64,000 bases of DNA, taken from the NCBI RefSeq assembly GCF_000003815.2, contig NC_049997.1:411096-475095 (forward strand). The letters run 5' to 3'. A program made the translations under genes and the position numbers. The notes beneath the pieces are model-generated. The model worked only from the letters and a program-made list of their open reading frames with translations. It was not told the origin of the DNA and searched no databases. Positions 1 through 64,000 of the stretch are shown here, in pieces. This DNA comes from Branchiostoma floridae (lineage: Eukaryota; Chordata; Leptocardii; Amphioxiformes; Branchiostomatidae). Numbering within the stretch: the first letter of the stretch is position 1; every line of letters starts with the position of its first letter.

Positions 1-34
1 TTCTAATCCACCTTTATTTTCCTTCCTCCATCAG

Positions 35-3000
35 GTATGCTGTTCGCCCGTTGTTTATCTTTAGGAAAATGGGAGTCCCAGGACCAACCCCTTTACCGGT
101 TATTGGGACTACTTACTTGACTGCGTTTTGGGTGAGCTATCGAGCTATCCGTATAGAAATAATTGTAGCAATGTGTATGTCCTTTCGTGAGAGGTTGGGC
201 ACAGTATCCTGAGCGCACCATTATCCACATAAAAGTTGGCTCTAAGAGCGTTTTCCGACATGGATAATTAGCTGCTCTCTCACACTATATGCCGGATTGA
301 AAGAGACGGAGAAGGAGTGGGATTGGAGTTTTAATGCAAGGTATACTCAAACATTGGAAACCACGTGGAGGGAGGGTGGGTGGTTGAAACAGTGGAGCGA
401 GTGAGACTTATTGTTGGTCGAAGAGGACAGCTTGAGAACACAACCTTGGTCGAGCGTGACTGACCTCGCAGTGGAAGCTCCTGGTCAATGTCACGTGAGG
501 TCCAGGATTCCAGGCCGCTAATCATGTAATTTGCAATACGCTCAAATGTATCCATTTATTAATACTACTGCGTTTTTTTCTCTTGCTGTGCAGGGATTTT
601 ACAACAATAACATTTCTGTCTCAGATGTGGGACCAGTCAAGGGGTGAGTGAATATAAGTCAGGATCAATATACAAATACACAATAACTGAATTTGTTTTG
701 CACTTCTCCAAATGAATGTCATTATTCAGAATTTTTGTTTCTTCAAGTTCCCCACAGTTTATTCTTATTGTATCATATTGTGTTAACTACAGGTTCTTCA
801 ATGGGATGACTCCAGCTCTTGTAATAAGTGATGCAGAGATGATGAAGGAGATTTTTGTGAAACAGTTTCACAAATTCACCAACCGCCAGGTGGGTAACGT
901 ATTCATCATGCAATGATCTATTTTTATTGTCTACCCCCCTCCCCACAAAAATGTGCTTGATACTGAAGATTTCAAACTTGACAGCCGTCATTGAATAAAG
1001 GTACTCATTTTCACAGAGCCATAATTGCTTTCATTCTACCGACTTTTCCTGTGGGATATAGACGTTTGGGGTATTTACATTATTGTAAATTTGACCTATG
1101 GCTTCTTTGTGGTGACCGAGCGCGTATAATTTGACGCATAGGTGTGATAATTACTATTTACTTTATTTTGTTGGAGGTTTCCATTTTAAAAATTGACTAC
1201 ACCATAGTATCCTTGTTGTTATTAGTTTTTTTTTTTTTTTTACACGGCAATCTTTACTATTGCAAGCATCTAACATGTTAGAATTTCTGGTTTCTGCAGA
1301 CAGACTCACAGATGATCAATGTGAAGCCCCTGAGCCGCATGGTGTTCCAGCTACTGGACGATGATTGGAAGAACGTACGGACAACACTTAGTCCGGCCTT
1401 CAGCAGCAGCAAACTCAGACAGGTACGTAGTACTATGTTATCTACGTTATCTACTCTCATTCTACACCATTGCTCCATTGCTATATTTCCACCGACGTTT
1501 TGGTGACCGTCTTCTTCTTCTTTATACATGCTTAACATCATTAGGCTAAGGGCTGCAAGCACAGTACGTAAGATGTACACACGGCTGTAAGTTTTTATCC
1601 ATCACACCGCACCTTCGCACGTGTGGGGGTTCTTTAACGTGCCTGGGATATGGCTCTCCCCAGACACGGGACCTTCATTTAGCGTCATATCCGAGGGACG
1701 GCCCTATTAAAAGCTAGGTACTCATCTTCACCTGAGTAAAGTGAAGAAAGCCGTGTTAAGTGCCTTTCCCAATGGCACAAGATCGGTGACACGCAGCCGG
1801 ATTCGAACTCGAGACCTCTTGGTTGGAAGACAAACACGCTGCCGCTACGCCACGTGATCTCACGTCTGCCACCATTCTCAGTGCGATTCTGACTGGTTCA
1901 CATTGTACTGCAGCACTAGGTGTCGTAGGTAACGTATTTCGGTACTTCAACTTGCTTATGGTAGCAGGGTACAGTATTCCTCCGCGACCCCCCGAAGTCA
2001 AAGACGTAGGGGTTAAAGAGTAGTGCGGCCGATTCTTTGTTTTAAATGCATTTGTCAGGATATGATTGATGTGTTTGCAGATGACAGGTGCCATGAACAG
2101 CTGTGCCGAGCAGCTGGTGGAGAATATAAGCAGCTTCGCGACAACAAAGGAGTCTTTTGATGTCAGGCAGTAAGAATATAATCTTTGATTTCTTCAAGAC
2201 GTTACTATTTCGGGCTTCTAGATACATTTCACTTGCTGCATCTCCGGGGGATATTGTATATTTCATGAACTATCAAATTATCTATGTATTCGTATACTTA
2301 CTTCGTGTATTCAGTAGTCACAGGTACGACTGTCTTACTAATCTGTGTTTAGAAAGAGACAGGAAAAAAACAATACCAATGAAATTTCTCATAGAGATAA
2401 CAAAAATAAAAACGATTTTCAAATAAACTAATTGCATATAAATGTTCTCGAGAATTACGTCTACAGTGTCTGTCACGGTATCAAAGTGACGGGATATGGT
2501 CAGTACTTAAACATTTAAGGGCTACGCTGCCTAGACTCCCATAGTTTCTTTTGTCGGCAGCAAATCTAGCCATCGAATAAGCCATCATACTTAGCTTGGA
2601 GCATCCATTAAACCATATTTTTCCTAACTCCAGGTTGACCGGTGCATTCACTATGGATGTCATCGCAAGGACCATCTTCGGTACTGAGATTAACTCACAG
2701 CGGAATCCGCAGGACCCGTTCGCCATCAATGCAAAGAAATCATCCAACATCAACTTCAATAGTCCACTAATCTGGCTCTACTGTGAGTTTCGTTTTTTTC
2801 CATTATTTTATTCTCTTATTGGTTCAATAAATTCTAAAATAATGTCAAGCTTGTTCAAATATATGTCGTTAATTAGAGCAGGAATTCGAAGTTTTGTCCG
2901 TTAAAAAACAAAAAATTTGATTGCAAATCTTTGAAAGTAGATATAAAACGAGCATATATGTGTTTTAGAATAAAATGGATACTAAATTGCCGTTGCCAAA

Positions 3001-6000
3001 GCCAAAAAAAGAAGATGTGATTTGAAAGAAAATAAGGATGCGCAATTCCGTATACAAAGCGTACTATTTAAGTCATCTGACCAATTCAAACGACCATTAA
3101 ATTGGCATTTTAGAAGCAACTTTTCGCACGCTCGCGTCACTAGCTCAGTGTGACAAGTTATTCAGAGTAATATAACCAGCTGCTGCCGCGCCGTGTGCCT
3201 GCAAAGCTGATGTGCTATGCAGACTGTGATTGTGTCGGCTTTACATTACACAGATACATTTTTTTGCCAAGTAGATTACTAACACATTTCCATCCTATTT
3301 TGGAGACTCCTAAGGACTTCTGGTATATGATGATATACAGTTGGCTGGGAGTGAGGACGCCGCATTGAGTAGATGGCAATTATTTTATTCTCCTTTTATG
3401 GTTTCATAACTTAAAGATTTAACCAACGCCATGTCAATGACCTGCATCTCCCCTTTATAGTGCTGTTTCCCGGTACCATGAAAAGGATTTGCGAGTTCCT
3501 CGACTACCAACTGTTCTTCCCTCGAGAGGCTACCGATTTCTTTAATGGAGTTATGGACCAACTCCTGTCTATGAGGGAGACTGATGGAGGAAAAGTATGT
3601 ATTCTAACACTTCATTCATTTTGGTTTCTTATAGGTAAACATATTTATCTCGAATTCTATTAATCCAATATCAAAGAAAGAAAGAAACATAAGGGAGTTT
3701 GTTATAATTAGTCTCTACCAGACTCCTATAGGTCGCTGGGAAAACCATAGAAATGGAACAAATAGAGAAGTAAGCCGGCCAGAGAAGTATGAGCCGGCTA
3801 GGGAACAGCTTGCGACCTACAAAGAACAGATCTGTGACAGAGTAAAGCCTTTTCTCTCACCTCTGTTTTCTCAGGGACGTGTAGACATGCTGCAGATAAT
3901 GATTGATGCTCATAAGGAGAAGGACGAGGACAGCACGGACGGAGCAAAGGCTCACGGGAAGAAACAACGTATGAATCGTACTAAAAGTATATGTTGCAAA
4001 TGGTGTAACTATTTGCCCTTCAATCTATCTTTACAATTTCAAAAGTGGTCGATCGTTATTAAGATACATATTTTCCATAGAACAAGGTTTTTCGTATACT
4101 TAATTTTTGCGGAGGCATTTTTATATGTACAATGGAATCAAATAATTGCAAATTGCTGTGTTTCCGGATTCCAGCTCTTACTAGAGACGACGTTGTTGCA
4201 AATGGAATCGGCTTCTTTAACGCGGGTTACGACACTGTCTCTATCACATTGTCCTTCCTGTTGTACCATCTGGCTCTCGATCAGGAGATTCAGGACAAAG
4301 TCAGACAGGAGACTTACCAAGTTACTGACGGGGAAGTACGTTATCTTGTGTATTTTATGTACTGTAAGCTATTTCATTGTGGCATAATACATGTACACTA
4401 CAATTAAATGGGTCATTTTTACCCATCTCTTCGTTCATGGCACTTTGAGAAAAGTACTTACACCAGGTACTAATCTGCAAACTACCAATTGAAACGTCGA
4501 TAAAGGTTAGACATCCATATTGTACGACATGCAAAATATCAATTGCTAAAGCAACTGGAACATGAATGATTTACGACTAGACTTAAATATTGATTAAGAT
4601 AAGTGAGAAGCAGCAATACATCAGACAATTTATATTTCTTACGTCTTTACAGTTTTCATCGTTTCTTCTAAAGGAAATCTATTATTAAGCCCACAATTTG
4701 TACCGAGCACAGGAATGCACTTCTTATGTGGATTTCCCAAATTACGAAAGAAGAGTTGGGCTGTTTTCTTTTGTTTCATCGTAAAATTGATGGTCAAGAA
4801 GAAGCATCCATAGAGCTAAGCAAACGTTTCTTCTACAGTCCCAGGTTGACTACGAGGCGGTGCAGAAGATGTCGTACCTTGAGATGTGTGTGATGGAGAC
4901 CCTTCGTCTTTACTCCCTCGTACCATTGTGAGTGCTTACGTTTGTGAAATGGTTAACGTTTGAATTTAACACTGTAGGAAAACAAGTAAATAACTCACCA
5001 ATCCAATTGGTAATTTGCCTCCAACATGCCTGCTGTGATACTGATGCTGAACTTCCTTAACCTATCTTGCGTTTTGCACATGTATAGTCGTGATAGTATG
5101 GTTTTGTATAGTCAATAAATATTCGCATTTGTATCGAATCGAATGGGGACACGAAAATTATTTAACACTAATGGGTATTTTGCAGTCTGCACCACAGTTA
5201 TTATTACTATATTGATGTTGAATACATCCGGAATAATTTGGCACCTTATATTTGATATATGATGCACTTCCTTCTTGTAATATGATTGACCATTGTTTTC
5301 TTATAGCCTTGTTAGGGTTGCTGCTGAAGATGTTCAGCTGAAAGACTTGACCATCCCAAAGGGTATGGGGGTATCTGTGCCCGTCTTAGCCATCCACTAT
5401 GACCCTGCACGCTGGCCAGAACCGAGGAAGTTCATTCCTGAAAGGTGAGTAGATTTATATCCTCATCGTTATGGCAATAACTGCAGGATTTGGAGAGTAT
5501 TTGTTTTAGATAGCAAGAAATGGCACATTGTATAATATCCATATAGCTACTATTTACCACTTTAACCCAGCACCCATTTACTATAGATTCAGGGGGCAAA
5601 CAAAATATAGTCTCACTAATAACTTACTACAATGGAATCTCGACACATTCTATATCCAATCCAGTCTCGTGTTTCTTATTGTGTCAATCTTCGCAATTGC
5701 ATTGAATTTCATTTTTTTCTACACATATTGTATTCTACAAATCGATTATTATCGTAACATCCCTTATCGTTAGGCAGAGCGGAAATATATATTTTTGTCA
5801 CCAACATATGCGGACCGCTTCTTTAAAATGAACAGATGTAATGGGCTCTTCACGTGATCCACTAGTAGTTTTCTGGAAAGTAATGGAGGGAGTCGTATTT
5901 ATAAAACTTGATGTATTAAAATATTATTAATTTACCTAAAGTTTTAGCCACCGATTGCTGTAACTCAAGAGAAGCTTATCACTTTTAAGACAGTAACATT

Positions 6001-6693
6001 ATTTTCAAACTTTTTAACATAGAACGCTTTCTGTTATTGTTGCAGGTTTACAAAGGAAGAGAGGGAGAAGCGGAACCCGTATGACTGGATGCCGTTCGGG
6101 GCAGGGCCGAGGAACTGTGTGGGGATGAGGCTGGCTCTGATGGAGCTGAAGGTTGGAGTGGCGAAGATCCTGATGAAGTTCCGCATCACTACTGGACCAG
6201 ATACGGTGGTGAGATCAATTTTCACTGGCATCGAGTACCGATCGTTGTGTTACCAAAATGGGATTCGTAGTACCCTTGATCTTTAGATTGATAGTAAATA
6301 AACGTCGTTCTTGAAACATAATTATTCGATATTTATTATAGATATATATAAGTTGACCTGTCAATTTTTACCCCTCAAATTTTTGTGTGAAAATGGGCCT
6401 TAAAAGGTAATTTTCCACAGAAGTCTATGAGGACTTCGCTTTTATCATTTTTGCTTTTTAACCTGGCCTGGAAATTTTCTTATGATACATCAGATATATG
6501 CATCTTGTATATGCCTAAATGTAGTTTGCAGGCTACTGGATTGATGTGTGTTGTATGTGTGTTATTTTGTAGTTGATTTCTGTTCATAAATTGCTTGCAT
6601 CTCTTTTACAAGGTTCCTGTGAAGCTCAACAAATGGCAGCAGTTCCCCACACCTGAGATTCCCATCCGACTGATGGTAGAGCCTGTGGACTGA
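35..6693 (+). CDS. Cytochrome P450, CYP3/CYP5-like (clan 3), 5' end outside window
   Basis: Haem-thiolate monooxygenase, expected to sit in the ER membrane and oxidise lipophilic substrates. Thirteen exons are visible: 35-131, 594-643, 793-889, 1300-1422, 2081-2169, 2634-2782, 3461-3594, 3875-3968, 4175-4335, 4839-4927, 5307-5444, 6046-6208 and 6613-6693. All junctions keep phase and give 487 residues with stop TGA at 6691. Landmarks in order are a proline-rich hinge (GVPGPTPLPVIG), the I-helix (FFNAGYDTVS), the K-helix ExxR (ETLR), the PERF region (FIPERF) and the haem loop FGAGPRNCVG with the Cys ligand. The N-terminal membrane helix must lie upstream of base 1. The I-helix keeps the acid-Thr pair that thromboxane synthase lacks, so an ordinary CYP3-type oxygenase is more likely than a thromboxane synthase. 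The segment before FFNGM lacks the usual YGKV motif. The donor of the twelfth exon could also be at 6206. Confidence 0.93.
1560..1862 (-). mobile_element. tRNA-derived SINE in a P450 intron
   Basis: Read on the minus strand, the head is tRNA-like, with an A box (TGGCGTAGCGG, complement of 1842-1852) and a B box (GTTCGAATCC, complement of 1799-1808). A tRNA-unrelated body follows down to about 1560. The plus-strand SINE at 23261 and the minus-strand one at 22640 share the head and the flanking words. Ends are approximate. It is not a functional tRNA gene because no cloverleaf continues past the B box. Confidence 0.7.
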
Positions 6694-6941
6694 TTACCAT
6701 GTCTTCATTATCTTAAGTTGCCTTGGAAATTAGTGCGATTTAGTTGAGAGAAATGCATATATGAATCCAAGGTTGAACCAAGAAGAATAATAGATTAAAT
6801 GATTAGATAATCAATTGAACTGTATCAACATGTGACAATTAACTGCATAGATATTCAGTAATGGTTATCCTGAGATTTCTTGAACGTCGGCTAAAATAGA
6901 ATAGATCGCCGAATGTATAGAAAGATAATTGCGAATGGGCA

Positions 6942-6947
6942 AATAAA
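6942..6947 (+). terminator. Candidate polyadenylation signal of the P450 gene
   Basis: An AATAAA hexamer lies about 250 bases after the P450 stop codon. It is a plausible 3' end, but the sequence alone does not prove its use. Confidence 0.4.
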
Positions 6948-8157
6948 TGAATGGACGATGGTAGGAGGGAAGACAATGATAACGTATATCATGATTTGCC
7001 ATCGTGCAGAATCTATTCTTGTTCAACGGTATCCCGCCCCCCCCATAATTTTCTCCGTAATGTTGATACAGTTGTAATAATTATTATTGTTCCTTTGCAG
7101 TTTTGCAATCTGTTTTTGTTTGCGGACTTTGTGTTTTGTTTATGAAATATCATTTCATATTTGATGAAAAAATTACCTATTTTTCGCAACTCCCCAAATG
7201 ATTACTTAGTTATTATAAGCTGCGGTTCAGATCGAATAGAAAAAATATGCACATTATTACGTCATGTTGACGTTTTATGAGTAACATCCTCGCTCGCATC
7301 AATTTGGGCATTTTTACAAAATCTTCAGCCATACTGTTAGTCGCATGAAGAAGCTGCAAATAGGCAAACATGTGTCTTAGATTGCAAATAAGATATTGGA
7401 AAAGTATACTATAGTCATAGAATGCTAACGAAAATTCAAAGAAAGTAAAAGGAAAACATTTGAAAGAATAAAAGTAAAGAGTCTATTCAATTTTTCATTA
7501 CTAACTCTATGTGTGAGGTCATTTATTACACCTTTACTAAAAGCAAGCATAAGGTGGCCAAACTACAAGAAGATGATTTGCAAAGGTGATATTCTGTCTG
7601 CTCTAGATATAATTTCTTGTTTACAAATCCTGGTGCTATAAAAGATTGAAGTTTGCTCTCATAGTTTTACTCGACTAACATAAAAGGGCCAATCTTTTTT
7701 TCATATTTTAATTTCATTTCTGGAATTAAAACATCACAAAGTCCTTTCCCAAGACACGATAACTCTTACTAATTGCAAATACCAAACGTGGCGAGTCACA
7801 GACTAATACCTGCAGTGAATGCTTTGTTGGTGGCATTTAAACACGCTTACGTGTCGTTTGGTCTCTGTCATTTACTGCGCAATACCAAATCCCTCCCCCC
7901 TTTTTTTCTTCCTCTCTACGGAAAATGTTCTGGTAAACTCATTACACATAGCAAAAGTCATACTAAAAGAGACCTAAAGCAAATATAACCGTCGGTCTCA
8001 TGTAAGTGATCTTCACTGTTTTTTTTTCTTCTTCTATAGTGCTGCACTGCTAGTGCCTAGTAACAGGTCCAACTGGAATCGGGTGTTTCAGAGTCACTAC
8101 AAAAAGTGTTCAAACTGCTCAATACTGCTGTACTGAATTCTCCCTTTGTCCTGGTAA
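6948..8157. other. Spacer between P450 and Link gene, no gene seen
   Basis: AT-rich sequence. I found no exon-like stretch with splice sites and no protein similarity on either strand. Short open frames here have no recognisable content. Confidence 0.5.
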
Positions 8158-8332
8158 GGCTTAGGTCACATTTCCGAATCGGGCCCAAGGGGGGTGTTGT
8201 TTAAGGACACAGAAAAATACACACAAATCATGCTCATGGCTATGTTTTCTTACGTTCTGCGGATTTTGGTGTCTTTTATATCATTCCTTTGGTTCCCCGG
8301 TCGGGCCCCGGTTTGTGAATGTAACCTCAGTC
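8158..8332. mobile_element. Short inverted-repeat element (MITE), TAA-type family
   Basis: The left end (GGCTTAGGTCACATTTCCG) and the complement of the right end (GACTGAGGTTACATTCAC) form an imperfect terminal inverted repeat that runs on into a GGGCCC block on each side. The left flank is TAA and the right flank is TAG. The better preserved element at 56050-56251 belongs to the same family. It has no coding capacity. Confidence 0.55.
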
Positions 8333-8576
8333 GTAGGTGTGCAGATGGATCGGAAACACCAGGCGTTCCGGGTTGACTTCCAGGGACACTTAATGATGCC
8401 TATTCTATTACCGCAAGACTTCCTTTAACAGACAGAAACACAAAGAAAATCAGCTAAAAACTAATACCAGTGAACAAAAGCATCTGCATTGTTGAGAGAT
8501 ATGGAAAAGTTAACAACTTACTGTCTAAAAGTCCTCCATTTATTTTTCTTCCTTATTCTCGGTCACAAGTGCGTAT

Positions 8577-8829
8577 ACATTCAAGTCCGTATGAGGTCCG
8601 TATTGAATTATCAGCCTCTACACCAGGAAACCAGGAAAACTCAAGACATTGGACAAAATAGAAGGATATAATGCTAAAGGAGTGTCGCAAACGCACTCAT
8701 CGGTCTGTTAGCTCCCCCGACATGACACATATTATCCGTAGTGTCCATTTTCTACTACTTTGTATCTACCTGTGGATCGTTGTAGAGGCTAATAATTTCA
8801 TACGGACCTCATACGGAATTGAATATAGG
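8577..8829. repeat. Foldback (inverted repeat) element
   Basis: An arm at 8577-8620 containing TCCGTATGAGGTCCGTAT is repeated in inverted orientation at 8787-8829 (ATACGGACCTCATACGGA on the plus strand). The arms are about 42 bp and nearly identical, with about 165 bp between them. It looks like a small foldback or MITE-type insertion. No protein is encoded. Confidence 0.6.
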
Positions 8830-9203
8830 TGCCAGTGTGACTGCACATAAGGCCGTCACATAGTTAATCAACCGCCCCGAGGTGTATATGGTGTCATAAC
8901 GCCTCGGCCTTTGCCATTACCACCGAATAAAACCACAGAGTGAGCGAATTTGTTTGGTACATACTGTCGTGAGGAGATTAAAGATTGCATTTTGAAACCA
9001 GAATTTCCACAAAAACATTTCAAAACATTGCAGTCTTTGGCTTTTTAGAACAACAGAAGTCATTATCAATGTTAACAGAAGGAGCCATTCCCCCCTTGCA
9101 GGCTGTACTTATTCTCTCTGCTCTGGCATATGTTTCGCTCCTTTTGATTAGCCAATGCTTTTCTTTCTGTATGTATCGCTCCTTCTGATTGGTCAGAATG
9201 AAT

Positions 9204-9303
9204 NNNNNNNNNNNNNNNNNNNNNNNNNNNNNNNNNNNNNNNNNNNNNNNNNNNNNNNNNNNNNNNNNNNNNNNNNNNNNNNNNNNNNNNNNNNNNNNNN
9301 NNN
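9204..9303. other. Assembly gap (100 N)
   Basis: There are exactly 100 undetermined bases, the usual placeholder for a gap of unknown size. The flanks carry several copies of a short word close to CCTTCTGATTGGT (near 9141, 9180 and 9360). A collapsed short repeat may therefore have caused the gap. Downstream exons of the Link-module gene could be hidden here. Confidence 0.9.
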
Positions 9304-9413
9304 AACACATGGCTTGCCGGAATCTATGTGTCACGGCATCATAACCAACATTGAAAGGGGCCTTCTGATTGGTACGCGGTGCCTGGCTATATGATAATAG
9401 TCGTTATACTTAC

Positions 9414-12256
9414 TTGCGCTCCCACATGGGATAGTACGCATTCCCGTCCGACAGCCATCCGCAGTCGCACCGCTCCAGCCCGGCCTGCCAGGCCTCGTGC
9501 AGCTGGTCATAGGACGCCAGGACAGCTCCCTTCTCTGCGCATGCCTGCTGAGCTTCATCCCAGTCATACCTGTACCTGCCCTCTGGTGACGTCAGGTGGA
9601 AGAGTTTTCCTGGAACAAGACACATCGTACCTGTTACTGAATGATGCTGGATCAATGCTACGTATGAGGTCGCATTGAACCGGTAATCTTTGGGTATAAG
9701 CGGGCCCGGAAGTCACATATGTCTATGCAGCCTTCGGGATAGAAGGAAACACCTCACAGTGCTTTTTTATTCCGTTCAGTTCAGTCATCCATCTGGTGAC
9801 ACTATTTCTTAAGGTAAGTGGGTTTGTCGCAGGTTTAATTCTAACTAGGAACCGTGCCCAAAACTATCCCGGGAGCCACAGGATAGTGCAAAGCAAGAAG
9901 TAGTAAAGAAACAACTACAGCTAGCCACTACCATTTTGAAACCTTCTGCCACTAGTGACCGTTGTATAAATGGTAACACTTGTGCTTTATGTAAACAATG
10001 AACGCTTTAAAACCTCACTTTCGTAAGTTTCTGGTGATGTCATGGACATTTTCCATCGAAACTTGTTTTGTACCATGAGGTTGTATCACTTCTACACACC
10101 TTGGTTTGGCGTTGCTTTGCACAAGTCAGCTGTTAAGGTTGTCAGCTTGTCCAGCTGGTCCCGAAGAAGCCTAGACACCTGATTCTGCTGTTGGATGACA
10201 AGAGCTGAGCGGTTTTCCAGGGCCCGCAGTTGACTCTCCAAACGGGTGATAAGTGCTTGTCGGGCAACGAGGCGATCTTCAAAGGGCGTTTCTTCATTCA
10301 TTGGGCCAGGATTAAGAGCAGATTGATTGTGCAGCTCTTTTAAAACCATTTGAAACACCTGTTATTGAGAAAATAAAATGAAAAATCTGTCTCATCATCA
10401 TCATCACCAGTCACTGCATTCTACATCCACTGTATATTCTTTGGAAAGTCCTATAGATACATTAAGTCCTATAGCTAGCTGCATTGAGTTTTTCTAGTTA
10501 GTAACTTAATTCAGAGAACTGCGAACTTAAAATGAGTTTGAGAAATTTCATCAGCAGCACATTTTTGTTTCCTGTCTGCTCTATCGTTTACATTTCAGAC
10601 TGCTATGACGTAGAATTTCTACATCAGCACTGATTTATGGAATCGTGTTAAAGTGCGTCTAGATCTGTATTTCTAACATCTATGTCAGTATCCAGCGAGA
10701 ATACTAGATACAGAAAGGGAAGTGACATTTGCAAGCAAATACAAAGTGTTTTACCATAACATGGTCCAGGATAAAACGTTTTACTCAGATATATATATAT
10801 TCATATATATGGTGATCAACTCCTCCAGCTCTCTCCTGTCACTTGCTAAATTATGTGATCGACCAAAGTAGCGTTTAATGTAACAAATAGATAAATATAC
10901 CGTGTCAACATCCGGATGCGGAGTGTTGATTTGCCACACGGTTAGCGTCAGAGATGTTGTTAACATAGCCACGATGACGATCGTCTTCACAGTGGAGCCT
11001 GACGGCAGAAAATCCATTGCCCGGCTACACCATGGCCAGGTATCATTTCCACCTTCGCCGTCTGCAACAAAAGGACTATTTACAATGCGAAAACTCTTTA
11101 CCAAACCATTGTTTTCTATTGTCGTTTTCCCATTGGTAATGAACAAACTCTACCTTGAATTTTAGAAACCAAACTGATCGTAAATAGACAGACAAAGCTT
11201 GTAGAGTGATGCATTTCTTATTTCTTTTTGCTGAAAATTATTTTCTTGGGTCATGTCATGCTCCAAGTTCTACCATTTTCCGAGCTTCAATAATCATACC
11301 AACATTGTTTTGTTTACATGACACACAGTTCCAGTGAATCTGACAGAAAATGTGAACGTTTTTACGGATATCCTCGCTCAACACAAAGTAAACGTGTTAT
11401 CCACATCAACATACACACCACAAGGGCATATGCACCTTGTACATCATCCGACATTTTTTGCTCAAAACATTTGTAAATTTTTTTAATTATATTTTAACAT
11501 TTGATATCTTTGTCACGCGTCCGACTCAACTATTGCGTACCATCATTCAATCTGTATTACATAAAGTACTGAACAGGCTTTCCATAGGTGCCGCAAGTGA
11601 GATTGATGTATTCTTGGACTTTATCAGGGTCTGTCTATTTCCTGTTGTCCCTTGTGGCCCCTGTGTTCTTTCGCAATGTTTTTTTCTTCTTTCTTTTGAG
11701 GTGGGGGGAGGTTTGTTACATTGCTGTTATTATTAGCTTAAATTATGAATCCACAGTAGCGTGTGCCGTAAGCTTCTTTCTAATTAAGTAGTCACTATAC
11801 CCTCACCCTTCCCGTCTCTATTACCGATCCCTGTCTGTCGGTCTAACTAGCTAGCCATCACAATATGCCACAGCATTAATCAGAGAGAGTTTATGTGCAA
11901 AATTATGTCCGTATTTTTATATCTTTAAGTTAATAGATACGAGAAAAAAATTCCCAGTTGCCATTTCACAAATATATTGGTCAATGACCAGCGCAAGAGG
12001 TCGTTTAAATCAGGCAAAAGTCTGCAGATTCTTAAGGGTACGTTGGTTAACCAAAGGCATAGTTTATCTTTTCTTAGATCTCACCTGAACTCTCCCGGGA
12101 GCCGTACATCGGGTTAGCCTGAAGCTGGTTGATGACGTCTTTGGCATCTACTTGCTTGTCCCCAACTGATAAATTTTTCCCTTTGGTTTTGGTTTTGTGC
12201 TGACGATCATTTGGTCCACTGGTTGGAACGGATGTGTCTGGATGCCGCTGTGCCAT
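9414..12256 (-). CDS. Type II transmembrane protein with coiled coil and Link module (partial)
   Basis: Four exons run leftward: 12256-12085, 11061-10901, 10358-10100 and 9609-9414, with consistent phases (1, 0, 1, 2). The start ATG at 12256 has a purine at -3 and G at +4. Exon 1 encodes a 57-residue hydrophilic tail with the motif NPMYGS. Exon 2 holds one hydrophobic segment (TIVIVAMLTTSLTLTVW, about residues 84-100). Exon 3 is a predicted coiled coil rich in Leu, Gln and Arg (about residues 112-197). Exon 4 is the first two-thirds of a Link module (FHLTSPEGRYRYDWDEAQQA, then CDCGWLSDG). Link modules bind hyaluronan. With no signal peptide and one internal helix, the Link module should face outside. 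The exon for the rest of the module and the stop codon was not found. It may fall in the gap at 9204-9303. Confidence 0.8.
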
Positions 12257-12884
12257 GGCAGCAGCACGTTCCGAATGTGCAGAGTGTGCACGCCACAATA
12301 TGTAATTTATAATCAGTCTAGCGCGCTTCAACGCCGAAAAAATTTTTGTATGCAAATTCTATAATCGACTTTACATCTTTTAAGTCGTATTCTGTAAACA
12401 CTTTCAGTAGAACAAACCAAAGATTAAAGAATTGTTTGAGAAAAAAAAAACTCATTAAATTTGTTCCAGAGAAACAAACACCGGTTTCAATAGTCTTTAG
12501 CTTTCATTTAACAATAAAGAAAGGTTTGCAATCAAAATGTGATATTATGCATTGTTTTAAGCGTTAGTATTTTTCTGTTTAAAGTCGGTTGTGTCAAAGC
12601 ATTCACTGATCCAAGCGTATTCTATGGGGCCATTCTATTTCTGTTTCATCGTCAGTTGTTGTTTTGGTAAGTAAAAGACAGGGCGACACTTACTTAAGAT
12701 AGAAGATTGATGCAATTCAATTTTTGATGGGGAATGCAAGCTGCATATTACAAATGCCAATTGGTCCGCACAAACCAGCTATAACCCCTGTAATTCTTGA
12801 TAGGTGTGGTGGGTTATGTTACGTACAAGACGTGTGGCTCTCCTAAATTTAACGTCCAATCCGGAGCATGGTTTTTAATCAATC
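12257..12884. other. Upstream region of the Link-module gene
   Basis: Presumed promoter side of the minus-strand gene. It is AT-rich with no clear TATA box or other element I would defend. No exon-like sequence was seen. Confidence 0.35.
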
Positions 12885-13000
12885 CCCAGTAAGGTGAGAA
12901 AATCTTTGTTTAGTGCCTTTCTAAGGGCACAGCGTCGGTCTGAACCCAGGATCTCTGGGCTTTAAGCCAAATACCCTACCATTACGCAACGGGTCACCAC
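12885..13000 (-). mobile_element. tRNA-derived SINE fragment
   Basis: On the minus strand a tRNA-like head has an A-box-like region (GCGTAATGGTAGGG, complement about 12973-12986) and a B box (GGGTTCAGACC, complement 12937-12947). A short tail word, GGCACTAAACAAAG, resembles other SINE copies here. It is truncated. Confidence 0.6.
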
Positions 13001-14094
13001 TGGAAACCATGTATGAGTGTATCTCTTATGATGCTTTATTTGCATGTTGGTGCTAACTAAGATTACTATATTGGCATTTATTCTATTCAGGCTCAGCAAG
13101 ATATGTTTGATGAATTTAACACGCATGTTTGACATTTCAAGTCATACCTGATTTCATGATTGCCAGAAGCCTAATGGTAGCAAAGATAATTCTGCCGCTG
13201 AATTCTATATCTACCTTAGCTTTAAATCTTGTTATTTTAAGTTTAAGTTTACTTATTTTATGCTTATTCAATGACACATGAGACTGAAATGTCTACATTT
13301 TTAAGCGGTCACAATTCAAGTTAGAAGTTGCATTTATAATCCAAGTTTACACTGCTATATGTGCTATGGAACCATATGGGCTTTGCGAATTTATGAAACG
13401 GACTTTTTAGTGTACAAATGCGCCGTCTACGTAAATGCCTAATAGTATCGAGGTGAACCGACTGCATCTCCATTAACCTTCGTACAACGTTGTTTAAAAG
13501 AAGTCCTGAAAACTCTATATGCGGACACATGTTTCTTCGACATTTTGTACCTTACTTTGTTAAAATAAGATATTTTCATTTTTTCTGTATCATAAGCCTT
13601 ACCACTTCAATTACCGTGGATGAATGAATGAATGAATGAATGAATAGATGCTTTATTTGATCATCATGATAAGATCATTATGAAAAGACAAAGTGTATAT
13701 GGCAGCCACAGGCTGAATTGCATACCTTTACACTTAAAATCATTGACTTAGGCAAATTACAGCTTTACGTTTAAACGGAGTAATGACGTTATTTGTATTC
13801 TTAAAATCAACACTAAATGCTACCCTAAAACAGATAGGTTTTAAACCGATAAGTTAGTTTACACATGCACAATGCTAGATGAGAAGTAGCTTACAACAGC
13901 TGACATATTCAATATACGGTGGCCATACAGAAGGTTGACCATGTAGGGAATAGGACTATTCTTGTACCGATTTGTCCTTGTTTTAATTGTGGTTGATGTT
14001 TGTTTCTAGTGCTCCTATTACTGATGTCACCGCGTGCAGGTGTGGTCTTTAACTCAACAAAACTGTATACCTGCATGTCGCAAACTGTGGTCTG
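13001..14094. other. Spacer 3' of the laccase gene
   Basis: Holds an (AATG)n microsatellite at about 13619-13645 and a minus-strand AATAAA (complement of 13652-13657), a possible laccase polyadenylation signal about 440 bases past the stop. Nothing else was recognised. Confidence 0.45.
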
Positions 14095-17000
14095 CTATTT
14101 TGAGGTCGCGCTTTTCTTGCTACATTCGTAACAGATGATGCCGACTCCAAGTCCAACTATGAATCCAACTGCAGCGCCAATACCACCTCCTGAAAGAACA
14201 TGGGGATATTTTTGATCTCATTGTTGCTTTTATTCTTCTCTCTAAATGTAATATATAAACGTGTCGGAAGATCAAAGAACAAGCAACCAGATAACCACAT
14301 GAATAGTACATTTTTTCGCCATGAGGTTAGAGTATTATATCATTCACAAAGGACAGACTTCGCGTAAGATGTCAGTCTGAGGATGACAGAAACTTTACAC
14401 ACCCATTCTACTAGAGCGGCGAGCTTGCTGAAGGATATAACGCCAATCATTCTACAGTTTTTCCTATTATGGAGTCGAGGGTTATTCAAATCTGATATAT
14501 GTTGCAGCGATGTACACTCGTTCTCATTGAAATGTCGAAAATTGCATTTTTTGGGGTCGAAGATTAAGTCGGCTTTATTTTCAGTGAAAACTACCTGGTT
14601 GTTTAGGAAAATTCCTCTTTTAACCATAACCAGAAAATGGCAACTTATTATTTTCGGTCCCATTGGTAATGCATTACAGGGCATGTAACAAACGTTACCG
14701 GTAACGTTTGTTACAACAGTAGACTTAACCCTGTTTTCTTCGAAATAACTCACCTTATTGACTACATCATTGAGGTATAAGTGGACGTCCCTAGGAACAT
14801 TTAGAAAGTGGGAAGCATTTTTACACCAGGTCAAATAGAAAGCTTAGAGAGCATCGAACAATGGTAATGTTTGATACAGTCATTTCTGTACAACATTTTG
14901 TTAAGCAAGGTGGGATGTAAATGACCGTCAACAACCCTTTCTTGTTTCTTTAGAAAGCCAGAAAAACAGTACAGCGTCACAAAAACGGCCATTTCTAGTC
15001 TTATACGTGGACAATGTAACCGTGGCAACCATAGTACTCATGGTGGTAACGTTTGTTACAGAATCTGGCGACAGACATAAACCACCTCACACAGCCTCCA
15101 AGATCAGTGACAGTAGCGATCTAACGTGATCGGTCAGAGGGCCTAGTTAGCTGGTTTCACCTACCGAACAATCATTCTTGGAACTGAATTTTTACATTTT
15201 TGGCTACTATTTGAATTCTTCGTTTCTTCTCAGGCGACAGCCATTTTTGGGGGGCGAAATTCCACCCGTGGCTATAATAATCTTCTAAGCCATTAACCAA
15301 TACGAATGTTGTTGTGCATCTTTTGTAAAACATTACAGGGGTTGAGGAAAATGAAGGAACCAGTAATTTGCTCCATATTAAGGCGTAATTAAAGTCAGGC
15401 GACAGCATTTCGACATTTAAATGAGAACGAGCCTGTAGTGTTATTTACTGGGACCTTAACGTTACATTCCGTGTTAGTAGAGACTCAATACCTGCCATTG
15501 GTTCATCACTCAACAGTAAATATGACAGCACCCACCTGCCGCGACAGATAAGGTGTGGGTCCAAGACGTGCTGTAGCCCTTCTTTGCTCTTTCGAACTCC
15601 GCTGAGGACCAATGGAATTCCCCACAGGTGGGGAATCCCGGGGGTGGGGGGTTCATCTGTCCCTGTGTCCCCTCCCTGATCATCATGGCCATCCCCTCCA
15701 CCTGATGGATCTCTATGTGACAGTGGACAAACCACCAGCCTGCATCACGGCAAAGATCATTAGCATTGTATACAATTTTGTAAAAAGATTTTGCGTGTTT
15801 TAAACAATAAGTGCGATTTTTTTCTTAGACAGTAAAGCTAAGGGCACAACCCGCCGGACGTGGAAATACATGCTGCCTACGTGTCAAAACGTGGGCAATC
15901 TTTTGGGATCCGTAAGTGGTAACTACTGCCTCCGTATTTTGAACTCGTCGGGAATCCGACGGATTGGAGCACGCAGACACGCCGTAAAATTTTACGTGCA
16001 GGCAAAACTTGTGTTGCCGTACGCGTGTTGACGTACTCCCTCCCTGCTCTTGCCATTCTTTCCCCATATTTTCATTCCCCATACGTGGCGGACATGGCCT
16101 GCCAAGAAAACGTACGGACAAAAAGGACGTACGGTGGGTTGTGCCCTTAGCTTTCTACTCTGCAGAAAGAGTTATCAAGCTTAAGTTGCAATATAGAAAT
16201 GATAAAGAATGACACTGAAAAAGACGCTAAGCATTTCCTTCCGTCTAGAATTGGTCATTCTCCACAAATTACTCGGACTCCAGGAAGAATAGTGACATAT
16301 CAGTCACTAATGGAGATCTGTATTACCAAACCAAACCAAACCGAACCAAACCAAACCAATGATGTGTACAACTAACCCACCTGGGTTATCCGCCGTAAAT
16401 CTGATGACCACGTACCCTCCCACAGGCACGATCACCGTGTCCTTCATCGGCGGGTCCCGTAGGTTCAGTCCCGGCTTGTTCCCGCCCTCCCACGACTGGT
16501 CCGCCCATCGCTTTGCGTTACACCTTTCTGACGTGCCACAGTCGATGTCAGGGTTCTGGCTACTGTAGCGACCATCGCTGCTGTTGTACTCCGGGAATCC
16601 CATATCTAACACGTAGAAGTGGTGTCCGTGGATGTGAACAGGGTGGGCTGTACCGGCAAGACCTGCTCCTGCATATGAGAAGAAATCAGCATGCAGTCTT
16701 TAACTTTATATTTAACTTGCCCAACAGGTCCTGTTTTCCAAGGTTTTCCTATCGTCTAAACGAACACAACTGTCCACTTAAATAGCCATCGGAAGACATC
16801 TTAAATAGACATCGGAATGGTTGGGTCATGTTCTGCGGTTGTCGGATGACCGTATCCCCAAAGTTGCTCTACATTGGGCCCCTGAGGGAAAAAGAAAACG
16901 GGGACGTCCTAAAAGTACATGGAGACGTACTGTGGCTAAAGACCTAGCGGCCATTGGGATCCCCTGGGATGCTGCTCAGCCCCTAGCACAGAACAGACCC

Positions 17001-20000
17001 CAGTGGAGGAAACTTATCACAGTCTTATGTCCCACATGGGATGAAGAGGATAAGTAAGTAAGTAAGTAACAGGTCCTGTTGATCAACCTATCTGGCAGCA
17101 TTATGATCCGTACATTGAGCGGGATAGCATTTCCTTGAAAGTTACTGAGAGCAGATTTCATCAAGAACTAAGCTGATCTGTTATGTGAATAAGCATTAAG
17201 GCATACGCTTGTTGGTAAGCGCTTTATTTTGTGCACGGATATATGGTCTTAAGATTGTAACACAAAAATTAAGGCTTTTCACAAGATAACAGTAACGATA
17301 GATTTCAGAAAGGCGAGACGTTTAGGTGGTACACAATACCCATCTTCAGTGAGTGAGAAAGTAATATCTGTCAATCAACAGGTTTAAACCCAAAAAATCT
17401 GAAAACCGATCAAATGCAAATATAGTGATGAAGAAGTGTCACTGAAAAGTAAAGTAACATCGACTATCATAATTCCACCAGGTGCCATAATACCGCCACC
17501 TCAAAAACGTTAGTATAGAGGTCTTCCCAAGATTATCTTGAACAACGAATGTTAAATATCCTAAATGTAATACAATTCAGATGTTACTTGTTGAAAAAGA
17601 TCTTGAGAAGGCCTCTATAACAACGTTTTTTGAGGTGGCGGTATAATGGCACCTGGTGTAATTATGCGAATATATGTTAGATACCAGCCGAACCATTTCC
17701 GAAATCTATAAAAGTCGTTTGAGTAGCTGTTATTTTTCCTGTCTGAAAATGTAAAATTTAATGAACTTTTGTATGAGTAAGTATGCAAGAAGGCCTGGAA
17801 GCACGTTTCTTTATAATTAGTTAGGTTTTGTGTCATATCCTTCTCAAAAGACTGATAAACATTCGAGTTTACCTGAGCCCATGTTGTAGAGGACCATCTG
17901 CACGACGTTGCCAGGGGTGATGGTCACGTGATAGCTACAGTCACAATACTTCTCCCCGCCGCAAAGCTCGTCGGTACATGGCACCAGACCCTTGTCACCG
18001 GTGACCTAGAGGAACGGTGTAGGGAGAGAACACTGCACTGTGGTAATTATTAGGAGGTGGCATGTTAGTTTTCTAAGCAGTTGAAATGTGTACTTTGGCA
18101 AATTTTCGCCAGTTACTAACTTTTAGTTGTCGCATAAGAGGATGAAGACCTGTTTAAAACAATGACATTGGCATTGGCAAACACTTTCAGGTCTTCAACT
18201 ATGTTAATTTGCTGAAAAAAGTCCTGATTTAACTTCTCTTGACCTCAGTACGTAACCTATGAATTGATATTTTCCAATGGTGTCATTTTCCTCCAATAAT
18301 GACCAATTGTTCTGTTGTTCCTAACGCAAGTTGTGTCTTTTCACAAACCTGTGGGGGTGACGACGGCAGAACAAACCGATGACCATTGACGGATGACCTC
18401 TGGCCTGGGTTTATATCAGACCCAGCGAAGTGGAAATTGATGAAATGTTCCTCCCACTTGTCCCCAGACTCCGACAATGGGACGGACTGGTTATCAGGGG
18501 ACCGAAGCTCGCTGACCGGCAGGCACTCGATGTGCATTGACTGGTCTCCGTACTGCCTAATAGTGTTTGAAATAAAACAAGGTTACAACCATCCATGAAC
18601 AGAGACGGTGGGCGCAATAGACGTCCTGCAACGTATGATACACTGTGTTCTATCTGCATAACGTGACGTCATGACAGCATTGGATTGTTTCTTCGAAGAT
18701 GCTATTTCAAATGTTTTGTGCAAATGGGACGTCTTTCTAATATCTTTATTCCAAACCCAGCTCTGAAAAAGCAGGCGCCTATTTATTGATTTTTAGATAT
18801 AACAAAGTTGTAACTTTTAAGTAATTTCCATATAAAGATTTCTTATCTACCTGCCAAAAATCAAATGCTGCTTGATCCGAAGCAACATATGAAAGAAACT
18901 GTCCTCTAAAGAGGACGCTATCGGCATTGTGCTTGTGTTTGTATGTTTGATAGCATATTAGTGTTTTTACTTGAACGGACAATTGACGGTAGTATCTGTA
19001 TTGTATTTGTCTGTGTGTTTCTTTGCTTGAATTATACTACATGAAGGGACAGAAGACGGTGGTACCTGTATTGTCTTTCTGTGTGTGTGTTTCTTTACTT
19101 GAATTATACTATAGGGGTGCCTAAGCATTTGCACGAACCCTATGAGATTCGTGCGAACATATGTGATACGCACGAATCACTATGCGAAACCCAAGAACCA
19201 TATGAAAATTACACGAATTACTATGCGAAAACGCACGAACCTTATGTGATTTGCACGAACCTTATGCGAATGACGTAATATATAATTTCAATATCATGTG
19301 ACCCAGCAGTGGCCGGTCGGTTTCGCATAAGGCTCGTGCCAATCGCATCAGATTCGTGCGTTTTCACATAGTGATTCGTGCGTATCACATAATGTTCGTA
19401 CGAATCTCATAGGGTTCGTGCAAATGCTTAGGCATCCCTGTACTACCTGAAGGGACAGTTGACGACGACACAGGTGTCATTCGCTGTGCAGGTTTTCCGC
19501 TGGGAGGTCGGTTCAGCGTCTGGAGCTCCTTCATAATGTAGTATAGCCTCAGTATGGTGTTGTCTGTTTACCGGCTGAGAAAAGGTTTAATTTTTGTTAG
19601 CTTCCAGTAAAGAGGTATAGTCTATCGACTTTGACCAAAGCAGATCTCAAGGATTTTTACCCCACCCCATCCAGCACTGTAACCTAAAACAAGTTGTCGT
19701 ATGACCACCAACTTTTAGAATATACTACATAAGTGACTAATAAAATTGCTTTTGCGTCTTGGTGGCGTAATGTAACGTCTCATTTTTGTGGCTAGAAAGG
19801 TCCAAATAGCCTATTCTCATTCAATTAAAAAAAATTAAAGTATTTTCAAAAAGGGTGACTAACAAAATGTAAATGTCTGCTAAATTCCAGTTGTCAATAG
19901 CAACGACAACGACGACAGACGTCATAAAATGACATGTATTAAGCTAGCCGCCATTTTGTACTCACCAAAATATATTTCTAAAAGTGCATTTTTTACAACA

Positions 20001-23000
20001 AATAACTCCAAAACACGATGGCAATAGACAAGAAATGTTTTTGAATGTTTTTTTTAGGAAAATAGCAAATAATGACAAAATTTAAGGTAAAATAATCTAA
20101 TTTTACTAGAGGTATTGATATGGTCCGCTATATAGGATTTGACCTATCGCGACAAAGGTATTAGCACTATTGATAAGTGCATAGAACGTACTCACCATAT
20201 TGTCTGCATACAGTTCGATGGTGTCCGCACGGATCCAGTAGTTACCAGGAGTCTGGTCGGTTGTGATGTAAAAATCGTACCGCTCGCCTGTGTTAATGAT
20301 GAACGACTCCGCTGTCTGCTCAACGATCCTGGTATTGAAGAATTATATGCGGTGACACTAAAAGAGTTTTAAAAAGGTACTAAACAAAACAACTCTACGC
20401 AATTCGACTACATGTGATACAGTAAGAAAATCATGGTTATTTATAGAGCAATTGCACCAGAAACAACTTAATCATGTATATTCTGATTATGCAGGAAGAC
20501 AGTACCATGACATCTGTCATGCATACAAACGAACAAACGCAGAATTCCAAATCACAAGAAAAATGTAGGACTATACCATTTTCCGATTGATTACAACCTA
20601 TCAAATTATTCTTTCAAAAGGTATCATATGAAATATCCAACTATTCTCGAATGATTAGCAAGAAAAGAGGAGAAATAAATGATAGGGGACGGATACAGAC
20701 ATACAGATAACGATAGAGCCACTAGCATAACTCATGCGTCACTAAGTCAAACGGTTAAAACATAGATGTTTGCAGATAGTTAATATAAAGACTTAAAAGA
20801 AAAGGGATAATTGGTAGCAAAGAAGGTTTCCTAGCTTTCCCAGGTTTCAAATTATTGTTATGCTTTAGTCAGTAGGCAGATTAAGTAGATAACTGTCATT
20901 CAATGAAACATAAATACAATCAGTCTTAAAAACATGTTTCAAAAGGGGCATATACTGATGACAATTTCTGAGCTACGTTTTACCTACCTGTCTCCATCCG
21001 TGGCGATCAAGGTCAACTCGTGCTGGTCCACGGACACCCGGAAGGGAAACATCATGGCGGCGCTGATGACCCGGAAGCGATACGTCATGTTCCCCTCCAC
21101 ACTGAACTTTTCCAGAGGCACGAACCTATTCTCCGCATTGTCGTTGTCGTCATAGCTACGACCTGACAACATCGTGACGTAAATCACAGATACATGGTTC
21201 TTTCAATGCAAGTCAAATTTGAAGAATTACGTAACACAGAATAAAATTAGTAACTAAATCTAAAGAACTAATAGAATGAATTCATGTAAATGAAAATAAG
21301 TATAGAAAAAAAAATTATGCCTGTAGAACAGTTCCTGACATACCTGCGAGATTTGGAGAATTCTTGTCAAACTATACTATTAGGCTCGCCCTTAATGCGT
21401 TGCCAAAAAATAAACTTAACAAATCTGACCGTTCAACTGATAAGCAGTCTTTTGGGGGCGAATAACAGGCAGAAAATGACAAATACCCCAACTTGTCACT
21501 TTGATTTTAAAAACACACCAGAATTCACATCCATGTCTATCATTCCTAACAGAAAATTGAACCTTCAAAGCAACTAAAAGAATTCAAACAGAGAAATCAT
21601 GCATAGCCCCTATGTATTTAGCTTGAGGTCCATGTTCAAGGTTCTTTACGGGCCTTACATTTTGAATTACAACAACAAATTCATCATAACGGCATATGCG
21701 CACTAGAAATCAGGAACTGGCTTATCACCTTTTCCGTTGATGAGGCCTGAGGTAAAATGGACCGGTCCCAGGTCCGTGCCGTCAGCCTGTGTTAGTCTCT
21801 TCCTACACGTATTGGTGTCTCCATAGCCGTGAGAAAACCTGCGGAAACAAATACAACCCGGGTGAGGAGGCAGGCATGTAGCTTCGTAGATGACGTTTAA
21901 GCACTTTAGTTTAAAAGGTTTTGGAATGTTCTTAAGTAATCGGGCTCAGTAAACTAACAATGAATGCTACAATCATCATATTTCTAAACCAGGGTCCGGC
22001 CAAGCAGTTGTTAGGAACGAAACGTAAAATATAAGAAACATGGTTTAAAAGTTGGTGTCCTTTATGTTTTAATCAAACGCTAGTTTTAGAATATAATCGG
22101 CTTAACAATATATCAAAGATATTTAGTGTTTTACATTACTTCACCAACAGAGATGTTCTATCTTAAGAAAAAAATCGCTATTCACACGCGCCGCCTCGCC
22201 AGTGCACCACTCAAACTGATATGCAAATCGTGAACTCAAACCATTTTAACTTAACTTAAATGTCCGACGACAATAATTTTTGGCCATCATGAGACTATTT
22301 TCTCTATTTTGTTAGTCACCTGGTTGCCTCCCACTCCACACGCAGGTACGTGTCCAGTGAGTCCTCTCTCTGCCAGTCGTGCAGCAGCATCAGAAACTCC
22401 TGATGAAATACTGGCAGGGGCGGCTGAGAGGATTAAAGAAAACATTGTTGGCATCTATCAGAGAACAATCACAGGCAGACAGTTACTCGCCGTCTGTCTG
22501 ACCTGCACACAACTTTTTAAGGTGAATGAGGGTTTAACAATTCCTTCTCCACTCTCTCGTCTACTGTCACACTACGTCCCATAGGGACAAGAACTACATG
22601 TCACATGTAAGAACGCCCCAGCATATGCATGTTTGTTGTTTGAAATTTCCGTCTCCTAGGAGGGCACAAGATAAATGATACGGCAGGATTCGAACTCAGG
22701 ACCTCTTGGGTCTGAGCCCAATTCGCTGCCGATTGCGCCACTCAAGATCTCACCTAAGAAAACATTATATTATAGGAGTGAGTACGATTTAAGAGTTGGA
22801 CACAGGGTAAACTTGTTGGTAATGTATTCCAAGACGCTTTGAAAATATGAAGGGGATCACACAAGTACACTAACCCTATCGCTAACGCAAAGATACACAC
22901 CGTCCTATAAATAAAAACCGTGGCCTAGATAGGGTTAAGGTTCGTTCCTTGGAATAAGATTATACCATGAACCTCCTTGGTCTATCCATTGCGTGCCATT

Positions 23001-26000
23001 GGTGTCCCTAAGGTGCCTTTTTAATCTGTTTTTTATGTAACAGACATTGTAATTCATTCTATTGTGTTTGGCACTCATAGACAAAGACATTAATTGACAG
23101 TATCAATGCTCTATCTATGAATACGTAGAAATTGTTTATGTCAAAAGGCTTCGACTCCAATCTGATTATTTCAAAGTCACTGATCCCAGACATGAAGAAA
23201 AATGACGTCTTAATGTCTATATCAATATCATTCAACCATTTACGTTCCAACCACAGACACGTGAGATCGCGTGACGTAATCGACAGCGCGTTGGGCTCAC
23301 AACCAAGAAGTTCCAAGTTCGAATCCTGTCGTGTCACCGATCTCGTACTCTTGGGAAAAGCACTTTACTTTACTTTTACTGTCACTTTCACCATAAGCTG
23401 CCACTCACTGCAATAAGCATATATCTGTTAACTGTCAATGTATGTTAGCGCGCTCCATCCATTTAAGTGAATTAGCATGCTTTGTTCACACCGTGATCTT
23501 TTAAACCTAGTCAGGGTTTGCGTCTTTGAACTCCGATTCCGAACCTAGATGATGAACTTTATTTGTCATTTAAATACAAATAAACTTTGTTTTTTAATCA
23601 TTTACTATTTATCGTAATATTTGTAATTGAAATGTTGCTTAGGACACGTTTTTGTAGACTAGTTTATTCATTAGTTTCACAAATACAGAAATGACACGAC
23701 ATAAAAGCAATCATGCAGCCAAGGCAGTCTTCAATGGTACAGAGCGTCTTTAGAGCACAGTTTAGTCGTAAACTATAGTGCGTTTGTAGTGTTCAAAAAT
23801 AAAGGGACTGGGCTAGTAAGGTACCGCTTAGTACCAGCTGGCAGTTTGTGGAGACAACTATGCCTGAGCTGCGTGCATGATGTATGGCTGGTTACGAGCT
23901 GGGGACAGCTAAGGGGCATATCCTGCAGATTTGAAGACAGAAAGGGCAAAGTCCTTGCACAGGGACAGTCTGTGTTCTGTTAGGAGCCCCCCTCCCCCTC
24001 CCCCTCCCCTAAAGTTGTAAAACGCTTGGGGATGGCACCTAGCTTTCGACGACCGTTCATGCACATCAAGGAAAGCAAAGATATGCACATACTGGTTACA
24101 TTACCGCAATACTTCAAAGGTAAAAACATATCTTCAATGCCTTTAAGATGGGTATTAACAGCCACCGTAAAGCCGGCTTTACAATTCATGCGGACGCCGG
24201 CCGAATTTGTAGCTCGGTCAGAGCTCGCCGAATGTCAACATCGCCCGAGTATCGGCTGTATTTTTCGCTGAAAATCTGCCCCCTTTACAAATGGACGGAG
24301 CCCGTCCGACGTCCGTCCAACACAACTGATTATAATTTGTTAATGAGATTGTACTTTGTCTTGAAGATGGACGAAGTCAGAACTGAATAACCTTGTAAAA
24401 AGCCAATATTTGTGTCAAATTTAATTTCTGAGTTGCGGGATAAATGCAGGACATGAGTAGAGTGGACGGGCACACTAAAAACAATAATATCAACAGGAAT
24501 GTTGTGATACACCAATCCGAAAACTACCACAAGAGCCATAAAGTGAACAGACCAGTCTTATTCAACATAATACAATAATTTTGACGTTGCGGAAATCGGG
24601 CGAACCTCGGGCAAACCTTGGTCGAACCTCGAGCGAAGGCCGGCAAAGGCTCGTTCGAGTTTCAGACTGGAAACCTTCAGACATGAAGAATATATGATCT
24701 CACACATCCAAACCTATAGCAAAAAAAATAAATAGGAAGTGCTGTCTTCGTGTCCAATTCCCTTACATTATAAGAGGTACGCAGCTTTCTTAGAAAAGTT
24801 CATACAGTAGTCTTTATTTATCTTATATTTCGGAACAAACTGTTTACTAAAGATGAAAGCCCAAAACAAAGACACGTATTCAACACAGGTGTCAAATTGA
24901 TTAGGTGATAGTTAAAATTCTGCCGGAGCCCTCCCAAGCTCCCAGCGACACCAGCACAACGCTCGCCCAAAGCACGCCAAACACGTTAAAAGTCCGACGG
25001 AATATCGTCCGGTTATTGCAGGAAGCCCGAACGAGTCTGGCGCGAGGCAGAAGACTCCGGGCAAACTCCGACCGAAAAAGAGAGAGTCAAAAACCGTCAA
25101 AATATCGGCCGAGGCCCGCATAATCGCCAAAACGCCGGTCATACTCCGGCCGAAAATGTCCATTTGGAGCTCGCCAACAACTCGGCCGAGCTAAATTCTT
25201 GATTTGTAAAGGGGGCTTAATCACAACCTTTGACGAAGTGTCGTTCTCCAGTACTATAAGCGCCCCGTACAGTCCGTCCGTTCTGAAGGTGCCCAGGTGG
25301 GCGTGCCACCAGTGGGTACCCCCTTCAGACGCAGTGAACCTGGGGGGTGGGGACAAAAGCATTGGTCTATTCTAATTAAAACGTAAGTTTTGATATTACA
25401 CGAAATGTACAGAAGGGTTATTTCCTGTTAGTTACTGGTCAATGGTATCCACTCACACATGTGGGGTCCTCTTGTTTGTTTGAAATACGCCCCTGTGAAT
25501 AAAGTTCTCGTCCAGATTGATACAAAGTAATGGTTAATGTTAATAACACATATGTAAGCTTTTATCCTGGTCGACATCAACTGCTGGTTAACTGGTGGTT
25601 TCATTTGGTGGACCAGGCGTTATCACACTATTAACCCTTAACCATTTACACACATACCTATAAGTAAAGCTTTTCCCAGGACTCATATAGGACTCTGTGA
25701 CACGCTGCCCACCCCGTCCATCCCGTGTGTTTGTGTGTGTGCTTGTGTGTACGCACCTGTAAGTAAAGCTCTCCCCAGGACTGATAGGACACTGTGACAC
25801 GCTGCCCACCCCGTCCATCCAGGGTGTGTTGTGCTGGGTGATACCATGCCAGTGGATCGCCACGCCTTCCTGTATCAGTTTGTTCGTCACAGTAACAGCG
25901 ACCTGGGTGGGAAGGGAACAAGATAAAAACCCGTCTTAGGGTTAGGCTCGTCCCTGAGGGCGTTTGGTGACTGGCACTGAGTGTGTTTGGTGAGTATTGT

Positions 26001-27014
26001 ACATATTATATGGAATCACTAAAGTACACACACACACACGAGCATGCACACAAATGTACACACATGTACATACACGAACATAGTTACACATACACATACA
26101 CATACATATACAGTGTGATTGGAGTACAAACCTGCGCCCCCTTCCACACCACAATGGTAGGTCCCGGGAGCTGTTTGTTGACTAATGTTGTTCTGCGGTG
26201 ATACCCGTCAGCTGTTGTGACCTGGCTGATCTCTGTCAAGGTAAAAAAAAACATGAAGAAATCAGCAAAAGAACGTACTGGATGGTACGTGAAGGTGTAA
26301 GTAAGTCGTAAGTATACGTAAGTATTCTAACCGTTTTTTATACGTAAGTATTCTAACCGTTTTGTGACTGTTAGGTATGTGTACCAGGCTGTAGTGTGCG
26401 CATGCCTGCGTACCTAAAACTGACACAAAACGATTAACATTCGTATATGAGTTGCGCACTGTGCGTACGACTGTGTATGAAATAAAAAATGTCAAACCTC
26501 ATACCGACATGATATACATGCTCGTATGACTGCATATAAACCTTTGTCAATATGCCCAGCAAGGAAGACCCTTGTATAGAACTTTTGGCCATGGATTCGC
26601 GGGATTTGAGCCATGCGGCGAAGTGATCGCCCCCAAGCTGACCAAAAATGCCAAAAATGATCATGATTAAGACATTTTTTACACAAAAACGTATGACTCA
26701 TCTACGTATAAAGCACAGATGAGCCAAACAAAATGTCCATGTCCGAAATGTCACATCCTCAGTTTTGATACAATACAACTTTATTAGATATAGCAGTATT
26801 ACCACTGTATCAAAAACAAGAGTTCGGTGACCTCTTAATGGTGCAAACAAACGCCGTCCGTCTCACCTTCCTCCGACATGGCTGTCAGCTCACAACTCTG
26901 GTTGGAGCTATTGTACTTCCGCTTGCTGTAGACTCCCGTCAGACTGTCGATAATGACCGGGGTTCCCGCCTCTCGCTGCTTGTTGTACAGAAACATGGTC
27001 TCCCAATGTTCCAC
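14095..27014 (-). CDS. Laccase-type multicopper oxidase with C-terminal membrane anchor
   Basis: Expected to oxidise phenolic or similar donors at the cell surface while reducing O2 to water. Fourteen exons in transcript order: 27014-26867, 26232-26132, 25902-25757, 25339-25228, 22399-22320, 21838-21729, 21162-20988, 20328-20196, 19574-19447, 18556-18349, 18005-17873, 16668-16381, 15739-15536 and 14189-14095. All phases agree, giving 686 residues. Copper ligands are all present: HWHG and HWWHAH in the first cupredoxin domain, HPVHIHGH and then HCHIEIHQVEGM (type 1 Cys with axial Met) in the last. The laccase signature LINGKG is also there. The last exon encodes a glycine-rich hydrophobic helix (AAVGFIVGLGVGIIC) and a short basic tail, so the enzyme is probably tethered. 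The signal peptide and the first Cys-rich segment are upstream and unresolved; the exon at 27014 needs a phase-0 donor before it. Several introns carry inverted-repeat elements, SINEs and partial exon duplications. Confidence 0.93.
14684..14715. repeat. Perfect 32-bp palindrome
   Basis: The half-site TGTAACAAACGTTACC is followed directly by its exact reverse complement. The half-site recurs singly at about 15046-15061. It lies in the last laccase intron, inside a region of unknown origin (14340-15070). Confidence 0.85.
15836..16152. mobile_element. MITE with AGCTAAGGGCACAACCC terminal repeats
   Basis: The left end (AGCTAAGGGCACAACCC) and the complement of the right end are identical over the first 17 bases. 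The left flank is TAA. A second copy of the family, sharing internal words such as CAATCTTTTGGGATC, lies in PTGR1 intron 3 (41993-42318). The 317-bp element is in a laccase intron and has no coding capacity. Confidence 0.75.
16324..16362. repeat. (AACCA)n microsatellite
   Basis: Short tandem run of CCAAA-type pentamers, located about 20 bases from the 3' boundary of the laccase exon at 16381-16668. Confidence 0.7.
16812..17068 (+). mobile_element. 3' end of a non-LTR retrotransposon (LINE), 5'-truncated
   Basis: An open frame at 16821-17057 encodes a C-terminal piece typical of LINE ORF2 proteins: GHVLRLSDDRIPKVAL, then GKRKRGRPKSTWRRTV, then a Trp-containing end. It finishes directly at a (TAAG)n tail (about 17052-17068), a common 3' terminus of such elements. 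It lies in a laccase intron in the opposite orientation. The clade is not assigned. Confidence 0.8.
18965..19107 (-). repeat. Tandem partial duplications of a laccase exon end
   Basis: Two units of about 70 bp each resemble the 3' end of the laccase exon at 19447-19574 plus its donor. The distal unit still reads DTTVNCPF on the minus strand against TCVVVNCPF in the real exon. They have no acceptor of their own and are probably inert intron sequence. Confidence 0.65.
19113..19440. mobile_element. Long-armed foldback MITE with TACTA target-site duplication
   Basis: The 328-bp element starts TAGGGGTGCCTAAGCATTTG and ends with the near-exact complement. The arms continue as matching inverted sequence for well over 100 bp. 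Each arm is itself built from degenerate repeats of a word like GCACGAAyCnTATG. TACTA flanks both sides (19108-19112 and 19441-19445). The right end is 6 bases from the laccase exon at 19447. Confidence 0.85.
19575..20195. other. Laccase intron, no other feature seen
   Basis: AT-rich intronic DNA. I see no SINE head, inverted repeat or exon-like segment here. Confidence 0.5.
22640..22752 (-). mobile_element. tRNA-derived SINE head in a laccase intron
   Basis: The minus strand shows an A box (AGTGGCGCAATCGG, complement 22729-22742) and a B box (GTTCGAATCC, complement about 22686-22695). A short body follows containing CTTGTGCCCTCCTAGGAG. It is opposite in orientation to the related copy at 23261. 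Confidence 0.7.
23261..23420 (+). mobile_element. tRNA-derived SINE in a laccase intron
   Basis: A tRNA-like head with an A-box region at about 23271-23283 and a B box GTTCGAATCC at 23317-23326. The body then reads CACCGATCTCGTACTCTTGG and an ACTTT-rich tail. It shares head and body words with the copy at 1560-1862. Confidence 0.7.
24171..25217. mobile_element. 1.05-kb MITE with TAA target-site duplication
   Basis: The left terminus AGCCGGCTTTACAATTCATG pairs with the complement of the right terminus (AGCCCCCTTTACAAATCAAG). TAA flanks both ends (24168-24170 and 25218-25220), as in PIF/Harbinger-type insertions. A second copy of the terminal motif (CCCCCTTTACAAATGG) lies internally at 24279-24294. 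There is no transposase frame. The right end is 10 bases from the laccase splice donor at 25227. Confidence 0.75.
25652..25723 (-). repeat. Partial tandem duplication of a laccase exon 3' end
   Basis: Nearly repeats 25751-25820, the 3' part of the laccase exon at 25757-25902 with its donor. The copy still reads MSPGKSFTYR against ISPGESFTYR and keeps a GTATGT donor. Small length changes shift the frame upstream of that segment. It lacks an acceptor. Confidence 0.75.
26025..26115. repeat. CA-rich microsatellite
   Basis: Imperfect (ACAC/ACAT)n tract in a laccase intron. Frames through it are low complexity. Confidence 0.7.
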
Positions 27015-29751
27015 CTGGGGCAGAGCAAACACAAAATAATCTAGCATAGGAACACTTAAATGGTACAGAAACATAAAACTCACTGACGTTTCCAAGCAAT
27101 GGCCTTTTGATATTCTTTTACGTAATGGTTACCGCGTAACAGGATCTATCGGTCACTTCAAGGTTACATTGTAAGTATATGAAATAGGGCATACAGTCAA
27201 ACCTGCCCAAGACGACCACCCGGGGGACCGGAAAAAAAGCGGTCGATTTGGACAGGTGGTCGCTGAGAAGAGTATCGACTCAAAACATGCACGATGCAAA
27301 GTATAAATGGTTTCCGTTGTGTTTAATGGCAAATAGCAAGCACGCTGCACGCACGCAAAGAAGCGAGTTATCTAACGTCTAACGTCTAACGTATATCTCT
27401 AACGCACACTGTAAATGACATCTTTATTCTAAAATAACATCGTAAAGGCAGTCAAAATCCGACGCCAACTGGCCGATTTCGGCACAAAATCGCGCCAGTT
27501 ATCATCAAAAATCAATGAAAACCTCAATTTTCAAAATAATGTGGTCGTTATGGGTCCCAATTTGGACCGGTCGCGGTTGCGTTGGCCAGGTGGTCGTTGA
27601 GAAAAGGTCGCTTAATGCTTATGTAAATGGGAAAAAAAATCGGGACCAAGAAAAAGCGGTCGAAATGGCCGCTGAGAAGAGGTGGTCGCTCGGGCATGTT
27701 TGACTGTATTTTCTTCCTTAGTCGCAAACGTCATAATTGAATCAAGCTCAATCCTAACTAGCTAAAGGTGAGGACTAACTGAACAAATATGGGGAGCAAG
27801 GTTTACGTACGGGCCTCGGGAAATTTCTACCAGATTTAACGTGCGGCCTTTAGACTTGAGTACATCGACAGATTCTGATATAAAAGGAATTTAAAATCAA
27901 TGTACTCACTCGATTCAGGTGAAAATGTTTCTAGCCATCGAAAATAAAATGGTGGTCCCGTCTTTGAGGAGAGTCACACATCGAGCACTAATGTTTTAGT
28001 AAATTGTAGAAATGTCCGGACAAAAATAGTGCGAAAACAAGGTTCCGTGAAACGAACCCACCAACAATATTTTGACATCTGTGTCACTGTCAGAGACAAA
28101 AAAAGCTTAAGATCGAGCCAAGTATAAAATAAACAGTGTTCTTGACCTTTTCATAAGGTGAGCCAGTATTTTCATTAGGGTCGTGAACCCGGAAGTATGG
28201 TTACACTGGAAATGTCTGCACAAATCCCACCATTTCTTTACGTCTTTCACTATCTTTAGTACTCAAAGTCATTCCGCAACAGACTCTGAAGGATGTGACC
28301 TCAAAATGAACCCTCCGAGACAAACCCTTCCCTTACTTGGTGATCGTACTGTGATTTACACGGCACCTGTCGTGGTAGAATGGAGTGTGCAAAGTTAAGC
28401 TTTATCCTCATACCACGTACACCTGTTTGAAAAACGTTATGTACAATGGTGGAAGTAACGTGAAGGATAAAAGTAGAATCTTCTTTCTCTTCCTAGCAAG
28501 CGTTTGTCTGAAGTATGCTTGTGGTGTTACAAGCCCTTAGTGTGTAGTATTAGAATAACAGCGAAACAGTCTTACCGTCTAGTTGAACACGTACAGGTCC
28601 TGGGGCGGGGGGTAAGGAACGGGGACGGAGTTAACAAACGTATCCTGTGTAAAAACAGTAGTACATAGGACCGACAATATAACAAGAATCTTTATCGACA
28701 TGCTGGTCATGGTTTAGACACGTAGCAATACGTTGATACCAAATATTCATTCCAAATGTAGTATAGAAACGCAACCGGTTTCTTGCCACGGTTTCGTTCC
28801 ACGAAAAATCGCCCGTGCTTTGTGAGGTCGAAACGCCTCCAGACGCCTCGGATTCCTCGAACGAAACCTTGAAGGTATGAAAGGGGTTTTGGGATCTCTT
28901 GATACTTATACCGCATGCCCTGATTAGAAAGAGGGTGTGGAAGGGTTCCATCTGTGTCGGGATTATATTTGTTGTGTCATTACATCGCTATCAGCATAGC
29001 GACGTTGACTTATGAACGTTGTGAGAAAATATACAGTTGTATCTTATGAAGACCCTAATTAAATGATACTGTTGGGTTTGATCTTTACTCATGTGGTGTT
29101 ACATGAGTAAAGATCAAAAGACGCCACACACACAAAAATCAAGTAGGTACAAATTGACATTTTGATTCTTGAGATAAATTGTAATTTATGGTTCCTCTGT
29201 AAGAGGCCATGGGTAACTTGAAGGTTACTGGTAGTCAGTTTGTACTCCTTAGATGTGCACACCATGCACTTCTGTCTGCCCTTTGCTGCTATGTAAATAC
29301 CAATGAAAGCACATGTTAATTGCTTCGAGGGGTGGGGGGTTGAAGAAGTAACGATAAAGAATGGTACAGGGTAGAACAACAATGATTTAGTTTGACATTT
29401 TTTACAACATAGTCATATGTCCAATGTTTCCGGGTAAGACTAAGAGGGCATAAACACAACCACACTCCCACCCCTCTTCCACCGTGAGTTAGTCCATCCC
29501 AGACAAAAGCGGCACGGATACAAAACACGCCGCCTTTTGTATTATACCTCTGGTCCATAACAAACCATAACAACAGTGGGAAAGTGACAATTTTCATGTA
29601 GCTAGATCTGACTTTACACCTTAAGGGGAGGTTCCATTTGATATCAAGGGGTGTATATAACTTCTGTCAAATCGGACCACCCGGTGACTGGTGACAGCTA
29701 AACTTGTACAACACAGCGAAAGTGTTTGATATACAGTTAAACATTTACATG
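27015..29751. other. Probable 5' part of the laccase gene, exons unresolved
   Basis: The laccase signal peptide and first Cys-rich exon should lie on the minus strand between here and about 31 kb. One exon-like segment on the minus strand, about 28637-28570, has a good acceptor (TTTTACACAG) and reads PPPQDLYVFN before a stop. That resembles the laccase region preceding VEHWETM, but no donor gives the required phase. Apart from the MITE listed separately, I see nothing else. Confidence 0.3.
27194..27706. mobile_element. Mariner-type MITE with TA target site
   Basis: Begins CAGTCAAACCTGCCC and ends with the near-exact complement (GGGCATGTTTGACTG), flanked by TA on both sides (27192-27193 and 27707-27708). 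Length is 513 bp. Internal words such as GACCACC and GGTCGCTGAGAAGA recur in both arms. It has no open frame for a transposase. Confidence 0.8.
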
Positions 29752-30200
29752 TGATCACCTCTACATAAGGTAATTGCTATACAATCAAACCTGTAACAGT
29801 GACCACCTCTACATAAGGTCTACCTCTACATAAGGTCTACCTCTACATAAGGACCACCTCTACATAAGGACCACCTCTACATAAAGACCACCTCTACGTA
29901 AGGACCACCTCTACATAAAGACCACCTCTACATGAGGACCACCTCTACATAAAGACCACCTCTACATAAGGACCACCTCTACATAAGGACCACCTCTACA
30001 TAAGGTCTACCTCTACATAAGGTCTACCTCTACATAAGGACCAGCTCTACATAAGGTCTACCTCTACATAAAGACCACCTCTACATAAAGACCACCTCTA
30101 CATAAGGACCACCTCTACATAAGGACCACCTCTACATAAGGACCACCTCTACACAAGGACCACCTCTACATAAGGTCTACCTCTACATAATAAGGACCAC
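29752..30200. repeat. 17-bp minisatellite (GACCACCTCTACATAAG)n
   Basis: About two dozen head-to-tail units with a GTCTACC variant interspersed. The outermost units are preceded by ACAATCAAACCTG-like words resembling the mariner-type MITE terminus at 27194. Identical abutting units without spacers rule out a CRISPR array. Confidence 0.9.
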
Positions 30201-32229
30201 TATGATATACAATCAAACATGTTGACGGGTTTCTTCTGGTCCATTGAGTGTTAGATATAGGCCGGTCAAGCTGCTATAGATTACATCTAACTGTTCCTTA
30301 TTATTCCCCTCACAAATTCCTGTTTAGGTTAGAGGAAATATCTTTCCCCTAGGCCCTTTAGACATGGCGAACTATTTACCCAGTCATACAGTACATTCAG
30401 CCTATGTGCACAATACCACACAGAGTTTTCTTTTTTAAAACGACGTTCTTAAGATCAAGGATACGGCACTTAGAAAAAACAAACAAATGCACAGTGTATT
30501 GCCGTTTCTTACCTAAGGGTCACTCGCAAGTGGCAATAAAATGACAATGGTAAACAGCATAGATAACTACTCTAGTAGTAAGTATAAATCTTATGATAAA
30601 ACGCATTTTATTCGGTTTGACGTATTTTCCTGAAATAACATTACGTAAGCCAATCATCAAGCCGTGTGTGTTATTTTAATGATTTGCTTATCATACTGTG
30701 GTGGTCAGAGGGGCAACATCACAAAATTTTCTTTCCTTCGTCGCTCGACATGGTGGAAGTATATCTCCCCAAACAGAAATGCTTGCCACCACCCTCTTTT
30801 GTATATGTATAGAATATAATAGAAAGATTATACTAGGGGAATTCTGGTGAGTCATACAAAACAAACAGTCGTGTGTAAACGAACAGTGAGGTCACGGATT
30901 AGCGCAAAGTCTTGTCAAGTGCGTGCATTACCACGGAATAGAATGTAAATTATAAGAACACGTTGCGATTGACTGCCCTAATTCTCTGTCACTGAGACTG
31001 TTGGTTCATAAAGTACAGTCGGGGTTCAAGCAGTGCTGTAGAAATGGTACGATCAACGCTAGACGACACGAGTGGGTGTGATGACGTCATATCCGGAGGG
31101 GTAAACCAAGCCCTGACGAGGCAAACCAGTTTTGGACTCGTCTGACTCACATTTACAGTGTGCCTCGCTATTGATACTCTTGTTACAACTAAAGGTACGT
31201 GTATCGTTCATTTTACTTTTTAATAGTCGTTTCGATACATGTACTGCCAAGAATACAACCAAATTATCAATGAATATAACCTGAGTTTTAATTCATTAGC
31301 GCCGAATGGAGCACGACAATTACATTCCGACAGTGTCACTTCCCTTGCAAAACAAGGTGGCTGCTTAGAATAAACGTAGTTATTTTTCTAACAGCAAATA
31401 ATGTACATGAAGTGTACAGTGCAGAGACACATTAGAGTATGTTATCATACTGTATTCGTACTGTTTAAGTATTAAAGTTGCTTCATTACTTCATTACAGA
31501 AAAGGTGGGGTTATTTCCATAAAGTAGGCTTTCCTTTGGAGTTTGAAGTGGTTGACACTTATTTTTGAATGGTTATTAAGATGACCCTCGCGACTTTCTG
31601 TGGGGGAAAACATTGTAAGATTGAAATTGGGGATAGTACTTTAATGAAGACTTGTTTCGGTGTATTTTAACATACTAACTCATTGAGAGGTCTAACAAGG
31701 GTACCTGCCGCTATAGCACAGCACAGTTCTAAAAATGTGACATAAAAAAAACAATGACTCACCGGGAGTTTTTATGCGTAGGCGGCGGAAGCCAACATGC
31801 ACCCGTGTTTAAAACTTGCTTGTGAACGCTCACAGGATGGTTAAGTAGTTCAAGGAAAATAAAATTTCCTTAGTTGCGTAAAATTTGTGACTTAACTGAA
31901 AACATTTGTAAATTAATTGCTATGTGCTCATTGGTGGGACCTAGGACAAATTGGCATCGGATTGTGACGTCACAGAAATGATTCATAGCCGCACTGGTTT
32001 ATGGGTAGCCCGTTCTGTGTCACCAAGATACGTTGCCGATTGGTGGCAACAAAGAGATGAATAAAATCTTTCAGAAAACGAGGAATATGCAAGCCACTAC
32101 GGCCATGCTTTAAGTGCAGCATTATTTCCTTTGCCAGAATAGCTAAGGTTATGTCTTAGGCTTGTTCGTCTGTTTGTTCTTTCGTCTGTATAATAGATCC
32201 ACTATTTTTATCGTTTAGAAGACCAGAAG
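30201..32229. other. Spacer upstream of the RHIM gene
   Basis: This region probably contains the promoters of the diverging laccase (-) and RHIM (+) genes. No TATA box or 5' UTR exon could be assigned. A short minus-strand open frame at 31059-31262 has no recognisable motif. Confidence 0.35.
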
Positions 32230-35200
32230 ATGTCTACGGCAAAGGAGATAGAAAACGAAAGTGCATTTGTCGGTAAGAACAATGTCTTTTTAATTCACCC
32301 TGTATCCCAATGGATCAAATAATGATACCCCCTTACAGTTTCTGTTTATTTAACGAACCAAGATTGTTTGTACATAATAATAAAAGAGACAGTTTACACA
32401 TTTACATTAATCTGAGTTGGTAAATTTCATTATATGAAATCTAAACTGAAGACTAAAAAATGAATTTTCGACTGAGTTCCTCAGTTGCTTTAACTGCATG
32501 GCACAGTCACTCTGGACAAGCGACTTTTTTATGTGTGACGTCAGCAATCGGTCAAAGGTTGTTGATATTGAAAAGTCGTGTAAATAAAACTGTTACATTT
32601 CAGCACCTTCAGACGTTTCCAAGCGAAACTCCAAAGACATAGACCTCTCTGCTGCACTTGCGTCCATTCAACTTACAGGGAAGGAGCGGACAGCTTCATT
32701 GGAATCTGGATACGCAACTGGTAAACACAATGTACTTATATAAGTTATGATACACTCCCTTTTTAAGCAAATTATCAACCCCTCTGTCACAAGATGGACC
32801 GACGATATTGTTCCGATGTTGCTCTTTTAATCCATGAAAGCTCTAAATCTACAGAGCAGGGCCACACACTGCCAACCTCTCTGTCTCCTCACCCCCTACT
32901 GCCCAGTCATGCGCAGTAGGCCTTGGGGATGCCTAAAACTATTACAGTGACTCTGTCACACCCTCATTAAGTGTACATACGTTGCGTTTAGTAACGCATT
33001 TATAAGCAGCGGCACCTGTGTGTAGTTCAATGTGAACCAATCAGAATTGTCCTGCGGAAGGTGACAGACTGTCACTAAAATGTCAATTGATTGAAATACT
33101 TTCTTGTGTACACACTCACTAATATAATTTGAGTTATCAAAATTGCATCGAGGTGTTTAAAATTTGCTTGTCCTTAGAATTCTTGCAGAGTGAATCCCGT
33201 TGCCACCAAATGCTCAAGGGTCTTCCTCATAGTAAATTTTGATGTTAGATGTGCAACGTTTAGGTGTTATAGGTCATTTAGAGTAACAACAAAATAGATT
33301 AATCCATAAGTAACTTTATTCTTCATCCTATTTATATACATTGAAGTAAGGTTCTCTATGCACAACCAGGGGGTACTTACTTCTGTAGCGCCACCTACGT
33401 CGGCTTTAAGTAGCAGCAAGAAGTAGTTTCCAGTTATTCTACCCTGATGATGGTGTCTGAAAGACATCGAAACGTTGGAAGTAAGTGCTCCCTTGCTGTG
33501 CCAAAAGAACCTCACTATAAAAATATTAGGTACATAATCTTCTTCTGCACCAGAAAGCTCCAGTCGCCCCACCAGTGGCTTTGATTTTGACGGAGCGCCC
33601 CAGCCCTCTTCCGGCCCGACAGTGCTCAGCGCATCGAGCTCCGGCAACTCCACTCAACCCACCATCAACTACTTCACTGTGCAGATAACGGGAACAGCAA
33701 CCAACGTGCAAATTGGGTCTAACAACATCATGGACATTACCAAAGCTAAGGGTGACAAGAGGATGGTGCCACTTTCAGAGGGTAATAACGTTAGAAATAT
33801 AATATGTCAGTCTATTATTAAGCAAAGCCATATCTACACAATTTAAGGGGCAATTTATTATCTGTAAGGAAAAATCCATGCCGTTAGTGCTGTAATTATT
33901 TTATTCACTTTGTTTGATGCAACATTTCCCACGGAGATAACAAGACATATAACACATCTTCAAATTCTGGACTTTACGTTATAGACGTTAAAGACACATG
34001 GCCAAAGCAATAAAAATACATGACCACAGCAATAAAGATACATGACCACAGCAATAAAGATACATGAACACAGCAATAAAGATACATGATCACAGCAATA
34101 AAGATACATGACCACAGCAATAAAGATATATGACCACAGCAACGGGTCGTAAAATCCAGATAATCTGTGTCGTTCCCCGTCTCTGCTTGAATCGGATGGC
34201 GGGCTCGAATCCAAACTGATTCCAAATCATTGCATCATCATCATGATTATTCCAATTGCTTGTTCCGTAAAGTTCAGTCCTCTTGCATAATATTATTTAC
34301 CAAGACAAATGATCTTTCGAGCTAACCAATAACAGCTATTGTACAGATTTCATAGCGACCCTCGTCTCAGTTCACGATCCGGCGGGGGAGGAGCTGATGT
34401 TCCGGCGGCTGGCTGACGAGTCGTACCGGCGGGAGTACGTCAGGAGGATGAGGGAGCAGGACGTGCCGAGCACTATCGCGGAGGTCGGGCGGGGATGCAT
34501 ATTCCTCAACCTACAGGTAGAGAATGGATGTTACTGCACCTTACTGGGTATTATCCCCACAGTTCAGGTCCTGGTTCAAATTAGTTGTAACTGGAAGACG
34601 CCGGATTGGATCAATGGTAAGGGCATCTCGATTGAGACTAAAACCGTCTTACAGAAGATATGTAACAAAGGGGTCCCTTGTTCGAGTACCTCGGGCACCT
34701 TTAGACTAGCAACCCTTCCATCTAAAATTATACATAAACAGCATGGAAACTTAGTGATTTATATGGTACCAGAGTCTTCAATGTAAACAACAACAATATG
34801 TACAGGACTCCACTGCACATCCTATAGTACTTTTCGCAACTATACATCATCATCATCACCTGGGCTTGCTGGTTGCACGAATGAACATGACTCTCTAGAT
34901 CTCCCCCATCCATCCCTATCCTCAATCCAAACCATAGAAAAAAGATAAAACTACTTAGACTAGTGTTAACAAAAAGGGATGGGGTAATTTTGAATGTTGT
35001 ATCTTATGTACTGTTCGTTATCTATTTGAATTTATATCTTTTATTGTGAAAACAAGTTAGTAAGAAAACCTAGAAATATCGTCATTCGACCTGTCCTGGT
35101 CTTTGGAAGGCAGCTCAACATTTAAGGTAGACATACAAATAGATTGGTTGATGACACACAAAACATAATAATGTTATATCTTGTATTGGTTTTATAAAAT

Positions 35201-36933
35201 AGTAACTCTCTGACTATGCCCACTGGGCCTCATCTTACTCAATCTCCAGGTGGAAACCCCTGCGGCTGCGCAGAAGCTGCTGGAGATGTGCCGCGACGGA
35301 AGTTACCAGCGGATCCTGATGGAGACATTCCTGCCTGAGTACGTCACTTCCGGGAAACCCATGGAGATGAGTCTGGCCGTGTCGGTGAAGACCCCGGATG
35401 TCCCACCAGTTCGGGTGACCATAGTGGAGGAAAGTGAGACCGGTAAATGGCTTTGTAAAAACACATTTACAACGTTGCAACTTGTAGAAATATCTAGAAA
35501 TCAACACTGAGATTGCTTAGGTAAACGATTTCTAGAAAATGACTGAGTGAGTGGGTTACAATCAAATTAGTGCGTGAGTGAGTGAGTGAGTACGTGAGTG
35601 AGAGTGAGTGAGTGCGTGAGTGAGTAATTTTTGAGTACGCGAGTGGTGAGTAAGTGAATCATTGAAAGTGACTGAGTGAGTGAGTGTAGAGCAAATGAGT
35701 ATTGGGTGATTAGCTATTAGGTAGTTTATAAAGATTGAGTGGTAATTGAGTGACAGTGTGAGTAGCTGTGACTAAGTGGGAGAGTGAGTGTGTGAGGGAT
35801 TAGAGATAGAGTGAGTAATTTTGTAGTGCGTATTGAGTGGGATATGAGTGAGAAATGAGTGAGTGTGTAATGTATGTAAATAGCTTGATGGGCGGGTACG
35901 TCAATGGTTTCAAAGCATGGGTATGAATATGACTTTGTTGAAAACCTAGACCCACAGGACAAAGTTACGGTCAAGACTGACCAGCTACAAGCGGTGAAGA
36001 CATTATCTGACAGCCGGAACTCAGACGGAATCTCCTCAGTGGATGTCCCCGTCCCTGGTACATCCACCACCCGAGCCAAGTCACCTCAGCTGCAGCGGCT
36101 TGTAGCTACTGAGGGCCGGCCGAGACAGACCAGCTCTGACTCTGGTCTGGGCTCTGCTGACTGGGACACTGACGGTGAGATACGAGCAAATATCATGGTT
36201 ACTCCAAATTTTTTACAAGCAATGACTGTTTTCAAAGGCAAGGTACATACCTCCAAATTTTCGACAGCTGACAGTCCATTTTGTTCACGGAGAATGACCT
36301 AGTTTCGATCTCGCGAGGTCTGGGTTGCGTAGATTATCTGCCCCCTCCCCTCGCCTCCTTGCGGAGTAGGGGTAGGTAGAACTTGGGCAGCTCTCCACAA
36401 AATATCATGGTATATTTCAGCAGAGATGTAACTCGCCTAGACAAAAAATGTTATATTGTTTAGGTATTTTCATTTAGGCTTTCTTGAAGTTTATTTGCAA
36501 AAAACTATGCTATTTGAAACAATTACATTGCATCAAGTAGGTAAATGCCTAAATAGAAATGTTCCTTATTCACAACAGGTACATATATTAGAAAGATTTA
36601 ACAGGCAAAGATTCGGCGACAGTCTGTTATCTTTCTCAGGTTTACTTTGCACCTTCACTGCTGGCAAATACAAATGGGCATTTGTGCATATGACTAAATT
36701 TCAGTTTGACAGTTCAGTAGAAAATGGCAAATTATCAGTCAAAAACAAAACAACAATTAAAAGAACATCCTGCAGTCGCTGATTAGCAAGGCTGAAATAT
36801 TAGGTTTGACGTCATGAAATTTTCATTTGAAAATGGTTATCATTTCACTTCATTTACAGAAGAGACTTCTCGATTCAAGTTCCCTGTCAAGCCGAACACT
36901 TCCAGACAAGCACAGAAGAAGCCGCCATTGTAG
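32230..36933 (+). CDS. RHIM-containing protein with TRADD-N-like domain
   Basis: Seven exons: 32230-32272, 32604-32720, 33554-33781, 34347-34516, 35250-35442, 35950-36174 and 36860-36933. Phases are 1,1,1,0,1,1 and total 349 residues with stop TAG at 36931. Residues about 93-114 contain a RIP homotypic interaction motif with core VQIGSNNIM, matching the (V/I)Q(V/I/L)GxxNxM signature of RIPK1/RIPK3/ZBP1-type proteins. RHIMs form amyloid-like signalling filaments in necroptosis and NF-kB pathways. Residues about 130-245 (exons 4-5) show a strand-helix-helix-strand pattern: RGCIFLNLQVET, then LLEMCRDGSYQRILMETFL, then MEMSLAVSV. This resembles TRADD N-terminal-like adaptor domains, an inference from pattern only. 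The tail (251-349) is Ser/Pro-rich and includes DSGLGS. There is no kinase or death domain. The start codon is the first ATG of the exon and has A at -3. Confidence 0.85.
33361..33520 (+). mobile_element. Dispersed repeat, Penelope-like terminal fragment (candidate)
   Basis: Shares a long near-identical block (GAAGTAGTTTCCAGTTATTC, then CCTGATGATGGTGTCTGAAA) with copies near 47575-47700 (minus strand) and 47755-47850 (plus strand). The Penelope-like assignment is inferred from the hammerhead-like core. There is no coding region. Confidence 0.5.
33394..33478 (+). ncRNA. Candidate hammerhead ribozyme motif in a dispersed repeat
   Basis: Contains CTGATGA (33444-33450), a 6-bp stem II (GGTGTC / GACATC around loop TGAAA) and GAAA (33469-33472). 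Stem III would pair CGTTGG with CCTACG at 33394-33399, followed by the cleavage-site-like TC. These are the conserved hammerhead core elements in the permuted order open at stem III. Stem I is weak: GG/CC, then TAG/CTA after a bulge. Similar repeats elsewhere are Penelope-like element ends. It lies in intron 2 of the RHIM gene. Confidence 0.5.
33990..34145. repeat. 22-bp minisatellite in RHIM-gene intron 3
   Basis: About seven units of CATGACCACAGCAATAAAGA plus TA, diverging at the ends. It lies about 200 bases upstream of exon 4. Open frames across it (rich in Tyr-Leu-Tyr-Cys-Cys on the minus strand) are repeat artefacts. Confidence 0.85.
35570..35875. repeat. Degenerate (GTGA)n microsatellite in RHIM-gene intron 5
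   Basis: A long imperfect tract of GTGA/GAGT tetranucleotides ending about 75 bases before the acceptor of exon 6. Confidence 0.85.
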
Positions 36934-39391
36934 AAGGTAAGGAAATAAAATACACTCTGGCTACTGATTTCTGTGTCACAGATGTGCAAGGTTCCATTTT
37001 CTAATTTACATGTTCCATTTAATTGTAGTTATGATGTACATTTTTTAATTATTTTAGAGTAAATCGGTTCATTGTCATCAATACTATCAATACCTTCCCG
37101 AAGCGTTACTAAAAATTTGAAAGCTAATGGGCGCCGAAAAAAGGTGGCTTTTCACATAGTTCAAAACCCTAGTCTCTTTTTGATACTTTATGAGTATCAT
37201 AAGTTCGTTTTTAATCGAATATGTTATTATGCCAAACAATAATCCTTAACAAGGCAAGGTTGTGCTAAAAAAAGATTCACATATATAGTACTAACTCAGA
37301 CACTGGAAAGCGGCATTCATTTTGCTGGTAAGCATATTTTGTTGGAGCTTGCAGAGCTAGAGATACAACTAGAAATACCCTGTATCATTTCATTTTATTC
37401 TTTAGCCTCAGGTCACTATCAAAAAGACACAAATTCTGCGATGATACTAGTTTCCGGCGCGTATACGGTCATTGCGTTTTGAAACGGTCGTTGCTTTTTG
37501 GCTTGTATTACCACACTCTGTCACTTAAGTTTTATAACCACGATCTGTCCATACCGCGATGTTTCATGTCGAAATCGATTAGTGTTTAAGGTTTAAGCTT
37601 TGGGGCTGGGTTTCGAAGAATTATGTTACAATCACGGTTTTGTGTTATAGTTATGATTAAAATGTTGCTTTATTCACGACTTTTCTTTCTTGTCAGCACC
37701 AAATGATCTCACATAGACCAGCAAGCGATATGGCGACAGCAGTCGCAGGCAACGACCGTTTACGAGACATGCATGGGTCGAGATGACAACCTTGTCTTGG
37801 AGGGAGGGGAGGACAGAGAGATATCTTATCTTCGAATGTGCTTTAAGCTTTAGTAGTTAAGAGCTTTTCATTCTTATCTTTTTAAGTATATTGTTTTCTT
37901 AAATGCAAAAGTTAATGACCATCATAAACAGAGTTTTTTTCTTTTTGAGTAACTTTTTATTATAATGAACGTTGTTATAACACAAAGTGAACAAATTCTG
38001 CATTCTTTTGTATTGACATTTATGTACTTCATCGGGTTTCAATAGTTTCTACAGATTGTTAAGTCAATTAGAAATAACTTACTTATGTACACAACCTCAA
38101 TTTCTCAAACGTTTTGACAGCCTGTTTAATGTGTGGAAGACACTAGCCAGACAGTTGTTCGTATAGCGGAAACATAATCTAGTGCACAGAAGAAAACTAT
38201 GCTCATGTATTTTCTTTCTTTGATACTTTATAAAGAATCCTTTTTCTTGATTCATCAGATGAGATTGTACAAAATGTTTGGTTAACGTTAATACTTTAAG
38301 GCAAAAGATATCAAATTGTACCAGACATAAAGCTAGAGACTACCTATTCCTACGTGCTTATATATTGGTAAATGGTTCGACTTTCATACTTATGACATAT
38401 GTAATATCATTATCAGTTTACTGTACACCCAACTACATTTTGTATAGCTATTATTCTTCCGCCAAATAATAGAAATTTCACATTATGATGGAGCTTCCAA
38501 CCAGTGAAATATTAAGCAGAACATTAGTTGCATAGTTTATGTAAAAAATACAGGATTATATGATCAATAAAAACTCGCAAGATTTCGCAAAATCATGCGG
38601 TCGCTTCTTTTATACATTGCGATTTTCCTATATATTTGTAGTGTCTTAATTTTCTTTTTGATAAACGAGTTATTATTAGTACTGAGCTACTAAGTTTCTG
38701 ATAATAATATGCATGTCATACGACCCCTTGCGGTCCTTTGAAATTGCGCAAGGGATGATAGCATATCTCAGGAACCTTGCAGTTTTCCCATAATGCACAA
38801 GAGGGCGCTTATGACCACAGTAGTGATAGCTGATTCTTAATTAGGCCTTTTTCCCTAAAAATAATCCATTCATTTATTGCAGTTGCTGTACAATCTTATG
38901 CTTCAGTAGGTGATTTCGAAATAATGTAGACATCCAATGTCGTTTATCGTTATCTGAATTGCTCTAAAACATCCCCTTTATATGGCGGTTTAAGATCCCA
39001 ATGTTCAGTGCTAACACAGCGTCAATTTTGTAAAGTCAACATTTCACTTCACGCTTCTTCGAGCAGTGACACGACCTTTTGGTCGTGCGAATGTTTTGGT
39101 GCATTGTTTGCCTTAGGCCATCTTTAAAAACAGGTTTGGTGAAGCCCCCGGCTAAACAGTACATACCTGTGCTTAATTTTAACAAAGGACGCAACGAGTC
39201 AACCATAAACAAGTAATACGAGCATGCGCTGCTGTACTATTTATGTAAAGTGGTTCACGTTACAGTGTGTCCGGGTCACGAACACAGTGCAGGTAAGGTA
39301 TCAAGACACACGAGAGAACGTTCCTAAATACTATCCAGATTTGAGAATCAAACAAAGACTACGGCGTCTCTGTTGGACGTCAAGTTCGACA
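36934..39391. other. 3' region of the RHIM gene and PTGR1 upstream region
   Basis: A GT donor (GTAAGG) directly follows the RHIM stop codon, and an acceptor-like TTTCTTGTCAG ends at about 37697. The 3' UTR may therefore be spliced. A candidate polyadenylation signal AATAAA is at 38566-38571. The PTGR1 promoter should lie just before 39392; no core motif was identified. Confidence 0.4.
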
Positions 39392-47511
<8,120 letters not shown>

Positions 47512-47574
47512 TAAGTAGCATCCGTTAATAACTTCATCAGGTTGGCAATTATTCATATAGTAAGGTTTTTAAGG

Positions 47575-47860
47575 CACAGCCAGGGAGTACTTACTTCCAA
47601 CGTTTCGATGTCTTTCAGACACCATCATCAGGGTAGAATAACTGGAAACTACTTCTTGCTGCTACTTGTAGGCGATGTAGGTGGCGCTGCAGCAGCAAGC
47701 ATGCCGTCCTAAACTTGGCTCAACTTGTACATCGGCCAAAAGTACTAGCAAGAACCAAGAAGTAGTTTCCAGTCATTCTATCTTGATGATGGTATCTGAT
47801 AGACATCGAATGTTGAAACAAGGTACTCCCTAGTTGTGCTTAAATAACCTAACCTTACTA
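47575..47860 (-). mobile_element. Two copies of the hammerhead-bearing repeat
   Basis: 47575-47700 carries the repeat on the minus strand with an intact CTGATGA core (complement 47625-47631). 47755-47850 carries a decayed plus-strand copy (CTTGATGA, and GAATG in place of GAAAC). Both lie just after the PTGR1 stop, probably in its 3' UTR. Confidence 0.55.
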
Positions 47861-48644
47861 ACACACACTATCAGAGACCGATATTCCTTATGCCATGATG
47901 ATTCAAATTTGTGGATGACTTCAGCACGCATCGATGCTCGCCAGTTTCCCGAAAACCTTTTCAACTATAATATATTTCATTAACAAGCAGTGTACTTTTA
48001 TCTACTGCATAATGAGCAAAATCATACAGAAAATTTAGTGAGAGTATCGGAAACTGACATTAATTAATCGTATCATTCCAATGGTAGTTTCAGCTTCAAA
48101 AAAGAAGGTATTTTGGAAAATCATAATAATAGTTTTTTTCATACCTCGTGTTTAGTCGTCTAACATCGAAAGGCAAACTTTGTAAACATCTTAAGGATTC
48201 TCATCCATATGATTAAATTAACATGTACTTAGAGGAAACGATATGTCAAAGCAGCATGAACTGGATTTTACTTTGGATTTTGGATATATGCGTGAATTGT
48301 GAGATGTTTTAAAACCATTTATCTAGAAATATGGTGATAATGACATTTCTCTGAGTCATTGTCTAAAACACACCTCCAAATCTAATTATAGCACAGAGAG
48401 GAATGCTCATACTCTTTTAATGCTGACTTGTAAAGCTAAGGTTAATTTTTTCTGTGTGTATACGTGCAGCCATATTTCAATTCCTTGTCTGTTCCATACT
48501 GTTGTCTTATGTGCATTTTGAAATTGTTTCTAAATGAACACTACTAAGTTAACAATAGTTTAATTCACTAAGTCACATGTAAAAACCAGATAAACAATTA
48601 TAAACGCATGAAGGTACATTTGGCTAGTTCCATTGTTAATAACA

Positions 48645-48650
48645 AATAAA
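48645..48650 (+). terminator. Candidate polyadenylation signal of PTGR1
   Basis: AATAAA about 1.1 kb after the stop codon. This implies a long 3' UTR if used. Confidence 0.35.
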
Positions 48651-48819
48651 GACAAGGGTCTATAGAAAACAATCCTACGTGAAGTATTTTTGGTGTTTGT
48701 CTAGTTGGCTAAGGTTTTACCCTGGAAGACAGACAGGACCGGGTAGCTAGCGAGTTTTGTTCGCGAGTTTTGTTCGGGGAGCCAAGGCAGCCAGCCAGCC
48801 CGCCGATCTCACATTAGCG

Positions 48820-49640
48820 CTCCGGGAGAGTTTAACCCTATCTAGACCGGGCTTTTTTGGTATACCTGGGACGGGGGGGGGGGGTGGTCAAAACGTTAAT
48901 TTCAAAACGGCTTGGGTTACGATCACCAAATTTTGAGAGAATGTACTAGTACAGTTTTATTTTTTCTGTAATTTTTGTATCGTTATGACGTAATATGACG
49001 TAATTATGACGTCATAATGTCATATTTTGGGCCAAAATCGTCTAAATAGGAAATTTCAGCTATACTTACTGGTATTAAACAAAACGATGACTATAAAGGT
49101 TACATTATTGGTGTCTAAGTCTGCCCAGTCTTTTGTTGCCAATGACGACGACACTGATGCCTATATGACGTCAGGAAATGACGTCATTTGGCCGCCATCT
49201 TGGATCGACAAGCTTGAATTTTCTAACATACGAGTTTTTCCACATATAACCCCAAAACCCAATAAGACTGGCCTTAAAAGGTTCAAGTAATTGTGTTTTG
49301 TAAGAATATAAAAGTTTTTGACGGTATTTGAGTAAAAATAACATGTGTTTATCATTGAAAATGTCATTCTCCGCCATCTTGGATTTTGACCCATGACGTC
49401 ATCAAATTAGCATAATTTATGAATATCTAATTAGAAATGTAACTTAGAATTACACAGGATGTTAATGATATAGATAAAAAAGTTTGGTCTAGCAATAAAA
49501 CCTTGAAATCCCATAATTTAAACTGAAATTAGTAAATTTGGTAAAATATGCCTGTCAGAAACCCGTTGCCATGGCAACAGGATAAAAATTACAAATAAAA
49601 TTTTTTTTCGCAGAATTGTTGCCAACAATATTTTTGGAAA
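48820..49640. repeat. Dispersed repeat block, unclassified
   Basis: AT-rich block with repeated TGACGTCA-like words (about 48987-49015, 49165-49185 and 49396-49402). It also has a GATCACCAAATTTT segment that recurs in inverse orientation at about 56865. The pattern suggests a repeat family. No gene was recognised. Confidence 0.4.
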
Positions 49641-50033
49641 AGTTTCGCAGTCCTAGTTCTCGCACCTCTAGCGAGAACTAGATGGACTGACAGTCATCGA
49701 AAATTTGGAGGTATGTTTGCTTACCTGTCAAAACTGGTCACTGTTTGATGAAAAATTCTATTAATCCTCCGCACGTATTTGAATCGGTTGGTTAGTTGGT
49801 TGCGGCCGAATGACGCAATAACCATTCATTGCTGATTAATTTGGTGAACGTTCTGACGAAAATATGGATCGCTTGAATGCAATTAAATTATTGTTTTCAA
49901 AGTTTCATTCTCAACATTTTTTTTCTTCGTTCTTGTCAGTTTTGTTGTCCCAATGGATGCCTCATATATTAACAGATCGGTACGGATAATCAAACTCACA
50001 AATATATGTGATATCGTGTGGCACAATCAGTAA

Positions 50034-51966
50034 AGCCCCGGTCGAAAGAATCGTACGACGTCCTTGCGATGGCATATTCCGCGTATCGCACGATGATCGC
50101 AGTGGATCGCAGCTAAATCGTAAGCAAAATCAGCTATTGCAAAGTATCGGATGATGTTCAAAATTTTTCCAACGTCGTACGATTTTTCACTCGTGTCTCT
50201 TCTGAATAGCCGCCTGACCGCTTTTGTGATTCTTTAACCAACCAAATGTGGATCTAGCTGTTGAAAATACCTTCCTATGATGTATTTCACTGTAAAAAGA
50301 AATCATAACAACATGAGTCTTACATGAGTCTTACAAACAAAGGTTCAAATTAATTACAAGTACAAGCATGGTTATCTCGGCCTGCTTGCCAGCTCTACGA
50401 ATCAGGCTTTTCCGAAAATCATATTTTGCTTTTTGGGGGATGAAATGCTATCAAGAAAAAATGCCATAAGACAAAATCATATCAAAAGGATTAAATTATA
50501 AGCCTGCCTTTCTGTTCGAGTTGTCCCCGTGGTTATGGTTATGGTAGACTGACCCGAGACCGGCGAGAGATGAGATCTGATCTAATTATGAACCCACGAG
50601 TATGTAGCCATCAAACAAATGCATGCATCACCTCTGTGTGATACTGAATCTGCCAGATGGAAAACATTGCCTTGAAGGCAGTCTCTTCTTCGGGCACGCT
50701 GTTCTCTGGTTGCTACTGTGAAAAGTTGCGTCTGATGTAGTTCCAGTTTTCGTCAACATGGACAATATTAGGGAAAACTGAAACCATCACAACATGCTAA
50801 AAAATTATGAATCTTTAACGTCATCACTAGAACAAAATGGCCGTAATGAAGTCTGCTATGGGGGCAATAAACATCGTACGACGATGAAGAAACTTTGAAC
50901 ATGTTTAAAATCAATTTCAGCTCTATTTTTAGCATAGGATGCTCCCAAATTTACCATGATTTACCATTCGATTGACGCAGGTACGCTCTTTTATACCCCC
51001 CTCACATTATATATGATCTTCGGACGTACTTCGCGATCGCAGGAAGGTCGGCTGATTTTACGATCTTAAGATGGTATTGCGTATTTTTCGCCCAAAATCT
51101 GTCCCCCTCACATATAAGCGAGCCTTGTGCGATCGACGGTGAGTAAATCTATGATAATGAATCTCCCATGACCTCTTGCACGCGGACAAGGTAACACAAA
51201 ACGTTCCTGAAAAAAGGCAAGAGATCAATAAATGTTGCTTATTTTGTTGTCGGAATCTTTTTAACCAATGAATGGAATGCGCGGGCATAATAGAAATGAC
51301 ACAAGAAAGGGAAGTGTGTCACAAAGCCAGCCTACATACTGTTACAGGGGCCACAATGTTAGAATTACCCTCACATTCCCAGAAATTCAATTTTTGTAAA
51401 CAATCGGAAGTCGGTTGAACGTCGCCTGAACGTCGCCCGACTAACGGGCGTTCGCCATCCGATTTGCGCTCGATGATTAATAACTATGTCTGTGCTCGCC
51501 TATCGGTCTTCAATCGTTGGATTGACTCAAGACTATTGACCGATAGCCTTGCGAGGTACGCACGATTTGCACGCACGATCTGCGACTCGGTAACGAGCTC
51601 TGCGATCTCGGAGATCTCCTGCGACTTGTCGCTTATGTTAAGAACATGTTTCGCTGCACCGCGACCGTCGTAAGACTCCTGAAAATTGCCGGCGATCCCT
51701 AAAAATCGCAAGATGATCGTGAGAACACCGGACGTTTTACTCACGAAAATGTCATTTAGAGCTCGTAAACTAGTCTTCCAATCGAATCGCGCCTAATGTG
51801 AGGGGGTATAATGACCTCATCGTACGATGCATTACGATCCTTGTGAGCACGGCTTCCTATATTTAAACCATTGCTTCTGATTCTTCTCCAACTTACGACG
51901 CACTGCGCTTATACCGCGCGTAAAACCTCCATCGCAGTAAATCGTATGATTCTTTTTACCGGGGCC
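50034..51966. mobile_element. 1.9-kb inverted-repeat element with TAA target site, hosting another element
   Basis: The left end AGCCCCGGTCGAAAGAATCG pairs with the complement of the right end (GGCCCCGGTAAAAAGAATC). TAA flanks both ends (50031-50033 and 51967-51969). There is no transposase frame. A second element (50994-51808) sits inside it. Without that, the outer element is about 1.1 kb. Confidence 0.7.
50994..51808. mobile_element. Nested 815-bp MITE with TACCCCC(C)TCACATTA termini
   Basis: The left terminus TACCCCCCTCACATTA and the complement of the right terminus TACCCCCTCACATTA match, with TA on both flanks. A further copy of the terminal motif is internal (GTCCCCCTCACATATAAG, 51101-51118). 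Body words are shared with the element at 24171-25217. Confidence 0.75.
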
Positions 51967-52125
51967 TAAGGGGTACGGTTCAAAAAGTACCTTAAAAGGT
52001 TTAAGGAAGTTTTTATACCAAGAATAAACATAGATAACAAACTGAAAAATATAATTTGTTTTTAGAGACACTTGTCGACCTGTTGAAATGTTTTCTGAAG
52101 TCGTTTACAAATACAACTAGAGTTC

Positions 52126-52198
52126 AACGAATCCATCTCTTCGCCAAATAATCATGCCTTTATTTAAGACTTTAAGGTCTTATTCATGTATTACTAAA
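52126..52198 (-). repeat. Dispersed 70-bp repeat shared with 58145-58212
   Basis: The complement of this stretch (AATAAGACCTTAAAGTCTTA, then AATAAAGGCAT) matches the plus strand at 58145-58212. Both include a self-complementary AAGACTTTAAGGTCTT core. Family unknown. Confidence 0.6.
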
Positions 52199-52400
52199 TA
52201 GCAAATGACTGCATGAACTGTGTTCCTCACATGCAAACACACAAACATTACCAAAACCAGACTGTGACCTGACAGATGACCTGGTAGCATCCCTGGTCAA
52301 TCAGAATTTCATGCTTGTCAATTTAGACTTTGTCCCCAGTGTAAGGGCGTCCTCCAGCAAACCATCTGTATAACAGCTGTGTCCATAGATATAGGTCAAA

Positions 52401-54175
52401 ATGAGATATATAGAGCACAGTTTATTTCTGTTAATATCTAAATACAATTACACTAACAAACGCCTGTATGCATGCTTCGTAGATTTTAAAAAAGCATTTG
52501 ACAGTGTCTGGCGGGAAGGTCTTCGTTATAAATTACTGAACTCAGGAATAGGCGGAAAATTGTACAGTGTAATAAAATCCATGTATAGCAACCCACAAAC
52601 ATGTGTTAAAACGCCAGCTGGTCTGACACCCCTATTCACAACAGACAGAGGCGTAAGGCAGGGGTGTAACCTCAGCCCTGCCCTTTTCAATTTATTCATA
52701 AATGACCTGGTAAAAGATTTAGACAGCCCTGACTGTGCCCCACCCTCCCTGCATAATCTACTTGTATCCTCCCTGCTATATGCTGACGACGTAGTGTTGT
52801 TTTCAGAATCTGAAACAGGTTTACAATGCGCTCTGGATAAACTCCATGCATTTTGCGAGAAATGGAAACTTCAGGTGAACCTAAAGAAAACCAAAGTTAT
52901 GATTTTCAACAAACTCGGACGAATCTTCAAAAACATGAATTTTACTTTCGGTAAAGATACTATAGATATTGCAACCTCCTATTCTTACTTAGGCCTGACG
53001 TTATCCCCCTCAGGTACCTATTCTCTAGCAAAGAAACAACTGTCCTTGAAAGCACGCAAAGCCATTTTCAGTCTGAAATCCCTGATGCATTCATCTCTGT
53101 CTCCAAAGGCTCTGCTCAAACTATTTAGTACATGTATCAAACCTATTATATTATATGGTTGTGAGATTTGGGGTAAAGCTTATTCAGATGACAGTTGCCC
53201 AGCAGAAATTACACAGAACCGTTTTTGTAAAAATGTTCTCGGTGTACATAGAAATTCAAGTAACATAGCTAGTAGAGCAGAGCTTGGAATGTACCCAATA
53301 GACATAGATATATCCATACGTACAGTTAAGTATTGGCTGCGCCTCAAACAGTTGGACTTCTCAACACATCCCTTACAAGTAGACGCTTTACTCTGTCAGC
53401 AATCTATACCGAATAACAGCCGTAAGAAATACTGGTTACAACACGTAAAGGAAATTCTAGACAATACTGGTTACTCTTACCTATGGAACTCTATGAATTC
53501 ACAGCTAGACAATAAGCATATATGTACATCGTTAAGAAAAAGGTTAGAAGATATATATATCCAGACATTTTCTCATAGACTGTCCACAGATAATGGTAAG
53601 TTAAGATTTTTCAAGAAACTAAAGAAGGGATACTCAATGGAAACTTATTTAACGTTACTAGATAAATTCGAGGTCAGATCGGCAATGTGCAAACTTAGAA
53701 TTAGCGCCCACCCCCTTGAAATTGAGAGAGGGCGGTACAAAAAGCTACCTGTGGGCGAAAGAACCTGTAACCATTGTATGGCAAAACCGGTGGAAGACGA
53801 AATACATTTTATTTCTAACTGCCTCTCTAACGATCAGGAAAGAAAGGAGTTATTTGAAGAGGCATGCAAATTCCACAAAAATTTCCAAACGCTTACCGAC
53901 GAAAACAAAACTATAACGCTGTTAACGTCACATAACCCACGCATCATAGAAAAAGTGGGACACTTCGTCTTCCACTGCTTCCAGAAAAGAAGTCAAACCC
54001 TAAATACGTAGATTGTAGCTCTCAGCAGTCCATACCATTGATAGAATAGTCACTCGTTTACACTTGTCACCATTGTTATCTATACCAAAGTATTTCATTT
54101 TATACATGTTTATTATATTCTCTGTATGTTTCATGTTGCAATTAGCCCTCGGGCAAGAACTTGCAAATAAACTTC
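52401..54175 (+). mobile_element. 5'-truncated LINE with open reverse-transcriptase frame
   Basis: A continuous 536-codon frame (52401-54011) covers the reverse transcriptase from motif A onward: FVDFKKAFDSV, RQGCNLSPALFNLFIND, then YADDVVLFS with the catalytic Asp pair. The thumb follows, and then a C-terminal Cys-His motif (CNHCMAKP...HFISNC). After the stop there is a 150-base 3' UTR with AATAAA at 54166-54171. The endonuclease and the start of the RT are missing, so the copy is a dead-on-arrival insertion. The absence of stops suggests it is young. The first Met is arbitrary. The general type is CR1/I-like; the clade was not determined. Confidence 0.9.
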
Positions 54176-54183
54176 AATAAGTT

Positions 54184-55247
54184 TTGCTGCAGTACCTTAG
54201 GAAGCCGCTAGGGGGCCCACAATCATAATTTATCTTCGTTTTCCTGACCCCTACCCACCTACCAAATATCATCAGGATTTTTTCAAGGCTTCTCGAGTTA
54301 TGCATTCCACAAACAAAAGGACGCACACACTCGGCCCACTACCGTCCTAACGGAAAATGCTACGTCAACTATTTTCGAACACAACCTTCTTTTCCGCAGC
54401 TGCTACTTAAATACTAAATATCATGAAAATCCATACAGAGCTTCTTGAGTTATATGCTGTTGGCATGGATTTATGAACTTTCCTCATTAATTATGCAAAT
54501 AAGCTACTGATTTGCATAATTAGTATTACATTGTATAAGTCATCACTCATTCTATCTACATACCGAAAATCCTGATGATCTGTTTACACGTTCTCAAGTT
54601 ATCCTCGTCCAAAGTTTGAACGGAAATCGGTGCCTGCAGTTCCCAAAAATCCGCTAGGGGGTCCAAACTCACAGCACTTACTCTCTGTTTCAAGGGCTAT
54701 CTACTACTCAAAAATCATGACCACAGCATGTCCAGAACACGAAGTGCCAAAATTAAACGTTTTGCTGCAGTACCTTAGGCAGACACTAGGGTGCCCATTA
54801 TCGAACTTGACCTTCGTTTTCCTAACCCCAATCCACCTAACAAATATAATCAGGATCCATTCAAGGGTTCTCGAGTTATCTTGCTTACAGACAAACGCAC
54901 TTACATACAAATCCCGCTACAGCACCATAGGTAAGAGCCAGGTAAACCATTTTCGCACTTGACCTTCCTCTCCAAAACCGCTACACACCTACCAAGTTTC
55001 GTGAAAATCGCCCAGCTAGATTTTGACTTATGATGCCAAAAACAAACCGCAAAAAACATACCAAGCTCGCTGCAGTACCGTAGGAAAACGCCAGGTAAAC
55101 CGTTTTCAAACTTGGCATTCCTTTCGACAACTGCTACACACCTACCAAAAATCACAAAGTTCCATCCACAATTTCTCGAGTTATATGCTGTTGACCTACA
55201 TACAGACCCAAGTCAAGCAATCTCATACTCTTCTTGGCGAAGAGAAT
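54184..55247. repeat. Repeat block built from GCCGCTAGGGGG-type units
   Basis: Several diverged units share ordered words: GCTGCAGTACCTTAGG, a GCTAGGGGG-like word, TTCGTTTTCCTAACCCC, CACCTACCAAA and TTCTCGAGTTAT. Unit starts are spaced roughly 150-290 bp. The block ends in a small palindrome (CTTCTTGGCGAAGAG, about 55228-55242). The block at 59750-60143 is a relative. Confidence 0.65.
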
Positions 55248-56049
55248 TAAAGCCGGCAAAATCACAACACTGACCCTGTAGAGTTGGCCTAAAAGATCAC
55301 GTTGTGTAGCATTAAAAAACACTACTATCACACTTACCTCATAAAACCACCTCGTTCGCTTCGCTCTCTCGTTGGACTATACTTTGATGGATGTAGCAAA
55401 GAAGCTGGCATTATGACACCATATAAACCGAGGAACGGGCTGGTGATATACGCCGTATACACCGAGGAACGGGCTGGTCATATATACTGTATGCACAGTA
55501 GAACGGGCGGGTCATTCAAGTGGTCATTAAACAGCCTGGGGCGAGAAAAGAGTTCTCAAAAGAGTTCTGAATACTTTCTAAACTCTTTCGCGAGCCCATA
55601 TCGACTAGTCTCACCTTGTGTGTGGATTTTAATAAGAACCAAAGCTCGAATCAGTACAGGTACAATGTCCTCTGGCTTCGGTGCACACTACATGATCTAA
55701 CAGCTTGGTATGATAAAGGTAAACAGGTGGATTTGGCCATATTAGACTCCCGCCATATGTTGTCACATCACCGACACTGAACATCTTCAAGTCTGGGCTT
55801 GCCCAGTATATAGGCCTCCCCGACCCCCAAAATGTAGTTATAACAATCTTTATTGACACGACAAAAGTACAGCGACTTTCGTAAGGTCTACATGTATAAC
55901 AACTACAGTTATAGAACAGTAGTGCGTCAATCACCTCACAATTTTTCTTTTGTTATTTTGTTGTTGCTGTATTCAGTATTTGGAGAATCACCACCACCGG
56001 CCGCACAAGTAACGTGAACCTCCTGACACCTAGGCGGGATGCCCGTTAA

Positions 56050-56251
56050 GGCTAAGGGCATATTTCCACAAAGGGACCCGTCCGGGTTGCTTTCAGGAAC
56101 GAAAAGTATGATATAAAAGAGACCAAGTTTTACAAGACTTAAAGAGAATAGTCATGAGCATTATTTGTGAATAATTTTACGTTTACATTTTTAGTGTTCG
56201 TTTTTTTCAAACAGCCCGGCCGGGCCCCGGTTTGGAAATGTGACTTAGGCC
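56050..56251. mobile_element. 202-bp MITE with TAA target-site duplication
   Basis: The left end GGCTAAGGGCATATTTCC and the complement of the right end (GGCCTAAGTCACATTTCC) form a terminal inverted repeat of about 35 bp that extends into GGGCC blocks. TAA flanks both sides (56047-56049 and 56252-56254). Same family as 8158-8332. Confidence 0.75.
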
Positions 56252-56254
56252 TAA

Positions 56255-57838
56255 TTGGGCTTTGTTTAGAACAGAATAAAAACTATGTCAGGAGTCCCAA
56301 ATTAGACATATTTGACATATTGTTTTTAGTATGGTGTATAAGATTTGTTTCTTGTATTTTTGCAATGTTTGTCACCATTGGCAATTGACATTTTGCAATG
56401 TTTGTTACAATGTTTGTTGTGGCAAGCTGAACACAACATTTACAGCTAAGTGTTGTATCATATTACATTTGGGCGGGTGAAACCAATTATTTGGAGGGAT
56501 GACAAGAGGAACTCTAAAAATCAGATGTATTTAGATCTATTAGATCTATCCATTTTTAAAACCTCCATCAATATATATCAATTACATACGTCAAAGGGTT
56601 TTAAAGGACCTATGGTTTAGTTTTGAAATGTTTATTAGTAGTCTAAATGTTATTGATAAGGACATTTCCAAAAATCGAAATGAAATGTCAAATACATGCT
56701 GGAGTGGGTGTATCATTTAGACAATTATTGTGTATATTCTGGGCAGGAATACATTCCTGCCTGATACAACGGTTTTAGCCAATGAAGCCACATTATGGCA
56801 TCATAGATATGTCATATTACGTCATACCGATAGCAAAGGTTAAAAAAAGACAAACATTTACCACAAATTTGGTGATCAAAAACCAAGCCACAGATCGAGC
56901 ACGTTAAAGATCCCACCACACTTATCGAAAAGAGTAGGGGTCCTTCTCAGTGTGAGTGGTTGAAAACCTACAGTCCTTTGCTGTCGCATTGAGGTCAGCT
57001 GAGTGGCGCCGAATGGCAGCTCGCTCCAGACCCTTGCGACAGTCGTATTGAGGTCACCTGAGTGGCGCCGAATGGCAGCTCGCTCCAGACCCTTGCGATC
57101 AGCCACGCCTATTGCAAGCTCCTCGCAATGCAACCGCTTGCTACTAAGAGAGAGTAGTCGCCCAACCCAATAAAAACAATAAAGCCATTTAGAAGTTACG
57201 AAGGTTGAGCCGAATGAGCCCAGGAATACCTCAAAAGGCCGGTATGCATACGGTTGAAAAGAGAAACTGTATCCTCATTATAGTAATTAGGCATGAATAA
57301 ACCGGTTTGTCCGGATTTTAAACCTTTCTGTGTTTTGGATCATTTGGGTCTTTCTACAGGAGAAGGGACACACGACCGCGTACAAGTCATTCGCAGGTAA
57401 ATATTATTAGCATATTTTCTTCTTATCATGTTTTTTTTCATTAGATTAGCTGTTATTTTCTATTCTTAATCGACAAAAGTTCATATATTATCCAAATTTT
57501 CCAGTATTTATACTGTTTTTGATCTTTCCAAACATACGGTGGGGGGGGGGGGGCTGTTTGACGATTTTCAACATATGGGTCAGTTTTTCAGTCTCATTCG
57601 CACATTACACTGCACCAATATTTCAACTTCGACCATATCTCAAGCCGTTTCGAACATACATGTACATTCAAAAGAATACAGTCCCTTAAAAGAATTCGTT
57701 CAGGTTCTGGTTTGCATGGCTACGAAATCTGCACTATCATTTGCCCTTTTTGTTCCAGTCTCAAGAGGGGTGAAACGGCAGTCGTATTTAACATACAGTA
57801 AAGACAAGAGACCTACATGTGTTTATGATAGGGTGATG
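56255..57838. other. Spacer with a SINE-like repeat at about 56860-57170
   Basis: 56860-57170 contains GCACGTTAAAGATCCCACC and an adjacent near-exact duplication of about 60 bp (TGAGTGGCGCCGAATGGCAG at 57000 and 57059). It ends in AATAAAAACAATAAA. It resembles a SINE body but no tRNA head was seen. Elsewhere there is only AT-rich DNA and a G-run at 57541. Confidence 0.4.
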
Positions 57839-57840
57839 GT

Positions 57841-57845
<5 letters not shown>

Positions 57846-57913
<68 letters not shown>
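57846..57913. repeat. (AT)n microsatellite
   Basis: About 34 uninterrupted AT dinucleotides. The Tyr-Ile open frames across it are artefacts. Confidence 0.97.
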
Positions 57914-57918
<5 letters not shown>

Positions 57919-58213
57919 TATATGTGTTGACACCTTTATCCTGACCCCATTATCACCATTTACTATTCGGCCAGGCCGGAGTCTGGTAGAGACTACGTGA
58001 TTTTGACGAAGCGCTATGAAATTTACGCTGGAAAGTATCACAGCAGTGTACATAATCTCATTGTTACCTTCGCCAAGAAGGTTATGTTTTTGCTAGAGTT
58101 CGTGGGTTTGGGGAAACACACGTTTATTATTGGGTAGGTACTCTTTATTAGTAATACATAAATAAGACATTAAAGTCTTAAATAAAGGCATAGTCATTTT
58201 GCGAAGGGATGTG

Positions 58214-59430
58214 TTTGCCGAACTCCAGTTTTCATTCAGTTCAGTTCCGCACAGCTGCTGATATAAGCTAAGGTGTTGGCAACAGCATAGAAAAAAAAAC
58301 ACCATTGTTCTATGGCTGTAGATAAGGTAAGAGCTTTATTTGGTTTCGGGCAGTTTAACAGAAGGTAATGACTGTATACTTATGTATGTCCTGAATGTTG
58401 TTTAATTTTGTGGTCTGGTGTTTTGCGTCTAGCATACAAGCAACTGTATAGATTAGTAAAGGGCCAATCACTGAAACACTGAAACGGGAATCCGAATGCT
58501 GTCTCCAAGCAGACATTAGGGTGAAATATTTTAATGTTTTTTAGTGACAGCCAGGCTTTTAAACCTGTCGGAACAGCCACAGCTGTAACTTTATTGTCCA
58601 TAGAATAAAACATTGTGGAGAACTCCATCCTGAGATTTATCCAAGTCAGGTTCTTCAATGAGATTGTTCATGGTCCGAGGCCGCACTAATTATAGGGTAA
58701 GAACGAGATAATTACATGTAAAGGTCACTTCTTGTTGTCTTCACTGTTGGGGTAGCTTTCTTGGAAGGAGTGCCTTCTGTGTTGTCCTCCTTAACAGGGC
58801 ATAGGGGCGGGGTCCACTTTTGTGGTTGTTTTCTCAGTGTAGCCAAGGACGTTCTATCAGACGTCCTTGGTGTAGCGTATTTAGGGGCGATGCAATATAT
58901 TGTTATGTGTCAAGGTGATGTGCAAATTGGTGCAAAGTGCAAACGTTGTTGTCTAACTATGTCGCTGAAAATACGCAGTTCGGGTTATTGCTAGCCTGTG
59001 TTTACACTGGTTGACTGGGTTATTGAGCGGCGGTACCTGTCGGGCTAGGTGAGCGATTTGAGTCAGGTTATGCATGGTTATTACGACGTCGTTGAGTCAA
59101 CTCGTACTTCAGGCACGTACTTTGGCCAAAGGCCAAGTCGTATTAAAACCCGTTTTGTGAAGTACGAGTAGAGCTCACCAAAGCACGTCGTGCCTTGTCA
59201 AATTACGCCGTAGTTGACTGAAGCACGTCGTATTAGAGTTTTGACCGGGATAGAAAACCATAGTCGTGGGTGGATCCCGGGCGAGTCGGCACCGTGAAGA
59301 GACGCCCGCCCGTTTACGGTCGTCAAAGCCGGCATTAATTACGAATTGTAATTATTAATTATTAATTACAAGGGCCTCTCTTGTACGTGTGATATAATGG
59401 CGTAGATCGCATGGATAAACTAGAGTTCGG
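58214..59430. other. Spacer with no recognised gene
   Basis: Includes a copy of the 70-bp dispersed repeat just before it (58145-58212), and a CCTTCGCCAAGAAGG palindrome at about 58069-58083 like the one at 55228. A partial inverted repeat around GACGTCGTTGAGTCAACTCG lies at about 59086-59180. No exons were seen. Confidence 0.4.
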
Positions 59431-59439
59431 CGACCTCAT

Positions 59440-60143
59440 ACCTCCATGAAATATATAAGTTTTTGTAATTTTTATGCAAATTTTTATGATTCATGCATGG
59501 TGATGCTCATCATTGACTAACATACACATGTCAAGTATAAATTCCCATCATGAATCATTGAGCGGTTTTGCAATGTTTGCATATATTATGCAAATCAATT
59601 CCTCATTAGCATATTTGACATCTGATTATGTTCCATCTATCATAACTTACATTTGTTACATCTATTGAAGTCAAGTTTTTGAAATTATAGAATTATACAA
59701 TTTATTAATAATTATCTTATCTTGTAGAACATTGTCTAAGGCACGCACATGCCAAAAATCATGAAAATGCGTTGTTCCCTTCTTGAGTTATCCTCTTCAG
59801 AAGTTTTTGACAAAAATGCCCCTGCTATCCCAAAACTAGCCGCTAGGGGACCCAAACTTATGTCACTTCTTGCGGAGCACAAGAGCTATCTAACGGTTAA
59901 AAAATCGTGACCATAGCGTGTTCATGACACGAGATAGCAAAACTGGAAGTTGCGCCTCAGTACCAAGTTAAGCCGCTAGGGGGCCCAAAATCTAATCACT
60001 TCCAGCTTTTATCACACCCTACCGACACACAAAGTATGGAACCAATCCACCCAGGGGTTCTTGAGTTATCTTGTTAACAGACAGACAGACACAGAAACAC
60101 AAACGCTAGTGAAAATATAACCTCCATGACATTTCATGGAGGT
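59440..60143. repeat. Repeat element ending in CCTCCATGA palindrome
   Basis: Starts near ACCTCATACCTCCATGAAAT and ends in a hairpin CCTCCATGACATTTCATGGAGG split as two 8-base arms (about 60121-60142). The interior repeats the AGCCGCTAGGGGACCC and TTCTTGAGTTATC words of the block at 54184. Probably a non-autonomous element; class unknown. Confidence 0.55.
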
Positions 60144-61686
60144 AATCATCATCATATCGTTCCGTGCCAGTACTGCAGCCAGGCCACGACCTTCTCATTA
60201 GCTTCTAGTATGTCCTGGTTGGAGATGTTGGGGCATAGGAAAATGAAGGATTGCAAACTCCAAACATCATCATTATCATCATCCTTTATTGATTTCAACA
60301 TAGCAGACATAATAGCACCCTGAATAACGTTGGAATTTACAACATAAAACCGTTTATACACAATAAGAAACAATATATCAAACAAGTGCTTTAAAAAAAG
60401 CTGTACCTTGCCGGGTAGTAGGGATTTCGTCAGGAAAAGGTACCTCGGCGCTTCACCAGTGTTCATCAGTTAACATGAGGATCACATCAAAATAATCAGA
60501 GACAACCACAGAGTTCCACATGTCGCCCCCCTCCCACCCCAATTCCTGTACGGGAAAGCTTTAGTGACTTCTCCAGCTGTCAATCCAGTCTCAAATCTAT
60601 TTTTCACACAATACAAACTCTATCAAGGACATTCATAGTCACAAATGTCTTTAAAATGTACTTACCTGGCTACTAGTCCCGAAGTTTGCGGCTATTTTTT
60701 TTGTTTCATATTGTTGCAATGTACAAAGAGCGACACCTAGCAACTTCAGTATGAAATGCAGCAAAAATCCCCAAGTGTAGGGAAATTTACCTCATTAAAA
60801 TAATCTATGTCAGATAAATTATTGGCACAATAAACCGGTATTGTAAAACTTTTTGACCCACAATGAGTATGCATTATTCTTTATTACAAAATAAATTCCT
60901 TCTGATGCAATTTTTGATATATCTTTATGATAAACATGGGTTAAAGCGTAGATTTATTTACGCTGGACCACATACGTCTAACTAAGCCATAAAATTGGGC
61001 AAAGAGAAAAGGGCCTTTTGAAGGGCTTTTGGAAGGGCTGGGTTAACATTGAACCACTGATTGAACCATGTAAAGATCGGGCCTCATTACCTTGCCGGGC
61101 TAAGGCCCGGCAAGGCAAAAAGTGAACAACATATCCCACATTAAGTAGCCATCGTTACTAACTAGGTGTCTACAGTCTTGTTGTACAGCTTGATGGCTGT
61201 GTGCAAGAAAGAGTTCTGAAGTCTTTTAGTTCTAGCTGGGGGGATGGAGAAAGTGTTTTTATTTCTCAGTGATCGCCCCGTGGCAGTTGATCTGGAAGGT
61301 GGAACCATGGGTGTAGTGGAGGGGAAGTGTTTGCCGGTTAACCGGCCAAGTCCCCATGGATAAAGTCTTAGATGTAGATACAAGATTACACAATCCATAT
61401 ACAGAAATGTCAAATCTAAAGAGTGCACTTTCTTATACCTGGTTAAATTACTCAACTACACACTGCTAGGGTTGTCTTTTTAAACGGGTAGAATCATATG
61501 TCAAAAGTGAAGTTTTATAAAAGTTTGTTAAGTTTAGCTCATGTATGTATGATACTTATTGCTTTTAGATTACTTTTCCTTGTAAACCATAATGCGTTTC
61601 AGTGATTCACGGCTGGTGCTGTACGTATTGCTATGACAAAATATACTATAATCATTTTATCTATTCATGTGTGGTCCCTACAGAAA
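60144..61686. other. Spacer and presumed promoter side of the lipoxygenase gene
   Basis: Includes a GC-rich hairpin at about 61092-61116 (CTTGCCGGGC, TAAG loop, GCCCGGCAAG). A good 3' splice site (CCCTACAG, ending 61683) immediately precedes the first coding exon, so a 5' UTR exon upstream is likely but was not located. Confidence 0.45.
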
Positions 61687-63367
61687 ATGTGTGATAGGCC
61701 GACCACAGAGGGCATTGACGTGCTCGTCAAAACGAAGACAGGAACGTGTCGCGGGGCTGCAACTAATTCTAACGTCTTCATCCGCCTTTATGACGACAAA
61801 GGCCACAAGTCCCGAGCATGTCAGCTGGACGTGTGGTGGTGGAACGACTTTGAAAGAGGAAGTGATGGAGAGTAAGTACAGATTTCGCATTAGTTGAACA
61901 TTTTGACATCAAAGTAGATACGTCTTACTATAAAGAAGTTACACACTAGAAGACTAAGTATGTTAATAAGCATAGCTATTATTGTTTGTGAAATAGTTTT
62001 GTGCCTTTGTACTTTAAAAGTAATAGAACATAACAACAAGGTTTTCAACATTGTCTCACAGAATTGTTTAATGTTCTTTAAGGTACAAGTTGGATGATGT
62101 GAAAGTGACGTCTCCGATTCGGCAGCTGGAGCTGTGGCGGGATGACTCCCACCCTAATGATGACTGGTACTGTGACTCCATCTCTGTCCAACTCCAGCCA
62201 GACAACAACGGTCCTACATACGACTTCCCTGTTCATCGTTGGATGAAGCAAAGTGAGTCATATTTTCTACTCCAACGGAGGATTGTAGTTGGGTGATGTT
62301 TTGCCTGTTCACAGATGTATCACTATGTTCCTTTTACTCCATTCCTGTGTAGTTTGGTGTGTCGTCTACTCGTAGTTGTAAAATGATGCACGTTTTGTAC
62401 CGTTACGGTAGCTTTTTGTATAAGTCATATACATAATCTATGTCACCCCCGTCTCTGGTCAGTTGTGAAATAATGCACGTTTTGTACCGTTACGGTAGCT
62501 GTTTGTATAAGTCATATAAATAACCTATGCCACCCCCGTCTCTGGTCAGTTGTGAAATAATGCACGTTTTGTACCGTTACGGTTGCTGTTTGTATAAGTA
62601 ATACAAATAACCTATGTCACACCCGTCCCTGGTCAATTGTGAAATAATGCACATTTTTGTACATTTACGGTAGATTTTTGTTTAAGTCATGTAAATAACT
62701 TATGTCACCCCCCGTCTCTGATCAGTTGTGAAATAATGCACGTTTTGTATTGTTACGGTAGCTGTTTGTATTAGTAATATAAATAACCTATATCATCCCC
62801 CGTCTCTGGTCAGTTGTGGATTTTTGTCATAACGTCATTTACTAAGACAGGTTAAATTTTACGCCATCCTGTTTGCAGACGATCACGTGTGGTTGATACC
62901 TGGTGACTGTGAGCTTCCTCAGGACGATCTGCATCCCCAGGACCGCGCGGAGGAGATGACCATCATGAGAGAACGTTTTGCGTCAGTAACTCCAGCTCCC
63001 GGGCTGCTGCCTTGGGTATGTTCTCATTACCTTCGACAAGACGGTTGTGTTTTAGGCAGCGTCCATGTTCGTTGTACATAAAATCCACGTAACTACGATA
63101 TGTATATAAAAATATTTCTTTATCAGACGGGAGTTTTAATCAAATATTTTTGTGCTAAGCTTACCACATAGGGCAATCATGTATGGATATAATTATGCGC
63201 AATTCATGTAAATGACTGGAATTGCAGCGACAGAATGCACACGTGACACAGCTAGCTATTGCTGAAGCAGTGACAAAACATGAATATACTGTTTGAAGGT
63301 TATTTATTCTATGTTCTGTTAGGTGAAAACTTTGCCTGCAGAGGAAGAGTTCACAGAACAACGACTG
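61687..63367 (+). CDS. PLAT-domain lipoxygenase, 5' part (continues beyond window)
   Basis: Iron lipoxygenases add O2 to arachidonic or other polyunsaturated fatty acids, the first step towards leukotrienes and related mediators. Four coding exons are seen: 61687(exon from 61684)-61871, 62083-62252, 62879-63015 and 63323-63367, with consistent phases. The first 110 or so residues form a PLAT/LH2 beta-barrel: DVLVKTKTGTCRGAATNSNV, IRLYDDKGHKS, then LELWRDDSHPNDDWYCDSI. The canonical linker to the catalytic domain follows: YDFPVHRWM, then a Pro-rich LLPWVKTLPAEEEF stretch. The catalytic iron domain is outside the window, so function rests on the PLAT and linker pattern; another PLAT protein cannot be fully excluded. 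The ATG at 61687 is the likely start because it opens the PLAT domain directly. An 87-bp tandem array lies in intron 2. Confidence 0.82.
62385..62818. repeat. 87-bp tandem repeat array in lipoxygenase intron 2
   Basis: Five units with the word CACGTTTTGTACCGTTACGG at 62389, 62476, 62563, 62650 and 62739, giving a period of 87-89. The array ends about 60 bases before the exon 3 acceptor. Units differ by a few per cent. Confidence 0.9.
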
Positions 63368-64000
63368 GTATGTGTATTTAAACAATGTGTTTTTCATATA
63401 CTTTGAAAACTACATAAATTTTATTACCGTCCGTAACGTTACAAACTAACGTTGTTTTTTTTTTCATTTGCTGTTACCTATGAGAGTCCATTCTATGTTC
63501 AGCCTCTGTTTGCATAGACTCGATCTACGGACTTCTCACTGCTTTGTGACCTCTTTTTTATTGGCCTGGAAATCAGACAGCGTAGTGGAGAAAATCTTTT
63601 GTCTCTAACATGTTCTTGTTTCCAAATATTCAGAATTAAAGAATAATGGTCTTTAGTAACATTCAGTTAAAAATATTATGTACATAAACAGGTTTTTATA
63701 CCGCCGACGTTTCGTTGACTGCCTGTCATCTTCCTCAAGAAGTTCACACATCAATGCAGCAGAGGTGCTGCAGCTTACAGATGTTGTTCAAGACGTTATG
63801 CACGTATAGATAGTTGATGAAGTGTTTAAAATGCAGTCCCAAACGAAGAGTCGTGTATTGTATACGTGCAATGGTACTAAGTTTGGCAAGTTTTACATTC
63901 AAGGCAATCCATTGTGGACGAAAATCGCTAATTTCAGTTCTAACAATGTATTTTTTAGGTATTATTGCTACACCACTGCTACATTCAAACATAAATAAAA
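63368..64000. other. Lipoxygenase intron, to window end
   Basis: No further exon was recognised. 63690-63745 carries on its minus strand a fragment reading CTTGAGGAAGATGACAGG and then CGAAACGTCGG. This resembles the end of a Penelope-like or LINE element. Confidence 0.4.

Follow-up and report, generated by a model that had tools for sequence, protein, structure and literature searches.

Gene structure at the locus

The locus spans positions 32230-36933 on the plus strand of the window, as we call the whole 64,000-nt stretch of Branchiostoma floridae DNA that was analysed (NC_049997.1). Translation of the window DNA across seven exons with GT/AG splice sites yields an open frame of 349 residues and a stop codon (Table 1), confirming the start, end and complete product given in a preliminary description of this DNA. 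The acceptor of exon 6 (cctag/AC) preserves the reading frame, whereas an alternative acceptor, ccacag, breaks it. Introns 1, 2, 3, 5, and 6 are in phase 1 and intron 4, which lies within the TRADD-N-type domain, is in phase 0; because introns 2 and 3 are both in phase 1, the RHIM exon is flanked by phase-1 introns on either side, in agreement with the earlier description. The GC content of the exons is 42-62%, compared to 33-40% for the introns.

Table 1. Exons and sequence features of the window gene
Feature	Position in window	Strand	Description	Basis
Exon 1	32230..32272	+	Start codon, residues 1-14	Gene model
Exon 2	32604..32720	+	Residues 15-53, linker-like	Gene model
Exon 3	33554..33781	+	RHIM exon, residues 54-129, phase-1 introns either side	Layout shared with relatives
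RHIM segment	33655..33741	+	Residues 88-116 (QPTINYFTVQITGTATNVQIGSNNIMDIT)	Sequence, copy comparison
RHIM core	33706..33732	+	VQIGSNNIM, residues 105-113	Published pattern match
Exon 4	34347..34516	+	TRADD-N-type domain part 1, residues 130-186	Genome search, alignment, profile-profile comparison
Turn motif	34493..34498	+	G179-C180, u(S/C) turn motif of TRADD-N	Alignment A1, published motif
Exon 5	35250..35442	+	TRADD-N-type domain part 2, residues 187-250	Genome search, alignment, profile-profile comparison
Exon 6	35950..36174	+	Residues 251-325, variable linker followed by conserved tail	Gene model, copy comparison
DSGLGS	36138..36155	+	Residues 314-319, putative degron	Sequence
Exon 7	36860..36933	+	End of frame with stop codon TAG	Gene model

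A domain search of the contig, here C19, found three further copies of the gene (at 348 kb, 510 kb, and 785 kb) as well as a fragment. The gap-free 510 kb copy has the same gene model, with all seven exons and matching splice-site positions, the exon 1 peptide MSTAKEIENESAFV is identical in the 510 kb and 785 kb copies, and the exon 2 splice sites are retained in all three. The contig contains both close copies of the gene, several in number, and gaps, as might be expected of a pseudogene or of misassembled exons. That reading is extremely improbable given that frame and splice sites are retained in the gap-free copy and that two comparisons gave dN/dS values of 0.21 and 0.16 for residues 130-250. 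The earlier judgement that the gene is intact thus stands.

The RHIM of the window protein

Residues 105-108, VQIG, fit the core tetrad (V/I)-Q-(V/I/L/C)-G that appears as the RHIM consensus in PMC9444067, and VQIGSNNIM fits the extended pattern [IV]Q[ILV]GxxNx[MLI] quoted in PMC9440496. The same nonapeptide is the sole match to [VI]Q[VILC]G..N.[ML] among the roughly 128,000 codons that the window comprises in all six reading frames. Furthermore, the residues named in the fibril core of human RIPK1 (I539, Q540, I541, G542, N545, M547, and I549; PMC12575786) correspond to V105, Q106, I107, G108, N111, M113, and I115 of the window protein. Published pattern and fibril residues both support the RHIM reading of the preliminary description.

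Profile searches gave a more divided answer. Pfam RHIM is the top-ranked model for 35- and 76-residue pieces of the window protein (14.4 and 13.1 bits), both scores falling short of the PF12721 curated cut-off of 20 bits. At E <= 10, the Pfam listing of the full-length protein lacks RHIM, and the matches to the RHIM model across the genome do not include the window RHIM. A PDB sequence search with the RHIM peptide returned short, weak matches only. The above-threshold profile match that had been anticipated therefore failed for the window protein itself and was obtained for two of its relatives (below). Scored with an additional RHIM model, built from the motifs of seven relatives, the window peptide reached 14.6 bits, narrowly ahead of the best of its 5000 shuffles (13.6), and outranked all 1829 other ORF pieces of the window.

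A family of related loci in the same genome

The proof for reading the window gene as RHIM plus TRADD-N comes from its relatives in the same genome. A protein search of 513 Mb of that genome with the window domain identified, besides the C19 copies, four distant relatives, designated C135, C148, C11, and C235. RHIM-like motifs lie upstream of the domain in eight of nine loci, window included; none was found for the C19 fragment (C19:299870), a 140-base piece by a gap, with neither exon 4 nor a RHIM exon in the 8.8 kb read upstream. A further match, C5:25758004 (E 0.55, three stops), was taken as chance.

The three best genomic matches to the RHIM model are all family loci, C135 (21 bits) and C148 (20.2 bits) lying above the 20-bit cut-off and C11 (18.7 bits) below it, and RHIM matches on C15 and C10 were dropped as frames of 41 and 36 residues. 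Scored directly on the relatives, Pfam RHIM exceeds the cut-off of 20 in C135 (25.4 bits) and C11 (21.3 bits), and falls below it in C148 (17.5 bits) and C235 (13.8 bits). The RHIM-model and domain searches, run separately, thus converge on C135, C148, and C11, where the RHIM motif is 250-500 bp ahead of the domain; a genome scan with TRADD-like_N also matches C11 at its RHIM-preceded domain (18.7 bits, E 0.71). Read from the printed sequences, the layout of RHIM exon, phase-1 intron, and TRADD-N exon is common to all five lineages, and three distant members have two RHIMs. The domain occupies a single exon in C135 (204879-205247, minus strand) and in C148 (163221-163592, plus strand). C148, one of the members with two RHIMs, also has an open frame resembling Death that lies 1.6 kb downstream.

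The window motif scores under the Pfam cut-off, and short motifs can occur by chance, so a fortuitous VQIG in the linker of a TRADD-N protein, lacking RHIM function, deserves mention. It is very improbable: RHIM-like motifs precede the same domain in 5/5 lineages, two of them above the Pfam cut-off, and residues 88-116 are nearly unchanged across the C19 copies while the linkers change more.

A domain homologous to TRADD-N

The identity of the second domain, described beforehand as TRADD-N-like from its residue pattern, was approached through the same relatives. Of 24,736 Pfam models, TRADD-like_N ranks first in all four (E values of 0.0022, 0.0039, 0.12, and 0.23), each time below threshold, at 11.7-18.2 bits against a cut-off of 23.7. 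For the window domain, Pfam lists neither of the TRADD-N models PF20694 and PF09034. The sole Pfam listing for the window protein at E <= 10 is a sub-threshold match of the domain to cyclophilin (Pro_isomerase; E 0.017-0.16), an identity that was rejected, as none of the four relatives shows it at E <= 1. Searches of PDB sequences, with the whole protein and with the domain, again gave short, weak matches; the best PDB match overall (E 0.026, 38 residues of an oxidoreductase chain) was set aside, and a search of viral contigs with exon 5 found no relative.

Profile-profile comparison was more informative. A profile of the family matched DEDD2-type TRADD-N domains (set B) by hhalign over 73 columns with P 7.7e-5, none of 200 column-shuffled controls did as well, and the window domain alone gave P 0.0049. 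Set B consists of six lancelet loci of a DEDD-like class, picked by eye from 30 of 98 TRADD-like_N genome matches, together with human DEDD and DEDD2 sequences. No match was found to the remaining 24 of those 30 lancelet loci (set C; P 0.58), and human-only templates were not significant (P 0.36 and 0.77). The two halves of the C235 domain lie in different frames, and for that reason only the second half was used in alignments; in the set B comparison this half-domain scored lower than several shuffles. Single-sequence alignment to TRADD, DEDD2, and DEDD was not significant: out of 1000 shuffles, 158, 393, and 349, respectively, scored as well, where DEDD2 against TRADD had 38 of 1000. A G-C-I tripeptide is invariant in all seven rows of alignment A1 of the family domain, and profile-profile comparison places its G-C in register with the G-C, G-S, or G-A of the DEDD2-type set; a 'uS' motif of TRADD-N has been placed in the beta2-beta3 turn (PMC8195603).

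It is conceivable that the RHIM is real and that the second domain is some other small alpha/beta domain, TRADD-N-like in pattern only, since every TRADD-N Pfam score is under cut-off and set B was selected by eye. We regard this as distinctly unlikely, because TRADD-like_N tops the Pfam ranking in 4/4 distant relatives, no shuffle equalled the profile match, and the G-C turn motif is invariant. Homology of the domain to TRADD-N is thus supported by sequence comparison: the earlier proposal failed as a direct Pfam search of the window domain, and held up through the relatives' top Pfam family, the profile match, and the turn motif. Given recurrence in 8/9 loci, the RHIM and TRADD-N ranks of the relatives, and the significance of the profile match, a predicted RHIM–TRADD-N family is present in the lancelet genome, composed of known parts in a new architecture.

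Unequal constraint on modules and linkers

Comparison of the C19 copies indicates, from substitution counts, that modules and linkers are under unequal constraint. The RHIM segment (88-116) differs from the 510 kb copy by no nonsynonymous and two synonymous changes, and two of the three copies show no amino-acid change in it, the third showing a single one that lies outside the core. For regions defined after the alignments were seen, islands (RHIM, domain, and tail) have 7 nonsynonymous and 14 synonymous changes relative to the 510 kb copy and linkers 24 and 7 (Fisher p 0.0034), with p 0.032 for the 348 kb copy and p 0.33 for the 785 kb copy, whose exon 4 is lost in a gap; some C19 copies may be unmerged haplotypes, so these counts may mix alleles and paralogues. 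The DSGLGS of the tail, which resembles the beta-TrCP phosphodegron (DSGxxS), is present in 4/4 C19 copies compared.

Relation to known RHIM and TRADD-N proteins

The window protein shares with RIPK1/RIPK3, TRIF, and ZBP1 a RHIM core, the flanking Asn, Met, and Ile of the amyloid fold, and a linker-like setting of the RHIM. It differs in its TRADD-N-type domain, and in that three distant relatives have two RHIMs. The Pfam scan of the window protein lists no kinase domain at E <= 10, as would mark a RIP kinase, no TIR or Z-alpha, as in TRIF or ZBP1, and no C-terminal Death domain, as in a TRADD ortholog, and no Death exon was seen by eye in the listed reading frames downstream of the gene. The scan bears out the earlier claim of a RHIM lacking these partners, with the proviso that, given the Death-like frame of C148, the absence of a death domain may be confined to the window gene's branch. 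Vertebrate TRADD combines TRADD-N with Death; the window gene has the TRADD-N-type domain preceded by a RHIM and no Death, and C148 may have Death too. Vertebrate TRADD is not known to carry a RHIM.

RHIM-like motifs in Drosophila occur in IMD/PGRP, and those of Drosophila, fungi, and bacteria are more divergent and have other partner domains; like the lancelet family, they are cases of an amyloid motif carried by non-vertebrate proteins other than RIP kinases. The fungal and bacterial motifs are treated in PMC7889193. With the DEDD/DEDD2 clade and its lancelet expansions (PMC8195603) the family shares domain homology, the G-[S/C] turn motif, invertebrate expansion, and the placement of TRADD-N where modules join, and differs in that its N-terminal partner is a RHIM rather than a DED; RHIM, RIPK, and necroptosis occur 0 times in the main text of that paper. 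RHIM proteins are placed in Branchiostoma by PMC9444067, and PMC12119088 reports a Branchiostoma RIPK1 homologue with a RHIM and RHIM-dependent activation of NF-kB by non-mammalian RIPK1. PMC9573974 concludes that RIP-kinase RHIM functions are of vertebrate origin, and a TICAM survey (PMC9440496) reports no conservation of the RHIM motif within the lancelet class.

A proposed role in lancelet signalling

The product of the window gene is probably an intracellular adaptor in a pathway of lancelet innate immunity or cell death; for its location, amyloid assembly, partners, pathway, and degron we infer the following. The RHIM (about residues 88-116) lies in a linker-like N-terminal stretch, where it would polymerise with the RHIMs of other proteins or be seeded by them. 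Candidate partners are the protein's own relatives, each bearing one RHIM or two, and the lancelet RIPK1 that has been reported to contain a RHIM. The TRADD-N-type domain (about 130-235) behind it would act as a recruiting module. In vertebrates, TRADD-N recruits TRAF2 through the latter's MATH domain. Not every TRADD-N has MATH as its partner (PMC8195603). The signal may be terminated by a kinase and a ubiquitin ligase that act on the conserved, DSGLGS-bearing tail.

Alternatively, the window protein might be a decoy or brake that caps or titrates RHIM fibrils of active relatives, such as a C148-type protein with its possible Death domain or a RIPK1 homologue, and passes no signal itself. Such a role would fit a protein in which Pfam lists no enzymatic or death domain, the two RHIMs, TRADD-N exon, and Death-like frame of C148, the dosage that several C19 copies could provide, and the viral decoy RHIMs described in PMC7375649; constraint on the TRADD-N domain and tail besides the RHIM is beyond the needs of a bare RHIM decoy, and we consider this role unlikely, if worth keeping in mind.

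Under the preferred adaptor reading, the joining of a RHIM to TRADD-N suggests that amyloid-based signalling in immunity or cell death has an uncharted branch. A more tentative and rather doubtful extension is that the family keeps, or re-created, a chordate adaptor of the order RHIM–RHIM–TRADD-N–Death (the C148 type), an amyloid-seeding TRADD that gave rise to forms lacking Death, the window gene among them. If true, a C148-type adaptor would unite two branches of TNF-receptor signalling, those of TRADD and RIPK1, in a single chain, and early-chordate RHIM signalling would have had a TRADD-type adaptor at its centre alongside kinases. The pairing of RHIM and a TRADD-N-type domain is an architecture outside the kinase, TIR, and Z-alpha set, and a multi-gene family of this kind would demonstrate that an invertebrate chordate uses amyloid signalling, supplying short peptides and single-exon domains for direct tests of the origin of necrosome-type signalling.

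Structure of the gene and its surroundings

The intact 349-residue gene of the preliminary description, with phase-1 introns flanking the RHIM exon, was rebuilt by splice-site reading as seven exons; introns 1, 2, 3, 5 and 6 are in phase 1 and intron 4 is in phase 0. The coding sequence is 56% GC (64% at third positions) and the introns are 33-40%. The in-frame final bases of intron 4 are a near copy of the end of exon 4, GT follows both, and no intron is found at this position in the relatives on contigs C135, C148 and C11; from its sequence, intron 4 looks like a gain through tandem duplication of an exon piece. Intron 3 contains a 22-bp tandem repeat, and a 17-bp minisatellite precedes the gene. 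Three bases past the stop is a strong-looking splice donor (AAG/GTAAGG) with AATAAA right after, possibly marking a 3'UTR intron or an alternative end of the gene.

A Pfam scan of ten adjacent frames identified P450, a reverse transcriptase, link domain, multicopper oxidase (two frames) and PLAT (two frames), with sub-threshold ADH_N_2-type oxidoreductase matches in two frames; one of the ten had no Pfam match. The reverse transcriptase frame we interpret as LINE-like.

Family members in the genome

Searching the genome (513,431,437 bases in 431 contigs) at protein level with residues 130-250 of the window protein gave 13 matches, including copies on C19, the contig carrying the window (G000:C19:411096-475095), and distant relatives on C135, C148, C11 and C235. 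A match on C5 was rejected as chance-like, being interrupted by stops. By our reading of the loci, RHIM-like motifs precede the domain in eight of nine, and phase 1 is kept at the RHIM exon end and the domain exon start in all five lineages. Two motifs each are found in C135 (VQLG/VQIG), C148 (VQVG/VQVG) and C11 (VQLG/VQIG), the nearest lying 250-500 bp upstream of the domain, and C235 has one clear motif (IQIG) and one weak. In the 8.8 kb upstream of the C19 fragment, no exon 4 and no RHIM exon were seen. The split-frame domain of C235 may reflect decay or an assembly error.

Features of the window and of the family loci
Feature	Location	Particulars
Window gene	window 32230-36933	2 exons matched
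C19 copy	348-349 kb	2 exons matched
C19 copy	510-511 kb	2 exons matched
C19 copy	785 kb	1 exon matched
C19 fragment	299.9 kb (C19:299870)	140 bases, beside gap
C135 relative		39% identity to window domain
C148 relative		39% identity to window domain
C11 relative		35% identity to window domain
C235 relative	L030, minus, about 4613-5040	34% identity to window domain; domain halves in different frames
Frame downstream in C135, same strand	L012:1204-3690, minus	RING/B-box/NHL, 829 residues
Frame downstream in C148, same strand	L014:7192-7554	Death-like, 1.6 kb from RHIM–TRADD-N exons
Sequence downstream in C11, same strand	L013:1-2709, minus	DUF294-nucleotidyltransferase, many TPR repeats
Minisatellite	window 29801-30190	17 bp
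Tandem repeat, intron 3	window 33989-34142	22 bp
Exon 4 end	window 34493-34522	GCIFLNLQ
Intron 4 end	window 35226-35255	GLILLNLQ
Donor and AATAAA	window 36934-36949
Reverse transcriptase	window 52395-54008	538 residues; Pfam RVT_1, 101 bits
Inverted repeat	window 26.4-44 kb (26371-43947); C19:340-360 kb	~81-96% identity in larger blocks; several gaps
TRADD-like_N array	G000:C17:18.30-18.90 Mb (0.6 Mb)	50 of 98 genome matches

The frames downstream of the RHIM–TRADD-N exons differ between relatives (see table; L012, L013 and L014 are the extracted loci), and the Death-like frame of C148 scored 18.7 and 17.6 bits in two scans with Pfam Death (cut-off 22.6).

The RHIM

The core VQIGSNNIM, named as a RHIM in the preliminary description, does conform to the tetrad in the excerpted text of PMC9444067 and to the longer pattern quoted in that of PMC9440496. 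With a near-identical pattern, [VI]Q[VILC]G..N.[ML], it is the sole match in six frames of the window. RHIM ranks first in Pfam for the window peptide (14.4 bits, E 0.028), but below the cut-off of 20, and is absent from the Pfam matches of the full-length protein. A genome scan with the Pfam model at E <= 10 likewise missed the window's RHIM; five of its seven matches fall within open frames of C135 (245 residues), C148 (282 residues) and C11 (456 residues), and the other two in frames of only 36-41 residues. A model built from seven relatives' motifs gave the window peptide 14.6 bits, above all 5000 shuffles (best 13.6) and all 1829 other window pieces.

The fibril core of human RIPK1, as excerpted from PMC12575786, comprises I529, Y531 and I533 (strand 1), I539-G542 (strand 2) and N545, M547 and I549 (strand 3). 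Window residues V105-G108, N111, M113 and I115 are spaced as those of strands 2 and 3, whereas the upstream hydrophobic residues are, in our interpretation, one place off.

The TRADD-N-type domain

The TRADD-N-like domain proposed earlier has no Pfam TRADD-N match when window residues 130-250 are scanned alone. Profile comparison supports homology of the family to DEDD2-type TRADD-N. Compared with eight DEDD2-type sequences, a profile of five family members gave an alignment of 73 columns (P 7.7e-5, HHsuite probability 61.7), scoring 32.0 against a maximum of 17.9 for 200 column-shuffled versions. The window domain sequence alone gave P 0.0049 against the DEDD2-type template, and 8.7 bits by hmmsearch versus <= 5.2 for 2000 shuffles; the C235 half-domain (3.6 bits) fell lower than several shuffles. 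Another extracted locus, L032, closely matches human DEDD; together with the large TRADD-N expansion in this genome (compare PMC8195603), the match suggests a lancelet, probably Branchiostoma floridae. The family profile did not match the 24 loci of the other lancelet TRADD-N set (21 of them from C17; P 0.58), and the 21 loci fetched from the C17 array belong to the non-DEDD class.

Among 24,736 Pfam models, TRADD-like_N (PF20694) ranks first in all four distant relatives, in each below cut-off (E 0.0039 in C135, 0.12 in C148, 0.0022 in C11 and 0.23 in C235). Scanned over the genome at E <= 10, it gave 98 matches, 80 of them marked over cut-off (two only with in-frame neighbours); the RHIM-family locus C11:2599468 is among the remainder (18.7 bits). 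All seven rows of the domain alignment share G-C-I, and the G-C is the cysteine form of the TRADD-N 'uS' motif, which sits in the beta2-beta3 turn according to the excerpt of PMC8195603.

Constraint among the C19 copies

Between the window gene and the complete, gap-free 510 kb copy, nonsynonymous/synonymous differences number 0/2 in the RHIM segment (88-116), 6/11 in the domain (130-250) and 1/1 in the tail (291-349), versus 7/2, 2/0 and 15/5 in linkers 1-87, 117-129 and 251-290 (islands against linkers, Fisher p 0.0034, with regions chosen after viewing the alignments). Corresponding counts are 4/8 and 23/8 for the 348 kb copy (p 0.032), and 2/5 and 7/4 for the 785 kb copy, in which exon 4 falls in a gap (p 0.33). 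The inverted repeat of part of the window on C19 may have arisen by segmental duplication, or it may be the second haplotype placed wrongly in the assembly.

A possible adaptor

Kajava 2014, by its title, reportedly treats metazoan RHIMs. Among the matches listed, no RHIM–TRADD-N protein is described in the titles or abstract openings of the RHIM, TRADD-N, lancelet/amphioxus, TICAM and IMD literature. RHIM is absent from the main text of PMC8195603; the combination may still appear somewhere in print without comment.

RHIMs act in amyloid-type homotypic assembly and TRADD-N domains in recruiting, and because of these established roles we read the window protein, by analogy, as a putative adaptor. 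Its RHIM would join a fibril and its TRADD-N would offer a binding surface, and the tail sequence DSGLGS, by consensus a candidate beta-TrCP-type degron, may limit the protein's life. The main rival to the adaptor reading is a decoy role. RIPK1 with a RHIM is reported in lancelet, and RIPK1 parts of lizard, lamprey and zebra mussel are reported to give RHIM-dependent NF-kB activation (excerpt of PMC12119088), so a partner for the window protein probably exists in such animals.
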